Of a stretch of DNA of 64,000 nucleotides, positions 1 to 64,000 are shown piece after piece. The notes under the pieces were generated by a model, which was not told the DNA's origin, did no database searches, and saw only the letters and a program-made list of their open reading frames with translations. Both the position numbers and the translations under genes were made by a program. The stretch's first letter is position 1. Every line of letters begins with the position of its first letter. This DNA comes from an uncultured Lachnospiraceae bacterium. Its GTDB lineage: Bacteria > Bacillota > Clostridia > Lachnospirales > Lachnospiraceae. The stretch is from assembly GCA_947243855.1 (NCBI GenBank), contig CAMXIK010000009.1, forward strand, positions 1 to 64,000, read 5' to 3'.

Positions 1-24
1 GCGAGGCAGCCGAAACTGTCTCGC
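1..24. repeat. Short hairpin at the window edge
   Basis: Bases 1-9 (GCGAGGCAG) pair with 16-24 (CTGTCTCGC) around a six-base loop, with one G-U pair. Read on the minus strand, the arm GCGAGACAG followed by a TTTCGG loop resembles modules in the leader near 23.7 kb. A second small dyad, ATAAAGT-cta-ACTTTAT, lies at 27-43. It may be part of a dispersed hairpin element cut by the window edge. Confidence 0.4.
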
Positions 25-96
25 TAATAAAGTCTAACTTTATGGGGTCACCTCAGTTTGAAAACGGAGGCTTTTGTCATGTAATTTTATTTTATG

Positions 97-1032
97 TTAT
101 TGTTCTTCTTCATTGTTTCGGTTGATAACGGTAGATACGATTCCGCAGGAAATGCCGAAAATCGGATAGACAATCCAAGCGTATCTCCATAAATTCCAGA
201 TAAAACCGCAGGCAAGAAAAATCATCGTAGCCACCATCATAATACAGCCGCAGATCAACCCGACTTTTTTATCGTTTTTATAGGTCTGGGAATTGTGATC
301 CTGCATCAGGTTATAGTGTCTGATATTGTACTTGCTTTCCTGTGTGCCAGCATATACAAATAAAGTAACGGCAATCGTTACAAATAGTAAAAAGATAGAG
401 CCGGCCAGAGCGCCTGAATCAAGATCAGAAAGGTTTGTCATTTTAAAGTCTATGATCGGCTCAAGTCCCATCATGATAATAAGACCAGCTATAATCAAGA
501 CAACGCCAGTTGTGATCATAACGGTAAATTTTTTGTGAAAATTTTCTTTTTCTTCTTCCGAATAAAAATCTTCAATATAAGGATGTTTCTTAATAAAATA
601 GTTGTCCTGTAATCCCGTAAAAATAAAAATTGCTACCGCCACTACGACAAAGAGCAAAAATAACATGCCGCTGAGACTATCTCTGTCAAACCCATTACTA
701 TAAGGAAGAACAGCCTGTAAAAAACAAGTTAGGGTAAGTCCCGATAAAATCAAACACACGCCCAGCGTAATTCGTTTACTAAGCTGATTTTTATGCTGAT
801 CATAATGACTCTTATCTTCTATGTATTGGCTGCTGATATCTTTTCGCATCAGATCATCCAACGTACAATGGAAGAGTTCAGTCAACTGCATAAGTTTATC
901 CGTTTCAGGATAGGTGTTGTCGGATTCCCATTTGGAGACGGATTGTCTGGAAACTTCAAGAGCCTCTGCGAGCTGTTCCTGCGTCATATTTTCCCGTTTT
1001 CTTAAAAATTGTAGATTTTCTCCTAAACTCAT
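97..1032 (-). CDS. XRE-family regulator with membrane domain
   Basis: Predicted 311-residue protein with an N-terminal Cro/CI-type helix-turn-helix (about residues 5-60, with the usual QEQLAE and [10 protein letters not shown] elements), then about six hydrophobic segments. This is a common Clostridia architecture in which a DNA-binding domain is tied to the membrane and may sense envelope conditions. I chose the start at 1032 because GGAGG lies five bases upstream and the helix-turn-helix begins at once; the reading frame is open further up to 1146. Target and signal unknown. Its stop is 96 bases from the window edge, so no downstream partner can be judged. Confidence 0.85.
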   Translation of the reverse strand: MSLGENLQFLRKRENMTQEQLAEALEVSRQSVSKWESDNTYPETDKLMQLTELFHCTLDDLMRKDISSQYIEDKSHYDQHKNQLSKRITLGVCLILSGLTLTCFLQAVLPYSNGFDRDSLSGMLFLLFVVVAVAIFIFTGLQDNYFIKKHPYIEDFYSEEEKENFHKKFTVMITTGVVLIIAGLIIMMGLEPIIDFKMTNLSDLDSGALAGSIFLLFVTIAVTLFVYAGTQESKYNIRHYNLMQDHNSQTYKNDKKVGLICGCIMMVATMIFLACGFIWNLWRYAWIVYPIFGISCGIVSTVINRNNEEEQ

Positions 1033-1255
1033 AATAACCTCCATGTCTGTATTTTTATAGTAATGCGCCGGTCGCTTGTACCATAGCCGCACGCCTGTCT
1101 GTTTACCGCTTTGGTAAAGGAGGGTTCGGCTTTGGTACATACCCATTGTATAAAAACATAGATGTAAACTCTAGCAATAGCATGTTGCTTTTCATGATTT
1201 TCATGTAAAGATACAGTTGCATTCCCGTAAATAGGAGGTTTTCATGAGTTTACTG

Positions 1256-1858
1256 TTAAATAATTTTTTCAAAATCTTCCACGCCATGTTTACAGAGAGG
1301 ACAGATGAAATCCGGTGGAAGTTCTTCCCCTTCATAGACATAACCGCAGACTGTGCAGCGCCATCCTTTTGTTTTGGAAGCGTCTGGCTTCGGTTTTACA
1401 AACTCATGATAGTAGGAATAAGTGATCGGTTTCTCATCGGAAACAAGATCGCAGTCGTTTACTGTGCAGATAAAGAGCATGTGGCTTCCCAAGTCCATCA
1501 TATCTTTTACGGTACAGTCAAGAAAGGCGGCCGTATGCTCTGTCAGATAAGGAATCTCCTGTTCCGTCATTTGAAAGGGATATCCTACAAATTTATCCGC
1601 TGAGCGTCCGCTCTGAAAGCCAAAATTCTGAAAAAGAGAAAAAGGGGCGGTTTCCGAGAGAATGGAGAGGGAAAGTTTTTTTGAGTTCTGTGTGATTTCG
1701 CAGGTTAAGTTGTTTTTATTGATAGCTACAGCAATTTGCAGCGGATTACTTGTCACTTGCATCACGGTATTCACAATACAGCCGTTCATTTTCTTGTCAT
1801 ATTTGGATGCGGCAACAAAGAGTCCATAAGAAATTTGATTGAGCGCTTTTGTGTTCAT
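1256..1858 (-). CDS. Flavin reductase with C-terminal rubredoxin domain
   Basis: Predicted 200-residue fusion. Residues 1-150 match the FMN-binding flavin reductase-like fold (start MNTKALNQISYGLF). Residues 165-200 form a rubredoxin with two CxxC knuckles (CTVCGYVYEG and CPLCKHG) for one iron. Such high-molecular-weight rubredoxins in anaerobes pass electrons from NAD(P)H to oxygen- or NO-reducing flavodiiron proteins. A good ribosome site (AGGAGG) precedes the start. Upstream is an imperfect inverted repeat at 1890-1924 overlapping the probable promoter, which suggests repressor control. The exact electron acceptor is unknown. Confidence 0.9.
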   Translation of the reverse strand: MNTKALNQISYGLFVAASKYDKKMNGCIVNTVMQVTSNPLQIAVAINKNNLTCEITQNSKKLSLSILSETAPFSLFQNFGFQSGRSADKFVGYPFQMTEQEIPYLTEHTAAFLDCTVKDMMDLGSHMLFICTVNDCDLVSDEKPITYSYYHEFVKPKPDASKTKGWRCTVCGYVYEGEELPPDFICPLCKHGVEDFEKII

Positions 1859-1889
1859 AAGAATCCTCCTGATACGATAAATTATAATA

Positions 1890-1924
1890 GGAATAGTATA
1901 TGGAAATTTTGTACTATTTATTCC
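1890..1924 (-). promoter_or_regulatory. Candidate operator of the flavin reductase-rubredoxin gene
   Basis: GGAATAGT at 1890-1897 faces ACTATTTATTCC at 1913-1924, an imperfect dyad just upstream of the gene starting at 1858. A minus-strand TATAAT box overlaps about 1881-1888. The arrangement suits a dimeric repressor, but the cognate protein is not identifiable. Confidence 0.4.
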
Positions 1925-2009
1925 ATTATAGTGTTTTAAAAAAGGTAAAGCAAGAAAAAGAGTTGATAAAATAGATGTGCGAAGAAGAGGTTTTTTTGGT
2001 AAAATAGGA

Positions 2010-3419
2010 ATGTCAAAAAATAAAAAAGAAAGCAGTGAAGTTATGAAATTTGAAAGTGCGGAAGCAAAAAGAAATTATATGTTAGAGGAATCAGTGGAAA
2101 AACTAGTTTGCAGATTGGCGGTTCCCACGATTTTAAGCATGCTGGTAACCTCCTTTTATAATATGGCGGATACCTTTTTTGTGGGGAAACTTGACACCCA
2201 GTCTACGGCGGCCGTGGGAGTGGTATTTTCCCTGATGTCTATTATTCAGGCGGTAGGCTTTCTGTTTGGCCACGGGTCCGGAAATTATATTTCCAGAAAA
2301 TTAGGCGCAGGTGAAATCGAAGAAGCCGAAAAAATGTCGGCGGTAGGTTTTTTTACCTCCTTTTTTGCCGGTCTTTTGATTATGGGAGGCTGTATGCTTT
2401 TTATAGAGCCGTTGTCTTATTTCCTCGGTTCTACGGAGACGATCCAGCCTTATACGGTCGCTTATCTGAGAATTATTTTGATCGGTGCGCCAGCTATGAC
2501 GGCTTCTCTCGTTTTGAATAACCAAATGCGTTTTCAGGGAAGCGCGTTTTATGCCATGATCGGCATTGTATCGGGCGCCGTGATTAATATCGTATTGGAC
2601 CCGATTTTGATTTTCAAATGCGGCATGGGCGTTGCGGGAGCGGCGCTTGCCACTACGATCAGTCAATATTTAAGTTTCTTTTTTCTTCTTATTATGATAA
2701 GGCGGGGCGGAAACATACAGATTCGGTTTCGGAATTATAAACCAAGCCTGCATTTTTTGAAAGAGGTCATTCGCGGCGGTATTCCGTCCCTATTTCGTCA
2801 GGGACTTGCCAGTGTAGCTACGATTTGTCTGAATCATGCGGCGGGCGTATACGGTGATGCGGCTATTGCCGGTATGTCCATTGTGTCCCGCATTATGATG
2901 TTTGTAAACTCTGCGTTGATTGGATTTGGACAGGGATTTCAGCCGGTTTGCGGATTCAATTACGGTGCAAAAAGATATGAGCGGGTGTTAAAAGCCTTTT
3001 TCTTTTGCGTGAAAGTGGCCTTTTGCTGTCTTGTGGGCGTTGCGGTTGTGGTGTATCTTTTTGCTCCCGGTTTGGTGACGGTTTTCAGGAAAGGAGATCC
3101 CGCCGTTATTGAAGTGGGGACGGCGGCATTGCGTTATTCCGTGATTGCTCTTCCCTTAAGTTCTTGGATTATTATGTGCAATATGATGCTGCAGTCCATC
3201 GGGAAAGGCTTGAAAGCTTCCATTGTGGCTTCCGCCAGACAGGGGATTTTTTTCCTGCCTCTTATTGCAATTCTTCCTTACTTTTTCGGGTTGGCAGGGG
3301 TAGAAATCTGTCAGGCGGTATCGGATTTCTGTGCGCTTACGGTGTCGATTCCTCTTGGTGTGAGCGTGATCCGGGAAATGCGGCGGGAAGGGCTGGATGA
3401 AAATATTGGTGAAGTTTAA
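2010..3419 (+). CDS. MATE family efflux transporter
   Basis: Polytopic protein of about 469 residues with around 12 membrane segments and typical MATE sequence near the N-terminus (RLAVPTILSMLVTSFYNMAD) and a mid-protein repeat of the same half-fold. MATE proteins export cationic drugs or metabolites using Na+ or H+ gradients. The start is uncertain: GTG at 1977, ATG at 2010 and ATG at 2043 are all in frame, none with a strong ribosome site; family comparison favours 2010 or 2043. It is a single-gene unit in front of the ATPase gene's promoter. Substrate unknown. Confidence 0.9.
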   Translation: MSKNKKESSEVMKFESAEAKRNYMLEESVEKLVCRLAVPTILSMLVTSFYNMADTFFVGKLDTQSTAAVGVVFSLMSIIQAVGFLFGHGSGNYISRKLGAGEIEEAEKMSAVGFFTSFFAGLLIMGGCMLFIEPLSYFLGSTETIQPYTVAYLRIILIGAPAMTASLVLNNQMRFQGSAFYAMIGIVSGAVINIVLDPILIFKCGMGVAGAALATTISQYLSFFFLLIMIRRGGNIQIRFRNYKPSLHFLKEVIRGGIPSLFRQGLASVATICLNHAAGVYGDAAIAGMSIVSRIMMFVNSALIGFGQGFQPVCGFNYGAKRYERVLKAFFFCVKVAFCCLVGVAVVVYLFAPGLVTVFRKGDPAVIEVGTAALRYSVIALPLSSWIIMCNMMLQSIGKGLKASIVASARQGIFFLPLIAILPYFFGLAGVEICQAVSDFCALTVSIPLGVSVIREMRREGLDENIGEV

Positions 3420-3420
3420 A

Positions 3421-3480
3421 TTAGTAAAATGTGATTTAGTAGTTTATACTTTAGTAAATCGTAATTGACTAAAATATAGC
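3421..3480 (+). repeat. Four 15-base phased repeats overlapping a promoter
   Basis: TTAGTA occurs at 3421, 3436 and 3451 and a variant TGACTA at 3466, each exactly 15 bases apart. The last unit overlaps the -35 box of the promoter at 3465-3493. This looks like a tandem operator array upstream of the ATPase gene. Confidence 0.55.
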
Positions 3481-3493
3481 AGTATGGTATATT
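3465..3493 (+). promoter_or_regulatory. Sigma-A type promoter of the ATPase gene
   Basis: TTGACT (3465-3470), a 17-base spacer, and TATATT (3488-3493), followed by AGGAGGG before the ATG at 3520. Confidence 0.7.
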
Positions 3494-3519
3494 ATTGAAT
3501 AACAGGAGGGATAAAAGCT

Positions 3520-4929
3520 ATGTTTATTGGCAGAGAACGGGAACTGGCGTCCCTGAATCAATTATACCAGTCTGATAAATTTGAGTTTGCGGTTGTTTAT
3601 GGCCGCCGCCGCATAGGGAAATCGGCGTTGATCAATCAGTTTGTTCGAGATAAAAAAAATATTTATTTTATGGGCGTAGAGAGCAATGCTGCACAGAATT
3701 TGGAAAATTTCAGCAAAAGCATTATGGAGGTTGAGACTGGCATTCCCGCAGAAACGGCATTTGTCTCTTTTCAGGCGGCATTGGAATATGTCTTTAAGCT
3801 TGCAAAAAAGGAAAGGTTGATTTTAGCGATCGATGAATACCCTTATGTGGCCCGCTCTTCTAAAAGCCTTGCTTCCACATTGCAGCTTTTGATCGATCAG
3901 TATAAGGATAGTTCTAAGCTGATGTTGATTCTCTGCGGTTCTTCTATGTCTTATATGGAAGATCATGTATTGGCGTACAAAGCGCCGCTCTATGGCAGAC
4001 GGACGGCGCAGATGAAGATATTGCCTTTTGATTTTGAAGATGTATGCAGATATTATAAAAATTTTTCTAACGAGGACAAGGCGTTTGTCTACGGAATCGT
4101 AGGAGGAACGCCGCAATATCTGTTGCAGATGGACGACAGAAAGAGTTTGGAAGAAAATATAAAGAATACTTTTTTGAATCCTATTTCTTTTTTATTTGAA
4201 GAGCCGGAAAATCTACTGAAGCAGGAGGTGAGGGAGCCTGCTCTGTATAATGCCATGATTACCGCTATCGCGGCAGGCGCGTCACGGATGGCGGAAATTT
4301 CTACGAAGGTAGGGGAAGATACGAGCGTCTGCGTTACTTATCTGAAAAATTTAATGGCGCTTGGATTAGTTCGGAAAGAAACGCCCTATGGGGAAAAGAC
4401 TTCTCGAAAGTCTATATATTTTATTGATGACAATATGTTTCGATTCTGGTATCGTTTTGTGCCAGAAAACAGTTCTACGATTGTCCGCGGGGCGGTTGAT
4501 ACGGTTTACAAGAGGATAGAACCTCACTTTTCCGATTATATGGGAAAAGTGTTTGAAGAAATATGTAAGCAGTATCTATGGAAGCTTTTGCTTATAGGAA
4601 AATCTCCTGTAGAATTTAAAGAGCTTGGCCGTTGGTGGGGCACGGATTCGTCTACCCGAAGTCAGGCAGAGATTGACATTATGGGAGAGGAGGATCAGGA
4701 TACTGTGCTGTTTGCCGAGTGTAAATGGACAAACGAAAAAGTGGATGTAGGTATTTTAGAAAAACTGGCGGAAAAAAGCAGGCTGTTCCATTACCGCAAT
4801 GTCTATCTCTATCTTTTTGCGAAAAATGGGTTTACCAGAGGGTGCGAGGAAAAAGCGGAGGAGATGGGAAATGTGGAGATGGTTTCCTACAGTGATATGA
4901 TGCAACTGTTTTGTCAAAAAAGGAGATAG
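3520..4929 (+). CDS. DUF234-type AAA+ ATPase
   Basis: Predicted 469-residue protein. Residues 1-35 carry a Walker A site in GRRRIGKSALINQF; a Walker B-like LILAIDEYPYV lies near residue 105. A winged-helix-like middle is followed by a C-terminal DUF234/nuclease-like region with an E-x-D and E-C-K pattern (AEIDIMGEE, FAECKW) around residues 385-410 that resembles PD-(D/E)XK folds. This is the archaeal-type ATPase family common in gut Firmicutes and Bacteroidota; function is not established. Strong promoter and ribosome site. Acts alone here, and is closed by the bidirectional terminator at 4930. Confidence 0.85.
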   Translation: MFIGRERELASLNQLYQSDKFEFAVVYGRRRIGKSALINQFVRDKKNIYFMGVESNAAQNLENFSKSIMEVETGIPAETAFVSFQAALEYVFKLAKKERLILAIDEYPYVARSSKSLASTLQLLIDQYKDSSKLMLILCGSSMSYMEDHVLAYKAPLYGRRTAQMKILPFDFEDVCRYYKNFSNEDKAFVYGIVGGTPQYLLQMDDRKSLEENIKNTFLNPISFLFEEPENLLKQEVREPALYNAMITAIAAGASRMAEISTKVGEDTSVCVTYLKNLMALGLVRKETPYGEKTSRKSIYFIDDNMFRFWYRFVPENSSTIVRGAVDTVYKRIEPHFSDYMGKVFEEICKQYLWKLLLIGKSPVEFKELGRWWGTDSSTRSQAEIDIMGEEDQDTVLFAECKWTNEKVDVGILEKLAEKSRLFHYRNVYLYLFAKNGFTRGCEEKAEEMGNVEMVSYSDMMQLFCQKRR

Positions 4930-4970
4930 ATTATGCCCTCCCAATAATAGGAGGGCATAATTCTATTTTA
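4930..4970. terminator. Bidirectional terminator between convergent genes
   Basis: Perfect 12-base stem ATTATGCCCTCC (4930-4941) and GGAGGGCATAAT (4950-4961), with T-rich sequence on the plus side. It separates the ATPase gene from the convergent membrane protein gene. Confidence 0.8.
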
Positions 4971-6567
4971 TATATTTTCCAGCCGCATACCGCGAAAAAT
5001 TGAAATCGCGGATTCCCATATCCTCTGTTTGCGCTTCCATTCTGAGGTAAAAGTCTTTGATCCAGTATTGATCGTAATAATGGTATTCTTCGGGATTTTC
5101 ATATTTACCGATTTCTGTTTTTTTCAGCATATCCTCTATATCCGTGAGATAAGGATTGATGGAGGGATTCAGGATAGCGGGCGCAGCGTCGGCGGACAGT
5201 GTGCTCAGATAATCTATATCACAGTGCATGATAATTGACCCTCCCGGTATACAAGAATAGCAAGCAGGAAGTTCATATTGATCGCTAAAGGATTCTGTCG
5301 TCAAATTATATCTGGCAACCAGATAGTCCGGATGGGCAAAGGAAAGCGCAATATAACATATGCTCACAACGGACAGTCCGTACAAAAACAGAGGAAACTG
5401 CCTATAGAAAATAAAAGCGGTAACGCCTGCCATTAACAGAAAGATCACCATCAAAGCCCACAATACAAATAACCGCAGGAAGGTCAGGGAATAACTTTCA
5501 ATATAGAGAATCATGCGTAAAGCGCTGGAAAAAATCATGATAAAGGTACAGCCGCAGATCATTGTCAGTATTGTCCGGAGAATTTTATTTTCCTGAAACA
5601 GATGCAGGCAGAGCAGGACAATTAGGAAATTGATGATACTCACTAACAGAAGCTGGAAAAATCCTTCTCTAGCATAGCGCGCGTAAGTATAATTTTCCGG
5701 CAGTTTCATATTGCCGATAAACAAATACAAGATCTGTACGATACTGAACGCCATGTATAAAAGGCAGAGCATGGAAGTAATGACAATCGCGATCACAGCG
5801 TCGAAACGGGTTTTTTCCTCTGTTTTTTCTTTTACCTCTTTTTTGCAGAGAACCGATAAAACGGCATAGGAGGAGAAAAAGACCACAACCATAAGAAAAA
5901 GTATTTTCGTGGCTGTAAAGATGTTCAGGGCTTCCATAAGTCCGGAAAGCATATTTTCAAAAACGACGTCCGCGCTGGTAAGCAGCAGGGTCATGAAGAA
6001 AAGTACCGGAAGGGCAATGAAAAATCCGGCCAAAGCTGGCAAAAAAAGACTTTTTTTTGCGTTATTTTCTTGTTTTTTTGCATCAAAATAAGAAATCATA
6101 TCCGCAAAAGGAGAAAATAAGCATAGAAAAAAAGAACAGGTTGTGTAAAAAACAGCATAAAGGTGTTTACTGAAATTCCACTCCCTGTCATCGTACACGG
6201 TATGGAGCATCAGCACAAAGAAAAGAATAAAAATGCCGCATTTATTCATAGTAAGAATCTGAGGAGAGAATGTCATGCAATTAGAAATTCCTAAAAGAGT
6301 GATCCCTGCTATATAACATACACTGTTTTTTTTGAAGGGAACCCCTAACTTTTTCATAGAGAAGAAGAAACAGCAAAGGGTTCCGACTACGAAAAAAGGG
6401 TAAGTAATCCCGGAAGTATTTTGGTAGAGACAAAAAGCGTAAAATGCGGAGTAGAGAAAACATCCTATGCCAAAGAGGGGAAACTGCCGTCTCATACTGC
6501 GGGTGTATTCGGTATCGGTCTTTTCTTCGACTTTTTCTGCGGGTTGTAAATAAACTGTAGGTTCCAT
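4963..6567 (-). CDS. DUF4153/DUF4173-type membrane protein
   Basis: Predicted 534-residue protein with about 12 hydrophobic segments and a C-terminal soluble tail. The tail has the family-like elements VARYNL and DIDYLSTLSADAAPAI seen in DUF4173/DUF4153 proteins. Start chosen at 6567 because AAGGAG lies six bases upstream; the frame is open to 6621. It is the last gene of a three-gene operon with the XRE regulator and the DUF2975 protein, a trio recurrent in Firmicutes. Biochemical role unknown; the context suggests a membrane complex made with the DUF2975 protein under control of the small regulator. Confidence 0.8.
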   Translation of the reverse strand: MEPTVYLQPAEKVEEKTDTEYTRSMRRQFPLFGIGCFLYSAFYAFCLYQNTSGITYPFFVVGTLCCFFFSMKKLGVPFKKNSVCYIAGITLLGISNCMTFSPQILTMNKCGIFILFFVLMLHTVYDDREWNFSKHLYAVFYTTCSFFLCLFSPFADMISYFDAKKQENNAKKSLFLPALAGFFIALPVLFFMTLLLTSADVVFENMLSGLMEALNIFTATKILFLMVVVFFSSYAVLSVLCKKEVKEKTEEKTRFDAVIAIVITSMLCLLYMAFSIVQILYLFIGNMKLPENYTYARYAREGFFQLLLVSIINFLIVLLCLHLFQENKILRTILTMICGCTFIMIFSSALRMILYIESYSLTFLRLFVLWALMVIFLLMAGVTAFIFYRQFPLFLYGLSVVSICYIALSFAHPDYLVARYNLTTESFSDQYELPACYSCIPGGSIIMHCDIDYLSTLSADAAPAILNPSINPYLTDIEDMLKKTEIGKYENPEEYHYYDQYWIKDFYLRMEAQTEDMGIRDFNFSRYAAGKYIK

Positions 6568-6617
6568 AAGTAACTCCTTTCCTGCGCAAACGCGCGAAAT
6601 CCATGTGTGATCGGGTA

Positions 6618-6869
6618 TCAATTTTTTTCTTTCGCCGTATCGTTTTTTTCGGCGGAAGAATCTTCATCCTCCACATACTGCAAAAGATCCCCCGGTTGAC
6701 AATTCAAGGCTTTGCAGATTTCATTTAGGGTGGAAAGGCGGATCGCCTTCGCCTTATTGTTTTTTAAGATGGACAAATTCGCAAGGGTAATGTCGATCTC
6801 GCCGGCAAGCTCGGTCAGTCCCTTTTTGCGCATCGCCATCATGACGTCTAAATTTATAATAATTGCCAT
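6618..6869 (-). CDS. Small XRE-family regulator (YozG-like)
   Basis: 83-residue Cro/CI-type helix-turn-helix protein with no additional domain apart from an acidic, lysine-rich tail. The core INLDVMMAMRKKGLTELAGE and the later LNEICKALNCQPGDLLQYVE match the short regulators found between DUF2975 and DUF4153-type genes. It probably autoregulates the operon through the dyad at 7446-7464 upstream of the first gene. The gene lies 52 bases downstream of the DUF2975 gene and 50 bases upstream of the membrane protein gene. Confidence 0.85.
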   Translation of the reverse strand: MAIIINLDVMMAMRKKGLTELAGEIDITLANLSILKNNKAKAIRLSTLNEICKALNCQPGDLLQYVEDEDSSAEKNDTAKEKN

Positions 6870-6921
6870 GGTAATCTCGCTTTCTTTATTTGATAGACTT
6901 GAAAGTTTTCCCTTGAGCCTG

Positions 6922-7368
6922 TTAGATCGTCAAGTCGTTTTCCAGTTTGTAGGAGACAGCTTTGTCAAAGACTTTTGCCAGTACCCTGCTGAATAATCCC
7001 GCGATCACAAAAACCAGAATCACAATAAAAACGGCTGGGGTCAGGTAAAGAAAAAGGCGGCAGGCTGTAATGACTGCGATGAAGAAACTGTAAATGCTCA
7101 TTTTATTAAGGCTTTCTACGTTTTCCCTGATAAAGCAGTCGTCGTTTAATACCGAGCGGAACATGTTCCGAAGCTGCTGTAAAATCAATACTGCGAAAAT
7201 GCCCGAAAGGAAAAGAAGCAGGCACAGAGAAGCATAATTTTCCGCAAAATAGTTATTATATCTGCCGTAAAACTTAATACTTAGGGGAAGTGTGACAATG
7301 ACGACAATTCCCGCATAGAACATAAAGTCTAATAATAATTTGGTAAACAGCGTCCATTTATCTTTCAT
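6922..7368 (-). CDS. DUF2975 family membrane protein
   Basis: 148-residue protein with four hydrophobic segments (residues about 10-30, 45-65, 90-112 and 118-140), matching DUF2975. Start chosen at 7368 since AGGAGG lies six bases upstream. First gene of the operon, served by a minus-strand promoter at 7411-7439. DUF2975 genes are almost always paired with a short XRE regulator, as here. Function is not known; a regulatory or immunity-like membrane role is an inference only. Confidence 0.8.
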   Translation of the reverse strand: MKDKWTLFTKLLLDFMFYAGIVVIVTLPLSIKFYGRYNNYFAENYASLCLLLFLSGIFAVLILQQLRNMFRSVLNDDCFIRENVESLNKMSIYSFFIAVITACRLFLYLTPAVFIVILVFVIAGLFSRVLAKVFDKAVSYKLENDLTI

Positions 7369-7393
7369 AAAAATCCTCCTGCATGTTGCTTTT

Positions 7394-7471
7394 ATCACCT
7401 TTGTGATTTAAAAATAGCACAGTAAAAAATGAATGTCAATAAAAATTTATCGTTTCTCGATAAAAATTTAT
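7394..7471 (-). promoter_or_regulatory. Promoter and operators of the DUF2975 operon
   Basis: On the minus strand TTGACA (7439-7434) and TATTTT (7416-7411) have a 17-base spacer. Immediately upstream of the -35 is a dyad TTTATCG-tttct-CGATAAA (7446-7464), and in the 5' leader a second dyad ATCAC-cttt-GTGAT (7394-7407). Both are plausible sites for the operon's own XRE protein. Confidence 0.65.
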
Positions 7472-7517
7472 GTTGTGATATACCCAGAAGGCATAAAAAG
7501 ACATTCCATTTTTGAAT

Positions 7518-7546
7518 TTGCCATTCTAATTTTTGTATTTTATAAT
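7518..7546 (+). promoter_or_regulatory. Promoter of the aldo/keto reductase gene
   Basis: TTGCCA (7518-7523), 17-base spacer, TATAAT (7541-7546); about 55 bases upstream of the start codon. Confidence 0.6.
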
Positions 7547-7600
7547 AAACAGTATCAGTGAAGGTATGGGTTGTTTTAGGCTATAGGAAAGGAGAAGGCT

Positions 7601-8731
7601 ATGGTTTATCGTGATTTTCAGGGATTACAATTATCTGCGCTGGGATTGGGCGCGATGCGTCTGCCGGTGGTGAATGGAAAAGATGCGGATATTGACGGTG
7701 CGGCTGTGGAGGAAATGGTTGCTTATGCCATGGAACACGGCGTCAATTATTACGATACGGCATGGGGTTATCATGACGGAAATTCAGAGACGGTGATCGG
7801 CAGCGCGCTTAAAAAGTACGATCGGGGAAGCTTTTATCTTGCTACAAAGTTTCCAGGGTATGATCTTGCCAACATGCCAAAGGTGAAAGAAATTTTTGAG
7901 AGACAGATTGAGAAATGCGGTGTGGAATATTTTGATTTCTATCTTTTCCACAATGTATGCGAGATGAACATCGACGCTTATCTGGATGAGAAATTTGGCA
8001 TTTATGAGTATCTAATGGAACAGAAAAAGAACGGGCACATTAAGCATCTTGGTTTTTCCGCTCATGGAAGCTGTGAAATTATGAAGCGCTTTCTGGATGC
8101 TTACGGCAAGGATATGGAGTTTTGTCAGATTCAGTTGAATTATATTGACTGGACCTTTCAGGATGCGAAGGAAAAGGTGGAATTGTTAAATTCGTATCAT
8201 ATCCCGGTTTGGGTGATGGAACCCCTGCGCGGCGGTCGTCTGGCAAAGCTGCCGGAGGAAGCGGCAAAGGTGTTACAAAATCTGCGTCCGGATGAGGGTA
8301 TTCCGGCTTGGGCGTTCCGTTTCTTGCAGACGCTTCCGGAAGTGAAGGTGATTCTCTCCGGTATGTCCAATCTGGAGCAGCTAAAAGAAAATATAAAAAC
8401 ATTTGAGACGGATCAGCCTCTTTCCAAAGAGGAAATGGGTTCTCTTCTTGCGATTGCGGACGGTATGTTGAACGGCACGCTGCCTTGTACGGCTTGCCAT
8501 TACTGCACCAGCCATTGTCCGAAAGGGCTTGATATTCCCATGCTTTTGAGTCTGTATAACGAACATAGTTTTACGGGCGGCGGTTTCATTGCACCGATGG
8601 CGCTTTCGGCTGTACCGCAGGAAAAACAGCCTGCCGCTTGTATCGGCTGCCGCAGTTGTGAAAAAGTCTGCCCGCAGCAAATCAAGATATCCGAAGCGAT
8701 GGCGGATTTTAATGCGAAACTGAGAGGATAA
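7601..8731 (+). CDS. Aldo/keto reductase with 4Fe-4S C-terminal domain
   Basis: 376-residue protein. Residues 1-275 form the aldo/keto reductase TIM barrel (LGLGAMRLPV near the start, the D-x-A-x-x-Y element YYDTAWGYHDG with catalytic Tyr, and a later LKHLGFSAHG-type strand). The C-terminus holds two ferredoxin-like cysteine clusters, CTACHYCTSHCP and CIGCRSCEKVCP, for two 4Fe-4S centres. Members occur widely in anaerobes and are usually annotated only as oxidoreductases; substrate unknown. It has its own promoter, an AAAGGAG ribosome site, and a strong terminator behind it. Confidence 0.92.
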   Translation: MVYRDFQGLQLSALGLGAMRLPVVNGKDADIDGAAVEEMVAYAMEHGVNYYDTAWGYHDGNSETVIGSALKKYDRGSFYLATKFPGYDLANMPKVKEIFERQIEKCGVEYFDFYLFHNVCEMNIDAYLDEKFGIYEYLMEQKKNGHIKHLGFSAHGSCEIMKRFLDAYGKDMEFCQIQLNYIDWTFQDAKEKVELLNSYHIPVWVMEPLRGGRLAKLPEEAAKVLQNLRPDEGIPAWAFRFLQTLPEVKVILSGMSNLEQLKENIKTFETDQPLSKEEMGSLLAIADGMLNGTLPCTACHYCTSHCPKGLDIPMLLSLYNEHSFTGGGFIAPMALSAVPQEKQPAACIGCRSCEKVCPQQIKISEAMADFNAKLRG

Positions 8732-8735
8732 AAAT

Positions 8736-8784
8736 AAAAGAAGTACCGCTCCAGGTTTGTGATTCAAGGTGCGGTACTTCTTTT
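8736..8784. terminator. Bidirectional terminator
   Basis: Perfect 14-base inverted repeat AAAAGAAGTACCGC (8736-8749) and GCGGTACTTCTTTT (8771-8784), with A/T runs giving a T-tract in both directions. Serves the reductase gene and the convergent FlxA-like gene. Confidence 0.85.
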
Positions 8785-8804
8785 TATGATATAAGCGATG
8801 AACT

Positions 8805-9587
8805 TTACAGCCTCACATCTACAGAATGATAAACAAATCCGTTTTCTTCCCCTGTAATCTCTTCTACAGGAGCATCGGAAGCGGCGTTCGTCTGGGTTGT
8901 GGTTTTATCCAGTTCGGATGTCGTTTTGGATTCTTCTTCCTTATTGTCTGCTTTCTTTTCGGTTGTCTTTTCATTCTTTGCGGCGTTTTCTAAGGTTTCA
9001 CCTGCTCGATTCAGCGCTTCCATCTGGGAGGCTGTCGCCTGATCGGCGGCTTCTTTTGTTTTGGCAAGCTCCGCCTCTTTAAGCTCCATATTACTGCTGC
9101 CGCCTCGACCGCTGTCCAGTTTTATCTCAGCTTCCAGTACGCCTGCTCTGCCTTTCATTTTCTTTGCCGTGCTGCCGTTGGCGTTAGCCTGTTTGACGGA
9201 GACGTCTGCGGAAATCATGGCCTCCATACTGCCAGCGGACATGCCTGCTTTTTGGCTGGCATTTTGTTTTTCCTGTGGTTTTGTGCCCATGAGATCATCG
9301 AAGGAAGACTCCTCCCTTTTCTTCTCCCGCTCCTCTTTCCTTGCCTCGATCTGGTGCTGGCGGAGTTGAATTTCTAATTGGCTGATCTGTTTTTGGATTT
9401 CCTGCCGCTTTTTCATCTTGGCATCCGTCGGCATATCCTGATTGGCGGACACTTCTTTTAACTGCTGCTGTAATCTTTCGATCTGCTGCTGTAAATTTTT
9501 GCTTTCCGCATCCATCTGTCCGCCGCCTACGCCTGTACCCGCTGAACCGGGCTGTATTCCAGCGGCGTTTACATTGTTTACGTTCAT
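8805..9587 (-). CDS. FlxA-like coiled-coil protein
   Basis: 260-residue protein, very rich in Gln, Glu, Lys and Ala with no signal peptide or membrane segment. Residues 25-90 form a heptad-rich coiled coil (NLQQQIERLQQQLKEV, IQKQISQLEIQLRQHQ) that matches the FlxA-like family. The remainder is low-complexity Ala/Lys/Glu sequence ending in TGEENGFVYHSVDVRL. FlxA was first noted as a flagellar-regulon gene in E. coli, but no flagellar genes are visible here. A good AGGAGG site precedes the start. It lies 139 bases behind the kinase gene, so co-transcription is possible. Function unknown. Confidence 0.75.
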   Translation of the reverse strand: MNVNNVNAAGIQPGSAGTGVGGGQMDAESKNLQQQIERLQQQLKEVSANQDMPTDAKMKKRQEIQKQISQLEIQLRQHQIEARKEEREKKREESSFDDLMGTKPQEKQNASQKAGMSAGSMEAMISADVSVKQANANGSTAKKMKGRAGVLEAEIKLDSGRGGSSNMELKEAELAKTKEAADQATASQMEALNRAGETLENAAKNEKTTEKKADNKEEESKTTSELDKTTTQTNAASDAPVEEITGEENGFVYHSVDVRL

Positions 9588-9726
9588 GTATGTTTCCTCC
9601 TTTTTTCAGACTTGTTGTTTTGAGAGACGATTCCTTTTTTACAATCTCTGCTATATCTTTCGGCGGCTTTTTCTTTCCGGTGAAGCGAAATGTTGTGGAA
9701 GAACCTTTCTTGGTTGTGAGCGGAGT

Positions 9727-11136
9727 TTAGGCTTCGGGAATTTGCAGCATCACCCGCAGTACGCAGCGTTCTTCCCCTTCTTGAATTTCTTTGCCGATTT
9801 CCAGATCCCCCAGATATTTGCGGGCTGCATGGCGGATGGCGGACAGGCCAAAGCCGTGGCCCTCGTTTATTTTAGAGGTGCGGGGAAGGCCGCTTGCCGG
9901 ATCAATTTCCAGATTTCCGGTGAAGCTGTTGGACACTTCTATGATATACATATTTTTTCTGCGGCTGGAAAGAAGGGAGATATGCGCCGCTTTGTCAGAA
10001 AGGGGACGTTCCCGTTCAATCGCTTCGATGGCATTGGAGAGAGCGTTATTTAAAATAATGCTGATGTCAAAGGAATTCACAAATTCAGTGAGCGGATAAT
10101 GGAAATCACTGAAAAAGACAATGCCCTTTTCTTCCATCTCTTTTTTTCTGCTGGAAAGAATGACGTCCGTCACTGGATTTCCGCTGTTTACATCGAAGGA
10201 GCTTTTTGTAATTTCATCCTTGAGCTGATCCGCATATTTTTCCGCCTCGTTATATTCGCCTCTGTCGTAAAGCTGTTTTAAGGTTATGAGGTGGTTTCCC
10301 ATGTCATGACGCAGACTGCGCATATCCCGGTAAAGCTGTTCCATTTCATTGATATGGCTTTGCAGATCTGTCATTTGGGCATAAAAAATCTCCCGTTGTT
10401 TGTCTTCTTCCTGCTTTGTTTTCCATTGGTGGAATACGTAGGTAGTTACCAAAATTACCGCAAAAGAAAGTAAAGTAAAAAGCGATAGAATATAATCATG
10501 GCTTTCGTAGAGTTCATAAACGCTTTTTCCAACGTCCCGCTGATAAATATAGTCATAATAGCGGATTACACCGTAGGAAACCATACCCAAAAGGGAAGGT
10601 ACGGAAAGCAACAGAAATTCTCTGCTGTCCATATGCTCGCGTTTGCGCCCGTAGGACCATAAAATACATTTGACAGCGTTGAACAGAAGAAAAAAGGCGA
10701 AAATATTGTAGAATAAGATTGTGACAACAATATAATAGAAAAACCAGTATACAGTATCTTTCGGTGCAAAAAACCGATAAGCGAAGGCGTCTATTTCGTT
10801 ATTAAGATAAACAATCATACGGAAAGCCTGCCAACGCAGACAAAAGAAAGTGACGGTGACAAAAAGCTTTTGTAAAAAAAATGTTCTGTCAATCAGGCTC
10901 ATTGCAACGAATACCATGAGAGCGCCTATGAGATAGGCCAGCATGTTATTAACGTACCAAGGAATAAAATTAAGCACAAGCATAGCCGCCGCATATGCGC
11001 CGCCTGTCACCCATGCTTTTTTTCTGTGATCCAGAAAAGGTCTTGTCAAGAGGACACAGCAGTAAGCGGAGATCAAAATACCACAGGTACAATCGATGTT
11101 ATTTAATATCCAATAATACAATTCTAAATGATCCAT
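9727..11136 (-). CDS. GHKL-domain sensor histidine kinase (AgrC/NatK-like)
   Basis: 469-residue membrane kinase. About six hydrophobic segments fill residues 10-220. The dimerisation box with phospho-acceptor His is in MRSLRHDMGNHLITLKQL, followed by an N-box (NALSNAIEAIERE) and G-box (GHGFGLSAIRHAARKYLG) of the GHKL ATPase fold. AgrC-like kinases pair with LytTR regulators; the regulator gene lies 13 bases upstream. Start chosen at 11136 because GGGAG lies six bases upstream. The ligand is unknown; many relatives sense peptides. No AgrB/AgrD genes are visible beside it. Confidence 0.88.
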   Translation of the reverse strand: MDHLELYYWILNNIDCTCGILISAYCCVLLTRPFLDHRKKAWVTGGAYAAAMLVLNFIPWYVNNMLAYLIGALMVFVAMSLIDRTFFLQKLFVTVTFFCLRWQAFRMIVYLNNEIDAFAYRFFAPKDTVYWFFYYIVVTILFYNIFAFFLLFNAVKCILWSYGRKREHMDSREFLLLSVPSLLGMVSYGVIRYYDYIYQRDVGKSVYELYESHDYILSLFTLLSFAVILVTTYVFHQWKTKQEEDKQREIFYAQMTDLQSHINEMEQLYRDMRSLRHDMGNHLITLKQLYDRGEYNEAEKYADQLKDEITKSSFDVNSGNPVTDVILSSRKKEMEEKGIVFFSDFHYPLTEFVNSFDISIILNNALSNAIEAIERERPLSDKAAHISLLSSRRKNMYIIEVSNSFTGNLEIDPASGLPRTSKINEGHGFGLSAIRHAARKYLGDLEIGKEIQEGEERCVLRVMLQIPEA

Positions 11137-11149
11137 TTTTTTCTCCCTG

Positions 11150-11935
11150 TCAGAGTGGTTTCCTGTGATCGGTATTTTTTTGATGGTTGATAAACTGCAT
11201 ATATTGCCGCACAAATTCGGGAAATTGTTTCTTTGACAAGAGCGCTGTTCCCTGCTCCAGCCAGATGGTGGTGGCGTTATATTTTTCTATATAGTTCAGA
11301 TTTACAAGATAGGCGCGGTGGGTGCGGTAAAAATCCGCCCCGGCCTGTTCGGAGAGATCCGTCAGTTTGCCGTAATATTCGATATCGCCGTTTACTGTGT
11401 GGAGCATGACTTTGCGGTTAAAAACCTCCGCGTAAATTATGTCTTGGAGAAACACTCTTGTAGACAAGCCGCCCCGCTTTACAAGAAGCATGGGCTCTTC
11501 GTGGTGCGGTTTTTTATCTTCATTTGAGCGAGGCTTTTCTGTTTTTGCCCTGTCTTGCAGCTGCTGCAGAGCCCGCTCCAAAATTTCCCGCAGTTTTTTA
11601 TCTTCGAACGGCTTTACCAGATAGTGAAAGGCTTCCACATCGAAGGCTTCGTAGACATATTCGGGCATTGCCGTTACAAAAATAAGCGTCGTTTTCCAGC
11701 CTAATCTGCGCAGCTTTCGTGCAGTTTCCATCCCATTTTTTCCGGACATCTGAATATCCAGAAAAAGAAGCTCCGGTATGTTTGTTGTCTCAGATTCAAG
11801 CAGTTCTTCCCCTGAACTATAATAGAAAATCTGGCACGAAATGCCCTGATCTGTACAGAAGCTTTTGATCTTACGGCCTAACATTTGTTGTATGGATTTT
11901 TCATCGTCACATATCGCGATTTTTATGGTTTTCAT
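11150..11935 (-). CDS. LytTR-family response regulator
   Basis: 261-residue protein. The receiver domain (residues 1-120) has the acidic pair in CDDEKS, the phospho-acceptor Asp in ELLFLDIQMSGKNG and the conserved Lys in YLVKPF. A short linker leads to a LytTR DNA-binding domain (about residues 155-255) with FYRTHRAYLVNLNYIEKY. Start set at 11935 (MKTIKIAICDDE). It precedes the kinase gene in an operon. Two direct repeats 21 bases apart at 12046-12078 lie just upstream of the gene, matching the usual geometry of LytTR sites, so autoregulation and control of the divergent gene are likely. Confidence 0.88.
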   Translation of the reverse strand: MKTIKIAICDDEKSIQQMLGRKIKSFCTDQGISCQIFYYSSGEELLESETTNIPELLFLDIQMSGKNGMETARKLRRLGWKTTLIFVTAMPEYVYEAFDVEAFHYLVKPFEDKKLREILERALQQLQDRAKTEKPRSNEDKKPHHEEPMLLVKRGGLSTRVFLQDIIYAEVFNRKVMLHTVNGDIEYYGKLTDLSEQAGADFYRTHRAYLVNLNYIEKYNATTIWLEQGTALLSKKQFPEFVRQYMQFINHQKNTDHRKPL

Positions 11936-12045
11936 TTTTATGGCCTTTTGCAATTCTTTTCCCCTTTTGGGGTATTTTTTATTATGTTAAATTTAGCATA
12001 CAGTATCCTATTTCGCAATGAACGGGAATGTTTTATCATATGACA

Positions 12046-12078
12046 TTGTTGTAAAAGCCCCTTTTTTTGTTGTAAAAG
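12046..12078. promoter_or_regulatory. Candidate LytTR operator (direct repeats)
   Basis: TTGTTGTAAAAG occurs at 12046-12057 and again at 12067-12078, exactly 21 bases apart. LytTR proteins bind paired 9-base direct repeats with 12-13 bases between them, i.e. two helical turns. The pair sits between the LytTR regulator gene and a divergent gene. Confidence 0.6.
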
Positions 12079-12094
12079 AACTAGAAAATCCACG

Positions 12095-12123
12095 TTGGTA
12101 TTTTGGAAAAGATATGTTACACT
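12095..12123 (+). promoter_or_regulatory. Extended -10 promoter
   Basis: TTGGTA (12095-12100), 17 bases, TACACT (12118-12123) preceded by TG one base upstream. Initiation would fall near 12130, at or beside the second in-frame ATG of the next gene. Confidence 0.45.
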
Positions 12124-12471
12124 GAAAACATGGAAGACGGAAAAGTAATCTTAAAAAAAATTATTATTGCAGATACGGAAGAACCAAAAATAACGCCGCA
12201 GGAGGAATCTGCCGCCCCGGCTCTTTCAGAAGATATCAAGATGCTGGTAACCAGTATGATTCACAAGGGGGAGGAGTCCTTTACGAGGGTTTCTTTTCTG
12301 CGCGGCAGCGACTGGGCGGAAGGGATTGTACCGGGCGGCCGGATTGAGAAGTCGGAGGGTTTCAATGAGGAGGAGATTGGGAAGTTAGAAGCTTATCTTA
12401 CGGGCGAAGAAGAAATGATTTTGCAGCAGGCCAAAGGGATTAATCCGATCAGGAACTTATTTGAACTGTAG
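12103..12471 (+). CDS. Hypothetical soluble protein
   Basis: Up to 122 residues, acidic, no signal peptide or membrane segment; I do not recognise a family. It ends in an EEEMILQQAKGINPIRNLFEL tail. Two starts are possible: 12103, with a GGAAAAG ribosome-site-like stretch, or 12130, which coincides with the expected start point of the extended -10 promoter and would make a leaderless message of 113 codons. It lies next to a likely LytTR operator and nine bases before the MgtC-like gene, so it is probably a target of the neighbouring two-component system. Confidence 0.6.
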   Translation: MEKICYTENMEDGKVILKKIIIADTEEPKITPQEESAAPALSEDIKMLVTSMIHKGEESFTRVSFLRGSDWAEGIVPGGRIEKSEGFNEEEIGKLEAYLTGEEEMILQQAKGINPIRNLFEL

Positions 12472-12480
12472 GAGGTACGG

Positions 12481-13164
12481 ATGATATTCGGGGATTTTTC
12501 GGAATGGACAGCACAGAATTTGATGATACGCGTGATTGTGGCTGTGGTGCTTGGAGGTATTATCGGACTGGACCGGGGAATGAAACACCGCGGAGCAGGC
12601 ACCAAAACGATTACGGTGGTCTGTCTGGCCTCCACTTTGGTGATGCTGACAGAGCAGTATATTCAGGTCAATTTTCCGGGGCTTGCCAATATGAACCGGC
12701 TGGCGGCGCAGGTGATCAGCGGCGTCGGCTTCCTCGGCGTGGGTACGATTATCATATCGAATCACCGGGTAAAGGGTCTGACAACAGCCGCTACCCTTTG
12801 GGCAAGCGCCAGTATTGGATTGGCGGTGGGGATTGGCTTTATCGACGGCGGCGTGCTGATTACGCTGGTCATGTTGGTTTTTCTTCATGTACTTCCTTTT
12901 GTGGAAAGTTTTGTCACCAGAAAGTCTCATTATTGCAATGTGATCATTGATATGGAAGAGAGCCGTCACCTCCAAACGGTTATTCAGGATCTTCGGACGG
13001 CGGATATTGAAATTGACTCTATGGAGATCAATTCTCCCCGCACTGCGGGAGATAATGCTACGGCTCATCTTGTACTGCATACGAAAAAAGCCATGGAACA
13101 TATGGAGATTTATGAGATTATTACAAAGTCGGACAAGGTGGTATCTGTGGATTTTCTTGGTTAA
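12481..13164 (+). CDS. MgtC/SapB family membrane protein
   Basis: 227-residue protein with four to five N-terminal membrane segments and a C-terminal cytosolic domain (about residues 150-227). The family features [10 protein letters not shown] and [18 protein letters not shown] are clear. MgtC proteins modulate ATP synthase, Mg2+ homeostasis or survival at low Mg2+ in pathogens; in commensals the role is unclear. Strong AGGAGG site; nine bases behind the hypothetical gene, so probably the same transcript. Confidence 0.88.
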
Positions 13165-13199
13165 AAAAATTGACAACTGGAAGAAAAGAGGATTTGTGT

Positions 13200-13952
13200 A
13201 TGAAATTGATATCTTGGAATGTAAACGGTTTGAGAGCTTGCGCCAGCAAGGGCTTCTTGGATTTTTTCAAAGAGGCGGACGCAGATATTTTTTGCCTGCA
13301 GGAGACGAAGCTGCAGGAAGGACAGATTGATTTGGAGCTTTCTGGCTATTATCAATATTGGAATTATGCGGAAAAAAAGGGATATTCGGGGACGGCGGTT
13401 TTTGCGAAGGAAGAGCCGTTACAGGTTACCTATGGCATTGGTATAGAGGAACACGACCACGAGGGGCGTGTGATTACACTGGAATATCCAGATTTCTATT
13501 TTATTACCGTATACACGCCCAATTCCCAAAATGAGCTTGCAAGACTGCCTTACCGTATGAAATGGGAGGATGACTTTCTGGCTTATCTGAAAAAGCTGGA
13601 AGAGAAAAAGCCGGTAATTTTCTGTGGGGATTTGAATGTAGCCCATCAGGAAATTGACCTGAAAAATCCAAAGTCTAATCATAAAAACGCTGGGTTCACA
13701 GACGAGGAGAGAGGAAAATTTACGGCCTTGATGCAGGCAGGGTTTATCGATACCTTCCGCTATTTTTACCCTGATGTAAAAGACGTTTATTCTTGGTGGT
13801 CTTACCGTTTTAAGGCGCGGGAAAAAAACGCGGGATGGCGTATCGATTATTTTGTCGTCTCCGAAGCGTTGAAAGAGCGGTTGGAGGACGCTATGATTTA
13901 TCATGAGGTGATGGGATCAGATCACTGTCCCGTGGGGCTTAAGCTACGCTGA
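13200..13952 (+). CDS. xth: Exodeoxyribonuclease III
   Basis: 250-residue EEP-fold nuclease of full length for the family. The motifs are in order: [11 protein letters not shown] (catalytic Asn), FCLQETKLQ (metal-binding Glu), [14 protein letters not shown] (Asp/Asn), and a C-terminal SDHCPVGL with the catalytic His. It cuts DNA 5' to abasic sites in base excision repair. Start at 13200 preceded by AGAGGA. Its 3' end overlaps the convergent SGNH-like gene by 31 bases. The name exoA is equally used in Firmicutes. Confidence 0.95.
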
Positions 13953-14989
13953 ATTTCCGTTTCTACAATTTTCCGCGATAGGGCGCGCATACCTTCAAGG
14001 CGCTCTTCATAGTTGTCTTCGGTAAGGCGCTCTTCTCCTTTGGCCAGTTTATCGTAGATCCAGTAATTGATATCTTTTGAGAAGTGAATCATGTCCATGT
14101 AAAGGTCTAAATTGGTAATGATTTCTTCCGCATCCTGATAAAAATATATTTCTGCGTTATCGTAGGCAAGCAGCGCTTTCACTGCTTGTTTTTCATTGTA
14201 GATTACAGCGTCCCGTTCCCCGGTCCGGTAGGCGTTATCCCACCAGAGCATGGAATAGGGGGAGAAAAAGAATTTGAAGGTGGTTTCCGGATGCTCTTCA
14301 ACCATGGAAGTGAGAAGGGCGATATTTTTTGCAAGAGCTTCCTCGTTTGCGGTTTCCGGCTGCATGTCTGAGATCGTGGGTTTTCTCGCATACATGCCAA
14401 TAGCGAGATCGGCGCCGAAATATTTCCACTGCGCCCAGTTGTAGGAATCGCCTTCGTCGTAATCGCCGATAAAGGAAAAAGCCAGCATATAGGGCAGTTT
14501 TTCCATCAGCACGTCTTTGTTCAGCGTATATTGATAATCGTTGAAATGATTTTTATCGTAAAGATACATGGGACAGCCCGTGGAAACATAGGTAGGCTCG
14601 TCGCTGGCGGTGAGGGAGGAAGGGTCTATGTTATAAAAAACATAGGACAGCTCGTGTTCCTCGCAGGCGATATCCAACAGCACTTTCAGATCCGCAGTTG
14701 CGCCGTAGGAACGGATGGCCTTAATGGTTTGACAGTCGAATCCCTGATCGAACCAATGATTGTTATAATTTTCGCAGACCGAAGAACCGACAATCAGCGC
14801 GTCGTAATCGAAGTTTCGAAGCGTCCCTACGCATTGGTATTCCTTGTCTGTCAGTACCGCTTTTAGACCGGGCAGGGGTTTGTGGTACTGGTAAAAAGGG
14901 TCGAAAAGAACCACCGCGCCGATGACCGCCGCGAGGAGTAGGAGTGTCCGTATGAAAAAAGATTTGATAAAATTTTTTTCAGTCATCAT
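13922..14989 (-). CDS. SGNH/DltD-like partner of the MBOAT acyltransferase
   Basis: 355-residue protein with one N-terminal membrane anchor (residues 10-30) and an extracytoplasmic domain. The element [12 protein letters not shown] near residue 65 resembles block I (GxS) of SGNH hydrolase-like proteins, and MDMIHFSKD near residue 305 could supply the Asp/His pair. Such proteins commonly accompany MBOAT transferases (DltD with DltB, AlgX/AlgJ with AlgI) and complete acyl transfer to a surface polymer. The gene follows the MBOAT gene by nine bases with its AGGAG site overlapping the upstream stop region. Acceptor polymer unknown. Confidence 0.7.
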
Positions 14990-14998
14990 GTTTTTCTC

Positions 14999-16540
14999 CT
15001 AAAAGTTAAAGTAAAGAAACGTGCTCACCTGCGACAAGGAAATCACACACCATACAAATAAAATACAAATGCCCCAGCATCTTCCCGACGTCAATTCGTT
15101 GTGGGTTGCACGCTCATAAGCATTTTTGTGAAAGATCAGGTAGAAGGCTAAAACAAAGAGCGCCAGCATAACAAGCAGATATAAATAAGTAACCGCACCC
15201 GGCGCCGCCAGCTCTAAAGCCTGCTTGAACACGTATATTTCCGAAAGATCTAACTGCGCGGCGATCTCGAAAAGTTTGCCGCTAAAATTTATGGACAGGA
15301 GGTTTTTAAAGAGCTGTCCTGCCGCCAGCATGCTTCCGCTTCTGAAAAAGAAGAGGGAAAGATTAAACAGGGTAAAGGTAAAAAACCAGCCAAGAGGCGC
15401 GGGGATATGAAAACGGGAAGGACGTTTTTCTTCTCTGCCACGGATACCCACAAGCCCCAGATTGTCAAAAACCACCAGAAACCCCTGCATTGCCCCCCAT
15501 GCCACATAAGTCCAAGCCGCGCCGTGCCAGAGACCGCTTAAGAGAAAGACGATAAACGTATTCAAAAGCATACGGGCTTTTCCCTTTCGGCTGCCGCCCA
15601 GAGGAATATACACGTAGGTAATAAAAAACCGGGACAGGGTGATGTGCCAGCGCTGCCAAAATTCCTTGATACTACAGGAGCGATAGGGCGAGTCAAAATT
15701 TAACGGCAGTTCCACATGGAACATTCTGCCGAGGCCGATCGCCATATCAGAATAGCCGCTGAAATCAAAATACAGCTCAAAGCTATAAGCGAGAATGACA
15801 AATATGGTTGAGACAGCGTCCAAAGAAAAGGTCTGCGCAAAGCCGTAGTTTGCCATCAGGCCGAAGGTGTCCGCCAACAGTACCTTTTTGGCGAGACCCA
15901 AGACAAAGAGATAAATCCCTCTGGCAAAAGAGGCGCTGTCAAAACGCCGTCTTGCAGGGTCTTCAAACTGGGGAATAATTTCTTTGTATAACACGATAGG
16001 CCCGGCGATCAACTGGGGGAAAAAGGTCACAAAAGTCAGGTAATTAACGAAGTCATAGTGTTCGCACCTGCCGAGCGCCCGATCGATGATAAAAGACAAC
16101 TGCTGAAAGGTAAAAAAGCTGATTCCAAGCGGCAGCAGGATGTGTTTTAGGTTAAAGTCGGCGTGAAAGGCCAAATTGATATTTTCAATGAAGAAATCGT
16201 AATACTTGAAATAAAACAAAATACCCAGATTCAGAAAGATTCCGGCTAACAGCCCCGCACGGTTGATCGGCGGCAGGGGCTTTTTTTGTCCGTTTGTGTC
16301 TGCGGCGGACTGCGGGACAGCGGGGATTTTTGAGAGCAGAAAACTCAACAGATAGTTCAACCCGATACTGCATAAAATAATGGCCAGATAACGGACATTG
16401 AAATAGGCGTAAAACCACAGGGACATAGCGGACAAGAAAAGGCTTGCCAGTTGATAACGTCCCAGCTTATTGAGTCCATACCACCCAATCAATGCGACGG
16501 GCAGAAAAATGAAAATAAAGATATAGGAATTAAATAACAT
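14999..16540 (-). CDS. MBOAT family O-acyltransferase
   Basis: 513-residue polytopic protein starting MLFNSYIFIFIFLP, a start typical of the AlgI/DltB-like branch. Conserved elements include LLPLGISFFTFQQLSFIID, FPQLIAGPIV, DFSGYSDMAIGLGRM and FWQRWHITLSRF, with the likely catalytic His in LLSGLWHGAAWTY. It moves an acyl group across the membrane for transfer to an exported glycan. Start 16540 is set by family comparison; the ribosome site (GAGAGG) is rather far. First gene of a two-gene operon with the SGNH-like gene. Confidence 0.92.
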   Translation of the reverse strand: MLFNSYIFIFIFLPVALIGWYGLNKLGRYQLASLFLSAMSLWFYAYFNVRYLAIILCSIGLNYLLSFLLSKIPAVPQSAADTNGQKKPLPPINRAGLLAGIFLNLGILFYFKYYDFFIENINLAFHADFNLKHILLPLGISFFTFQQLSFIIDRALGRCEHYDFVNYLTFVTFFPQLIAGPIVLYKEIIPQFEDPARRRFDSASFARGIYLFVLGLAKKVLLADTFGLMANYGFAQTFSLDAVSTIFVILAYSFELYFDFSGYSDMAIGLGRMFHVELPLNFDSPYRSCSIKEFWQRWHITLSRFFITYVYIPLGGSRKGKARMLLNTFIVFLLSGLWHGAAWTYVAWGAMQGFLVVFDNLGLVGIRGREEKRPSRFHIPAPLGWFFTFTLFNLSLFFFRSGSMLAAGQLFKNLLSINFSGKLFEIAAQLDLSEIYVFKQALELAAPGAVTYLYLLVMLALFVLAFYLIFHKNAYERATHNELTSGRCWGICILFVWCVISLSQVSTFLYFNF

Positions 16541-16704
16541 ATAGCGACGAAATTCCTCTCTGAAAATACATAATTTTGTAAGTGCAGGTAAAAATAATGG
16601 TGAAAGCAAAATGGTTCCTGTTTCTGCTATAGTATAGCAAATCCGACGAAGGCTTACAAGTCAGGGTGCGGCTTATGCTGCGGAAAAGGAGAACGGAGGG
16701 GTAG

Positions 16705-17349
16705 ATGAAAAATAGTATATGTAAAATGATGAGTATCATGATGATCTGCAGTCTTTTTCTTTTATCTGGCTGCGGGGATAAAAGTATGCCGGAGGAAGAT
16801 CTGGTGGACAGGCGGAGCGCCGGAGTGCAGAGTATAGAGGATGTAGAAGCCGGGAATTTTCCGCTTTTCTGGGAAAATGCGGAGTGGGGAGAACGGCGGT
16901 TTTATACATTGTTGGAGCTTGAGAAGGAAGTGAAGGATCTTCTTGGGGATAATTATTGGCCGGAAGTCAATCTGTCGAAGGCGGAATTAGAAAAATTGAC
17001 AGGGATCACCGAGGATATGTACGTAGATTTTCTGGCAGAGAGACAGGCTCTCGACGTGCACATAGATACCTTGATTATTATTCATGCGAAAGAGGATTAT
17101 GTGGGGACTATCGAGGAGGCTATTGAGACGTATCGGAGCGCTTTGATCGAGCAGAATAAAAATTACCCGCAAAATCTAAGCAAGGCGCGCGCTTCCCGTA
17201 TCGAGACGATTGACGATTATATTTGCTTTGTTTTATTAGGGGCTGATACGACTCCCTTGGCGGACCGGGGCAGCGAGGCGGTGATGGAGCATTGTTTGGA
17301 GGAAAACGAGAAGGCGCTGTATGTGCTGGAACAGGCGATTTTGCAGTAA
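16705..17349 (+). CDS. DUF4358 lipoprotein
   Basis: 214 residues with a lipoprotein signal: hydrophobic stretch then lipobox LLSGC with Cys near residue 23. The mature part matches DUF4358, with the elements ITEDMYVDFLAE, DTLIIIHAKEDYVGTIEEAI and a final DDYICFVLLGAD. These proteins are frequent in Lachnospiraceae and their role is unknown. A GGAGG site precedes the ATG. Stand-alone gene closed by a terminator at 17360-17417. Confidence 0.85.
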   Translation: MKNSICKMMSIMMICSLFLLSGCGDKSMPEEDLVDRRSAGVQSIEDVEAGNFPLFWENAEWGERRFYTLLELEKEVKDLLGDNYWPEVNLSKAELEKLTGITEDMYVDFLAERQALDVHIDTLIIIHAKEDYVGTIEEAIETYRSALIEQNKNYPQNLSKARASRIETIDDYICFVLLGADTTPLADRGSEAVMEHCLEENEKALYVLEQAILQ

Positions 17350-17360
17350 ATAGGGGAAGA

Positions 17361-17417
17361 CCCGATAGAGCGGGAAGCCTCCTGTTTGCGTTTTTGCGCC
17401 TGTCGGGTTCTTTTTTA
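17361..17417 (+). terminator. Probable terminator after the DUF4358 gene
   Basis: CCCGA (17361-17365) pairs with TCGGG (17403-17407), with extra pairing possible inside, followed by a run of T at 17411-17416. Confidence 0.5.
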
Positions 17418-17461
17418 TTCCTTCCGAATGCATTATAATGTATTTACGAAAGGAGTCTTCC

Positions 17462-17962
17462 ATGAACACGAATTTGACAGCAAAGTATTTACAGTTTCTT
17501 CGTAAAAGCCACAATTACACACAGGAGGAATTAGCGCAGAAATTGGATATTTCAAGACAGGCGGTTTCAAAATGGGAAACCGGTGTAACAGTTCCAGATT
17601 TGGAAGTTTTGCTTAAAATATCTAAGCTCTATCATATTACTATAAACGATATATTGGAACCCAAAATTCAACCGCAGAGAATTACGGACTTTGAACAGAT
17701 TTCTACCATTTCCGAAAATGAATTGAAAGAAATTTTAGGGCAGTTTGACAGGGATTCACTGGTCACAGCTTTAATGGGGGCATCGCCCGATGCGAATCAA
17801 CTTTGTGAAAAACTGTTTCCGGATATTGATTTTGAAAAGACGAGAAATAAAATTGGCAGGGTTAGGGTGGAGACGGTGGAAAAGATGCAGGAACAGATTA
17901 TTGCGCTGATTAATTTGCAGGAGATTGACGGGGGTTTATACATAAAAACGGTGGGGATTTAA
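17462..17962 (+). CDS. XRE-family transcriptional regulator
   Basis: 166-residue protein: N-terminal Cro/CI helix-turn-helix (residues 5-60, with TQEELAQKLDISRQAVSKWE) and a soluble C-terminal region with no membrane segment that I do not recognise. The start at 17462 has AAAGGAG upstream and a TATAAT box at 17434-17439. It precedes the GH125 gene by about 50 bases and may control it. Confidence 0.82.
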   Translation: MNTNLTAKYLQFLRKSHNYTQEELAQKLDISRQAVSKWETGVTVPDLEVLLKISKLYHITINDILEPKIQPQRITDFEQISTISENELKEILGQFDRDSLVTALMGASPDANQLCEKLFPDIDFEKTRNKIGRVRVETVEKMQEQIIALINLQEIDGGLYIKTVGI

Positions 17963-18012
17963 CTTGTGAAATGAGGAATGAAAAATTTTTTGGAAATAAT
18001 TGGGGCATAAAC

Positions 18013-19302
18013 ATGACACAACACAGACAATGGAAATCAGTAGATTATTTAATTGGGGACGTGAAGACAAAATTACAGGGACAGGACAGACTGTCTTGTC
18101 TGTTTGAGACATGCTATGCCAATACACTACATACGACAGTCCGTGAACTTTCGGACGGGACAACCTATGTGATCACGGGGGACATTCCCGCTATGTGGCT
18201 GAGAGACTCTGCGGCGCAGATGCGGCCCTATCTGATTCCGGCAAGAGAGGACGAGGCTTTGGCCGAGTTGATTGCCGGTCTGGTAAGAAGGCAGTTCTTT
18301 TACATCGATATAGACCCTTACGCAAATGCTTTTAATGAGAGTCCAAGCGGCGCCTGCTGGGATAAAAATGACTTACAGCAAAACGACTGGCTGTGGGAGC
18401 GCAAGTATGAGGTGGATTCTCTTTGTTATCCGATTCAGCTTGCGTATTTGCTTTGGAAAAATACGGGCTGTACCAGTCAGTTTAACGAGGATTTTCAACG
18501 GGGAGCCGACAAAATTTTACAGATCTTTTGTCGTGAGCAGAACCATGAGGAAAATTCTTCCTATCGATTCATCCGAAAAAATACCGTGGTGACAGACACG
18601 TTACTACGGGATGGAAAAGGCGCGTTAGTGAAGGGCGGTATCGGCTTGACTTGGTCCGGTTTCCGGCCCAGCGACGATGCCTGCACATACGGTTATTTGA
18701 TTCCTTCTAACATGTTTGCTGCGGTTGCGCTGAGATATCTGGAAGAGATTGCGGAAATGGTGTATCATAATGAACAAATGCGGAAGGAAGCGTCCTGCCT
18801 TAGACAGCAGATTGAAGAAGGCATTGCACGGTATGGAATTGTTGAAACGGAGACTTACGGAAAAATTTATGCCTATGAAGTGGACGGTTTCGGGCAGTAC
18901 AATCTGATGGATGATGCCAATATTCCAAGCCTGCTTTCTCTGCCTTATCTGGGTTATCCGGGCGATGCGGCGGTTTGGCAAAATACGAGGCGTTTTATCT
19001 TGAGCGAGGCAAATCCTTATTTTTATCAAGGAAAATTTGCCTGCGGGATCGGCAGTCCCCACACGCCGGCAAATCACGTTTGGCATTTGTCGCTTATTAT
19101 GCAGGGAATGACTTCGACGGATCAGCGGGAAAAAGAGGATATTTTGCGGATGCTGACGGAGACAGACGCTGGAACTGGATTGATGCACGAAAGTGTGCAT
19201 GTGGATGAGCCGAAAAAGTATACGAGAGAATGGTTTTCATGGGAAAACGCGCTGTTTTGCGAGTGGATTCTTGATCTTTGTGGGTATAAGATTGCGAGGT
19301 GA
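18013..19302 (+). CDS. Glycoside hydrolase family 125 (exo-alpha-1,6-mannosidase)
   Basis: 429-residue cytosolic protein with the GH125 pattern: ITGDIPAMWLRDSAAQMRPY near residue 55, then ANAFNESPSGACWDKNDL, YEVDSLCYPIQLAYLLWK, GLTWSGFRPSDDAC, and MHESVHVDEPKKYTREWFSW near the C-terminus. Characterised members release mannose from alpha-1,6-linked mannosides. No secretion signal, so it likely acts on imported oligosaccharides. An upstream start at 17971 is possible; 18013 is preferred for its GGGG ribosome-site-like stretch. No mannose importer is adjacent. Confidence 0.9.
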   Translation: MTQHRQWKSVDYLIGDVKTKLQGQDRLSCLFETCYANTLHTTVRELSDGTTYVITGDIPAMWLRDSAAQMRPYLIPAREDEALAELIAGLVRRQFFYIDIDPYANAFNESPSGACWDKNDLQQNDWLWERKYEVDSLCYPIQLAYLLWKNTGCTSQFNEDFQRGADKILQIFCREQNHEENSSYRFIRKNTVVTDTLLRDGKGALVKGGIGLTWSGFRPSDDACTYGYLIPSNMFAAVALRYLEEIAEMVYHNEQMRKEASCLRQQIEEGIARYGIVETETYGKIYAYEVDGFGQYNLMDDANIPSLLSLPYLGYPGDAAVWQNTRRFILSEANPYFYQGKFACGIGSPHTPANHVWHLSLIMQGMTSTDQREKEDILRMLTETDAGTGLMHESVHVDEPKKYTREWFSWENALFCEWILDLCGYKIAR

Positions 19303-19310
19303 CAAAATTT

Positions 19311-19763
19311 ATGGCGGTACAGTATAGAAAATTGACGGAAAAGGATTTAGACATTTTCATAGAAATGAGAATCCATCAGCTTCGGGAAGAAGGTGCGACT
19401 GAGGAGATCGATTTAAAGCCAGCCTTGGTTGATTATTATAAACGGCATATGGCGGACGGCACCTTTGTTTCATGGCTGGCTGTTGACGGAGAGAAAATTG
19501 TGGGCACAAGCGGCATGTCGTTTGTGGAAAAGCCTCCGTATTTTAGCTGTCCCAACGGGAAAATCGGCTTGCTTTCCAGTATGTATACTTCTGATGAGTA
19601 CCGCAGACAGGGCATTGCAAAAACGCTGCTGACGCATGTAGTGGAGGAAGCGAGAGAATATGGCTGCGGCTGTGTGCAGATTACGGCCTCGGATATGGGA
19701 GTGCTATTATATACGGACTTCGGGTTTGTGAAGAACGGGAATTTTATGCAGTATAAATTTTGA
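19311..19763 (+). CDS. GNAT family N-acetyltransferase
   Basis: 150 residues with the GNAT fold: beta-strand YRKLTEKDLDIF, a central strand ending in LLSSMYTSDEYRRQGIAKTL that includes the acetyl-CoA-binding R-R-Q-G-I-A loop, and LYTDFGF near the end. Acceptor unknown. Start 19311 uses the AGGTGA that overlaps the stop of the GH125 gene, so translation is probably coupled. Confidence 0.88.
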   Translation: MAVQYRKLTEKDLDIFIEMRIHQLREEGATEEIDLKPALVDYYKRHMADGTFVSWLAVDGEKIVGTSGMSFVEKPPYFSCPNGKIGLLSSMYTSDEYRRQGIAKTLLTHVVEEAREYGCGCVQITASDMGVLLYTDFGFVKNGNFMQYKF

Positions 19764-19778
19764 AGGCGGGAAAACCGA

Positions 19779-20468
19779 ATGGACATTTCGTTATATTATC
19801 AGGAACAGGGCGAAGGAGAGCCGCTGTTTCTTTTGCACGGGAATGGCGAGGATGGCACATATTTTTCCAATCAACTTTCTTTTTTCTCTGACAGATACCG
19901 GGTGGTTGCGGTCGATACGAGAGGGCATGGAAAATCCCCGCGGGGGACGGCTCCTTTTACAATGGAGCAGTTTGCGGTAGACTTGCATCATTTGATGGAC
20001 AAATTGGAGATTCAAAAAGCAATTATATTGGGGTTTTCCGACGGTGCGAATATTGCCATGAAGTTTGCGTTAAAATATCCCGAGCGGGTAAAGGCGCTTA
20101 TCCTAAACGGCGGAAATCTGAATACAAAGGGAGTCAAAAGAAGCATCCAGATTCCGATAGAGATCGGGTATCGGTTAGCAAAGCTGTTTGCGGGAAAATC
20201 GGAAGAAGCGAAATCCCATATGGAAATTTTAGGTCTGATGGTGAATGAGCCGAACATAAAGCCCGAGGAACTGCATGCGATTCAGCCGCCGACGCTCGTC
20301 ATTGTAGGGACAAGGGATATGATTAAGCAGAGCCATACGGAAGTCATTGCCAAGAACATACCAAATGCAAAGTTTTCCGTGATTCCAGGAGATCATTTTA
20401 TTGCCAATAAAAGACCGGAGGAATTTAATAAGGCGGTGGAAGATTTTTTGAGTAGTGAAAGTGAATAA
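19779..20468 (+). CDS. Alpha/beta hydrolase
   Basis: 229-residue alpha/beta-hydrolase fold protein. The oxyanion strand PLFLLHGNGEDG is near residue 15, the nucleophile elbow GFSDGA near residue 87, the acid in VGTRDM, and the catalytic His in GDHFIANK. No signal peptide. Follows the GNAT gene by 15 bases. Substrate cannot be predicted. Confidence 0.9.
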   Translation: MDISLYYQEQGEGEPLFLLHGNGEDGTYFSNQLSFFSDRYRVVAVDTRGHGKSPRGTAPFTMEQFAVDLHHLMDKLEIQKAIILGFSDGANIAMKFALKYPERVKALILNGGNLNTKGVKRSIQIPIEIGYRLAKLFAGKSEEAKSHMEILGLMVNEPNIKPEELHAIQPPTLVIVGTRDMIKQSHTEVIAKNIPNAKFSVIPGDHFIANKRPEEFNKAVEDFLSSESE

Positions 20469-20504
20469 ATATAAGTAGCTTTCCGCCGTGCAGGTATTTT
20501 TTAT

Positions 20505-20554
20505 TTGACATATTAGTAACTTGTTACTATAATAGAAGCGCAACAAGTTACTAA
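20505..20554 (+). promoter_or_regulatory. MarR-gene promoter with overlapping operators
   Basis: TTGACA (20505-20510), 17-base spacer, TATAAT (20528-20533). The spacer contains the perfect dyad AGTAAC-tt-GTTACT (20515-20528), and TTAGTAACTTG (20513-20523) is repeated inverted as CAAGTTACTAA (20544-20554). This is a textbook autoregulated MarR arrangement. Confidence 0.8.
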
Positions 20555-20571
20555 TAGAAAAGGAGTTTTTT

Positions 20572-21060
20572 ATGTTAGCAGAACTGACAGCACGATTTTC
20601 CGACACTACAGAAAACCAGAAAAAAGCGATTTTCAGCAGTTTATTTATTGCCACGAACAAATTGCAGACGCTTTTTGACAATCACATTCCGCAGATCTCA
20701 TTGAAGCAGTTTATGCTCCTTTCTATCGTGCGCCAGTCTAAAGGACAGATGACGTTTACACAGTTGGGAAATATATTAGGCTGTTCCAGACAGAATATTA
20801 AAAAGCTGGCGGAGATTTTAGAAAAAAAGGGTTTTATCACTATTCAGCAAAGCCCTTACGATACGAGAGCCTTGTGCATTTGTCTTACGGAAAAGGTGAA
20901 GGATTACTTTGAGAATGATTTTTCAGCATATCAGAAGGAGTTGGAATATCTTTTTGAAGTTTATACGGATCAGGAAATTGAAGCTTTATTTAACCTTATG
21001 GCAAAGCTATACGCTGGAATTGAAAATTTAGAGAAGAAAACGACCGATTATGGCAATTAA
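20572..21060 (+). CDS. MarR family transcriptional regulator
   Basis: 162-residue winged-helix protein. The helix-turn-helix lies at about residues 55-80 (TQLGNILGCSRQNIKKLAEI) and the wing at 90-105 (SPYDTRALCICLTEK). Probable dimeric repressor of itself and the flavodoxin gene, acting on the dyads at 20513-20554. Signal is unknown; flavodoxin context suggests redox, phenolic or quinone stress. Good AAAGGAG site. Confidence 0.9.
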   Translation: MLAELTARFSDTTENQKKAIFSSLFIATNKLQTLFDNHIPQISLKQFMLLSIVRQSKGQMTFTQLGNILGCSRQNIKKLAEILEKKGFITIQQSPYDTRALCICLTEKVKDYFENDFSAYQKELEYLFEVYTDQEIEALFNLMAKLYAGIENLEKKTTDYGN

Positions 21061-21094
21061 GCACTAGAAAAATAAAAGAGGGAGACGGAAACAG

Positions 21095-21613
21095 ATGAAA
21101 ACAATCGTTATTTACAATTCAAAAACGGGGTTTACAAAACGGTACGCCGAGTGGATTGCAGAAACGGCGGGAGCTGAATGCTTGCCATTATCAGAGGCAA
21201 AAAAGAAGATTTTGACGAAATATGACGCCATTGTTTTCGGAAGCTGGGCATGTGCGGGCAGTATCAAAAATATCGGCTGGTTTACGGAAAATATGGAACG
21301 GTGGAAAGAAAAAAAGCTGATCGTATTTTGTGTCGGCGCAAGCCCGGTTACCCCGGATGTTGAAAAATCACTTGCGCAGAATTTTAACGAGCCGAAATTG
21401 AAACAGGCTAACGTGTTTTACTGTCCGGGCGGACTTAATTACGAGAAAATGACCGCATCGTCGAGGTTTATGATGCGGATGTTTGTCAAAGCAATCAAAG
21501 CGAAAAAGAATAAGACCGCTGTGGAGGAAGAAATGGCAAGGGTGATGTCCTCTTCCTATGATATTTCGGATCGGAAGTATACGGAACCAATTTTAAAGTG
21601 CCTGAGAGGATAA
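21095..21613 (+). CDS. Flavodoxin-domain protein
   Basis: 172 residues with a flavodoxin-like fold: IVIYNSKTGFTKRYAEWIAE at the N-terminus forms the FMN-phosphate loop, and IVFGSWACAGSIKNIGWFTE the second flavin contact. It resembles the HemG/flavodoxin-5 branch. It follows the MarR gene by 34 bases and is very likely part of its regulon. Electron-transfer partner unknown. Confidence 0.85.
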   Translation: MKTIVIYNSKTGFTKRYAEWIAETAGAECLPLSEAKKKILTKYDAIVFGSWACAGSIKNIGWFTENMERWKEKKLIVFCVGASPVTPDVEKSLAQNFNEPKLKQANVFYCPGGLNYEKMTASSRFMMRMFVKAIKAKKNKTAVEEEMARVMSSSYDISDRKYTEPILKCLRG

Positions 21614-21751
21614 ATTATTCTTCTCAGCATTTTTTTACTGTAAAAATTGCCATTTTTTGTTATAATCTAACTAGTTTCATGTAAAGATATTCAATAGACA
21701 GATAAAAGGGGGCGTCCTGTTGCGTGCGGATGCTTGGGAACGGAGACTTAT

Positions 21752-22849
21752 ATGCAGGGATTTATTCGGATTTCAAAATACGCGGGAATGCGAAACGACT
21801 TGGCGCAGGCCGGAGGAGGTAATACCTCTGTTAAGCTGGACGAGCAGGTAATGCTTGTCAAAAGCTCGGGATTCCAGCTTGCGGATGTGAATGAAGAGTC
21901 GGGCTATTCCAAGGTAGATTACCGTCAGATTGTAGATTATTTTGAGAAGAACGTCAAAGCGGATGGGGAATCTGCGTCAGCACAGAAACTTGGCGCGGCG
22001 GATGCTTTTACGGAAGAGGTTGGAAAGAAGCTGTTACAGGAGGCCCAGCTCGGAGGCGGTCGCGCCTCCATTGAGACTTTTCTCCATGCGGTGACAGGAA
22101 AATATACGCTTCACTCCCACCCGACGCTTGTCAATATCTTGACGGCCCGAAAGGACGGGGAAGAAATTCTGCGGCAGCTTTTTCCCGAAGCGGTTTTTGT
22201 GCCTTACCGGAAACCGGGCGCGGCATTGGCAGAAGCCTATTATACACGATACCGTGAGCGGCAGACGGAGGGAAAGGATGGTTCGGTTGTTTTTTTGGCC
22301 AGTCACGGGCTGGTAGTGAGCGGTGATTCGGCGGAACAGGTGATTGACTGCACCGAGGAGATATTGCAAAAAATCGCCTCATATTTAGGGATTTCTTATG
22401 AGGCGTATCCCAATGCGACGAAGCTGTGGAATAGATTTGCAAAGATTCCGAGATTAGAGGATAAAATTGTATATCTTTCCGAAAACCGTTTTTTATGCTG
22501 CGGTGGAGCGGCGGAAGCCGTTTTAAAGGAGGAAACGTGGAATCAAGCGTTTTGTCCCGACTGTGTGGTTTACGGATCGAAAAGGCCGATGTTTTTGGCG
22601 GATGATTTTTCTGAGGCGGATATTACCGCGTTTATAGAAAAAAACGGCGTTCCGGCGATGGTTTGTTTCAAGGGATATTTCTATATTCTGGCGGAGAGCG
22701 TGAAAAAAGCGCAGGAAATTGAAAATGTGATGAGCTTTGCCGCGCAGGTGCAGGCGGCGAATCTGTCTCATGAGATGAATTATCTGGACGAAGGGCAGCA
22801 GGATGAACTTCTAAACTGGGATGCGGAGAAATACCGCAGGAAGCTGTAA
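21752..22849 (+). CDS. Class II aldolase/adducin family protein
   Basis: 365-residue protein. Class II aldolase features are AGGGNTSVK near residue 25, the first metal His pair in TLHSHPTLVN near residue 118, and the later FLASHGLVVSG. The extra C-terminal region (residues 230-365) is beyond the usual fuculose-phosphate aldolase length. Start at 21752 is favoured by GGAG seven bases upstream. The gene opens a cluster of nucleotidyltransferase, glycosyltransferase and HAD genes, so it probably makes or edits a sugar-phosphate precursor for a surface glycan; the substrate is not predictable. Confidence 0.82.
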   Translation: MQGFIRISKYAGMRNDLAQAGGGNTSVKLDEQVMLVKSSGFQLADVNEESGYSKVDYRQIVDYFEKNVKADGESASAQKLGAADAFTEEVGKKLLQEAQLGGGRASIETFLHAVTGKYTLHSHPTLVNILTARKDGEEILRQLFPEAVFVPYRKPGAALAEAYYTRYRERQTEGKDGSVVFLASHGLVVSGDSAEQVIDCTEEILQKIASYLGISYEAYPNATKLWNRFAKIPRLEDKIVYLSENRFLCCGGAAEAVLKEETWNQAFCPDCVVYGSKRPMFLADDFSEADITAFIEKNGVPAMVCFKGYFYILAESVKKAQEIENVMSFAAQVQAANLSHEMNYLDEGQQDELLNWDAEKYRRKL

Positions 22850-22863
22850 GAGAAAGGAATTCT

Positions 22864-22902
22864 ATGGATAAAGATTTAGGTTCATTTTGGGAGAAATCCT
22901 AA
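22864..22902 (+). other. Twelve-codon mini-ORF, possible gene remnant
   Basis: ATG at 22864 with AAAGGAA upstream encodes MDKDLGSFWEKS and stops at 22902, just before the reversed toxin gene. The short sequence looks like the start of a normal protein. It could be the remnant of a gene interrupted when the YoeB/RelB module arrived, or chance. Confidence 0.3.
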
Positions 22903-22907
22903 TTTGC

Positions 22908-23174
22908 TTATTTGTCATTATAGTGCCCTTTGCACTGCGTTATAACAATATTATCATCATTGATCATATAAACGAGCCGGTCTTTTTCGTTAATTCTTCT
23001 GCTCCATTCTCCATTCGGGCTGTCTTTTAACGGTTCTGGTTTTCCTTCGCCGGTAAACGGTTCCCGTTGGATGGACTTTAATAGGTTATTTATTTTTTTC
23101 AATGTCTTTTTATCCTGTGTTTGCCAGTAAAGATATTCTGTCCACGCATCTTCGGCAAAAGAAATTTTACCCAT
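22908..23174 (-). CDS. yoeB: Txe/YoeB family toxin
   Basis: 88-residue RelE-superfamily mRNA interferase of full length. Features in order: AWTEYLYWQTQDKKT at the N-terminus, GKPEPLK with the catalytic-type Glu near residue 47, WSRRI (Arg 59-60), RLVY, and the C-terminal CKGHY with His 84 and Tyr 85. YoeB cleaves mRNA in the ribosomal A site when freed from its antitoxin. Overlaps the end of the antitoxin gene by eight bases, giving the standard antitoxin-first operon. Confidence 0.94.
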   Translation of the reverse strand: MGKISFAEDAWTEYLYWQTQDKKTLKKINNLLKSIQREPFTGEGKPEPLKDSPNGEWSRRINEKDRLVYMINDDNIVITQCKGHYNDK

Positions 23175-23439
23175 GCTCCATAGCCTCCAACTCTTCCATG
23201 GTTTTTACGATTATCTGTCCATCTTGGACTTGTTGGTTTGCTTTCCGAAGTTGTTCCATATTGGAATCGGAATAAAAGGGATCAAAAGGGGCAGCGATTT
23301 CGAAAGGAATACGGCGATCCCGTAAGGCCTTTTTTGCATAAATCATAAAAAAGGTAGTAAGGTTCATTCCCATTTCATCGCACATTTCATCCAGTTGTTT
23401 TTTCATTTCATCATCAAAACGAAGACTGATGGTAGTCAT
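23167..23439 (-). CDS. RelB/DinJ family antitoxin
   Basis: 90-residue protein with an N-terminal ribbon-helix-helix (MTTISLRFDDEMKKQLDEM, residues 1-45) and a C-terminal toxin-binding part (MEQLRKANQQVQDGQ). Start chosen at 23439, with AGGA upstream; ATG at 23460 is also in frame. It neutralises the YoeB-type toxin and should autoregulate through the promoter at 23463-23491. The pair lies in reverse orientation inside a plus-strand glycan cluster. Confidence 0.9.
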   Translation of the reverse strand: MTTISLRFDDEMKKQLDEMCDEMGMNLTTFFMIYAKKALRDRRIPFEIAAPFDPFYSDSNMEQLRKANQQVQDGQIIVKTMEELEAMEHG

Positions 23440-23462
23440 GTAATCACATCCTTTCTGCATCT

Positions 23463-23491
23463 ATTGTACTTCTGAAAGAAGCAAATTGCAA
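23463..23491 (-). promoter_or_regulatory. Promoter of the antitoxin-toxin operon
   Basis: Minus strand TTGCAA (23491-23486), 17-base spacer, TACAAT (23468-23463). The spacer contains the small dyad CTTC-tgaaa-GAAG, a plausible operator for the ribbon-helix-helix antitoxin. Confidence 0.6.
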
Positions 23492-23612
23492 GAAATATCA
23501 TTTAATATCTTTCAAATATATCATATGAAGAATAAGTAAATTTATGCAATGTTCGATTTATCATCTGAATTTTGGCATAGTTCTTGAAAACCTCATATAT
23601 TTTTAGAAACAG
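23492..23612. other. AT-rich spacer without recognised features
   Basis: Part of the 401-base stretch between the antitoxin gene and the nucleotidyltransferase gene. Very AT-rich; only very short open frames and no strong hairpin. The rest of that stretch is the antitoxin promoter and the leader described next. Confidence 0.5.
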
Positions 23613-23641
23613 TTGCTATTTGAAGGAGATTTGAGTATACT
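23613..23641 (+). promoter_or_regulatory. Promoter of the glycan cluster leader
   Basis: TTGCTA (23613-23618), 17-base spacer, TATACT (23636-23641). Predicts a transcript start near 23648 and a leader of about 190 bases before the ATG at 23841. Confidence 0.6.
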
Positions 23642-23647
23642 ATTTAT

Positions 23648-23809
23648 AGGTTAATGCCGTAAGTTTAACAGCAGATATACCTCGACCTTTAACAGAGACA
23701 GTTATAAGCGGGCATATCTCAGCCCTAAGCGAGACAGTTATAAGTGAGTGTTTCGCCACTCAAAGTGCGAATTTAACAGTGGGGCGGAGTTTCCGCCCCA
23801 TTTTTACAG
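23648..23809 (+). promoter_or_regulatory. Hairpin-array leader with terminator-like end
   Basis: The leader contains three small hairpins separated by related linkers: GGGC/GCCC (23710-23725), TGAGTG/CACTCA (23745-23762), and TGGGGCGGA/TCCGCCCCA (23780-23800) followed by TTTTT. Linkers are TTTAACAG at 23664, 23688 and 23772, and GAGACAGTTATAAG at 23695 and 23731. The last hairpin has the form of an intrinsic terminator located 36 bases before the gene, so the leader may be an attenuator or a cis-acting RNA. No known riboswitch class is recognised. Confidence 0.55.
23780..23805 (+). terminator. Terminator-like hairpin in the leader
   Basis: Perfect nine-base stem TGGGGCGGA (23780-23788) and TCCGCCCCA (23792-23800) with a three-base loop and five T. 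Situated between promoter and coding region, so it would have to be conditional. Confidence 0.65.
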
Positions 23810-23840
23810 TCGGAAAATAGGAAACTATGGGAGAAAAAAG

Positions 23841-25568
23841 ATGAACATTATCATACCGATGACAGGTTACGGTTCCCGTTTTGTGGCGGCGGGCTATCCG
23901 GAGTTGAAGCCGTTTATTCCGGTGATGGGAAAACCGATCATAGAGTGGATTGTGAAGGGAATGTACCCGAAGGATGTGCATTTTGTTTTTGTCTGCCGGG
24001 GAGAGCATTTGCAAAAAGACCCTTCCATGCGGGAACGGCTGCTTGCGCTTGCGCCGAACGCGGATATTGTGGTGATAGAAGAGTGGATAAAAAAGGGGCC
24101 TGTCTATGATGTGTTGCGGGCCTATCGTGCGCTTTGCATGGCGGAAACGGCAGATAAAAGGGCGGCGGACGGTTCAAATGGCGTGCGGGTTGAAAGAAGC
24201 GAATTGACAAAGGATTTTAATAAAGAGGACGGTATTATCATCAATTACTGCGATTTTTATATGCGCTGGGATTTTGCCGCTTTTGCAACGGAGGCGAAAA
24301 CGCGGGACTGCGACGGCGCGGTTCCTTGTTACACGGGATTTCATCCGAACCTTCTGCCGCAGAAGAATTTTTATGCGTCCTGTCTGACGGATGAAGATGA
24401 TAATTTAGTGGAGATTCGGGAAAAATATTCCTTTGAGAAAGATAAGACAAAGGCAAAGCACTCGCCGGGCGTTTATTATTTTAAAAACGGCGCGGTCATG
24501 GAAAAATACTGTCAAATGCTGACCGATCATGAGGAATGTGCCATCAACGGAGAGTATTACGCAAGCCTGCCCTACAATTTCATGGTGAAAGACGGGCTTA
24601 AGGTATGGATTCCGGCCAATGTCAGTCATTTTTGCCAGTGGGGAACGCCGGAGGACATGAAGGAGTTCGTTTACTGGACGGATTTGATTAGAAAGGCGGA
24701 GGCGGCTTCGAAAAAGGGTGACAGTCGAGAAGAGGAGCGCAGGCAGGATAAAAATGCAGACGCGGCGGGCAAGATATTGATTCCCATGGCGGGGGCTGGA
24801 CAGCGTTTTACGGATGCAGGGTACAAGGTGCACAAACCGGCGATCCAGACCATAGACCGACAGGACGGTACGCAGAAACCGATGGTGGTCTGCGCCACAA
24901 AGGATCTGCCCGGTGTGGCCGAGGACGGCGGAAATGTGATCTATGTGGATCGCAGCTTCCACAAGGAGGACGGGGTGGAGGATGTGATAAAAGCATATTA
25001 TCCAAAGGCGCAATTTATCACCATCGACCATTTGACGGAGGGACAAGCCTGTACCTGTATGTTGGCGGAGTCTCATCTGAATCCCGAAGAACCGCTTCTG
25101 ATTGCGGGCTGCGACAACGGTATGGATATTGATTTCGAAGCCTTTGAGAAAGTGAAGCTGGAATGCGACTGCGTGGTTTTCACCTACCGTCATAATGAGG
25201 CTGTGCTGCAAAACCCCAATGCCTACGGTTGGATGATTACTGACAATGACGGCAATATTACGGGCACGTCCATTAAAAAGGCAATTTCTGAAACGCCGAT
25301 GGAAGATCCGGCGGTGGTGGCGACCTTCTGGTTTAAGGAAGCGAAGGTCTTTTTAGAGGCCACGGAAAAAATGATTCGGGAGAATGACAGGATTAACGGG
25401 GAATTCTATGTAGACCAAACGGTGAAACATGTGTTAGACTTAGGATACAAGGCGAAAATTTTTGATATTGACAGGTACGTGGGCTGGGGAACGCCTGCGG
25501 ATTATGAAGGGTATCAGAATACCTATGTTTATTTCAGGGATTTTCTTGCAAAAGAGGGCCTGATCTAA
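23841..25568 (+). CDS. Tandem nucleotidyltransferase fusion
   Basis: 575-residue protein with two sugar-nucleotidyltransferase-like (Rossmann) domains. Domain 1 (residues 1-285) starts MNIIIPMTGYGSRFVAAGYP and keeps the G-x-G-x-R-F loop; domain 2 (about 309-575) starts KILIPMAGAGQRFTDAGY. A charged linker of about 20 residues joins them. Each has an NYCDF or GCDNGMD metal-type Asp and a late GWGTP or QWGTP element. Single-domain relatives activate sugar phosphates to NDP-sugars. Two non-identical copies in one chain is unusual and suggests either two substrates or one regulatory domain. The start at 23841 follows the long leader. Confidence 0.85.
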   Translation: MNIIIPMTGYGSRFVAAGYPELKPFIPVMGKPIIEWIVKGMYPKDVHFVFVCRGEHLQKDPSMRERLLALAPNADIVVIEEWIKKGPVYDVLRAYRALCMAETADKRAADGSNGVRVERSELTKDFNKEDGIIINYCDFYMRWDFAAFATEAKTRDCDGAVPCYTGFHPNLLPQKNFYASCLTDEDDNLVEIREKYSFEKDKTKAKHSPGVYYFKNGAVMEKYCQMLTDHEECAINGEYYASLPYNFMVKDGLKVWIPANVSHFCQWGTPEDMKEFVYWTDLIRKAEAASKKGDSREEERRQDKNADAAGKILIPMAGAGQRFTDAGYKVHKPAIQTIDRQDGTQKPMVVCATKDLPGVAEDGGNVIYVDRSFHKEDGVEDVIKAYYPKAQFITIDHLTEGQACTCMLAESHLNPEEPLLIAGCDNGMDIDFEAFEKVKLECDCVVFTYRHNEAVLQNPNAYGWMITDNDGNITGTSIKKAISETPMEDPAVVATFWFKEAKVFLEATEKMIRENDRINGEFYVDQTVKHVLDLGYKAKIFDIDRYVGWGTPADYEGYQNTYVYFRDFLAKEGLI

Positions 25569-25631
25569 GCGGCGGATATACGGGGATTGCGGAATTTTTG
25601 ATCAGCCGGCAGTCCTACAGAAAAGAAAGAT

Positions 25632-27746
25632 ATGGGCTGTGAAATGTTGCATACGCTCGATATGGACAAAAATTATCAGAAGTACCTGAGGACTGCCATT
25701 GTTGTGGGGGTTTTGTTCAAGTTACTTTTGATGGGCTTTTTTTCATCCGATTATCAGGATATGATGTTCATTCCTTTTGTAAAATGTTTTCTCGGCGGGA
25801 AGAATCCCTATCAGTATTATTATGACAATGCACTGCTTCCCTCGTTTCCGTATCCGCCCGTTATGCTGTTTATGGAGTGTATCGGGGGGATTTTTGTTGC
25901 TTTTTTTAGCGCTATGCCTATTTTTTTGAGAAATCTGATTTTTAAGCTGCCGATTCTTTTGATGGATCTTTGCGGTTTGTATTTCCTACTTCGTATTTCC
26001 AAAAATAAAAGAAAATATATTTTGGTGTTATATTTCTTATCGCCGATTATTTTATACGCTTCTTATATGCACGGCCAGTTGGATATCATTCCTACCGTAT
26101 TTTTGGTGGGTGCAATGTACTACCTGAGCGAGATGAACGCCATAGCGCAGAAGGAACATGTTTTTGAGTGGAAATTTATCTTGTTCCTGTCGCTTGCCCT
26201 TGCGTCCAAGTTTCATATCGCGGCGTCAATTCCTCTTTTCTTTTTGTATATTTTTAAGAGAAAAGGCTGGAAAAAGGCGGTGTTTATGACGGGGCTGCCG
26301 ATTCTCTTGACAATCGCAGTGGTTCTTCCTTTTTGGGGGAGCGGCTTTGCGAATATGGTTTTGTTTAACAAAGAGCAGCAAGTGATTGACACCGTATATC
26401 TCAACTATGGGAACGCGCATCTGCTTTTATCTGTGCTGATTTTGCTTTTTCTTTATTTTCAGGCATTCCAGCTTAATCAGATCAACTGGAATCTTCTGGT
26501 TAGTATGACGGGCCTGCTCTTTTCTGTGTTCTTGGCTTTCGTGCCGGCGATGCCCGCTTGGTTTATCTGGGTTGTGCCGTTTTTTATGCTGTATCTGGCG
26601 GGACAGAGTGAGAACCGCGGCAAGATGGTGTTGGTTTACGGCGGGTTTAATTTTTTATACCTCCTTTATTATGTGTGTTTCCACAGCACGCAGTTTGTTG
26701 ATTTATATTTTCTGGGAAAAAGTCTGAATTTCTTAAAGCTGGCGGACGGCGGATTGAAAAATATTGTGTTTACGTTGATGGTGGGGGTCTTTTTGATTCT
26801 GGTGGTCAGCATGTATTTTTATGGTGTGGGAAGCAATTCTTATTACCGCAGGAGAAACCGTCCCTTTACGATTGGTATTGCCGGGGACAGCGGCGCGGGA
26901 AAAACCAGACTTTTAAAATCGTTGGAAGAGCTTTTGTCTAAAAACCGTGTGCTTGCCCTTGAGGGGGACGGCGACCACAGATGGGAGCGGGGGGATCAAA
27001 ACTGGAAGGAAATGACGCATCTAAATCCCCGCGCCAATTATCTTTACAAGCAGGCGGAGGATCTGAAAGCGCTCCGTGGAAATAACGCGGTCAACAGGGT
27101 GGATTATGATCATGAAACGGGGACTTTTACCAGCAAAAAAAGGGTGTCGCCAAAACCTTATGTGGTTTTGTGCGGTCTGCATTCCCTCTATCTTCCGCAG
27201 GTGAGACAGGTGCTTGACATGAAGGTGTATCTGGACACCGACGAAGCTCTCAGATGCCACTGGAAGCTGTGCCGCGATCAGGGAGACCGGGGTCATAACA
27301 GGGACGAAGTGATGAAGCAGATGGAAGCCAGACGGGCGGATGCGGAAAAGTATATTTATCCCCAGAGACAGTATGCCGATTTGGTGATTCGCTATTTTGA
27401 TGAATCTCTGTGCGACGAACAGGAACAAGGCGGATTGGAAACGGGAACAGGTCTTGGCGTGGAGTTTGTGATGGATATGGGAATCAATGCGGAGCCAATG
27501 CTTGCCCAGCTTGGCGATCATGGCGTTTTGGGTGTATTATCCAGTGACGATCCGGTTCATCAGAAAATTTCGTTCCGGGGAGAGACGCTTACCGCGGACA
27601 AAAAACTTTGGGAGGAGACGGCGGTATCGGTGATTCCGCAGATAGAAGATTTAACGGGAGAGCATATTGTCTGGGAAGATGGCGTCAGCGGTCTGGTACA
27701 GCTTATGCTTCTTCTGGTGATCAGTGAGATCATGAAAACGAATTAG
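25632..27746 (+). CDS. GT-C-like membrane protein fused to a uridine kinase-like domain
   Basis: 704 residues. The first 400 hold about ten membrane segments with an early DYQDMMFIPFVKCFLGGKNP, like polyprenyl-phosphate-dependent mannosyltransferases of the GT-C fold. From residue 412 there is a soluble P-loop domain with Walker A GIAGDSGAGKTRLLKSLEEL and further elements (LEGDGDHRW, YVVLCGLHSLYLPQ, VYLDTDEALR) of the uridine kinase/phosphoribulokinase family. The fusion would place a kinase at the cytosolic membrane face beside glycan assembly. Substrates unknown. Lies 63 bases after the nucleotidyltransferase gene. Confidence 0.82.
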   Translation: MGCEMLHTLDMDKNYQKYLRTAIVVGVLFKLLLMGFFSSDYQDMMFIPFVKCFLGGKNPYQYYYDNALLPSFPYPPVMLFMECIGGIFVAFFSAMPIFLRNLIFKLPILLMDLCGLYFLLRISKNKRKYILVLYFLSPIILYASYMHGQLDIIPTVFLVGAMYYLSEMNAIAQKEHVFEWKFILFLSLALASKFHIAASIPLFFLYIFKRKGWKKAVFMTGLPILLTIAVVLPFWGSGFANMVLFNKEQQVIDTVYLNYGNAHLLLSVLILLFLYFQAFQLNQINWNLLVSMTGLLFSVFLAFVPAMPAWFIWVVPFFMLYLAGQSENRGKMVLVYGGFNFLYLLYYVCFHSTQFVDLYFLGKSLNFLKLADGGLKNIVFTLMVGVFLILVVSMYFYGVGSNSYYRRRNRPFTIGIAGDSGAGKTRLLKSLEELLSKNRVLALEGDGDHRWERGDQNWKEMTHLNPRANYLYKQAEDLKALRGNNAVNRVDYDHETGTFTSKKRVSPKPYVVLCGLHSLYLPQVRQVLDMKVYLDTDEALRCHWKLCRDQGDRGHNRDEVMKQMEARRADAEKYIYPQRQYADLVIRYFDESLCDEQEQGGLETGTGLGVEFVMDMGINAEPMLAQLGDHGVLGVLSSDDPVHQKISFRGETLTADKKLWEETAVSVIPQIEDLTGEHIVWEDGVSGLVQLMLLLVISEIMKTN

Positions 27747-27768
27747 GAAAAGGGGAAAGGGGATACCA

Positions 27769-28482
27769 ATGATAAGAGCAGTTATATTTGATTTGGACGG
27801 CACATTGTATGATTACGATACGCTGGACAAAGAAGCTTTTGGGCGGGTAGGAGAGCTTGTGCGGGAACGCCTTGGCGTTAGTGAGGAGCAGTATGAGGAA
27901 GCTTTTATGCGGGCAAGGAAGTCTACGAAAAAAAAGCTTGGCGAGACGGCGCCTTCCCACAGCAGAATGTTGTATTTTCAGAAGACTTTGGAGTATCTGG
28001 ATATCAGGCCGCTTTATCTGGCCTTAGAAATGTATGAAGTATACTGGGGGGTTTTTTTGGAGAAGATGACGCTTTATCCCGGAGCGAGGAAGCTTTTGGA
28101 TGCGCTCCATGATAAATATATCCGTGTGGGAATCTGTACGGATCTGCTGGCGCATATTCAACATAGAAAAATGATCGCTCTCGGTTTGATGGATGATGTG
28201 GATTCTCTGGTGACCAGCGAGGAGGCGGGAGTGGAGAAGCCGTCGCCGAAGATTTTTGCGATGTGTTTAAAGAAACTTCATCTTGAGCCGGAAGAAGTCT
28301 GCTTTGTGGGAGATAGTTATAAGAGGGATATCAAAGGCGCAACGGCGGCAGGTATGTGTGCGGTTTGGTTTTGTCCGGAGGGGATGCAGGAGCCGCCGGA
28401 AGGGGAAGCCGATTGTTTAAAGGCAAAAAATTATGAGGAATTGTACGAATTGATAGCAGAGAGGGTGGAAGGCGGTCTTTGA
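27769..28482 (+). CDS. HAD family hydrolase (phosphoglycolate phosphatase-like)
   Basis: 237 residues. HAD motif I is FDLDGTLYDYD at the N-terminus, motif II a Thr/Ser region in VGICTDL, motif III Lys in EKPSPKIF and motif IV in CFVGDSYKRDIKGA. A helical cap is inserted between motifs I and II. Likely dephosphorylates a sugar phosphate or nucleotide in the cluster. Follows its neighbour by 22 bases with AAAGGGG upstream. Confidence 0.92.
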   Translation: MIRAVIFDLDGTLYDYDTLDKEAFGRVGELVRERLGVSEEQYEEAFMRARKSTKKKLGETAPSHSRMLYFQKTLEYLDIRPLYLALEMYEVYWGVFLEKMTLYPGARKLLDALHDKYIRVGICTDLLAHIQHRKMIALGLMDDVDSLVTSEEAGVEKPSPKIFAMCLKKLHLEPEEVCFVGDSYKRDIKGATAAGMCAVWFCPEGMQEPPEGEADCLKAKNYEELYELIAERVEGGL

Positions 28483-28497
28483 TAAGGAGGAATACAA

Positions 28498-29202
28498 GTG
28501 AAGCTTTCAATCGTAGTGCCATGTTATAACGAAGAAGAAAATATACCCCTGCTGTTAGAGCGGTTTGCCGAGGTAGTTCAGGGGAAAGATATGGAAGTCA
28601 TTCTGGTGGACAACGGTTCCACGGACAACAGCGCGCGCGTACTTGAGGAGCTGATTCCCCGTTATGCCTTTGCTAGAACAGTGACCGTAGAGGTGAATCA
28701 GGGTTACGGTTACGGGATTTTGCAGGGGTTAAAGGAGTGCCGGGGGGAATATATCGGCTGGACCCATGCGGATATGCAGACAGATCCGGCGGATATTGTA
28801 AAAGCGCTAGAGATTACAGAGAAGGAAAAGGGACTCGTCTTCGTGAAGGGAAACCGAAAAGGCAGGCCGCTTTTCGATGTGTTTTTTACGGTGGGAATGA
28901 GTCTTTTCGAGACCTGTTATCTGCATGAAAAGCTCTATGATATCAACGCCCAGCCGAATATCTTTCCAAAGGTATTTTATCAGGAGTGGAAAGAACCGCC
29001 CTATGATTTTTCACTGGATTTATATGCGCTGTATATGGCGCGCAAGAAAGGACTGAAAGTGATTCGTTTTCCGGTGATGTTTCCAGAGAGAATCCATGGG
29101 GAGTCTAAATGGAATACAGGACTTGCCGCTAAGTGGAAGTTTATCAAGAGGACCATTGCGTTTAGCGTAAAGCTAAAGAAAAGTGGAAGCTTGCGGGGAT
29201 GA
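28498..29202 (+). CDS. Glycosyltransferase family 2
   Basis: 234 residues of the polyprenyl-phosphate mannosyl/glucosyl transferase type. KLSIVVPCYNEEENIPLLLE opens the GT-A fold, VDNGSTDNS follows, and HADMQTDP provides the D-x-D-like metal site. No C-terminal membrane helices, so it resembles soluble DPM1-like enzymes that make the lipid-linked donor used by GT-C proteins, two of which are encoded nearby. GTG start at 28498 with AAGGAGG upstream. Confidence 0.9.
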   Translation: MKLSIVVPCYNEEENIPLLLERFAEVVQGKDMEVILVDNGSTDNSARVLEELIPRYAFARTVTVEVNQGYGYGILQGLKECRGEYIGWTHADMQTDPADIVKALEITEKEKGLVFVKGNRKGRPLFDVFFTVGMSLFETCYLHEKLYDINAQPNIFPKVFYQEWKEPPYDFSLDLYALYMARKKGLKVIRFPVMFPERIHGESKWNTGLAAKWKFIKRTIAFSVKLKKSGSLRG

Positions 29203-29215
29203 CAGGAGGGCAGTT

Positions 29216-29806
29216 ATGGAATATATTGCGCACAGAATTAATACGAAGGAGGAGCTTTTGGCTCTTCCCGAGGAGTATGGGGTTGAGCTTGATCTCAGGG
29301 ACGATTTGAACGGCCGGATTTATATCTGCCACAATCCCTTTGAGGCGGGGGAGGATTTTGAGGAATACTGTAAAGTTTATCATCACGGCACCATGATTTT
29401 AAACATTAAGAGCGAGCGCATCGAACATGAGGCGCTTGCGCTGATGGAGAAATATCAGATCAAGAAGTATTTCTTTTTGGACTCTTCTTTTCCGATGATT
29501 AAACTGCTCACGGATATGGGCGTAAAGCAGGTGGCGCTTCGTTTCAGCGAATTGGAGGGGTTAGATACCATCCGCAATATGGCCGGCCGGGCAGAATGGG
29601 TCTGGGTGGACTGTTTCACGAAAGTGCCCATCGACAAAGAGAGTTTTACGGAATTAAAGGCGTTAGGCTACAAGCTTTGTTTTGTGTCTCCCGAGCTGGA
29701 AGGGCAGGAAGAAAAGATTGCGGCATATAAGGCGTATATCGAGGAACAGGGGATTGTGTTTGACGCTGTCTGCACGAAGAGCTATCATATTAAAGACTGG
29801 ATGTAG
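29216..29806 (+). CDS. GDPD/PI-PLC-like TIM-barrel protein
   Basis: 196-residue protein with an N-terminus like glycerophosphodiester phosphodiesterases: IAHRINTKEEL, GVELDLRD and ICHNPFE, which supply the H-R, E-x-D and H-x-P pattern of that active site. It is shorter than typical GDPD enzymes (around 240-300). Comparable short proteins occur in capsule clusters. Start at 29216 set by AGGAGG six bases upstream, overlapping no neighbour. It may hydrolyse or transfer a phosphodiester in the glycan; this is inference. Confidence 0.7.
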   Translation: MEYIAHRINTKEELLALPEEYGVELDLRDDLNGRIYICHNPFEAGEDFEEYCKVYHHGTMILNIKSERIEHEALALMEKYQIKKYFFLDSSFPMIKLLTDMGVKQVALRFSELEGLDTIRNMAGRAEWVWVDCFTKVPIDKESFTELKALGYKLCFVSPELEGQEEKIAAYKAYIEEQGIVFDAVCTKSYHIKDWM

Positions 29807-29841
29807 ACCGGAGATAGTTAGATTACGTTTTGGAGGTCGGG

Positions 29842-31458
29842 ATGCTTAGATTGCAGAAGGAATGGCAGAAAAGAGCCGGAATGGCGGTGGTTGTTCTTGT
29901 TACGCTGGCTGCGGGGGTGCTTTTATTTTACAGACATTGGCAGTTTGAGCTGCCGCTTTATCCAAATGTGGACGAGCAGTTGTCTCTTACCTGTATTTTT
30001 GAGCTGTTAAACCAGCATTTGTACGCGGGTGATGTTTATGTGCTCGACTTTTTCCGCTATCCCCATCTTACCTTTTATTATGCAGTGGTTGGTGTGCGTA
30101 TCCTTGGTAAGCTTCTGGCGGGAGTGGAGACAGTGGTGCTCCTGCGTTATGTGGTCTGCGGTACGGCGCTTTTGTCGAATGTCTGCGTTTATTTCAGCGT
30201 TAAAATTATGACGGGAAGCCGCAAGTATAGTTATCTGGGTTTTCTGCTTTCTATGTTTTCCCTCTATGGGTATTCCTATCTCTTCTATACGGGGCCGGAC
30301 ACGCTCACGTATGCCGTGGCCAATATGGTCTTGCTGCTTGGCTGCCTGATCTGGAAGGAAAGAGACGAGGAACGGGCGGTGTATCTTTGGTATCCGTTGT
30401 TGGCAGTCTGCATCGGCCTTGCCATGGCGGCCAAATATCACGGGATTGTTTTTGGCGTTTTTTGGCTGGCGCTGCATATCGGGAAAAAATACTGGAAGCG
30501 GCACAGAAACAATTATCTTTTCTTTTTAGACTGCATTGTGCTCGCGTTAGTGTTTGTGGTCTGTAACTATTCCCTCTTTTTTCATTTTAAGACGTTTGTC
30601 TGGGATAATTTATATAATCTAAATCATTATGCGTGGGGGCATCCCGGAATTGAGCACAATCTGCCGCTTCTGGGGTATTTGGAGGCCTATGCGTTTTCTT
30701 CCTACGGGATTTTTGGGGCCTTGCTTCTTCTTATCGGCCTTGTGCATCTGGCCCGGAACAAGGCGTGGGGAGAGCTGGTGATCTTTTCCCTGATGCCGCT
30801 TGTCATTTTGCTTCTCTTGTCGAAGTATAGTATTGTGCTTGGAAGAAATATGTCCCTTGTTTTGCCGTTTGCTTTTTTGTTTATGGCTTATGGGCTGATG
30901 GAGGCGCAGGGATTTTGTGAGAAAATGTGGAGGCGGCAGTTCGCGGGAAGAACGGCGGATGCTCTGAATGGGTCATCTGTGGTAGTTGTGGCGATTCTTG
31001 TGCTATGCAATGTCATTACTGTGCTTGGCAATTACCGCTACGATTTGACGTACAATCAAGCGGCGGCCTATATTGAGAAAAATATTCCTGCGGGGGCAAA
31101 GATTTACTGTACGGATTACAGGCCCGTGATAGATGCGCAGAAGTATGAAATTGTGGAAATCGGGGAGGATATTTCCCTTTTGCCGGAAAAGCTTTCGGAG
31201 AACGAGTATTATATGGATGTGGAATATGCAACGGGATATTTTTCGCAGCAAAAGGATTATTTACTGTTTCAGAAAGGCGATATGTATCCGGAGAAAAAGG
31301 CGGCTTATGAACAGAAGATTGGAAACTATGCGATGGTAGGGCGTTGGCAGGGGATTTCCTATGACGGCGAGTGGAAATACCGGATTGGGTATTTTGATCT
31401 GTTCACAAAAAGCCCCACAGCATATTATGTAGGGCCGACGATTATCGTTTATAAATGA
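29842..31458 (+). CDS. GT-C/PMT-like membrane glycosyltransferase
   Basis: 538 residues with about 11 membrane segments. The first extracytoplasmic loop contains LYPNVDEQLSLT, whose acidic pair resembles the D-E motif of dolichyl-phosphate-mannose transferases, then a C-terminal extracytoplasmic domain of about 130 residues after the last helix near residue 400. Uses a lipid-phosphate sugar, possibly the product of the GT2 enzyme two genes upstream. Start at 29842 with GGAGG upstream. Last gene of the glycan cluster. Confidence 0.8.
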   Translation: MLRLQKEWQKRAGMAVVVLVTLAAGVLLFYRHWQFELPLYPNVDEQLSLTCIFELLNQHLYAGDVYVLDFFRYPHLTFYYAVVGVRILGKLLAGVETVVLLRYVVCGTALLSNVCVYFSVKIMTGSRKYSYLGFLLSMFSLYGYSYLFYTGPDTLTYAVANMVLLLGCLIWKERDEERAVYLWYPLLAVCIGLAMAAKYHGIVFGVFWLALHIGKKYWKRHRNNYLFFLDCIVLALVFVVCNYSLFFHFKTFVWDNLYNLNHYAWGHPGIEHNLPLLGYLEAYAFSSYGIFGALLLLIGLVHLARNKAWGELVIFSLMPLVILLLLSKYSIVLGRNMSLVLPFAFLFMAYGLMEAQGFCEKMWRRQFAGRTADALNGSSVVVVAILVLCNVITVLGNYRYDLTYNQAAAYIEKNIPAGAKIYCTDYRPVIDAQKYEIVEIGEDISLLPEKLSENEYYMDVEYATGYFSQQKDYLLFQKGDMYPEKKAAYEQKIGNYAMVGRWQGISYDGEWKYRIGYFDLFTKSPTAYYVGPTIIVYK

Positions 31459-31476
31459 CCATTCCAGTTTTCGGGA

Positions 31477-32178
31477 TTACGCAAGAAATTCTCGCAACAG
31501 CAGCTCCAATTCCTCGGCCTCAGAAGGTGTAAAGGCTGGGGAATTTTTTTGGCGTTCTGCGTTTTGCGGGGCAGTCGGTTCTTTTTCCGCATGGCTGCGC
31601 TCTTCTTTATGACTGGCTGCCTTTTCTTCCGCCATTCCAACCATACGCTTGTCGAGTCGTGTCTGATCCAGACGATTGGCTAGATGATTTTCCAGATAAT
31701 CTACCAAGTTGGTGTGCAGAATATTTATTTTTCCGGACAGATCGACAAGGGAAGACGCCGCAAAATAAAGATAGAGTCCGATAAAGCTGATCACATAAAA
31801 GGGCGCGATCACAAAGAAGCTTTCATCTTTGATAATACCGAGACAGGCGCCGATACCTGCCACAAGTACGGCCAAAAGCGTGAGTTGTCCCGACAGGTGT
31901 TTCAAAAAAGATACGGGAATTTTTCCGATGCGGATCTGATTGACGTACTTGTCCACAAAAACGGAAACGTTGGGAATGGTTTCCCGAAGCTGCGTACAGC
32001 TCGTAAATTTCAGTTTTAGCTGCTGCAGGGATTTATTTTTGGTGGCGGACATATTTTCTGTTTCATGGATCAGACGGTGGAACGTCACGCCCAAAAGAAG
32101 CTGACATATAATACTGCAAAGGAGCAGTGTCAAGATGGCAAACATAAAGTTTTTATGGTAGAAAAAAAGTGCGAGCAT
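31477..32178 (-). CDS. Hypothetical membrane protein
   Basis: 233-residue protein with an N-terminal membrane segment (residues 10-30), two more at about 97-140, and a charged, Glu/Lys-rich C-terminal tail (185-233) ending in a predicted amphipathic helix (SEAEELELLLREFLA). I do not recognise a characterised family, though similar proteins are common in Lachnospiraceae. GGAGG precedes the start at 32178. Convergent with the GT-C gene and divergent from the TSCPD gene. Confidence 0.7.
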   Translation of the reverse strand: MLALFFYHKNFMFAILTLLLCSIICQLLLGVTFHRLIHETENMSATKNKSLQQLKLKFTSCTQLRETIPNVSVFVDKYVNQIRIGKIPVSFLKHLSGQLTLLAVLVAGIGACLGIIKDESFFVIAPFYVISFIGLYLYFAASSLVDLSGKINILHTNLVDYLENHLANRLDQTRLDKRMVGMAEEKAASHKEERSHAEKEPTAPQNAERQKNSPAFTPSEAEELELLLREFLA

Positions 32179-32285
32179 GGTTACCTCCGCTTTGTAGAGT
32201 GCATACTTATATTATATTAGGTTTTTTACGGAGAAAAAGCCTTAAGGCATCGACAGATTTTGCATGGAAAGGTTGATTTGCTTTC

Positions 32286-32314
32286 TTGCACTCTGATCAT
32301 TGTTAGGATATACT
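32286..32314 (+). promoter_or_regulatory. Promoter of the TSCPD gene
   Basis: TTGCAC (32286-32291), 17-base spacer, TATACT (32309-32314). Confidence 0.65.
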
Positions 32315-32362
32315 ACTAGTAATGGGGTGTGAATGACCAGTGTAGATAAGGAGGAAGCGGAT

Positions 32363-32605
32363 ATGGTTTATCAGCCAAAGGGTGTCTGTTCCAATGCAAT
32401 AGACATAGAGGTGGAGGACGGCATCATCAAATCTGTTCAGTTTACAGGCGGATGTAACGGCAACACACAGGGTATTTCCCGATTGGTAGTGGGAATGAAA
32501 GCGGAGGATGCGATCAGCAGGTTAAAGGGGATTAAATGCGGGTTTAAGAGTACTTCTTGCCCGGATCAGTTAGCCTGTGCCTTAGAGAAAATGCTCGACC
32601 AATAG
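32363..32605 (+). CDS. TSCPD domain protein (TIGR03905 type)
   Basis: 80-residue single-domain protein whose C-terminus contains the diagnostic STSCPDQLA. The domain, with conserved Cys (GVCSNAI, GGCNGNTQG, KCGF), also occurs at the end of class II B12-dependent ribonucleotide reductases, where it may bind metal. Stand-alone forms have no assigned function. Start at 32363 with AAGGAGG eight bases upstream. Promoter at 32286-32314; MurG gene follows 52 bases later. Confidence 0.88.
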   Translation: MVYQPKGVCSNAIDIEVEDGIIKSVQFTGGCNGNTQGISRLVVGMKAEDAISRLKGIKCGFKSTSCPDQLACALEKMLDQ

Positions 32606-32657
32606 GGAAATAGACGGAAAAATAAGAACAAAACGCAGGAAAGGCTTGGATGTTACT

Positions 32658-33737
32658 ATGGGCAAAAAGATCGTACTAACAGGCGGCGGCACTGCCGGAC
32701 ATGTAACGCCGAATATGGCGTTGATTCCAAAACTCAAAGAGCTGGAATACGATATTGTATATATGGGATCTTATGATGGAATTGAAAAGCGTCTGATCGA
32801 GGACTTTGATATTCCTTATTATGGCATTGCGACGGGCAAATTCAGGAGATATTTTGACCCGAAAAATTTTTCCGATCCTTTTCGTGTGATTAAGGGAATG
32901 CGGGAGGCAAGAAAATATCTTAAGGAAATCAAGCCGGATGTACTTTTTTCTAAGGGAGGCTTTGTCAGTGTGCCCGTGGTAAGGGCGGCGGCTTCATTAG
33001 GAATACCGTGTATTATTCACGAGTCGGACATGACGCCCGGATTGGCCAATAAGCTCTGTATTCCGGTGGCGAAAAAAGTATGCTGTAATTTCCCAGAGAC
33101 ATTCAGCCAGCTGCCTGCCGCAAAAGCGGTGCTCACCGGTTCGCCAATCCGTAAAGAGCTTGCAACGGGAAATAAGGAGGCGGCTTACCGATTGTGCGGT
33201 TTTGATAACTCAAAGCCGGTTATCATGGTAGTGGGCGGGAGCCTCGGCTCTGCGGCCATTAATCAGGCGGTCAGGGATGTGCTGCCGGAGCTTCTGAAAG
33301 ATTTTCAGGTGGTGCATCTTTGCGGTAAGGAGAAGGTAGATAATCTTTTGCTTACCAAACAGGGTTACAAGCAGTTTGAATATGTAAAATCCGAAATGAA
33401 GGATATTTTCGCCATGGCGGACATTGTGATTTCCCGGGCAGGCGCCAACGCGATCAGTGAAATTCTGGCGCTGAAAAAGCCCAATATTTTGATTCCGCTG
33501 CCCTCAACCAGCAGCAGGGGCGATCAGCTTTTGAATGCGAAATCCTATGAGTCGCAGGGATTCAGCATTGTGATCGATGAGGACGATTTGACGAATAAGC
33601 TTTTGCTTGAGAAAATACAGGAGTTGTATTTTAACAGATTTACTTATATCGACGCCATGAAAAAGAGCAGCCAGCGCGATGCGATTGGTACGATTATTGG
33701 ACTGATTGAGGAAATGGCGCAGGAACAGAAGAAGTAA
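32658..33737 (+). CDS. murG: MurG, lipid II synthase
   Basis: 359-residue UDP-GlcNAc:undecaprenyl-pyrophosphoryl-MurNAc-pentapeptide transferase, full length. Clear motifs: TGGGTAGHVTPN at the N-terminus, IIHESDMTPGLANK, MVVGGSLGSAAIN, SRAGANAISEIL and PLPSTSSRGDQLLNA near the nucleotide-binding site. Makes lipid II at the inner membrane face. An in-frame TTG at 32646 with closer AGGA spacing is an alternative start. Isolated from other mur genes, as is common for second MurG copies in this group. Confidence 0.95.
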   Translation: MGKKIVLTGGGTAGHVTPNMALIPKLKELEYDIVYMGSYDGIEKRLIEDFDIPYYGIATGKFRRYFDPKNFSDPFRVIKGMREARKYLKEIKPDVLFSKGGFVSVPVVRAAASLGIPCIIHESDMTPGLANKLCIPVAKKVCCNFPETFSQLPAAKAVLTGSPIRKELATGNKEAAYRLCGFDNSKPVIMVVGGSLGSAAINQAVRDVLPELLKDFQVVHLCGKEKVDNLLLTKQGYKQFEYVKSEMKDIFAMADIVISRAGANAISEILALKKPNILIPLPSTSSRGDQLLNAKSYESQGFSIVIDEDDLTNKLLLEKIQELYFNRFTYIDAMKKSSQRDAIGTIIGLIEEMAQEQKK

Positions 33738-33774
33738 ATTGGAAAAAATACAGGAAAAGACAGAGTATAAAAAT

Positions 33775-34035
33775 ATGCAGAAACAAGAAATAAGAAGACA
33801 AGTGGTACTGGGAATTTTGTCTGTGATATATGCAATATGTCTTGTATTTGGGCATGATATCATGCTCAATTATGAAGACGGAGTCCAGTATACGAGTTTG
33901 TCGGTATGGATGCGGGTAGTTTCGTGGATTGTCATTCTCTTCTTTGCGCTAAATATTGCGCGTATTGCCGTTATCAGAATTTGGAGGGGGGGGGGTGAAA
34001 TCACGGGTATCCGCATGCTGCTTTACTATTTCTGA
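33775..34035 (+). pseudogene. N-terminal fragment of a DUF6020-type gene (out of frame at G10)
   Basis: Encodes about 86 residues (start MQKQEIRRQVVLGILSVIYA, two membrane segments) and then runs through a G10 tract at 33986-33995 into a short out-of-frame tail ending at 34035. Removing one G would join it to the long frame that continues to 35368 and give an intact polytopic protein. An in-frame TTG at 33739 could be the true start. See the entry for the second part. Confidence 0.65.
33986..33995 (+). repeat. G10 homopolymer tract in the DUF6020 gene
   Basis: Ten consecutive G at the junction between the two frames of the gene. With nine (or twelve) G the frames would fuse. The base pattern fits slipped-strand phase variation, or a sequencing or assembly miscount. 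Confidence 0.8.
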
Positions 34036-35368
34036 CAGAAAGTTCTATTGGGTGACAGTGGGTCTGATATTGGTATCCTATATGCCCACTTATCTTGCAT
34101 GTTATCCCGGTCTGGGAATCTATGACGGGCCGTGTCAGCTAGGCCAGTTAACGACACATCATCCCCTCTTACACACATTATTGATTCGGTTTTGTGAAAA
34201 ATCCGCCGGATGGCTGCATTGGGAAAGCTGGCTTGTGCCATATTCTTTGATACAGATGTGCGTTTTGATCTGTTGCTTTGCCTATGTAGTTTTATGTCTG
34301 AAAAGATGGGCGTTTTCTGGGATTTACATTTCTATTATGATAGCATGGATATGTCTGTTTCCTATGAATGCGTTAATGTCTATTACTTCTACAAAAGATA
34401 CCCTTTTCGCCGCTTTGTTCCTATTATTGATTTGTGAGCTTGGTAAAATGATGTATAGCCCGGAAGATTATTTTAACGGAGACAGAAAAAAATATCATAG
34501 CATACAATATTGTGTAATTTGTTTTTTGGTATGTGCTTTTAGAAATAATGGCGTTTATGTATTGATTGGAATGCTGCCGGTGATGGCAGTATGTGTGAAA
34601 AGATATTGGAAAAAGATAGCGACGCTCTCCCTCATTGTTATTGTCGGGTATTTTGTATATAGCGGGCCATTGATGAATGTATTAGGGATACCGCAGGGGG
34701 ATAAAAAAGAGGCGCTTACTGTGATTATCCAGCCGATGGCAAGAACTTATCATTGGCAGTATGAAGCGTTACAGGAAGAAGACAGAGAAGCGATACGCCA
34801 GCTTTTTGGCGGAGTAGATCCTTGGTATGAAGCACATATTTCCGATGCACCTAAAAGTCAGTTCCATACCGAAGTTTTTTTGGATCATTTATGGTTGTAT
34901 CTGCGGTTGTATGGTAAGCTGGGAATACAGTTTCCAAAAGAATATGCAGATGCATTGCTGGCGAATACTTACGGGAACTGGTATCCTCATGAAATATTAC
35001 CGGACGACACATGTTACCGATTTTATTTTGAGTTTCCCGGGCTTAGTCCGGAGGAGTATGGAAGTAAACTGCCGGGGTATTATACCTTTTTGCAGAAATT
35101 AAGCAGGGAAAGCAGTTATTTGAATGTGCCGTTTTTGTATCTTTTCTTTTGTACAGGCATTGTTTTTTGGATAGTATCGTTTTTAATCGGCGTAATTGTA
35201 ATAAGAAAAGAATACCGAAAGATGATATATTTTGCGCCCGCTATCTTTTTATTTATCACGATTATGCTGGGGCCAGTGGCCTTGATGCGGTATACATATC
35301 CGTTGATGGTCAGTGTGCCTGTATTGACCGGATATACTTTTTCGAAAGAATTGATTGTATACAGATGA
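33995..35368 (+). CDS. DUF6020 family membrane protein (main part, frame-disrupted)
   Basis: About 457 residues with around 11 membrane segments: MPTYLACYPGLGIYDGPCQL near residue 35 and STKDTLFAALFLLLICELG are typical of the DUF6020/GT-C-like family. A long extracytoplasmic loop spans about residues 225-370. The frame is open from 33956; a GTG directly at the end of the G10 tract (33995) could start it, though the natural start is probably at 33775 in the other frame. Likely a glycosyltransferase of surface glycan assembly; role inferred from topology. Downstream of murG in the same orientation. Confidence 0.8.
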   Translation: MKSRVSACCFTISDRKFYWVTVGLILVSYMPTYLACYPGLGIYDGPCQLGQLTTHHPLLHTLLIRFCEKSAGWLHWESWLVPYSLIQMCVLICCFAYVVLCLKRWAFSGIYISIMIAWICLFPMNALMSITSTKDTLFAALFLLLICELGKMMYSPEDYFNGDRKKYHSIQYCVICFLVCAFRNNGVYVLIGMLPVMAVCVKRYWKKIATLSLIVIVGYFVYSGPLMNVLGIPQGDKKEALTVIIQPMARTYHWQYEALQEEDREAIRQLFGGVDPWYEAHISDAPKSQFHTEVFLDHLWLYLRLYGKLGIQFPKEYADALLANTYGNWYPHEILPDDTCYRFYFEFPGLSPEEYGSKLPGYYTFLQKLSRESSYLNVPFLYLFFCTGIVFWIVSFLIGVIVIRKEYRKMIYFAPAIFLFITIMLGPVALMRYTYPLMVSVPVLTGYTFSKELIVYR

Positions 35369-35386
35369 ATTAAAAAGTAAAAAATC

Positions 35387-35415
35387 TTGAAAAACAATAT
35401 ATGCAATGCTACACT
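35387..35415 (+). promoter_or_regulatory. Promoter of pgi
   Basis: TTGAAA (35387-35392), 17-base spacer, TACACT (35410-35415). The leader to the ATG at 35531 is about 110 bases. Confidence 0.6.
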
Positions 35416-35530
35416 TATTTTATGTAGAAGCGGTAATTATTTCCATGATTCAGAGTCGAAATAGGCAGATGCTGTTAAAGAAACGTAAGATTCTGTATCA
35501 CAGTGCAAACGCTTCAGAATGGAGGGCAAC

Positions 35531-36877
35531 ATGAGCAAAGTTACATTTGACTATTCAAAGGCAGCGTCATTTATCGGGGAAAATGAAGTGGAGTCCATGA
35601 AAAAACTGGCGCTGGACGCAAAAGAAGTTCTTGTGAGCAAATCAGGGGCGGGCAATGATTTCCTTGGCTGGATCGATCTGCCGGTAGATTATGACAAGGA
35701 AGAGTTTGCGAGAATCAAGAAAGCGGCGGAAAAGATCAAGAGCGATTCCGAGGTGCTTATCGTAATTGGTATCGGCGGTTCTTATTTGGGCGCGAGAGCG
35801 GCGATTGAGTTTCTGCGTCACAGCTTTTACAATGTGGTGGACAAGTCTGTGAGAAAAACGCCGGAGATTTATTTTGTGGGCAATTCCATCAGCTCCACTT
35901 ATATCAAGCATCTGATCGATGTGGTTGGCGACAGGGATTTTTCGATCAACATGATTTCCAAGTCCGGTACTACTACGGAGCCTGCAATCGCGTTCCGTGT
36001 ATTTAAGGAAATGGCGGAGAAGAAATACGGAAAAGAGGGCGCGGCGAAGAGAATTTACGCCACTACCGATAAGGCGAGGGGGTCTCTTAAGAACCTTGCC
36101 AATGAGGAAGGCTATGAGAGTTTTGTCGTACCTGATGACGTAGGCGGCCGATTCTCCGTATTGACGGCAGTGGGTCTGCTTCCGATCGCAGTATCCGGCG
36201 CGGATATCGACAAGCTGATGGAAGGCGCGGCGGAAGGCAGAAAGATGGCGCTTAACGCTCCTTTTGAAGAAAACGACGCCGTGAAGTATGCGGCGCTGCG
36301 CAATATTCTTCTGAGAAAGGGCAAAGTAATTGAGATTTTGGCCAACTACGAGCCGAGCGCACACTATGTTTCCGAGTGGTGGAAGCAGCTTTACGGCGAG
36401 TCCGAGGGCAAAGATCAGAAGGGTATTTTCCCGGCAAGCGTGGATCTCACCACCGATTTACACTCTATGGGCCAGTTTATTCAGGACGGCTCCCGCACCA
36501 TGTTCGAGACGGTGCTCAACATTGAGACAAGCAGGGAAGAGATCGTAATCGGCGAGGAGCCGGTCGATCTTGACGGACTCAACTATTTGGCGGGCAAGAA
36601 CGTGGATTTTGTCAATAAGAGCGCGATGAACGGTACAATTCTGGCTCACACCGACGGACAGGTGCCTAACTTTATGATTAATGTGCCGGAGGTAAATGAG
36701 TTTTATCTTGGCGAGCTGTTCTACTTCTTTGAGTTTGCCTGCGGCGTCAGCGGCTATCTGCTGGGCGTGAATCCCTTCAACCAGCCGGGCGTGGAGAGCT
36801 ATAAGAAAAACATGTTTGCCCTTCTTGGTAAGCCGGGTTACGAGGCTCAGAGAGAAGAGCTTTTGAAGAGACTCTGA
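35531..36877 (+). CDS. pgi: Glucose-6-phosphate isomerase
   Basis: 448-residue glycolytic enzyme of the shorter bacterial type. Motifs: [16 protein letters not shown] near residue 77, [16 protein letters not shown] (phosphate-binding SIS loop), [15 protein letters not shown], the catalytic Glu region, and [17 protein letters not shown] near the C-terminus with the active-site Lys. Interconverts glucose- and fructose-6-phosphate. Start at 35531 with GGAGGG upstream. Codon choice here is more G/C-ending than in its neighbours, as expected for a highly expressed gene. Single-gene unit with its own promoter and terminator. Confidence 0.97.
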
Positions 36878-36931
36878 TCTGCAAGGCAGTCCTGTAAATG
36901 AAATAAGAGTGGAAAGTGAAATAAAAACAGG

Positions 36932-36963
36932 CGCATATCTCCGCATGGAGGTATGCGTTTTGT
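36932..36963 (+). terminator. Terminator of pgi
   Basis: Eleven-base stem CGCATATCTCC (36932-36942) with GGAGGTATGCG (36947-36957), one G-U pair, GCAT loop, then TTTTGT. Confidence 0.8.
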
Positions 36964-37040
36964 ATTGGAAAGAAAATATATTTGTGGTATCGTAATTGTA
37001 TCAGAGGGTAAAAAGAGAAAAATCGAAAAGAGGGAAATCT

Positions 37041-38603
37041 ATGAAAGCAAAGCAGAATCCAATCATATACTCGGATTTTCCGGACCCAGATATTATCAGG
37101 GTTGAGGATACATATTATATGGCAAGTACAACCATGCACTTTATGCCGGGGTGTGATATTTTGCGATCCTACGACTTAGTGAACTGGGAATTTGTGGCTC
37201 ATGCTTACGAGGTACTGGAAAATACTTCCGGGCATCGTCTGGAAGGCGGAAACCATGTCTACGGGCAGGGAATGTGGGCCCCGTCCCTGCGATATCATAA
37301 AGGTATTTTTTATCTGTGCTTTACCGCAAACGATACACAGAAGACATATCTTTTGACGGCGCGTGAACCGTCCGGCCCATGGAAAATAGAAAACATAGAG
37401 GGTTTTTACCATGACAGTTCCCTGTTTTTTGACGAGGATGGAAGCGTGTATATCATATACGGAAATACGGAGCTGTACCTGACACAGCTTCGGGAAGATT
37501 TGAAAGGGCCTCTTGAGGGAGGACTTCACAGGTTGATTGTACAGGATAAGGGGGAGCTTCATCTTGGTTATGAGGGTTCTCATCTGTATAAGAAAGATGG
37601 GAAATATTATCTGTTTACCTGTCACATTCCCGCTTATGGTACGGAGCGGAAGACGGAGGACTGCTTTATTGCGGACTCTCTGGAAGGAGAGTTTCGGGGG
37701 AAGTGCGTGATTGATGACGATATGGATTTTCACAATCTTGGTGTTGCGCAGGGCGGTATGGTAGATACCCCTGAGGGAGACTGGTACTTGTTTATGTTTC
37801 AGGACAGGGGAGCGGTGGGCAGGGTGCCTCTGGTGATGCCCATGTGTTTTGATGAAGATGGCTTTCCTGTTATCGGAGGAGACGGTAAAGTTCCGGTTTG
37901 GGTATCTGTATCTAGCGCTAAACCGAATTATAAATATCTGCCTCTGTATGGCAGCGATGATTTTCAGTATCGATTGGAAGAAGACGGAAAAGTACAGCTG
38001 AAACTGTTTTGGCAATTTAACCACAATCCGATAGATAGCCTGTGGTCTGTGACCGATCGGCAGGGCGCATTTCGAATTTACACGAAAGAGCTGTGCGGCA
38101 GTCTTCCGTTGGCACATAACATGTTGACGCAGAGGAGTTATGGGCCGGAGTGTACCGCATGGGTGACAGTGGATGGAAGCGGGATGAGGGATGGAGATTA
38201 TGCCGGTATCTGCGCATGGATCGGATGTTACGGAGCGATTGCGCTGACGAAAGATAACGGGGAGTATTATTTGGTGATGTATGCAAGACCGGCGGCGGAT
38301 GAAACAGTGCAGGCAGATCGGAATTTTTTGGCCTCTCCAGTAGAATATGAAAGGATTCCGTTTCAGGCTTCAAGCGTCACCTTAAAGGTATCTTTGAACT
38401 TTAGAGATAAAAAGGATACGGCGGACTTCTTTTATGAGGATAACGGAAGTTGGAAGATGCTCGGAATCAGCCACAAGCTGTATTTTAAACTGGATCATTT
38501 TACGGGATGCAGATTTGGTCTTTTTGCATATGCGACACAACAGCCCGGGGGATGCGCTGATTTTATGAAGTTCCGATATCAAGTTGGGGGAGAAAATGGG
38601 TAA
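37041..38603 (+). CDS. Glycoside hydrolase family 43 (beta-xylosidase/arabinosidase type)
   Basis: 520 residues, no signal peptide. The five-bladed propeller occupies residues 1-310 with the catalytic base Asp in DFPDPDIIRV near residue 13, and later the general-acid Glu in LGYEGSHLYKKDGKYYLF. Residues 320-520 form a concanavalin-like C-terminal domain as in two-domain GH43 beta-xylosidases. Cytosolic, so it should process imported xylo- or arabino-oligosaccharides. It is followed with overlap by the kinase gene of the locus, so enzyme, sensor and regulator are co-transcribed. Confidence 0.92.
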   Translation: MKAKQNPIIYSDFPDPDIIRVEDTYYMASTTMHFMPGCDILRSYDLVNWEFVAHAYEVLENTSGHRLEGGNHVYGQGMWAPSLRYHKGIFYLCFTANDTQKTYLLTAREPSGPWKIENIEGFYHDSSLFFDEDGSVYIIYGNTELYLTQLREDLKGPLEGGLHRLIVQDKGELHLGYEGSHLYKKDGKYYLFTCHIPAYGTERKTEDCFIADSLEGEFRGKCVIDDDMDFHNLGVAQGGMVDTPEGDWYLFMFQDRGAVGRVPLVMPMCFDEDGFPVIGGDGKVPVWVSVSSAKPNYKYLPLYGSDDFQYRLEEDGKVQLKLFWQFNHNPIDSLWSVTDRQGAFRIYTKELCGSLPLAHNMLTQRSYGPECTAWVTVDGSGMRDGDYAGICAWIGCYGAIALTKDNGEYYLVMYARPAADETVQADRNFLASPVEYERIPFQASSVTLKVSLNFRDKKDTADFFYEDNGSWKMLGISHKLYFKLDHFTGCRFGLFAYATQQPGGCADFMKFRYQVGGENG

Positions 38604-40380
38604 ATGCAGGAAAAAAATTGAAAACATAATGAATGATTTTAACATTAAGAAAAAGTTAATTATTATTTATGTTTTCTGCGTAATCATCCCGTTGGTTTTG
38701 ACAGACAGTATTATCTTATATATTCTGTACGATGCGGAAAAAAAAGAACAACGCTACGAGTTTGAAAATCTGACAAATGCGGTTAGATATAATCTGGAGT
38801 ATACGTTTGAGGAAATCGTCAAAGAAATGAATGATATCTATGTGGACGGTGAGATCAACAGTTTCTTGAATGAAACGTATAAGAACGGATATGAATTTTA
38901 TGCGGCCAGCCTTGAGCTTTCCAGAAAAGCGTCTTTGGATATACCGGGCGGATATGATATTTCTAATGTGGTCATTTATGCAGATAATGACACCATAATA
39001 AACGGCGGACATTTCTACCGGCTGTCCGAGGCGGAGAATATGGAGTGGTATCGGAGTTATCTGGAATCAGGAAAAAAGATGACCTTTGTCTCTTATTATA
39101 TCGGCAAGTCCGATATGTCCGCGCTCTCCATGCGGCGAATCTCTCTGATTCGGCGTCTTGACTATTATAAAAAGGAAAGTTGTGAGAAGATTCTTAGAGT
39201 GGATTTGGATTATAATAAGATGGTCAGGGAGCTGGCGCAGATTAGTTACGGGAATCAGATCTATGTGTGTCAGGGAGATCAGATTTTGTTTTCCAATGGC
39301 GCACATTCCGGCAGTCTGGAGGATTTCTACAGGCTTACAGGAGAGGAGCCGATTGCCTATCGGAGCTCCTTTGAGATGTATGGGCAGAAAATTGACATAC
39401 TGATTTTGAAACCTCAGAGCTCTGTTTTTCAGAATCTGGAAAAACACATTCCCCTGATTATTTTTTTGGTGGTGGCAAATCTTCTTTTGCCGGTGATTAT
39501 GGTTTCTATGGTAAATAAGTCTTTTATCAAGCGGCTTTGGGAGTTGGGAGCGGCTTTTGACCAGGTACAAGGAGGAACCCTGCAGAGAATAGAAAACGTA
39601 AGGGGAAAAGATGAGATCGGGGTTTTGATGCAGAATTACAACCGTATGGCAAAGGGCATGAACGATCTGATCCAGCGGGTGTATAAGGATCGTCTGGAAA
39701 GGCAGGAAATAGAACTGGCAAGGCAGAATGCGGAGCTTCTTGCCCTGCATAGCCAGATCAATCCTCACTTTCTCTTCAATGTATTGGAGAGTATTCGGAT
39801 GCGGTCGTTGATTCAGGGAGAAGAAGTGATTGCCGGTATGATAGAGAAGCTGGCGATTTTGGAGCGGCAGAATATTAACTGGGCCTCCGATCATGTAAGA
39901 CTGGCGGAGGAGATGAGTTTTGTGGAGGCATATCTGGAGCTGCAGCAGTACCGTTTCGGAGACAGGCTGCGGTACGAGATGGACTTGCCTGAAGCCTGTG
40001 CGGACTACTATATTCCTAAGTTGACACTGACGACCTTTGTGGAGAATGCCTGTGTACATGGGATGGAAAAAAAGACGTCTACCTGTTGGATTTATGTGCG
40101 GGTATATTTGAAAGGTTCTCTGCTTTGCATTGAAATAGAGGATACGGGCAGCGGTATGGAGGAGGAAGCCGTACAAAAGATGAACGAGAGTATGCAGAAT
40201 TGCGCGATTGATGATGTGAAAGAGAATCAGCATATTGGAATTATCAATGCGTGTCTCCGTTTGAAAATGATTTCTGAGGGCAACGTGAGTTTCTTTTTGG
40301 AGAGCGAACCGGGTGTCGGTACATTTATGACGATCAGGGTGGAATCAGCGTATTTACAGGCGAAAGCACAGAAAGGATGA
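38596..40380 (+). CDS. YesM-like sensor histidine kinase
   Basis: 594-residue kinase. One membrane segment at residues 22-45, an extracytoplasmic sensor region (45-285), a second membrane segment near 290-310, a HAMP domain (to about 365), then the His_kinase/HATPase region with phospho-acceptor His in LHSQINPHFLFNVLESIRM and an N-box VENACVHGMEK. YesM-type kinases usually sense sugars, often via the adjacent binding protein, and phosphorylate the YesN-like regulator encoded next. Start overlaps the GH43 stop by eight bases. Confidence 0.92.
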   Translation: MGKCRKKIENIMNDFNIKKKLIIIYVFCVIIPLVLTDSIILYILYDAEKKEQRYEFENLTNAVRYNLEYTFEEIVKEMNDIYVDGEINSFLNETYKNGYEFYAASLELSRKASLDIPGGYDISNVVIYADNDTIINGGHFYRLSEAENMEWYRSYLESGKKMTFVSYYIGKSDMSALSMRRISLIRRLDYYKKESCEKILRVDLDYNKMVRELAQISYGNQIYVCQGDQILFSNGAHSGSLEDFYRLTGEEPIAYRSSFEMYGQKIDILILKPQSSVFQNLEKHIPLIIFLVVANLLLPVIMVSMVNKSFIKRLWELGAAFDQVQGGTLQRIENVRGKDEIGVLMQNYNRMAKGMNDLIQRVYKDRLERQEIELARQNAELLALHSQINPHFLFNVLESIRMRSLIQGEEVIAGMIEKLAILERQNINWASDHVRLAEEMSFVEAYLELQQYRFGDRLRYEMDLPEACADYYIPKLTLTTFVENACVHGMEKKTSTCWIYVRVYLKGSLLCIEIEDTGSGMEEEAVQKMNESMQNCAIDDVKENQHIGIINACLRLKMISEGNVSFFLESEPGVGTFMTIRVESAYLQAKAQKG

Positions 40381-40384
40381 AGCT

Positions 40385-41983
40385 ATGTCAATGAAGGTAA
40401 TGCTGGTAGATGACGAGCCCTTTATTTTGCAGGGATTGTCGGTAGTTATCGACTGGGAAAAGGAAGGGTATGAGATTGTGAAGAAAGCCTCTGACGGGCA
40501 GGAGGCGCTGGACTATCTCAGGGAGCATGAGGTGGATTTGATTATCACGGATATCCGTATGCCGAAGGTGAACGGGATCGAGCTGCTGGAAACTGTGAGG
40601 GCTGAGAAACTTTCCGAGGCTTATATTGTTATTTTAAGCGGCTATAACGATTTTAAATACGCGCAGGCGGCGATCCGCTACTCCGCCATGGAGTATATTC
40701 TGAAACCGGTTCAAAAGGAACAGCTTTTGGAGAATGTAAGGCGGGTGGCGAAAAAGCGGGAAAATATGATTCAGGAGGAGCTGGACAGCCAGAGGATGCA
40801 GCGGGGATATCTGCTGCAAAATATGACAGCGTTACTGCAGGGGAAGGGAAAAGAACAGAATTTATCCTATGTGAGAGAACATTTTCGGTGCAGCGGAGGC
40901 GTCAGATACCTTCATATCTGTCTGAATGACCTCTCGGCTTTGGATGAGATGTCGGATGAGGAAGTGTCGGAGCTGAAAGATAAGATTTATGGGCAGGTGT
41001 CGGGTTATCTGCGGGAGGATGAAGACCATCTGTTTAAGGACTTCTTTGTCTATGAGGAGGACTATGAGATTGGTTTTATTTACTTCGACTATATGGCCAG
41101 AGAGAGAAATCTTTCGGAGGAAGAGTTTATGAGGGCGCTGCAAAAGAAGGCCCAGAGCGGGAGTGAAAAGCTGCCGGTGATCCTGTTAGCGGGAAAGCGG
41201 GTGGAGGATATTGCGAAGGTTTCCCGCTCCTACAGTTCCGCCTGCGTCCTTCGTTCTTTTAAAGGGTTTCAGGATACGAAAAACATTTATTATTATGAGA
41301 AGGAAGTACAGGTGAATCCTTCCCGAACCGTTTTGTGTATGCAGGCTTTGGAGGATTTGGTGAAGGCTGTGGAGCAGAACGACACCCTTTTGATTAATAA
41401 GAGTGTGGACGCGCTTTTTGTGGAAATGGACAGGCTGGACAGAACCCGAGAAACTGTGACAATGAACCTGAACTGGTTAATTTTCCGGCTGTTAAATCTG
41501 GCCACAAAGCAGGATGAATCCGTGAATCAGGACGAGGTGCTTTCCTATATCAGCGAGAGTGTGTCCAAGGAGGAAATCATCCGGGGCAGCAGGGTACATA
41601 TGCGAAAATTTGCCTGCGAGTGCGCCGAATATCTGGTGCAGCTTCGCAAGAATGTTTCCGGGGGAATTTTGGCGGAGATTGAGAATGAGGTGAAGGAGCG
41701 CTATATGGAAAACCTGACGCTGCGGGAGCTGGGACAGAAATATTATATCAACAGCTCCTATCTGGGACAGATTTTCCGCAAGCGGTATGGACAGTCCTTT
41801 AAAAACTACCTGAATAATTACAGGATCAAAGAGGCGGCTTCCCAGTTGATCCGAACCGATAAGAAGATTGGCCAGATTGCCGAAGACGTGGGGTATCGGG
41901 ACTTGGACTATTTTATCAGCCGTTTTATTGAGCAGGAGGGATGTACGCCCTCCCGGTACCGCAAGAGCGCAAGAGAAGAATAG
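40385..41983 (+). CDS. YesN-like response regulator with AraC domain
   Basis: 532 residues. Receiver domain 1-120 with VDDEPFILQG, phospho-Asp in DLIITDIRMPKVNG and Lys in YILKPV; a long linker with a coiled-coil; and an AraC-type double helix-turn-helix at the C-terminus (residues 435-530, INSSYLGQIFRKRYGQSF and IAEDVGYRDLDYFISRF). It should activate the importer genes just downstream in response to oligosaccharides. Four bases separate it from the kinase gene. Confidence 0.93.
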   Translation: MSMKVMLVDDEPFILQGLSVVIDWEKEGYEIVKKASDGQEALDYLREHEVDLIITDIRMPKVNGIELLETVRAEKLSEAYIVILSGYNDFKYAQAAIRYSAMEYILKPVQKEQLLENVRRVAKKRENMIQEELDSQRMQRGYLLQNMTALLQGKGKEQNLSYVREHFRCSGGVRYLHICLNDLSALDEMSDEEVSELKDKIYGQVSGYLREDEDHLFKDFFVYEEDYEIGFIYFDYMARERNLSEEEFMRALQKKAQSGSEKLPVILLAGKRVEDIAKVSRSYSSACVLRSFKGFQDTKNIYYYEKEVQVNPSRTVLCMQALEDLVKAVEQNDTLLINKSVDALFVEMDRLDRTRETVTMNLNWLIFRLLNLATKQDESVNQDEVLSYISESVSKEEIIRGSRVHMRKFACECAEYLVQLRKNVSGGILAEIENEVKERYMENLTLRELGQKYYINSSYLGQIFRKRYGQSFKNYLNNYRIKEAASQLIRTDKKIGQIAEDVGYRDLDYFISRFIEQEGCTPSRYRKSAREE

Positions 41984-41999
41984 AGAAACAGGAGATAAA

Positions 42000-42036
42000 C
42001 CCGGTAAATTTTAACAGCTAGAATTTACCGGGCTTA
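42000..42036 (+). terminator. Terminator after the regulator gene
   Basis: Perfect 11-base stem CCCGGTAAATT (42000-42010) and AATTTACCGGG (42022-42032), then CTTATTT. A second near-copy of the right arm, AATTTATCGGG, follows at 42045-42055 and could pair instead. Confidence 0.7.
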
Positions 42037-42118
42037 TTTATAGAATTTATCGGGTTGAAGGTTTTCATCTATGTTATAAAATTGTATTATCAAAAAATTA
42101 TTGAGGGAGGATAAACGA

Positions 42119-43849
42119 ATGAAAAGTAAGAAACTGACAGCGCTTTTGTTGACAGTGGCAATGACGGCGTCCATGCTTACGGGCTGCGGCGGCGACAATG
42201 CAGGCGGCGGCGCAGAGACCTCAAATGCCCCGGAAAGTGAGGGGGGGGGGTCAAATGAAACGGCCTCTTCCGGTGAAGATGGCAATAAGGAGATCATTGA
42301 CTTCAATATGTTTATTGCGATGCCGGGTGCGGAAATCAACGACGGAAATGAGATTCAGGAGATTATTGCGGAAAAGACTGGCGTGAGAGTAAAAGAGACT
42401 TGGCTTACCGGTCAGACAGCGGCCGAGGCAGTGGGAACGATTATTGCAGGAGGCGAGTATCCTGATTTTATCGACGGCGGCGACGGCCAGATGGCACTGT
42501 ATGATGCGGGTGCGCTGGTTCCTTGGGATGATTATCTTGAGAAGCATCCTAAACTGAAGGAAATGTATTCCGATGAGGAGTGGGACAGATTCCGTCAGGC
42601 GGACGGCAAGATTTACTGGGCAAACATCTTCCAGAATACATACGGCGAGGATAAGTCGACGACACACAACGACGAGGCGTTCTGGATTCAGAATAAGGTG
42701 CTCGCATGGGACAATTATCCGGAGATCAAAACGCTGGATCAGTATTTTGACCTGTTAGAGCGTTACGCGGAAGCGAATCCGACCATGGAGGATGGCACAG
42801 AAGTAATACCTTATACCGCTCTTTGCGAGGACTGGAGATATTTCTGTATCGAGAATGCGGGCCAGTTCCTTGCCGGTTATCCCAACGACGGTTCGGTTAT
42901 CGTCAATACCGATACCATGAAGATTGAGGATTACAACACCAGCGAGACGACCTACAGATATTTTAAGAAGTTAAATGAAGAGTACAACAAAGGCATTGTG
43001 GACAAAGAGTTTGCGACCCAGACTTATGATGAATATATCGCGAAGCTTTCTACCGGCCGTGTGCTTGGTATGTGCGATCAGTGGTGGGATTTCTACGCTA
43101 CGGTAAACGATGTATTTAAGCAGCAGGGACTTGACTTGAAGGGTTGTAATTATGTGCCTCTTGGTCTTACCATCGACGAGGGCATGGAAAACATGTGGCA
43201 TACCTATGGCGATACACAGAATCTGGCAAACGGTGTAGCGGTTACTACAAGCTGTAAAGATCCGGACGCAGCGTTCCAGTTCTTGGAGGATTGTCTGGAT
43301 CAGGAGATCCATGATCTCAGATTCTGGGGTATAAAGGATGTGGACTATCAGGTTGATGAAGACGGCCTTTACTACAGAACCGAAGAGCAGAGAATGCAGT
43401 GGGCAAACAAAGAGTATCAGGCTTCTCACAGATGTGTTTATTCCTATATGCCGCAGTATCTCGGAACCAGTACGGATGGCAAGAATGCGATGCAGCCTGA
43501 CCAGCAGACCTCTGAATTCTTCAGTGCATTGGCACAGCCGTTGGTGGACTGCTTTGAGGCTTACGGTGTGAGCACCTATGTGGAAATGATCGGTTCCGTA
43601 AACAAAGAGACAGGCCCTTGGTTCCCGATGTACTCCCACTCTAACAACATGACAACAGAGACGCCGGGCGGCGTGGCTTGGACTAAGATGGGAGAGATCA
43701 AGCATGAGTGGCTTCCTAAAGTAGTAATGTCGAATTCCTTCGACTCCACATGGAGCGAATATATGTCGGCATACGAGGGCTGCAAACCGGAAGATTTCCT
43801 TTCCGAAATGCAGACAGAGTTAGACAGAAGAGCATCCTTGGCACAGTAA
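42119..43849 (+). CDS. Sugar ABC transporter substrate-binding lipoprotein
   Basis: 576-residue extracellular solute-binding protein of the LplA-like (family 1, large) type. Lipobox MLTGC with Cys 23 gives a lipid anchor; residues 24-55 are a Gly/Ser/Glu linker containing a G10 tract in the DNA at 42241-42250. The mature domain includes EIQEIIAEKTGVRVKETW and GTIIAGGEYPDFIDGGDGQ. Context (GH43, GH8, YesMN) points to xylo-oligosaccharides. Start at 42119 with GGGAGG upstream. Followed by a terminator-like hairpin that probably raises its level over the permeases. Confidence 0.92.
   Translation: MKSKKLTALLLTVAMTASMLTGCGGDNAGGGAETSNAPESEGGGSNETASSGEDGNKEIIDFNMFIAMPGAEINDGNEIQEIIAEKTGVRVKETWLTGQTAAEAVGTIIAGGEYPDFIDGGDGQMALYDAGALVPWDDYLEKHPKLKEMYSDEEWDRFRQADGKIYWANIFQNTYGEDKSTTHNDEAFWIQNKVLAWDNYPEIKTLDQYFDLLERYAEANPTMEDGTEVIPYTALCEDWRYFCIENAGQFLAGYPNDGSVIVNTDTMKIEDYNTSETTYRYFKKLNEEYNKGIVDKEFATQTYDEYIAKLSTGRVLGMCDQWWDFYATVNDVFKQQGLDLKGCNYVPLGLTIDEGMENMWHTYGDTQNLANGVAVTTSCKDPDAAFQFLEDCLDQEIHDLRFWGIKDVDYQVDEDGLYYRTEEQRMQWANKEYQASHRCVYSYMPQYLGTSTDGKNAMQPDQQTSEFFSALAQPLVDCFEAYGVSTYVEMIGSVNKETGPWFPMYSHSNNMTTETPGGVAWTKMGEIKHEWLPKVVMSNSFDSTWSEYMSAYEGCKPEDFLSEMQTELDRRASLAQ
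42241..42250 (+). repeat. G10 homopolymer tract in the binding-protein gene
   Basis: Ten consecutive G encode part of the Gly-rich linker after the lipobox (codons 41-44). The frame is intact at this length; a one-base slip would disrupt the protein. Confidence 0.85.
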
Positions 43850-43881
43850 ATGTATGCGTGAAGTAACCTGAGATTAGTAAG

Positions 43882-43929
43882 AGAGGACAGCTATATTGCT
43901 GTAAGAGCTATGTAGTTGTCCTCTTTTTT
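43882..43929 (+). terminator. Terminator-like hairpin between binding protein and permeases
   Basis: AGAGGACA (43882-43889) pairs with TGTCCTCT (43917-43924), with additional inner pairing, followed by six T. Lies inside an otherwise continuous importer operon, a frequent device for differential expression. Confidence 0.75.
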
Positions 43930-43964
43930 CTCAAAATAGTTTTGGGTATAGAAGGAGATGGAAT

Positions 43965-44900
43965 ATGAGTCGGGGGAAAAAACAGGCGAAACAGCAAATT
44001 ACATGGAAAGAAGTGAAGCGCCAGAAGGTTTTGCTGATCTGGTCGGCGCTTTTTGTGATATACGGGTTTATTTTCTATTATCTGCCTCTGGGCGGCTGGA
44101 TTATGGCATTTCAGAATTACAAGCCGAAGGACGGTTTGTTTCATTCCAAGTGGATCGGGCTTGATAAGTTTAAGTTTTTGTTCAGTGATGCGGCTTTTAT
44201 CAGAGTCATCAGAAATACGCTGGCAATGGGCACAATCAATCTGGTTACTTCCTTCCTTATGGCGATTTTGTTTGCCATTCTATTGAATGAAGTAAAAAAT
44301 GTTGTAGGAAAGAAGTTGGTGCAGACCATTTCTTATCTGCCCCATTTTCTGTCATGGATTATCGTTACTGGTATTTTACACGATGCGTTGTCATCTACGG
44401 GTATTGTAAATGAGCTGCTTCAAAAACTGGGTTTTATCAGCTCGCAAATTAGTTTCTTTGCACACGAAAGTTATTTCTGGCCCATTGTTGCCTTTTCCAA
44501 TCTGTGGAAAGAGACGGGATGGAATGCGATTATCTATTTAGCAGCGATCACGGCAATTGATCCCAGCCTTTATGAGGCGGCTTCCATCGACGGCGCGGGC
44601 AGATGGGCTAAGATCAGATATATTACGCTTCCGGGCATTAAGCCCACCATTATGATATTGCTTCTAATGAATGTGGGAAATGTTCTGAACGCTGGTTTCG
44701 AGGTGCAGTACATCTTAGGAAACGGACTGGTGCAGAAGGTATCTCAGACCATTGATATCTATGTGCTGAATTGGGGTATCAGTCAAAACGATTATTCGCT
44801 TGGTACGGCGGCAGGTATCTTTAAGAGTGCGGTCAGCATTGTTTTGATTTTGATTGCGAATCGCATAGCGAAGCGGTCCGGCGAAGAAAGTCTGTTCTAG
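43965..44900 (+). CDS. Sugar ABC transporter permease (LplB-like)
   Basis: 311 residues with six membrane segments and a MalF-type EAA loop (YEAASIDGAGRWAKIRYITLPG near residue 205) that docks the ATPase. N-terminal segment (KQAKQQITWKEVKRQKVLLI) is cytosolic, as usual for this subfamily. Works with the next gene product as a heterodimeric pore; no ATPase gene lies here, so a shared MsmK-like ATPase encoded elsewhere is expected. GAAGGAG precedes the start. Confidence 0.93.
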   Translation: MSRGKKQAKQQITWKEVKRQKVLLIWSALFVIYGFIFYYLPLGGWIMAFQNYKPKDGLFHSKWIGLDKFKFLFSDAAFIRVIRNTLAMGTINLVTSFLMAILFAILLNEVKNVVGKKLVQTISYLPHFLSWIIVTGILHDALSSTGIVNELLQKLGFISSQISFFAHESYFWPIVAFSNLWKETGWNAIIYLAAITAIDPSLYEAASIDGAGRWAKIRYITLPGIKPTIMILLLMNVGNVLNAGFEVQYILGNGLVQKVSQTIDIYVLNWGISQNDYSLGTAAGIFKSAVSIVLILIANRIAKRSGEESLF

Positions 44901-44915
44901 GGAGGGAGCGTAAAG

Positions 44916-45797
44916 ATGAAGAAGAAAAGTTTAGCAGATCAAATTTTTGTAATATGCAATACCATCTTTATGGTAGCCTTTGTAGTGATAACCTTATATC
45001 CCGTATTAAATACGCTGGCGATTTCTTTTAACGACGGTATTGATACGGTACGAGGCGGTATCCACTTGATTCCGAGAAAATTTACTTTGCAGAATTACTA
45101 TACTGTATTACATAAGCAGAATATGGTTACGGGCGCCTATATCACCGTGCTCAGGACGGTGGTGGGAACCTTCCTTGCTCTGGCGGCCAACGCGTTGTTG
45201 GCATTTATCGTGAGCCGGAAGCGGTTTCTGTTTAAATCCCAGTTATCCTTGTTCTGGGTTATCACGATGTATGTGAACGGCGGATTGATCCCGACATTCC
45301 TGCTGTATAAGAACCTGCATTTGACAGGCACCTTCTGGGTATATGTAATCCCCGGAACAGTCAGCGCCTTTAACATGCTGGTGCTCAGGACTTACATGGT
45401 GGGTTTGCCGGATTCATTGGAAGAGTCGGCGCAGCTTGACGGGGCAGGGTATATGACAATATTTGTGAAAATCATTTCTCCTCTCTGTAAGCCTGTGTAT
45501 GCGACGGTGGCTCTGTTTGTGGCAGTAGGGCAATGGAACTCATGGTTTGACGCCATGCTTTACAATCGTATGTCCGACAAGTATACTACCTTACAGTACG
45601 AGTTGATGAAGCTGTTGTCTTCCGTTATGCAGCAGAGCGGCAGTGCGGACAGCGCGAGAAATTCCGCAAATTCGATTACGCCCGCATCTATTAGGGCGGC
45701 GGCGACTATTGCAACCATGCTTCCCATTGTATGTCTGTATCCGTTCTTACAGCGGTATTTCGTGACGGGTCTGACCATCGGAGGCGTCAAAGAATAG
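44916..45797 (+). CDS. Sugar ABC transporter permease (LplC-like)
   Basis: 293 residues with six membrane segments and an EAA loop of the MalG type (LEESAQLDGAGYMTIFVKII, about residue 168). C-terminal FVTGLTIGGVKE is characteristic of the carbohydrate CUT1 family. Partner of the permease encoded 15 bases upstream. Followed by two hairpins before the GH8 gene. Confidence 0.93.
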   Translation: MKKKSLADQIFVICNTIFMVAFVVITLYPVLNTLAISFNDGIDTVRGGIHLIPRKFTLQNYYTVLHKQNMVTGAYITVLRTVVGTFLALAANALLAFIVSRKRFLFKSQLSLFWVITMYVNGGLIPTFLLYKNLHLTGTFWVYVIPGTVSAFNMLVLRTYMVGLPDSLEESAQLDGAGYMTIFVKIISPLCKPVYATVALFVAVGQWNSWFDAMLYNRMSDKYTTLQYELMKLLSSVMQQSGSADSARNSANSITPASIRAAATIATMLPIVCLYPFLQRYFVTGLTIGGVKE

Positions 45798-45861
45798 TGT
45801 GAAAAGAACTTCTAGCTGCTCACAGCAATGGCTGTTTTGCGGAGAAGTTCTAAGTTTCACA
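45797..45861 (+). repeat. Long hairpin directly after the permease stop
   Basis: GTGTGAAAAGAACTTCT-type left arm (45797 onward) pairs with AGAAGTTCT then TTTCACAC (ending 45861), giving two stacked stems of nine and eight pairs with a small bulge. It starts on the stop codon itself. Possibly an RNA-stability or attenuation element. Confidence 0.6.
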
Positions 45862-45862
45862 C

Positions 45863-45896
45863 AAGAGAATGCCCAAAGTAAGGGCATTCTCTTTGT
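45863..45896 (+). terminator. Terminator-like hairpin before the GH8 gene
   Basis: Perfect 12-base stem AAGAGAATGCCC (45863-45874) and GGGCATTCTCTT (45882-45893), short T-rich tail. Weak as a terminator because the tail is TTTGTA, so partial read-through into the GH8 gene is plausible. Confidence 0.6.
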
Positions 45897-45916
45897 ATAG
45901 AGAGGTAGAATATTAT

Positions 45917-47065
45917 ATGGAATATCGGAATGTATTTAAGGAAATCGGAATATCGGAAGAAGAGATCACGGCCAGATTGAAGGAAGTCGTACACACCTTC
46001 TTCTATGATGAAGAAGAAAAAGTGTATCATCCAGTGGGGGATGATATGGCCTATATCGAGGATACAGGAAATGTGGATGCTCGCACGGAGGGTATGTCCT
46101 ATGGGATGATGATGTGCGTGCAGCTCGACATGAAGGAAGAATTTGACTGCCTCTGGAAATGGGCCAAAACCTATATGTGGATGGATTCCGGAGAGAACGA
46201 GGGATATTTTGCATGGTCCTGTGCGCCGGACGGCACGAAAAATGCCTACGGGCCGGCTCCTGACGGGGAAGAATTTTTTGCCATGGCGTTATTCTTTGCC
46301 TCCCACAGATGGGGAGACGGCGAAGGCATTTTTCAGTATGAGAGGGAAGCGAGGGAGATTTTGTCAGCCTGCCTCCACAAAGGGGAAAAGGGACGGGCGG
46401 GAGAGCCTATGTGGAATAGGGAAAATCATCAGATTCTCTTTGTGCCGGGCTCTCCATTTACCGATCCGTCCTATCATCTGCCCCATTTTTACGAGTTGTT
46501 TGCGAAGTGGGCAAATGAGGAGGATCGCGGTTTCTGGGAAGAGGCGGCAAAAACAAGCAGGGAATATCTAGCCAAAGCCTGTCATGCCAAAACAGGGATG
46601 TCTGCGGAATATGCGAATTTTGATGGTTCTCCGGTGTATACGGAATTTGAGTGGGGACAGCACGGATATTTTTATTCGGACGCTTACCGAACGGCGGCCA
46701 ATATCGGATTGGATTACAGTTGGAACGGGATTGATGCAGGCCAGAGAGCGGCGGCCGAAAGATTACAGCATTTTCTGGGCGTAACCAGACGGGAAAACCC
46801 CTATATGACTTATAAGATCGACGGGGAAGTGATCGATCAGCCAGCTCTTCATCCTGTGGGAATGTTAGCAGCCACAGCGCAGGGAGCGTTGGCGATTTCG
46901 GAGCGGTTAGACGGGACAGGATTATCTGAGACTGCGAAGTTAGCAAAAGAATGGGTAGAGCGGTTTTTTAAAGAATCGATGCGCAGGGGGGAGCGTAGGT
47001 ATTATGATAATTGCCTTTATCTGTTCGCGTATCTGGCTTTGTCAGGGAATTACCGGGTTTGGTAG
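45917..47065 (+). CDS. Glycoside hydrolase family 8 (Rex-like exo-oligoxylanase)
   Basis: 382 residues, no signal peptide, full length for cytosolic reducing-end xylose-releasing exo-oligoxylanases. The general-acid Glu is in DARTEGMSYGMMMCVQ near residue 70; an inner barrel with FAWSCAPDGTKNAYGPAPDG and a late YFYSDAYRTAANIG support GH8. It would shorten imported xylo-oligosaccharides from the reducing end, complementary to the GH43 enzyme at the start of the locus. Start at 45917 has GAGG rather far upstream. Confidence 0.9.
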   Translation: MEYRNVFKEIGISEEEITARLKEVVHTFFYDEEEKVYHPVGDDMAYIEDTGNVDARTEGMSYGMMMCVQLDMKEEFDCLWKWAKTYMWMDSGENEGYFAWSCAPDGTKNAYGPAPDGEEFFAMALFFASHRWGDGEGIFQYEREAREILSACLHKGEKGRAGEPMWNRENHQILFVPGSPFTDPSYHLPHFYELFAKWANEEDRGFWEEAAKTSREYLAKACHAKTGMSAEYANFDGSPVYTEFEWGQHGYFYSDAYRTAANIGLDYSWNGIDAGQRAAAERLQHFLGVTRRENPYMTYKIDGEVIDQPALHPVGMLAATAQGALAISERLDGTGLSETAKLAKEWVERFFKESMRRGERRYYDNCLYLFAYLALSGNYRVW

Positions 47066-47152
47066 GAGCGTTCTCATATTGAAAAATAATGAATGTGTGA
47101 GAGGAAATTAGATTAACCGATATGGAGCTTATTAATGAGGAAAGGGACAAAA

Positions 47153-47581
47153 ATGAATAAAAAGATAGAAGTGATACCCTATCTGGTATTTAAAGGTAAT
47201 TGTGAAGAAGCGGTTAATGCTTATATCAATGCGTTTGGCGGGGAAATTTATTGGATGTCCCGATGGGATGAAAAAAATTATGACATGACACCAGAGCAGA
47301 TCGGAAAAGTAATGCACGTGGAGTTTGCGATCGGTAGTACACGCATGGCGGGAGGAGATAGCTTGGATGGTGCCGGAGTAAATACGGATATAAGCCTAAT
47401 GATTCATATGGATTCCGAAGCGGAGGCGTTACATGCCATATCGGTATTAACGGAAGGGGGAAATATACTTTCACCATTAAAGCCACATCCGAAACCGGAT
47501 GATGGCGGCTGTGGATCTTCTATAAAAGACAGATTTGGCTTTACATGGATTATTACATGTCCGAATCCGATGAAACAGTAA
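47153..47581 (+). CDS. VOC family protein (PhnB/glyoxalase-like)
   Basis: 142 residues with the two beta-alpha-beta-beta-beta modules of vicinal-oxygen-chelate proteins. It resembles the PhnB-like branch (IPYLVFKGNCEEAVNAYINA, GGEIYWMSRW, DRFGFTWIITCPNP). The branch usually lacks the metal ligands needed for glyoxalase activity; a binding or resistance function is possible. Start at 47153 with AAAGGG upstream. No obvious partner. Confidence 0.85.
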   Translation: MNKKIEVIPYLVFKGNCEEAVNAYINAFGGEIYWMSRWDEKNYDMTPEQIGKVMHVEFAIGSTRMAGGDSLDGAGVNTDISLMIHMDSEAEALHAISVLTEGGNILSPLKPHPKPDDGGCGSSIKDRFGFTWIITCPNPMKQ

Positions 47582-47749
47582 GAATATATTGGATATACAT
47601 AGACAAAAGGATTAAATAAATAGAGATTTTATTTTGGAAACGATTTGAATACGGAACAATGAAAACCGTGTTTTGTACTCAGAAGGGAAATCACGAACGG
47701 ATATCGGATTTCTCTTTTTTTATTATCTTTTGGAGACTGATGGAAGGTC

Positions 47750-47806
47750 TTGACATATGTATAACAGTATGTTATATTACTTGAATGACAGAATGTTATA
47801 CATATG
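47750..47806 (+). promoter_or_regulatory. Promoter and double operator of the BlaI-type repressor
   Basis: TTGACA (47750-47755), 17-base spacer, TATATT (47773-47778). Perfect dyad TATAACA-gta-TGTTATA (47760-47776) overlaps the -10. The longer arms CATATGTATAACA (47754-47766) and TGTTATACATATG (47794-47806) form a perfect 13-base inverted repeat around the start point, so two dimers could bind. Confidence 0.82.
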
Positions 47807-47852
47807 GAAATCACAGAAGAGAATCGCAGCATTTCTTTGGAACGGAGGAAAC

Positions 47853-48230
47853 ATGACGGTGAAACTGTCCGACGCAGAGTATGAAATTATGAAGATCATT
47901 TGGGAAAAACGGGAGCAAACGACTTTATTTTCTTATATCATGGATGAGCTGGCGAGGCAAGGAAAGCCCTGCCCCAAAAATACGTTGATTGTCCTTTTGT
48001 CCCGGCTTGTGGGGAAAGGATATTTAAGCGCAACGAAAATCGGGCGGCGGAATGAATATACGGCGCTTATATCGGAAGCGGAATATCAGATGACGCAGAC
48101 CCAGAATTTTATTGATAAGGTTTATGAAGGAAGCGTGAAAGGGCTGGTTACGAATTTGATTGCTGGAGATTTGCTCAGCGATGAGGAATACGAAGAGCTT
48201 AAGAAGCTGTTGGAAGGAGGCCGGGGTTGA
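47853..48230 (+). CDS. BlaI/MecI/CopY family repressor
   Basis: 125-residue winged-helix repressor with SDAEYEIMKIIWEKRE at the N-terminus and a C-terminal dimerisation helix that is cleaved in MecI/BlaI on induction. It should bind the dyads at 47754-47806 and repress itself and the M56 peptidase gene. Start at 47853 with GGAGG six bases upstream. Downstream gene starts two bases after its stop. Confidence 0.92.
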   Translation: MTVKLSDAEYEIMKIIWEKREQTTLFSYIMDELARQGKPCPKNTLIVLLSRLVGKGYLSATKIGRRNEYTALISEAEYQMTQTQNFIDKVYEGSVKGLVTNLIAGDLLSDEEYEELKKLLEGGRG

Positions 48231-48232
48231 TA

Positions 48233-50200
48233 ATGAATAGGATGTTTTTAACCGTTTTGTCTATGTCGGTTTCCGGCGCGCTGCTTATTTTGGGATTGCT
48301 TTTTATTAGTTGGCTATTGCGGACAAAGTGTAGCCGCCGTTGGCAGTATTATATCTGGCTGCTTGTGATTGCAAGGCTGCTGCTTCCTTTTGGGCCGGAA
48401 ATAAGCCTGATGGGACGCGTTTCCGAAGCGGTGAATCGGGCCGCTGCGGCGGACGGGGCTGTTTCAGAGCAGAGGGTCTGGCAAAATTCATATGCGGATT
48501 TCAGTGAAATCGGAGAAGCAGGGGCGGCCGATTCGGTGCAGAAGACGAACAATTACTGTTTTGGGCTGATCTGGTTTACAATTGCATTAGGAATGCTGGC
48601 ACGCAAGATTGTAAAATACCAGAGCTTCATACGTCATGTAAAGACAGGGGCGGAGCCGGTTTCCGATCAAGTCCTGTTAAACAGGCTTTTTGAGGCACAG
48701 TGGCGGGCGGGGATTAGAAAAAAGACGGAGCTTTTTGTAAATCCGATGGTTTCTTCGCCGATGCTGATTGGATTTTGGAGGCCTTGTATTGTGCTGCCGG
48801 GTACAGACATGTCCGAAAAGGATTTTCGATATGTTGTGACCCATGAGCTTATGCATGAAAAACGGAAGGATATTCTCTATAAATGGTTGGTGCAGTTTAC
48901 AGTCTGCTTGCATTGGCTTAATCCACTGGTGTATGTGATGAGCCGCGAAATTAGTAAAGCCTGCGAGCTTTCCTGCGATGAAGCGGTTTTGGAAAAACTG
49001 GGATATGAACATGCGGCAGATTACGGAAAAACTCTGCTTGACGCTATGGCGGCGGTTGGGAAATACAAAGAACCTTTTGCAGGGGTCTCATTGAGCGCTA
49101 ATAAACGGATATTAAAAGAAAGGCTGGGTGCGATTATGAACGATAAGGAAAAATCTGGGAAGATGAGAATTTTGATGGCCGGTTTGACGGCGTGCATGGC
49201 TTTGGGAGTATTTTTTGTCGGGATTTATCCGGCGGACAGGGCCGAGGCCTCGGGATCTTCTGTGGCAGGCGTTTCCGAAAAGAAAGAACAAATGGATGCG
49301 GAACGTTTTTATGAAGCGGGGAACCTGCCTTTGTTTGAGATGGCGTTTGATAAATTGGATGAAAAGGTGCAGGAGGAATGGCTTGACAGAATTTATAGAG
49401 ACGGGGAAATAGCTTTCTTTTCTATCAGCGTGGAGCGGTTTAACGCTGACAGTCCGCTAATGCAGTCCTTTGCAGAGAAAGCCTATGAGGATGACAATAT
49501 TTCCGTTTTTTGCATTCTGGCGGGTGCAATGAAAGAGGAACTGTTGGAGGGATGGCTGGATCAGGCATTGGCGGATGAGAAGTGGAATTTTCAGTCGGTA
49601 ATCTATGACGAGCTGGGCTGGAAAGAAGAGCAGGACGATCTGGAAAAGGCTTTGGAAGAGGAGCAACTGGAAGAATATCGGGCGGTAGGCATCACAAAAA
49701 AGGGAAAAAACTATTATTATAAAGAACAGCTTATCTATATTTTTCTGGATATTCATAAGCCGGACGAATCGTTCTATACGTTGAATATGAATCCGGCAGG
49801 AACAGTTAATGTGAAAATACTCCGTGGAGAGGACGGAAAGATCGTCGGCGCGGCATATATGACCGAGGCGGAGGTGACCGAGCTGTTGGGAGACATGTAT
49901 GGAGAGGATTTGGACAAAGAAAAAACGGATGAGGAAGTTAGGAAGGAGTTTCCCCGGACAATGGTAGTAAAAAACCGTGTGTGCAAGATCAGGGAAGGCG
50001 CGGGCGTAGAATATAGTGTTGTCGGTTTGGCAGCGGAAGGAGAAAAACTTACTGTACTGGGAAGCGAAGAGGGGAGCAACGGACAGCTTTGGTATCGTCT
50101 CGATAGAGAGTCTTTTGGGGAGAAGCTGGATGATTCCGTGAAAACATGCTATATTCGAGCGGATTTATTGTGGGAAGAGTCGGATGAAGCAGGAGATTAG
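48233..50200 (+). CDS. BlaR1/MecR1-like M56 peptidase with SH3-like tail
   Basis: 655 residues. Three or four N-terminal membrane segments frame a cytosolic M56 zinc protease with HELMH near residue 204 and a downstream ELSCDEAVLE that supplies the third ligand. A further membrane segment near residue 310 leads to an extracytoplasmic region of about 330 residues. That region lacks a recognisable penicillin-binding domain; it contains Glu/Asp-rich helices and ends in a bacterial SH3-like domain (about 575-650, KNRVCKIREGAGVEYSVVG). It likely senses cell-wall state and cleaves the BlaI-type repressor. Confidence 0.85.
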   Translation: MNRMFLTVLSMSVSGALLILGLLFISWLLRTKCSRRWQYYIWLLVIARLLLPFGPEISLMGRVSEAVNRAAAADGAVSEQRVWQNSYADFSEIGEAGAADSVQKTNNYCFGLIWFTIALGMLARKIVKYQSFIRHVKTGAEPVSDQVLLNRLFEAQWRAGIRKKTELFVNPMVSSPMLIGFWRPCIVLPGTDMSEKDFRYVVTHELMHEKRKDILYKWLVQFTVCLHWLNPLVYVMSREISKACELSCDEAVLEKLGYEHAADYGKTLLDAMAAVGKYKEPFAGVSLSANKRILKERLGAIMNDKEKSGKMRILMAGLTACMALGVFFVGIYPADRAEASGSSVAGVSEKKEQMDAERFYEAGNLPLFEMAFDKLDEKVQEEWLDRIYRDGEIAFFSISVERFNADSPLMQSFAEKAYEDDNISVFCILAGAMKEELLEGWLDQALADEKWNFQSVIYDELGWKEEQDDLEKALEEEQLEEYRAVGITKKGKNYYYKEQLIYIFLDIHKPDESFYTLNMNPAGTVNVKILRGEDGKIVGAAYMTEAEVTELLGDMYGEDLDKEKTDEEVRKEFPRTMVVKNRVCKIREGAGVEYSVVGLAAEGEKLTVLGSEEGSNGQLWYRLDRESFGEKLDDSVKTCYIRADLLWEESDEAGD

Positions 50201-50211
50201 GGCGCGTTATA

Positions 50212-50240
50212 TTGTATTTTAACAGTGTGCATGTTATCAT
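50212..50240 (+). promoter_or_regulatory. Promoter of the DUF3791/DUF3990 trio
   Basis: TTGTAT (50212-50217), 17-base spacer, TATCAT (50235-50240). The spacer carries the dyad TAACA-gtgtgca-TGTTA (50220-50236), half-sites similar to the BlaI-type operator at 47760. Confidence 0.5.
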
Positions 50241-50308
50241 GAATTTGTTGAAAACGACGGTCGATTGGATGGAAGGGCTGGCCATTTTGGTACAGGGGGT
50301 ATACAGGC

Positions 50309-50548
50309 ATGTTACCAGAAAAAGAGATCAAAAGCGTGGAGGAACTTGAGTTTGTAATTTTTTGTATAGAAAATATTGCAGAAAACCTTAAAAAAAATGC
50401 GGATCAGATATATATTGATTTGACAGAAAAGAGCACTATTTTGCATGATTATATTGTGCCTGAATATGAAATGTTGCATACACAGAGCAAGGAGTATATT
50501 ATCAACGATATTATTGAGGTAATGAAAGAAAGAGGTGTGGAGGGATGA
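50309..50548 (+). CDS. DUF3791 protein (first copy)
   Basis: 79-residue protein with predicted helices; matches DUF3791 (EELEFVIFCIENIAENL and the later YIVPEYEMLHTQSKEYIIND). First gene of an overlapping trio: its TGA overlaps the next ATG (ATGA). DUF3791 proteins are regularly encoded beside DUF3990 proteins. Position and size fit an antitoxin or accessory protein, but no function has been shown to my knowledge. Confidence 0.8.
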   Translation: MLPEKEIKSVEELEFVIFCIENIAENLKKNADQIYIDLTEKSTILHDYIVPEYEMLHTQSKEYIINDIIEVMKERGVEG

Positions 50549-51018
50549 TCTTGTACCACGGTTCTTACATGGAAATTCGTGTGCCTGATTTAGAGCATTC
50601 CAGACTTAATGTGGATTTTGGGCGCGGATTTTACACAACGCCCATTTATGATCAGGCGGTGAGTTGGTGTGAAAAATTTAAGAGACGGGGTAAGGAAGGG
50701 ATTGTTTCCAGCTATGAATTTAATGAAAATGCATATAATGAATGCAGGGCGATGATTTTTCAATCATATTCGGAGGAGTGGCTTACTTTTATTTTGAACT
50801 GTCGCAGTGGTAAAGATACTTCTGATTATGATATTGTAACGGGCGGAGTAGCCAATGATAAAGTATTTAATACAGTAGAATTATATTTGGATGGACTTAT
50901 TGATAAAGTAGAGGCAATCAATAGACTGCGATATGAAAAACCAAATTTGCAGATTTGCTTTCGGACAAAGAACGTTCTTCAGAAATATGTACATTTTAAA
51001 AGGAGCGAGCGGGTATGA
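50545..51018 (+). CDS. DUF3990 protein (ADP-ribosyltransferase-like fold)
   Basis: 157 residues. The N-terminus LYHGSYMEIRVPDLEHSR followed by VDFGRGFYTTPIYDQAVSW matches DUF3990, which belongs with ADP-ribosyltransferase-like folds: the His-Gly pair could bind NAD and GRGFYTT corresponds to the second strand. A later acidic candidate lies in FNTVELYLDG. Flanked by two DUF3791 genes and overlapping both by four bases, it is the likely toxin or effector of the trio. Target unknown. Confidence 0.8.
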   Translation: MILYHGSYMEIRVPDLEHSRLNVDFGRGFYTTPIYDQAVSWCEKFKRRGKEGIVSSYEFNENAYNECRAMIFQSYSEEWLTFILNCRSGKDTSDYDIVTGGVANDKVFNTVELYLDGLIDKVEAINRLRYEKPNLQICFRTKNVLQKYVHFKRSERV

Positions 51019-51227
51019 ATGCGAACCCAATTTTACTGCAAAAAAAATATGCGCGTTTGGTTGAAGGGTTATCTGCACAGACGGGGCTTTCTCTCGATAC
51101 TGCGCTGTCATTTTTTTACCATTCGCAATGCTATCGGCTGATCAGTGAGGGGGTTTCTGACATGCATTGTATGAGCGATAAATATTTAGTGGAAGATTTG
51201 ATGAGGGAATATGGGGAAAGTCATTAA
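51015..51227 (+). CDS. DUF3791 protein (second copy)
   Basis: 70 residues, helical, matching DUF3791 (YARLVEGLSAQTGLSLDTAL, HCMSDKYLVEDLMREYG). It starts with ATG overlapping the TGA of the DUF3990 gene, so its translation is coupled. The sequence is clearly diverged from the first copy, suggesting the two act at different sites or on different states of the central protein. Confidence 0.78.
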   Translation: MNANPILLQKKYARLVEGLSAQTGLSLDTALSFFYHSQCYRLISEGVSDMHCMSDKYLVEDLMREYGESH

Positions 51228-51344
51228 AGCTTGTTAAGGCAATTAGGAAGAATATGAGGTAATTTCTAAATCGGGCACATGAGCGCTCGATTTTTCTACC
51301 AAAGGTTGCACAAATGTACAGAGGCCTATATGGAAAGCAACCCG

Positions 51345-51392
51345 GTGTTTTGTTAGGATGGGCGTAAAACAAGCGCTTGGAAAACAAAACAC
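51345..51392 (+). repeat. Inverted repeat before the XRE gene
   Basis: GTGTTTTGTT (51345-51354) and AACAAAACAC (51383-51392) form a perfect ten-base inverted repeat with a 28-base loop. The right arm abuts the AAGGAGG ribosome site of the gene at 51408. Confidence 0.5.
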
Positions 51393-51407
51393 AAGGAGGA
51401 ATATCAC

Positions 51408-51875
51408 ATGGATTTTTCAGAAAAGCTTTTGACGTTACGAAAGGCAAAGGATATAACGCAGGAGGAACTAGCCGAGAAATTGAATGTTTCAAGGCAGTCC
51501 GTTTCCAAATGGGAGAGCGGGCAGGCGGTTCCGGAGCTGGATAAGATCGTGGCGGTAAGTGCAGTATTTGACGTTACCACAGATTATCTGCTAAAGTCGT
51601 CGGAGATCGACGATCTGTCTGTGAAAACGGAAATGCTGGAAAAGCAGCAACAGCAGATGCTTGTCAGAGAACAGCGGCAGCAGAAGATTAGAGAGTGCGT
51701 TTTATATGGCATTATTATTTATCTGCTGCTTTTTGCCGTATGGTTTTTACAAAGAGCTCTTTTCTGGGACTATATTTTCTGGGAGACGGACATATGGAGT
51801 CTTGGCCTCGTGATAGGAGAGTTTTTAGCGGCCACGGCGGCGGTGGTTTTTGTGTGTGTTCGGAAACTGAGATAA
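51408..51875 (+). CDS. XRE-family regulator with two membrane segments
   Basis: 155 residues. Helix-turn-helix at residues 7-60 ([20 protein letters not shown]), a glutamine-rich coiled segment (EMLEKQQQQMLVREQRQQ), then two membrane helices at about 100-120 and 128-150. Membrane-tethered regulator; target and signal unknown. The helix-turn-helix is very close to that of the protein encoded at 63078. AAGGAGG precedes the start. Confidence 0.85.
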   Translation: MDFSEKLLTLRKAKDITQEELAEKLNVSRQSVSKWESGQAVPELDKIVAVSAVFDVTTDYLLKSSEIDDLSVKTEMLEKQQQQMLVREQRQQKIRECVLYGIIIYLLLFAVWFLQRALFWDYIFWETDIWSLGLVIGEFLAATAAVVFVCVRKLR

Positions 51876-51907
51876 TAAATCTGTGTAGAAGTATGGAAGA
51901 AGATGGA

Positions 51908-52055
51908 ATAAAAAGACCTCGCATTACTGCGAGGTCTTAAATTTTGAATGAAATAGGTGGGGTGACATTTCCCACATCTCCAACTTGGGTGACGGCTGCC
52001 CGTTCCGTCCTCTGCTTTCATTCAGTATATCATATGTATTCGTGGTTTTCCCATA
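51908..52055 (-). ncRNA. Candidate structured small RNA
   Basis: On the minus strand a promoter (52090-52062) is followed by a region folding into a closing stem TGAATGAAA/TTTCATTCA (52024-52016 with 51953-51945), two inner hairpins GACGG/CCGTC (52009-51991) and GTGGG/CCCAC (51975-51957), and then a strong terminator with T5. This gives a transcript of about 148 bases shaped like a three-way junction. A short open frame starting MKAEDGTGSRHPSW crosses it, but continues past the terminator, so coding is less likely. I match it to no known RNA family. Confidence 0.5.
51913..51938. terminator. Terminator shared by the XRE gene and the small RNA
   Basis: Perfect ten-base stem AAGACCTCGC (51913-51922) and GCGAGGTCTT (51929-51938). 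On the minus strand it is followed by TTTTTATT, making it strong in that direction and weaker on the plus strand. Confidence 0.8.
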
Positions 52056-52061
52056 AAATAT

Positions 52062-52090
52062 AGCATAAAATGTATTGGTAGATATGTCAA
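52062..52090 (-). promoter_or_regulatory. Promoter of the candidate small RNA
   Basis: Minus strand TTGACA (52090-52085), 17-base spacer, TATGCT (52067-52062). Confidence 0.6.
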
Positions 52091-52136
52091 TAAAAATAAG
52101 AAAGTAGTTCATAACATTTTAAATCTTAATGAAAAT

Positions 52137-52808
52137 TTATTTTTCAAAAAACAATAGCGCAGTCACGGTAAAGATATTACCATCCACCTCCATTTCCAGA
52201 CTGCCATTATATTTTTCCACTTTTTCGCGCACATTGCGCAGGCCGATTCCGTGATGGCGCGCGTCGGCTTTGGTGGTAGGGAAGATACCGAACAGCTTGC
52301 GGGGCGGGATGCATGGATTTTGTATTTTGATAATCAGAAATTGATGGATTCTGCGCAGAGTTACTTCTATGCACGGCGGGTTGCCAGTCTGCCGCATATA
52401 GCGCAGACTGGCTTCCATAGCATTATCCAGTAAATTGAATAAAATGACGCAGAGATCGTCCGAGGTGATATTGCAGTCTTTGGGAAATTCCGCATTTACG
52501 TCTATTTCGATTCCTTTGCGCTGTGCATCGAGTACGGCGTGATTTAAGATGGCGTCCACAATGTCAACGCCGCTCCAAGTCATATCGGACAACTCATTGA
52601 TGGGAGCGCTGATCGAGTTGACGTACTCGGAAATTTCCGGAATGTTATTTTTAGCGGCAAGGTGATAAATCATCTGTAGGTGGTGATTCATGTCGTGGTA
52701 TAGACGTTCGTTTTTTTGGTAAAGATCAGTGAGAAGGTGGTAATTTTCTTCCAATACCTGATTTTTCCGTTCCAAAAACCTGATTTTGTTTTTGCGTGTT
52801 TGTAACAT
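52137..52808 (-). CDS. Soluble GHKL-domain histidine kinase
   Basis: 223-residue kinase core without the N-terminal membrane sensor domain of AgrC-like kinases. A short coiled coil leads to the phospho-acceptor box ERLYHDMNHHLQMIYHLA, then NLLDNAMEAS (N-box) and HGIGLRNVREKVEKYNGSLE (G-box). Partner of the LytTR regulator encoded eight bases upstream. The missing sensor means the signal must be cytosolic or come through a partner protein, or the gene is a truncated form that still functions. GAGGG precedes the start. Confidence 0.85.
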   Translation of the reverse strand: MLQTRKNKIRFLERKNQVLEENYHLLTDLYQKNERLYHDMNHHLQMIYHLAAKNNIPEISEYVNSISAPINELSDMTWSGVDIVDAILNHAVLDAQRKGIEIDVNAEFPKDCNITSDDLCVILFNLLDNAMEASLRYMRQTGNPPCIEVTLRRIHQFLIIKIQNPCIPPRKLFGIFPTTKADARHHGIGLRNVREKVEKYNGSLEMEVDGNIFTVTALLFFEK

Positions 52809-52816
52809 ATTACCCT

Positions 52817-53575
52817 CTATATTTTATTTTTCCAATAGATGTTCAGCTTCTTTTTAAATTCTGGCAGGCGGCTCTGGGAGACCGGCAGGTGCGTCTGATC
52901 TGTAAGAATGCAGTCGGTGTGGGAGATTCCAGATACATGCCGCAGATTTACGATGTACCCGCGCTCAATAAAATAAAATTCTTCAGAGTTTAGTTCTTCA
53001 AAGATTTCTGTAAGCGTTTTTCGAATGCGCCGGGTTTGAGCCGTTTTGCCTTCTGTCTGGCTGGTTTCTGGGTTTTCGGCAGCGGCAGTATGAAAAATTG
53101 CATTTTTCCCTTCTTTTTCAATATAAAATATTTCTTTCAGGGGAATCCGTTCCAGACGGTTTTGACTGCTGATAATATAGGAGTCCGTATTCTGGATTTC
53201 CAGAAGAGAAGCGGCGTCTTTCAGGGCATGGGGCAGCCGCTCTTTTAGTTGGTTTTTGGGAATATAGCGAAAAATATGGAGCGCATAGGCGTCCACGGCA
53301 TATTTATAGTGGGCGGTCACAAAGATCATCAGTGCGTCGGGCAGCAGGGCGTGAATTTGTTCAGCCAGTTCCATCCCGGACAAACCGGGCATCTCTATAT
53401 CGAGAAGCAGAAGATCAAAATGTTTGCCGTCCTGAATTTCATAGAGGAGCGCCTTGCCGTCTGTGAAAGCGGACAGAATGGAAAATGCCTGCTGTTGTCG
53501 TAGACAGTCCTCCGTAATTTTTTTAATTTCGTCTAAAAGCAACGGTTCGTCGTCGCAGATTCCGATTTGCAGCAT
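52817..53575 (-). CDS. LytTR-family response regulator
   Basis: 252 residues. Receiver domain with CDDEPLLLDE, phospho-Asp in LLLLDIEMPGLSGME and a receiver end FRYIPKNQLKERLP in which the usual Lys is followed by Asn, then LytTR domain (about 140-250) with FYFIERGYIVNLRHV. Start at 53575 chosen by family comparison. Divergent from the ABC exporter operon, with 99 bases to the mini-ORF; direct repeats AGTATAAAT (53599 and 53610) lie between. Probably controls the exporter genes. Confidence 0.87.
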   Translation of the reverse strand: MLQIGICDDEPLLLDEIKKITEDCLRQQQAFSILSAFTDGKALLYEIQDGKHFDLLLLDIEMPGLSGMELAEQIHALLPDALMIFVTAHYKYAVDAYALHIFRYIPKNQLKERLPHALKDAASLLEIQNTDSYIISSQNRLERIPLKEIFYIEKEGKNAIFHTAAAENPETSQTEGKTAQTRRIRKTLTEIFEELNSEEFYFIERGYIVNLRHVSGISHTDCILTDQTHLPVSQSRLPEFKKKLNIYWKNKI

Positions 53576-53598
53576 AACTATCCCATTTTCCTTACTAT

Positions 53599-53618
53599 AG
53601 TATAAATTCAGTATAAAT
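53599..53618. promoter_or_regulatory. Direct repeats between regulator and exporter operon
   Basis: AGTATAAAT at 53599-53607 and 53610-53618, 11 bases apart, in the divergent promoter region. They contain TATACT-type -10 sequences on the minus strand and could also be regulator contacts. The 11-base period differs from the usual LytTR 21. Confidence 0.4.
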
Positions 53619-53674
53619 AATATTCCCCATACATGCAATGAAAATTAAAGGACAAAAAAGGGGGATTGGAGGAC

Positions 53675-53725
53675 ATGAAAAACAAATGCCTATTTTTTGT
53701 GATATATTATGTTTGTAGCCAATAG
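53675..53725 (+). CDS. Sixteen-residue hydrophobic mini-ORF (leader peptide or signal)
   Basis: ATG at 53675 with a near-perfect GGAGG site encodes MKNKCLFFVIYYVCSQ. The core is hydrophobic with two Cys nine residues apart. It lies in the leader of the ABC exporter operon, 79 bases before the first exporter start. By analogy with leader peptides of heterodimeric multidrug ABC genes such as bmrB before bmrCD, it may control the operon by ribosome stalling; alternatively it is an exported peptide. No direct proof of translation. Confidence 0.5.
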   Translation: MKNKCLFFVIYYVCSQ

Positions 53726-53785
53726 CAGTATACAGGGTGAAGCCTGCGAGCCTGAAAAGCAGAAAGTTTTTCGGGCTTATACTGC
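53726..53785 (+). promoter_or_regulatory. Folded leader upstream of the ABC exporter operon
   Basis: GCAGTATA (53726-53733) pairs with TATACTGC (53778-53785). Inside, CAGG/CCTG forms one hairpin and AGCCTGAAAA with TTTTTCGGGCT a second, longer one. The three-way junction starts at the mini-ORF stop codon and ends 19 bases before the start codon of the exporter, with an AAAGGAG site between. No T-tract, so control would be translational or by RNA stability. Confidence 0.55.
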
Positions 53786-53804
53786 AAGGAAAAAGGAGAA
53801 CGCC

Positions 53805-55604
53805 ATGAAAGACGGATTTTTATACCGAACATTTTCATCTTGTAAATTTGCGCTGAAAGTTGGATGGAATATCAGCAGGAAGCGGGTCATTCTGGAATTT
53901 TTACATTGGGCGTTCCTGTACGTGGACTGGCTTTTGGTTTCCTGTGTCTTAATCCGCTTTATTCTTGATATGGCGATGAAGCAGACTTCTTTTAAAAAAA
54001 TGATGGTGTATGTCTGGAGCGTTGTGGTCTTGGAAGCGGGGCTGAAAATATTCAGCCGGTATTTCGAGACCTATGTTAAGCCGGTTACGGATGTTAAGCT
54101 GTACGACGGAATCAACAAAATGTTGTATGACAAGGCGTGTCAGGTGGATATGCGCTGTTTTGAGGACAGCGAGTTTTATAATGAGTATATGATGGCGGTT
54201 AGTCTGGCGCATACGAAGCTGCCAGAGACGTTGGAAGGAGTGTGTCAGATTCTGGCAAGGTTTATCGCCATGATCAGCGGGATGCTTATTATCTATCAGA
54301 TTGACCGTCTGGCGGCGTTGTTTATCATTTTTCCAATTCTCGGCAACTTTGTTTTTTATGGCGTTTTAAACAGCCGGCTCTTCCGCATGGAAAGGGAAAA
54401 TATTATCTTTCAGAGAATGGCGGACTACGTGAACCGCACGATTCATCTGGGCGAGTATGCCAAGGAAATACGAATGACCAATGTATTTTGTCTGCTGAAA
54501 AAGCAGTATGACAGGGCGGTTTTTGCCATTCGGAAAGTGATCGGAAAATATTCTCTGGGAAATATGATACTTTTTTGGCTGTTTCAATATTTTACGTTTA
54601 CTCTGCTGCAGGAGGGGGCTGTGCTTTATGCTGGATACCGGGTGTTGGTCAGCGGTACCATGGTATTTGCCCAGATGGCGGTAATCCAGACAACCATGAA
54701 TTCGAATACGTGGACGCTGATCGGGTTTGCGGATTCGGTGATGGTTATTGTGAAAAACGGTTTGTATTTGGAACAGACGAGAAATTTTTTACAGTACGAG
54801 CCGGCAATTCCGGAGGATCAGGAGGGGCTGCTTCCACAGCTTCCGATCCGCTCTGTGGAGTTTGAGCATGTGTCCTTCGGTTACAAAGAAGGCGGATATG
54901 TATTGAAAGATATTCATTTTAAGATAGAAGGAAATCAGAGCGTGGCGCTTGCGGGATATAATGGCGCAGGGAAAAGTACGCTGATAAAACTGCTTATGCG
55001 GCTTTATGACCCGGTGGAGGGACGGATTCTGGTGAATGGCGTTGATATCAGGGAATATCAGGTGAAGGCTTACAGGGATTTATTTTCCGCTGCATTTCAA
55101 AACGGAAAGATTTTTGCCAATACCATTGAGGAGAATATTTTGATGGGGCAGCACACAGATCAGGAGGGAGATCAGGCAAGAATAGAGTGGGCGCTCAGGC
55201 TGGCGGATATGTATGAGGAAGTGGAGAGCCAGCCGTTTCAGGAGAAGACGATTCTTACCCGTGAGTTTTCTAAGGAAGGCGTGGTATTTTCCGGCGGGCA
55301 GAATCAGAAGATACTGGCGGCAAGAGCCTTTGCGAAGGACAGTCCGATCGCCGTGTTTGATGAGCCCAGCAGCGCCCTTGACCCGATTGCGGAACAGCAT
55401 CTGTTTGAAAATATCAGGGAGTACGGGAAAGAGCGGATTTTATTTTTTATTTCCCACAGATTATCTTCCGTGCGGGATGCAGATGAGGTTTTTTACCTGA
55501 AAAATGGACGGATTCGGGAACGGGGGTCTCATGCCGAATTGATGAACCGGAATGGAGAGTACGCTTCCTTATACAGACTACAGGCAGAGAACTACCAGAC
55601 GTAA
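53805..55604 (+). CDS. ABC exporter half-transporter A (type IV)
   Basis: 599 residues: six membrane helices (1-330) and a C-terminal nucleotide-binding domain. Walker A GYNGAGKSTLIKLL, Q-loop FQNGKIF, signature VFSGGQNQKILAARAF, Walker [14 protein letters not shown] with catalytic Glu, and H-loop FFISHRLSS are all intact. Start at 53805 with AAAGGAG upstream, after the mini-ORF and folded leader. A close paralogue (A') lies two genes downstream. Likely forms a heterodimer with the next gene product and exports a drug, lipid or peptide. Confidence 0.9.
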   Translation: MKDGFLYRTFSSCKFALKVGWNISRKRVILEFLHWAFLYVDWLLVSCVLIRFILDMAMKQTSFKKMMVYVWSVVVLEAGLKIFSRYFETYVKPVTDVKLYDGINKMLYDKACQVDMRCFEDSEFYNEYMMAVSLAHTKLPETLEGVCQILARFIAMISGMLIIYQIDRLAALFIIFPILGNFVFYGVLNSRLFRMERENIIFQRMADYVNRTIHLGEYAKEIRMTNVFCLLKKQYDRAVFAIRKVIGKYSLGNMILFWLFQYFTFTLLQEGAVLYAGYRVLVSGTMVFAQMAVIQTTMNSNTWTLIGFADSVMVIVKNGLYLEQTRNFLQYEPAIPEDQEGLLPQLPIRSVEFEHVSFGYKEGGYVLKDIHFKIEGNQSVALAGYNGAGKSTLIKLLMRLYDPVEGRILVNGVDIREYQVKAYRDLFSAAFQNGKIFANTIEENILMGQHTDQEGDQARIEWALRLADMYEEVESQPFQEKTILTREFSKEGVVFSGGQNQKILAARAFAKDSPIAVFDEPSSALDPIAEQHLFENIREYGKERILFFISHRLSSVRDADEVFYLKNGRIRERGSHAELMNRNGEYASLYRLQAENYQT

Positions 55605-55679
55605 CATAAAAGGTACTTCTACAGACGTTCCGTCATGGGACAGGAGTAAGAATAAATGAGGAAAGGAAGTTATACAGCA

Positions 55680-57482
55680 ATGAAAGAAACGCTTACATGG
55701 CGGCAGACGATCGCGCAGCAATGGTATTTGGCGAAGTTTTGTTTTAAACATGCGCCGGGATTTATGGCATACCATTTGTTTGAGGCGGTCAAGCTGCAGG
55801 TTTCCATATTCTTTGAATTTACCTTTACGGTGAATTATGTTCTGACCGTGGCGGAAGAAGGCGGGGACTTTCGGAAAATCCTGTGGTGCATGGGCATTTT
55901 AATGGGAGCGATCGCCGTCTCTACGGTAACTTTTGCCATCTATAAGCACTATGTATTTCCGCGAGGGAAACAGACGTTGTATCAGGCGCTGCGATTAGAG
56001 ATTTATGAGAAATCAAAAGAAATCGATCTGTCCTGTTATGACGATAAGGATTTTTATGAGAACTTTATTCTGGCGACGGAGGAGACGGACCGTTGTCTGG
56101 ATCGTTTTCTGGTTTTTGAAAATTCTATTATTGCGCGCTCGGTCGGTATTACATGCACTCTCGTTTACTGTACCTATATTAATCCGATAGCCCTGCTTAT
56201 TTTAGCGGTCGTTCTGCCTTTTGAGTTATTCTGTGTTTTGCAGGAGAATAAGAAGGCGGTGGCAGCCCGGATGGAGCGGCTGCCCCATGAACAGCAGCGA
56301 GAGTATGGGAACCGGGTATTTTACTTGACTGATTATGCCGGGGAACTGCGCCTGTATCCGCAGATGAAGGAGGAATGCCGCAGAGAGTATGCGGAAGAAA
56401 ATCACAAAATAGAAGAGGTCAATAAAAAGTACGGGAAATCATTATTTGTTTATAGCCTGCTTCGGGAGGGATGTTTGGCCCGTCTCGTCAAGGAGGGCGC
56501 TGTCTGGACGCTTCTTCTGTACCAGATGCTTGTTTTACGGGTGTTGTCCGGGGCGCAGCTTGTCACGAGCCGTTCCTGTATCTGGCGGGCTTCCAACAAT
56601 ATAGAAATCGTAATTACCAGTTTTCGGACTGTGGCGGAAAATTCGGCTTATATTTATCGGATCAGGGAATTTTTGCAGATGGAGCCGACAATCGTATCAA
56701 GAGGGGAAAAATCTGTGCCGGAAGGCAGCGGCAGCCTTTCGGTGGAGCATGTGGATTTCGGTTATCTCCCCGGAAAGCAGGTATTAAAGGATGTGACTTT
56801 GAACGTCGAGGCGGGACAGAAAATCGCACTGGTAGGCTATAACGGCTCAGGGAAAACCACGCTGGTCAAGCTGCTGCTGCGGTTATACGATCCCGACGGG
56901 GGAAGAATCTGCTATCATGGAAAGGATATTCGGGATTATCAGATTATGGCATATCGGCGCAGCATTGGCTCCGTGTTCCAAGATTTTAAGATTTACGCGG
57001 CCACGCTGAAAGAGAATGTGTTAATGGACGTAGAGGATGGAAGCCGGGAGGAAAGCTATCTGGTGGAACAGGCGTTGTACGACGCGCATTTTACGCTGGA
57101 AGATAACAGGCTCTCCTATCAGATTGAGACGCCGCTTACGACGGAATTTGAAAAAGACGGGATCAATTTGTCTGGCGGGGAGGCGCAGAAGGTGGCCATT
57201 GCCCGTACGCTTTACCGGAAGCAGAACTTGATTATTATGGATGAACCGAGCAGTGCGCTCGATCCCTTGGCGGAATACCGTCTCAATCAGGAATTAAACG
57301 AGATCGCAAAGGATAAGACCGTGATTTTCATTTCCCACAGGCTGTCCACAGTGCGGGATGCGGATTGTATTTATATGATGGAAAATGGGAAAATTGTGGA
57401 AGCCGGCACGCACGAGGAACTGCTTTCCAGAGGCGGCAAGTATGCGGCCATGTGGAGGGTGCAGGCGGGGCTGTATGCATAG
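55680..57482 (+). CDS. ABC exporter half-transporter B
   Basis: 600 residues with six membrane helices and an ATPase domain: Walker [16 protein letters not shown]-loop VFQDFKIYAA, signature [16 protein letters not shown], Walker [15 protein letters not shown]-loop FISHRLST. All catalytic residues are present, which is unusual for a heterodimer where one site is often degenerate. The start is ambiguous: ATG 55656 has AGGAG nine bases upstream, while 55680 matches the start of paralogue B'. Follows half-transporter A by about 75 bases. Confidence 0.88.
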   Translation: MKETLTWRQTIAQQWYLAKFCFKHAPGFMAYHLFEAVKLQVSIFFEFTFTVNYVLTVAEEGGDFRKILWCMGILMGAIAVSTVTFAIYKHYVFPRGKQTLYQALRLEIYEKSKEIDLSCYDDKDFYENFILATEETDRCLDRFLVFENSIIARSVGITCTLVYCTYINPIALLILAVVLPFELFCVLQENKKAVAARMERLPHEQQREYGNRVFYLTDYAGELRLYPQMKEECRREYAEENHKIEEVNKKYGKSLFVYSLLREGCLARLVKEGAVWTLLLYQMLVLRVLSGAQLVTSRSCIWRASNNIEIVITSFRTVAENSAYIYRIREFLQMEPTIVSRGEKSVPEGSGSLSVEHVDFGYLPGKQVLKDVTLNVEAGQKIALVGYNGSGKTTLVKLLLRLYDPDGGRICYHGKDIRDYQIMAYRRSIGSVFQDFKIYAATLKENVLMDVEDGSREESYLVEQALYDAHFTLEDNRLSYQIETPLTTEFEKDGINLSGGEAQKVAIARTLYRKQNLIIMDEPSSALDPLAEYRLNQELNEIAKDKTVIFISHRLSTVRDADCIYMMENGKIVEAGTHEELLSRGGKYAAMWRVQAGLYA

Positions 57483-57495
57483 TTGTGGAGGACAT

Positions 57496-59295
57496 ATGAA
57501 AGAAAATTTTGTGTATCGCACAATTTCATCCTGCAAATTTGTATTAAATACTGCATGGGTGATCAGCAAAAAACGGGTTGTTCTGGAGTTTCTGCATTGG
57601 ATTTTTGTATATGTGGACTGGCTGCTTGTCTCCTGTGTTTTAATTCGCTTTATTCTTGATCTGGCAATGAAGCGGACGTCCTTTGAGAGAATGATGCTGT
57701 ATGTTGGCAGCGTTGTGCTCTTGGAAGCTTTGCTTGAACTGTTCAGCCTGTTTTTTGAGGTGTATGTTAAACCGATTACAGACGTGGAATTGTATGACGG
57801 CGTCAACAAAATGTTGTATGATAAGGCGTGTCAGGTTGATTTGCGCTGCTTTGAGGACAGCGAGTTTTACAATGAGTATATGATGGCGGTTAGTCTGGCG
57901 CATGTAAAACTGTCGGATATGTTACAGGGCGTTTGTCAGATCGTGGCAAGATTTAGCGCTATGATCGCAGCGGCGGTTATTATCTATCAGATGGATCATT
58001 TGGCGATTCTTTTTGCTCTTTTTCCGATTCTGGGAAATTTCGTTTTTTATGGTGTTTTAAACGGCAGAATCTTTCGTATGGAGAAAGAAAATATTGTTTT
58101 TCAGAGAATGGCTGATTACGTGAACAGGACGCTTCATCTGGGGGAATATGCGAAAGAAATACGGATGACGAATGTATTTCGTTTGCTGAAAAAGCAGTAT
58201 GACGGAGTGATTGCTTCCATACAGAAAGTAATTGCCCGGTATTCGTTGGGAAATATCATTCTTTTCTGTATGTTCCAGTATTTTATCTTTTTGCTGCCGC
58301 AGGAAGGAGCAGTTCTCTATTCCGGCTATCGTGTATCGGTCACTGGGACGATGGTTTTTGCGGAAATGGCGGTCATTTTGACGGTCATGAATGAAAATAC
58401 ATGGATTTTGAATGAATTTGTGGATGCGGTGATGGTTATCGTAAAAAATGGATTGTATATCGAGCAGACGAGACATTTCTTGGAGTATGAGCCAGCGATC
58501 CCGGAAGATCAGGAGGGGCTTATGCCGCAGCTTCCGATTCGTACAGTGGAGTTTGAACATGTGTCCTTCGGTTACAAGGCGGACGGTTATGTGTTAAAGG
58601 ATATCCATTTTAAGATAGAGGGCAATCAGAGTGTGGCGCTGGCGGGTTATAACGGCGCAGGCAAAAGCACGCTGGTGAAACTATTGATGCGGCTTTATGA
58701 TCCAGACGAAGGACGGATTTTGGTGAACGGGATTGACATTCGGGAATATCAGGTAAAGGCGTATCGGGATCTGTTTGCCACAGCATTCCAGAATGGCAAG
58801 ATTTTTGCGGACACCGTCGAGGAGAATGTGCTGATGGGACGGCATACGACGTTGGAGGAAGATAGGAAAAAGGTGCGGCAGGCGTTGAAGCTGGCGGATA
58901 TGAGTGAGGAGATAGAAAAACAGTCCTTGCAGGAAAAAACGATTCTCACCCGTGAGTTTTCTAAGGAGGGCGTGGTGTTTTCCGGCGGACAAAACCAGAA
59001 GATATTGGCGGCAAGAGCCTTTGCGAAGGACAGCCCCATTGCGGTGTTTGACGAACCCAGCAGCGCGCTTGATCCTCTTGCGGAGTACCATTTATTTGAG
59101 AATATAAAAGAGTATGGAAAGAACAGAATTTTGTTTTTCATTTCCCACAGGCTGTCGTCCGTTCGTGATGCGGATGTTGTGTTTTATCTAAAAAACGGCA
59201 GGATTCAGGAGAGCGGATCGCACGGTGAACTGATGGAACGGAATGGGGAGTATGCTTCGCTGTATCGGCTGCAGGCGGAGAATTACAGGGGTTAA
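57496..59295 (+). CDS. ABC exporter half-transporter A' (paralogue of A)
   Basis: 599 residues, same length as A and nearly identical in many stretches (for example YDGxNKMLYDKACQVD and CFEDSEFYNEYMMAVSLAH). Intact Walker A GYNGAGKSTLVKLL, signature VFSGGQNQKILAARAF and Walker [15 protein letters not shown]. Divergence is highest in membrane helices 3-6, which line the substrate path, so substrate range may have split after duplication. Starts 13 bases after B with GGAGG upstream. Confidence 0.9.
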   Translation: MKENFVYRTISSCKFVLNTAWVISKKRVVLEFLHWIFVYVDWLLVSCVLIRFILDLAMKRTSFERMMLYVGSVVLLEALLELFSLFFEVYVKPITDVELYDGVNKMLYDKACQVDLRCFEDSEFYNEYMMAVSLAHVKLSDMLQGVCQIVARFSAMIAAAVIIYQMDHLAILFALFPILGNFVFYGVLNGRIFRMEKENIVFQRMADYVNRTLHLGEYAKEIRMTNVFRLLKKQYDGVIASIQKVIARYSLGNIILFCMFQYFIFLLPQEGAVLYSGYRVSVTGTMVFAEMAVILTVMNENTWILNEFVDAVMVIVKNGLYIEQTRHFLEYEPAIPEDQEGLMPQLPIRTVEFEHVSFGYKADGYVLKDIHFKIEGNQSVALAGYNGAGKSTLVKLLMRLYDPDEGRILVNGIDIREYQVKAYRDLFATAFQNGKIFADTVEENVLMGRHTTLEEDRKKVRQALKLADMSEEIEKQSLQEKTILTREFSKEGVVFSGGQNQKILAARAFAKDSPIAVFDEPSSALDPLAEYHLFENIKEYGKNRILFFISHRLSSVRDADVVFYLKNGRIQESGSHGELMERNGEYASLYRLQAENYRG

Positions 59296-59358
59296 ATCGA
59301 GTATGGCTCGGTTACGAGATTTGCCCCGCGAATTTGGAGTTGGGGGAAAGGAAGAAAT

Positions 59359-61176
59359 ATGACGAAACTTACATGGCGGCAGACGGCGGCGCAGCAGTGG
59401 TATCTTACAAAATTCTGTTTCAAACAAACGCCGGGATTTATGGCGTTTCATCTGTTTGAGAGCATCGAGATACAGATTTCCATTTTCATAGAGTTTGTAT
59501 GGATGGTAAATTATGTGCTGACGGCAGTGGAACAGGGCGAAGGTTTTGGAAAAATTTTGACTTGTATGGGGTATTTAATCATATTTTTCGGATTTTTTAC
59601 GATTCCTTACGGGCTTTACCACCACTATGCGCTTCCCAGAAAGAAGCAGGTATTATATCAGGCATTCCGCATGGAGATCTATGAAAAGGCAAAAGAAATT
59701 GATTTGTCCTGTTATGACGATAAGGATTTTTATGAAACTTTTATTTTGGCAACGGAGGAAACGGACCGCTGTATCGACAGGTATTTGAGTTTTGTATACA
59801 CTGCGGCGGGGCAGACGGTTAGTATCTTGTGCGCGGTATTTTATTGCGCCTATATCAATCCGATGGCTTTGCTTGTTGCCGTGGTTTTGCTGCCCTTTGA
59901 ACTGTTCTGTGTGATGCTGGAAAGCAAAAAGGCGGTGGCTGCACGGATGGAGCGACTGTCCTATGAACAGAAACGGGAATATGGAAACCGGGTATTCTAT
60001 TTGTCTGATTATGCCGGTGAGCTTCGCTTATATCAGCAGATGAAAGGGAAATGCCGGAAAGATTACGAAGAATCCAATGCGCAGATACGCTCTATAAATA
60101 AGAAATTTGGAAAGCAGCTATTTTTATACGGCTTGATTCATAGAGTATTTCTGTCCAGAGTTGTGAAAGAGGGCGCGGTCTGGTTCATTCTGCTCTATCA
60201 GATGCTTGTTATACGGGCGCTGTCGGGAGCGCAGCTTGTTACAAGCCGTTCCTGTATTTTTCGGATAAGTAACAGTACGAAATACTTGATAGATAGCTGC
60301 AAGACGGCGGCGGAAAACGCGGCTTATATTTCCCGAATCAGGGAGTTTTTGCAGATGGAGCCGACGATTATTTCAAAAGCGGAAAAACCTGTGCCAGAGA
60401 GCAGCGGGAGTCTTTTGGTAGAGCATGTAAATTTCGGTTATCTTCCCGGAAAGCAGGTGCTAAAGGATGTGACGTTTGCCGTCGAGCCGGGACAGAAAAT
60501 CGCGCTGGTGGGTTACAACGGTTCGGGTAAGACTACGCTGGTAAAACTCTTGCTGCGATTATATGATCCCGACAGCGGAAAAATATGTTATCATGGAAAT
60601 AATATTCAGGACTATCAGGTGATGGCATACCGACGCAGCATCGGTTCCGTGTTTCAGGACTTTAAGCTCTATGCGGCTACCCTTAAGGAAAATGTGTTGA
60701 TGGATGTGGGGGATGGCAGCCGGGAGGAGAGTTATCTGGTGGAGAGGGCATTATATGACGCGCATTTCACCTTGGATGACAACCGTCTTTCTTACCAGAT
60801 CGAAACGCCGCTTACGGCGGAATTTGAAAAAGACGGGGTGAATCTGTCCGGCGGGGAAGCCCAGAAAGTGGCCATTGCCCGCACGCTTTACCGAAGACAG
60901 AATCTAATTATTATGGATGAACCGAGCAGCGCGCTCGATCCCTTGGCGGAATACCGTCTCAATCAGGAATTAAACGAGATTGCAAAGGATAAGACCGTGA
61001 TTTTCATTTCCCACAGGCTGTCCACAGTGCGGGATGCGGACTGTATTTATATGATGGAAAACGGGCGGATTGTGGAGTCCGGCACCCATGAAGATTTGCT
61101 GGCAGGGGAAGGCAGGTATGCGGCCATGTGGAGGATGCAGGCGGGGTTGTATGCGGATGCGTTTCCGTATGCGTGA
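59359..61176 (+). CDS. ABC exporter half-transporter B' (paralogue of B)
   Basis: 605 residues, paralogue of B (shared LTWRQTxAQQWYLxKFCFK start, [15 protein letters not shown] and the ATPase domain). Walker [15 protein letters not shown], signature [16 protein letters not shown], Walker [16 protein letters not shown] intact. Membrane region more divergent than the ATPase domain. AAAGGAAG precedes the ATG at 59359. Completes the A-B-A'-B' tandem; nfo follows after 19 bases. Confidence 0.9.
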
Positions 61177-61195
61177 AATAGAAAAGGAGCTTAAC

Positions 61196-62071
61196 ATGCA
61201 AAAGATTAAAATTGGTTCTCATGTGAAAATGGCTGGAAAAGAAATGTTTCTGGGATCGGTAAAAGAAGCCGAATCCTATGGCGCAAACGTCCTAATGCTC
61301 TATACGGGAGCGCCGCAAAACACGGTGAGAAAAGAGATTGAGGAGCTGAATATAGAGGCTGGATGGGAATATGCGGATAAGGCGGGAATTGAGGAAATTG
61401 TGGTACACGCGCCTTACATTATTAATCTGGGAAATACTACGAAGCCGGAAACCTTTGAACTGGGAGTGACTTTTCTTGAAAAGGAGATCAAAAGAACGGC
61501 GGCCATGCGCAGTAACGTTTTGATCCTGCATCCGGGCGCACATGTGGGCGCGGGAGAAGAGGCTGGACTGGCGCAGATTATAAAGGGGCTTAACCTCGTG
61601 TTGGATAAGAATGAAGATAACGTTTTTGTCGCCTTGGAAACGATGGCGGGAAAGGGAAGCGAACTAGGGAAAACGTTTGAAGAATTACAAATGATTTATG
61701 ACGGCGTACACAAAAAAGACAGGCTGCGCGTCTGCTTTGACACCTGTCATGTGAGCGACGCCGGATATCATTTAGTTGAGGATTACGAAGGGGTGCTGCG
61801 GCAGTTTGATGAAGTGATCGGGTTAAATCAGATCGCGGTGATACATATCAACGACAGCATGAACCCTTGCGGGGCGCACAAAGACCGCCATGCTAATATT
61901 GGGAAGGGATATATCGGGACGGATATCTTAAAACAGATTGTTCATGACGAGAGGTTTTCCCGAATACCGAAAATTTTGGAAACACCGTGGATTTGTGAAG
62001 ATGGGAGTAAGGAGAAAACGATTGCGCCGTATAAAGAGGAAATTGCGGCGTTGTTACATAAAGGAGACTGA
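61196..62071 (+). CDS. nfo: Endonuclease IV
   Basis: 291-residue TIM-barrel AP endonuclease, full length. Zinc-ligand motifs: IGSHVKMAG near the start, [39 protein letters not shown] and [20 protein letters not shown]. Cleaves DNA at abasic sites, a second AP endonuclease beside exonuclease III at 13.2 kb. Start at 61196 with AAAGGAG upstream. Only 19 bases behind the last ABC gene, so it may be read from the same message. Confidence 0.96.
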
Positions 62072-62072
62072 T

Positions 62073-62936
62073 ATGGGAATAAAACTGAACCCCGGCGATA
62101 AAGCAGGGATTGTATGTTGTTCTAACGGTTGGAAAAGGGAAAAAAACAAACAGATTCGTTTACAGGAGGCTTTGTTAAAGATACCGCTCACACCGGTTTT
62201 TTCCCCGTATATTATGGAGCGGGACAGCGTGGAAAGCGGGAGTCCCATGGAGCGGGGGCAGGCCCTGATGGATTTTTACCGGGATGATTCTATTCGGTCA
62301 ATCTTTGATATTTCTGGCGGAGATATCGCCAACGGGATTCTGCCCTATCTGGACTACGACGTGATTGCGGGCAGCGATAAGCTGTTTTGGGGCTACAGTG
62401 ATTTAACAACGGTTATCAACGCCATTTATACGAAAACGGGAAAGGCTTCCGTGCTGTATCAGATCTGCAATCTGCTCTATGAACATGGGGAGGAACAGCA
62501 GAAACATGTGCGGGACACCATATTTGGAAACGGGGAGGCGTTGTTTACATTTCCCTACGAGTTTTTGCAGGGCCAAGGAATGGAGGGCGTTGTAGTTGGC
62601 GGAAACGTCCGCTGTTTTTTAAAACTGGCGGGAACATTTTATTTTCCGGATTTACAAGATAAAATTCTGCTGTTGGAGTCTTTGGGTGGGACAGCGGCGC
62701 AGATGCTCACTTATTTCAGCCAATTGCAGCATCTTGGAGTATTCGAGCGGGTGCGCGGGATTCTGCTTGGTACCTTTACGCAGATGGAGCAGGAGCTGTG
62801 CAGGCCAGATGTGTGGACATTGCTCCAGCGGTTTATCGGAACAACGCTTCCTGTGGCAAAGACGGCATATATTGGCCACGGGCCGGACTCGCGGGCAATT
62901 ATGGTGGGGGAATATAGGCGGTTTGAGCAGAAATAA
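62073..62936 (+). CDS. S66 family peptidase (LD-carboxypeptidase/MccF-like)
   Basis: 287 residues. The nucleophile Ser is in the LFWGYSDLTTVINAIY elbow near residue 107; ISGGDIANGILPYLD and the late catalytic Glu/His region (LLESLGGTAAQM, YIGHGPDSRAIM) match family S66. Members either trim murein peptides (LD-carboxypeptidase A) or hydrolyse peptide antibiotics as MccF does. Sitting behind an ABC exporter quartet, a self-protection role is possible, but cell-wall trimming is the default. Starts one base after nfo. Confidence 0.88.
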   Translation: MGIKLNPGDKAGIVCCSNGWKREKNKQIRLQEALLKIPLTPVFSPYIMERDSVESGSPMERGQALMDFYRDDSIRSIFDISGGDIANGILPYLDYDVIAGSDKLFWGYSDLTTVINAIYTKTGKASVLYQICNLLYEHGEEQQKHVRDTIFGNGEALFTFPYEFLQGQGMEGVVVGGNVRCFLKLAGTFYFPDLQDKILLLESLGGTAAQMLTYFSQLQHLGVFERVRGILLGTFTQMEQELCRPDVWTLLQRFIGTTLPVAKTAYIGHGPDSRAIMVGEYRRFEQK

Positions 62937-62955
62937 ACGCCGCTGCAACTGTCAG

Positions 62956-62984
62956 TTGACAAATTTCCAAGCGCGCTGTATGGT
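62956..62984 (+). promoter_or_regulatory. Promoter of the XRE/glycine-repeat gene
   Basis: TTGACA (62956-62961), 17-base spacer, TATGGT (62979-62984). A dyad CAACTG-t-CAGTTG (62946-62958) overlaps the -35 and may be an operator. Confidence 0.5.
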
Positions 62985-63077
62985 TTTATTTCGGCCTTTT
63001 TTATAATATTAAGAAAGACCGGATAAGACGCTTGTCAAATGGATAGAGATAACCAAGATTTAAAATGGAGGCACAGC

Positions 63078-63884
63078 ATGACGCTTGGAGAAAAAATATA
63101 TCAATTAAGAACAGAGCAAGGGTTTTCACAGGAAAGCTTGGGAGAGAAGCTTGGGGTTTCCCGCCAGTCGGTATCAAAATGGGAGACGGATCAGTCGATT
63201 CCGGAGCTGGATAAGATTGTGGCTGTCAGCGAGATTTTCGGGGTCAGCACAGATTACCTCTTAAAAGAAACAGGGGAGCGTTATGACCGGGCGGAGAGGA
63301 AAGCGTGGACACAGGACCAAGCGCCAATACGGGAAGAATACCGCGGCAGTTATCGAAGAGGCCACTATGAATATAAGAGTAAAAAAATGGTGGGAAATCT
63401 GCCGCTTGTGCATATCAATGTGGGAGCGGGATTATATCGGGCAAGAGGTGTTATCGCGATAGGCGCGATCGCGCAAGGCGGTCTTGCCATCGGTTTTGTA
63501 GCCATGGGTGGTCTGGCAGTCGGGCTGCTCTCATTTGGATTGTTTGCCATTGCCACTTTGGCCTTTGGGCTGCTTGCTTTCGGTAGTCTGGCGGTTGGCG
63601 TCATCAGCATGGGCGCTTTTTCTTTCGGTATTTTTTCCATGGGGGCGATGGCTTTCGGACAGTTCGCTTTTGGGGCCTCAGCCCACGGCGCGCAGGTGGC
63701 GGTAGGAGATGCCGCCAGTGGGAAAATTGCGTTGGGATATTCCCGAGCCGTCGGTACATATACGCAGATCAGCAATAGACAGCCTTTTGACTATGAAAGC
63801 GCCTGCCGCATGATCGACGAGCAGGTATCTTCAAACTGGCTCTTTTTTAAGAGCTGGGCAAAGGCTATGGTAAAGTGGTTTTAG
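63078..63884 (+). CDS. XRE-family protein with five-residue glycine repeat domain
   Basis: 268 residues. Helix-turn-helix at residues 5-60 ([21 protein letters not shown]), a basic, Tyr-rich linker, then residues about 125-205 made of a repeat with Gly every fifth position and small or hydrophobic residues between ([35 protein letters not shown] and so on, about 15 units). The repeat is too regular for ordinary membrane helices and may form a beta-solenoid or membrane-inserted bundle. C-terminal 50 residues are soluble. Start at 63078 with GGAGG upstream. Confidence 0.82.
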
Positions 63885-63913
63885 TTTATCAAAGAAAAGA
63901 ATGGACACAGGGA

Positions 63914-64000
63914 TTATAGTAAATCAAAGAAATCCAACTGTCCGTCTTTCCATGATTTTTGTTCGGCCAGTTTCACCACGTCGTTTTCAGACAAATCCCC
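63914..64000 (-). CDS. 3' end of a gene, truncated by the window
   Basis: The minus strand is open from the window edge to a TAA at 63914, giving 28 C-terminal residues ending in KSWKDGQLDFFDLL. The start lies outside the window and the family cannot be identified. Confidence 0.5.
   Translation of the reverse strand, partial: GDLSENDVVKLAEQKSWKDGQLDFFDLL

Follow-up and report, generated by a model that had tools for sequence, protein, structure and literature searches.

How a set of four half-transporters came about, what it expels and what switches it on are the questions raised by one gene cluster in a 64,000-nucleotide stretch of DNA from an uncultured Lachnospiraceae bacterium (the window). 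On balance, the cluster is probably an inducible efflux module under cytosolic control, perhaps with two substrate ranges, whose substrate and signal we infer from the observations described below. No published description of this module was found in the literature searched, whose coverage left out most subscription journals. As the original prediction stated, four complete half-transporter genes follow one another on the forward strand in the order A-B-A'-B': A (53805..55604, 599 aa), B (55680..57482, 600 aa), A' (57496..59295, 599 aa), which begins 13 bp after the end of B, and B' (59359..61176, 605 aa). Each is a full frame matched by the Pfam ABC_tran model; the start first listed for A (53709) gives an over-long frame and 53805 is the likely one. 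The identities of A to A' (80%) and of B to B' (76%) support the proposed duplication of a two-gene unit, and the quartet is the product of an old duplication that left four intact half-transporters.

Two adjacent half-transporter genes, each with a membrane part and an ATPase part, are the hallmark of heterodimeric multidrug ABC exporters, and the same arrangement is found in LmrCD, PatAB, EfrCD, BmrCD and TM287/288 of Gram-positive bacteria. In a profile comparison, B spans Sav1866 over 57-592; the Pfam ABC_membrane model was unmatched at 1e-3 in the half-transporters of the window. The claim that all four ATPase sites are intact was confirmed: Walker A, signature, Walker B and H-loop were pattern-matched in all four subunits (GYNGAGKS, FSGGQ, FDE and ISHRL in A and A', with consensus motifs in B and B' as well), and the Q-loop in three, that of A' (TAFQN) lying outside the search pattern and being read from the translation. 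In this respect the window differs from the known systems, since most of the heterodimeric multidrug exporters have one degenerate ATP site (PMC4997860), whereas no pairing of a degenerate with a consensus site occurs among these four subunits. The exporter is also distant in sequence from the known ones, as the 25 best NCBIfam matches shown for each subunit all stayed below their cut-offs. The wider family of exporters with 40-45% identity gave no clue to the substrate, and plasmid relatives, about 27-34% identical among the matches listed, were of no use.

A survey of gene neighbourhoods showed that the A-B pair, its operator and the LytTR and GHKL regulator genes are constant and that the quartet is not: the second pair is present in six of the 14 exporter genomes, one of which has it in damaged form, in a collection including MAG assemblies, where copies may be hidden or broken. 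Bacterium 1xD42-87, a cultured relative, also has a quartet (L039). The damaged copy (locus L045) carries an in-frame stop in A' and another in B', so the second pair is dispensable. When A was aligned with A', and B with B', part by part, the membrane part of B and B' proved more diverged (66% identity over the first 340 residues) than the ATPase part (89% over the remainder). Sites diagnostic of the paralogue across four species (the count omitted the fifth quartet, L049) number 50 in the membrane part and none in the ATPase part for B versus B', and 34 and 7, respectively, for A versus A'; they cluster at about 61-100, 141-160 and 301-320 in B, and at about 241-320 in A. In the domain trees, the membrane parts of A' from four genomes form one clade, as do those of B' (100/99), while the ATPase parts of A' or B' do not group as clades.

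The DNA identities temper this picture. The ATPase region of B is nearer to that of B' from its own genome than to the other three B' in all four quartet genomes, by margins of 0.8-1.3 points, and the reciprocal holds for B' in three of four, the exception being L045 (79.3% to its own B, 80.9-82.8% to the other three). The identity of B to B' exceeds every orthologue value in the window and L041 only, the ATPase parts of A and A' (83-85%) are not above orthologues (84-90%), and resolution is poor in the tree of the A ATPase parts, where 12 of 19 inner branches are open. The homogenisation of the B and B' ATPase parts is thus weaker than the trees suggest. Three single-pair loci resemble collapsed quartets, and it is probably in part through B-B' recombination, as seen at these three loci, that the B ATPase parts stay alike; beyond them, the small identity margins suggest the same process. 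The distinct membrane parts kept across four species, together with the similar B ATPase parts, would suggest two substrate ranges served by one engine. Another account, which we take seriously yet hold to be rather unlikely, sees in the duplication no more than extra gene dosage: both pairs would share their substrates, and A'-B' would add only capacity. The restriction of the second pair to a minority of the genomes, its decay in one of them and the collapse of quartets to pairs are in line with it, but it does not accommodate well the retention of the 50 and 34 membrane sites across four species, against 0 and 7 in the ATPase parts. The close relatives thus offer a natural series (pair, quartet, chimera and deletion scar) that makes the division between specificity, in the membrane part, and engine, in the ATPase part, directly testable.

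Divergently from the quartet lie, on the reverse strand, the genes for a LytTR response regulator (52817..53575, 252 aa; Response_reg 5e-17, LytTR 6e-14) and a short GHKL-type histidine kinase (52137..52808, 223 aa; HATPase_c_5 2e-20). Both genes of the predicted pair are therefore confirmed by their domains, while the description of the kinase as soluble rests on length and reading. Its H-box (LYHDMNHHLQ), N-box and G-box are invariant in all 15 aligned copies, in none of which was a hydrophobic N-terminal part read, as judged from reading and length, and its open frames span 227-263 aa across the 14 exporter genomes. A search of 60 genomes returned 10 close copies, with open frames of 228-249 aa, and the weaker matches listed (at most 43% identity) were all 327-495 aa long. 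The kinase therefore seems to lie inside the cell. Of 77 genomes of the genus, 14 have the exporter and the same 14 have the kinase, so that the divergent LytTR gene and the short kinase belong to the exporter module; being soluble, the kinase might serve another partner. A Skipping-rope RNA, also considered as a part of the module, was set aside, as it is found in the window and in three of seven relatives searched, at a varying distance from the kinase.

A LytTR-type operator, ATTAAAGGACA-N10-ATTGGAGGACA, was recognised upstream of A (53644..53675, forward strand) by its 21-bp period and its conservation. It consists of two RTTNRRGGACA repeats, with a period of 21-22 bp across loci, and is found with at most one mismatch in 19 of the 19 loci compared when L067 is left out, or in 19 of 20 when this locus, which has no operator within five mismatches, is counted; the motif was derived from close loci, so that only L051, L053 and L054 are independent tests. 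In its own genome the pattern occurs at up to two mismatches in one place only, with none there, a reversed control pattern likewise giving one match at up to two mismatches; at three mismatches, the window holds a second forward-strand match at 58593. The repeats are followed by a TGN-type extended -10 (TGATATATT, 53700..53708, forward strand). All 19 loci have such a -10, its hexamer at 26-28 bp from the second repeat; the promoter has no -35 consensus, and its predicted transcription start is at about 53715. Whereas the geometry of operator and -10 is fixed in these 19 loci, the stretch between the -10 and the start of A can be anything from 31 to 165 bases long. The operator remains at A where the regulator genes sit behind B (L053, L054), and it is still at the exporter in an outlying genome (L051/L152) whose regulators are on a separate contig. 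Reported LytTR operators consist of 9-bp repeats 12 bp (11-13) apart, 4-11 bp upstream of the -35, and the hdrRM promoter has an extended -10 (PMC6193735). The window repeats share this geometry, and the HdrRM and BrsRM systems resemble the window in repeat spacing, extended -10 and, in some cases, ABC transporter linkage (PMC6193735); the regulator of the window differs from them in having a receiver domain and a kinase partner and in lacking an adjacent membrane inhibitor protein. The anatomy of operator and promoter is thus backed by conservation, and the repeats are the putative binding site of the LytTR regulator.

These elements can be integrated in a model in which the cytosolic GHKL kinase, devoid of an evident membrane or sensor domain, would phosphorylate the LytTR regulator, which would bind the tandem ATTnRRGGACA repeats that immediately precede the extended -10 promoter and, once bound, would switch on a single exporter operon. 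The products of this operon would form a type IV ABC exporter, the heterodimer A-B, joined in some species by a second one, A'-B', the pairing being deduced from the constant A-B order. Since no gene for a precursor peptide, a peptidase or a modification enzyme was seen adjacent, the likeliest cargo would be small compounds, toxic or amphiphilic, that are sensed inside the cell, and a role in export or drug resistance is plausible. Such a dedicated kinase must receive its signal either from within the cell or from the exporter. In the flux-sensing modules of the BceAB-BceRS type, too, a single transporter has its own kinase that lacks an input domain; BceS, however, is membrane-bound, and BceAB belongs to another ABC type. 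More speculatively, and only as a tentative extension, this would be a two-component system coupled to its transporter: the kinase, devoid of any membrane or sensor part, may read the load or conformation of the exporters from the cytosol, and recombination may keep the B ATPase halves interchangeable; the membrane halves would meanwhile form a substrate-range cassette that diversifies, expands and collapses.

AgrCA/ComDE-type systems likewise have a GHKL kinase, a LytTR regulator and tandem direct repeats ahead of the promoter, and such pairs and repeats are known from peptide-sensing circuits. The quartet could accordingly export a peptide, such as a pheromone or a bacteriocin, that is very short or encoded at an unlinked place, with LytTR and GHKL as a reduced Agr/ComDE-type quorum circuit; remote NCBIfam matches of the subunits do include bacteriocin-export profiles, all far below cut-off. 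We regard this as unlikely. AgrC and ComD are polytopic membrane sensor kinases, whereas the kinase of the window, at 223 aa and with no hydrophobic N-terminal part read, is dedicated to the exporter and has no evident membrane sensor, nor was one seen in the 15 aligned copies. C39-type bacteriocin exporters carry an N-terminal C39 peptidase domain, for which no Pfam match was found in A, B, A' or B'. No pheromone gene, cargo peptide or peptidase was recognised in the gaps and flanks read, and no precursor gene in eight gaps between LytTR and A (ORFs of at least 30 aa) or in eight other flank stretches (at least 45 aa), a search confined to linked genes above these lengths; the eight gaps are instead filled by unrelated genes, named by eye as MazEF-like, acetyltransferases, a deaminase, HIT and S66.

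Behind the quartet sit, as predicted, nfo (deoxyribonuclease IV; 61196..62071, forward strand; NF002196 above cut-off) and a gene for an S66 family peptidase (62073..62936, forward strand; Pfam Peptidase_S66). The former was rejected as part of the module, as it adjoins the exporter in the window only and in none of the eight other loci with DNA of the nfo region. S66 was proposed to act in self-protection; on this reading it would destroy an internal toxic peptide that is also a substrate of the exporter, in the way that MccF acts on microcin C. Among the 14 genomes with the exporter, 11 have S66 at E<=1e-60, compared with 24 of the 63 without it; the close form (at least 68% identity) is in 10 of the 14 and in 2 of the 63, one of these two carrying an exporter deletion scar. 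S66 lies downstream and co-directional in four of 15 exporter loci (the window, L047, L052 and L055), and in L055 the gap from LytTR to A holds another, distant S66 gene. It is on the opposite strand in six loci, and was not seen in the available DNA of five, in one of which (L043, genome G461) it is co-directional behind A' on another contig. This association is what speaks for self-protection, which we nevertheless consider very unlikely: the strand of S66 and its distance to the exporter vary, it is accompanied by XRE and nfo (in G025, S66 and nfo are present although the exporter is missing), and the co-occurrence may reflect the shared locus of one clade. S66 is a frequent neighbour and probably not part of the module.

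Upstream of A, the original prediction had placed a 16-codon hydrophobic ORF (53675..53725, forward strand) and a folded leader. The ORF exists as a string, MKNKCLFFVIYYVCSQ, in the window and in none of 18 other loci: at its start position, two loci have an ATG with an immediate stop and 16 have no start codon. Its apparent Shine-Dalgarno is half of the operator and its codons run through the extended -10, and this coincidence with conserved elements puts the predicted transcription start inside the ORF, some 40 bases after its first codon. It is judged not a gene but, from this overlap, a misread promoter and operator, which corrects what is likely an annotation trap, the conserved operator and -10 reading as a small membrane peptide. 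The leader, in contrast, stood up to folding and pair counts (53725..53785, forward strand; -31.4 kcal/mol, z -3.65, with none of 200 shuffles equally good): a closing stem (53725-53731/53779-53785) encloses a small hairpin (53733-53746) and a long one (about 53748-53778), and the fold recurs in 13 of 16 close loci. The codons include FFVI, resembling IFVI, the stall motif of ErmCL. In an attenuation model, a leader peptide would sense ribosome-targeting drugs and the strong hairpin between these codons and A would gate the exporter in the manner of the BmrCD or erm leaders. There is a description of attenuation for PatAB, and BmrCD is mentioned in this context (PMC4319486). For the window this reading is highly improbable, given an unconserved ORF that begins before the predicted transcript, a hairpin absent in L044, L048 and L052, and no terminator-like site listed at the leader. 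Among the other loci, L046 has the frame open from a TTG that lies further upstream, and in L039, L040, L042 and L050 a GTG frame passes through the -10 into A.

The window comes from a 3.58 Mb draft genome, whose named near relatives are chiefly Lachnospiraceae MAGs with some Roseburia. With corrected starts, the half-transporter genes A (53805-55604), B (55680-57482), A' (57496-59295) and B' (59359-61176) are followed by nfo (61196-62071) and an S66 peptidase gene (62073-62936), and the LytTR regulator (52817-53575) and the short GHKL kinase (52137-52808) are encoded upstream on the minus strand. As originally predicted, ATPase motifs are present in all four half-transporters, the Q-loop of A' (TAFQN) having been read from the translation. 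Because the gaps A-B, B-A' and A'-B' are short (75, 13 and 63 bp), and the terminator listing for the window places no plus-strand terminator-like site inside them, the quartet is likely read from a single transcript.

The original prediction also included a 16-codon hydrophobic ORF (53675-53725, plus strand) upstream of A. This stretch is the promoter. Its apparent Shine-Dalgarno sequence, GGAGG, belongs to the second operator repeat (consensus RTTNRRGGACA; repeats at 53644-53654 and 53665-53675), and its codons FVIYYV are read through an extended -10, TTTTTTGTGATATATTATG, at 53700-53708, with transcription predicted to start at about 53715. Among 19 tabulated loci, the ORF exists in the window alone: L041 and L052 present an ATG followed by an immediate stop, and the other 16 lack a start codon at that position. 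In contrast, the repeats occur in all 19 with a period of 21 or 22 bp and at most one mismatch, the low counts in close relatives being partly by construction, since the motif was derived from them (L051, L053 and L054 played no part). A TGN-type -10 lies 26-28 bp 3' of the repeats, again in 19/19, and this fixed spacing contrasts with the distance from the -10 to the start of A, which ranges from 31 to 165. Including L067, which is outside the table and shows no operator within five mismatches, the count is 19/20. Two observations count against a promoter-only reading, namely a frame open behind a TTG farther upstream in L046 and, in four loci, a GTG frame passing through the -10 into A; we take these to be chance.

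According to PMC6193735, LytTR operators consist of 9-bp repeats 12 bp apart (11 or 13 in a minority), placed 4-11 bp upstream of the -35, and the hdrRM promoter has an extended -10. The geometry in the window is the same, the second repeat ending 4 bp ahead of the -35 slot, which a 17-bp spacer would place at 53680-53685. The operator pattern occurs once in its own genome at up to two mismatches, with none, although a reversed control pattern also gave one match; at three mismatches, the window holds a second plus-strand match at 58593. Overall, this regulatory anatomy is very probably correct as described.

The predicted divergent regulator pair was confirmed: in the window, as in all 13 further close loci with both genes, it lies upstream of A, even across up to 2 kb of intervening genes. 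In the outlying L053, L054 and L067, the two genes are convergent and lie behind B, and yet in L053 and L054 the operator is still found 5' of A, with one mismatch each. UBA7160 (L051) likewise has the operator at A (one mismatch), with no LytTR or GHKL match in the 11 kb examined around the exporter; a whole-genome search placed a short kinase (63%) and a LytTR partner (56%) on another contig, between other genes and more than 7 kb from its start. The operator belongs with the exporter, and the regulators act in trans, presumably by binding it. Unrelated genes separate LytTR from the operator at L039:8158-8702, L041:8090-8398, L047:7046-8688 and L055:7347-8723 (named mostly by eye: acetyltransferases, MazEF-like genes, a HIT protein, a deaminase and a further S66), and this gap is an insertion hot spot that spares the operator.

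The kinase is dedicated to the exporter. A was matched at E<=1e-200 in 14 of 77 genus genomes and the kinase at E<=1e-60 in the identical 14, a co-occurrence given no probability because these genomes are kin. The neighbourhood is conserved in part: the regulators accompany A-B, but the quartet is found in only some of these genomes. The kinase frames there span 227-263 aa; all the weaker matches listed in a 60-genome search (<=43% identity) have frames of 327-495 aa. The stretch from FLE(R/K)KN to the H-box is highly conserved in an alignment of 15 kinases, whose ends were chosen from the matches. A profile search returned no solved-structure relative at E<=0.001. A cytosolic ligand and contact with the exporter are both candidate signals.

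Two A copies (E<=1e-200) occur in five of the 14 exporter genomes; a sixth, G466 (L045), has a second pair in which A' and B' each carry an in-frame stop. The proposed duplication was borne out by domain-wise comparison, membrane parts having diverged more than ATPase parts. B and B' are 65-67% identical over residues 1-340 and 85-92% beyond, against 84-92% in both parts for B orthologues; for A/A', the values are 76-78% and 83-85%, and for A orthologues 89-93% and 84-90%. Diagnostic sites in the membrane versus ATPase part number 50 versus 0 in B and 34 versus 7 in A (14 first copies or singles against four second copies, L049 left out). Whole-protein trees, to be read with caution given their long outgroup branches, unite A' (100/100) and B' (100/99) of four genomes, and in G001 (L049/L066) it is the regulator-adjacent copy that is nearer A'/B', with support of 88/93 (A) and 100/99 (B). 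Both clades return (100/99 each) in membrane-part trees, from which the long rows of L051 and L067 were omitted. ATPase-part trees lack them, with 12/19 (A, poorly resolved) and 8/19 (B) inner branches open; in the B tree, both G001 copies pair (94/88) and L039 B' groups with B of the single-pair loci L042 and L050 (93/85). It is slightly favoured that A-B and A'-B' have split substrate ranges.

Within a genome, the ATPase-coding DNA of B and B' is 83.6% identical in the window, 84.0% in L039, 83.9% in L041 and 79.3% in L045. B resembles its own B' more than the B' of the other three genomes in 4/4 cases, by 0.8-1.3 points, and the converse holds in 3/4; the exception is L045, whose B' is nearer to every other genome's B (80.9-82.8%). 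The same-genome value exceeds every orthologue comparison in the window and L041 only; in L039, it falls below the L039/L045 B' comparison (88.2%). These figures hint at gene conversion between B and B', rather than proving it genome by genome. The single B of L042 is 93-100% identical to L039 B over its first 1000 columns and 94-100% to L039 B' over its last 700, and the DNA 3' of the pair is 99.4% identical to that behind L039 B'. A less clean version of this switch is seen in L040 and L050 (downstream DNA 97.8 and 98.2%), and the most plausible origin of all three single pairs is a quartet that collapsed through B x B' recombination. In G058, where the genus-wide thresholds gave neither an exporter nor a kinase match, the module was deleted: a scar (L147:12831-13487) retains a 112-residue exporter ATPase end, best matching B' (88%; B not surely distinguishable), and a piece of the upstream XRE gene (94%) lies 177 bp away.

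A folded leader, also foreseen, starts about 10 bases 3' of the predicted transcription start and comprises a closing stem, a small hairpin and a long hairpin. The fold was seen in 8/10 loci folded (z -2.3 to -5.4; L043 without the small hairpin), L044 folding differently (z -2.4) and L048 giving no signal (z 0.24). By sequence, it also occurs in L040, L042, L047, L050 and L056, totalling 13/16 close loci; L052, with only 31 bases from -10 to start, is too short for it. Support for the long hairpin (11 sequences) is moderate: 94.5% of cells pair versus 92.5% when shuffled (22/500 as high), three pairs changed on both sides versus a mean of 1.2 (33/500), nine further pair types versus 8.0 (133/500), and a covariation score of 0.236 versus 0.182 (1/500; slid controls <=0.137). 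The window's terminator listing has no site at the leader, which is dispensable and may have a stabilising or translational role.

As a working model, an intracellular signal would lead the kinase to phosphorylate the LytTR regulator, which would activate the exporter operon; the half-transporters would pair as heterodimers performing efflux, each pair with different substrates. Detoxification or efflux is somewhat the likelier function, and the joint reading, an inducible efflux module with this anatomy and split ranges, is favoured by a little more, a judgement weighted to the anatomy. BceS, ErmCL, MccF, AgrC, ComD and C39 systems served as background comparisons. The literature cited was PMC6193735, PMC4227749, PMC4997860, PMC4319486, PMC12323615 and PMC8895600.

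The S66 peptidase, once suggested as self-protection, often accompanies the exporter in this clade but at no fixed strand or distance; it is treated as a flank gene, for which a role has a low probability. Relatives of A at E<=1e-120 occur in 17/397 family genomes, G000 included, and are 40-45% identical except in G000. No LytTR or kinase of the module type was matched at 1e-15 in nine distant loci (L068-L076), although L072, judged by eye, has a different LytTR-like ORF about 4 kb 5' of A, and no cargo gene was recognised there or, for L095-L111, among the ORFs listed.

Elsewhere in the window, an XRE-type protein (63039-63884, plus) has a glycine-rich repetitive hydrophobic stretch in its C-terminal half, and a BlaR1-type M56 peptidase protein (48227-50200, plus) has an SH3-like tail scoring just under cut-off. 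A DUF3791-DUF3990-DUF3791 trio (50309-51227, plus; last match just under cut-off), matched too in L043, L045 and L052, looks like a toxin-antitoxin type unit. Finally, an Rfam skipping-rope RNA (51950-52019, minus; 50.7 bits) lies between the kinase and another XRE gene and, being flanked by its own promoter-like (52090-52062, minus) and terminator-like (51938-51913, minus) sites, may be an independent sRNA; it was found in three of seven relatives searched (L041, L045 and L052).
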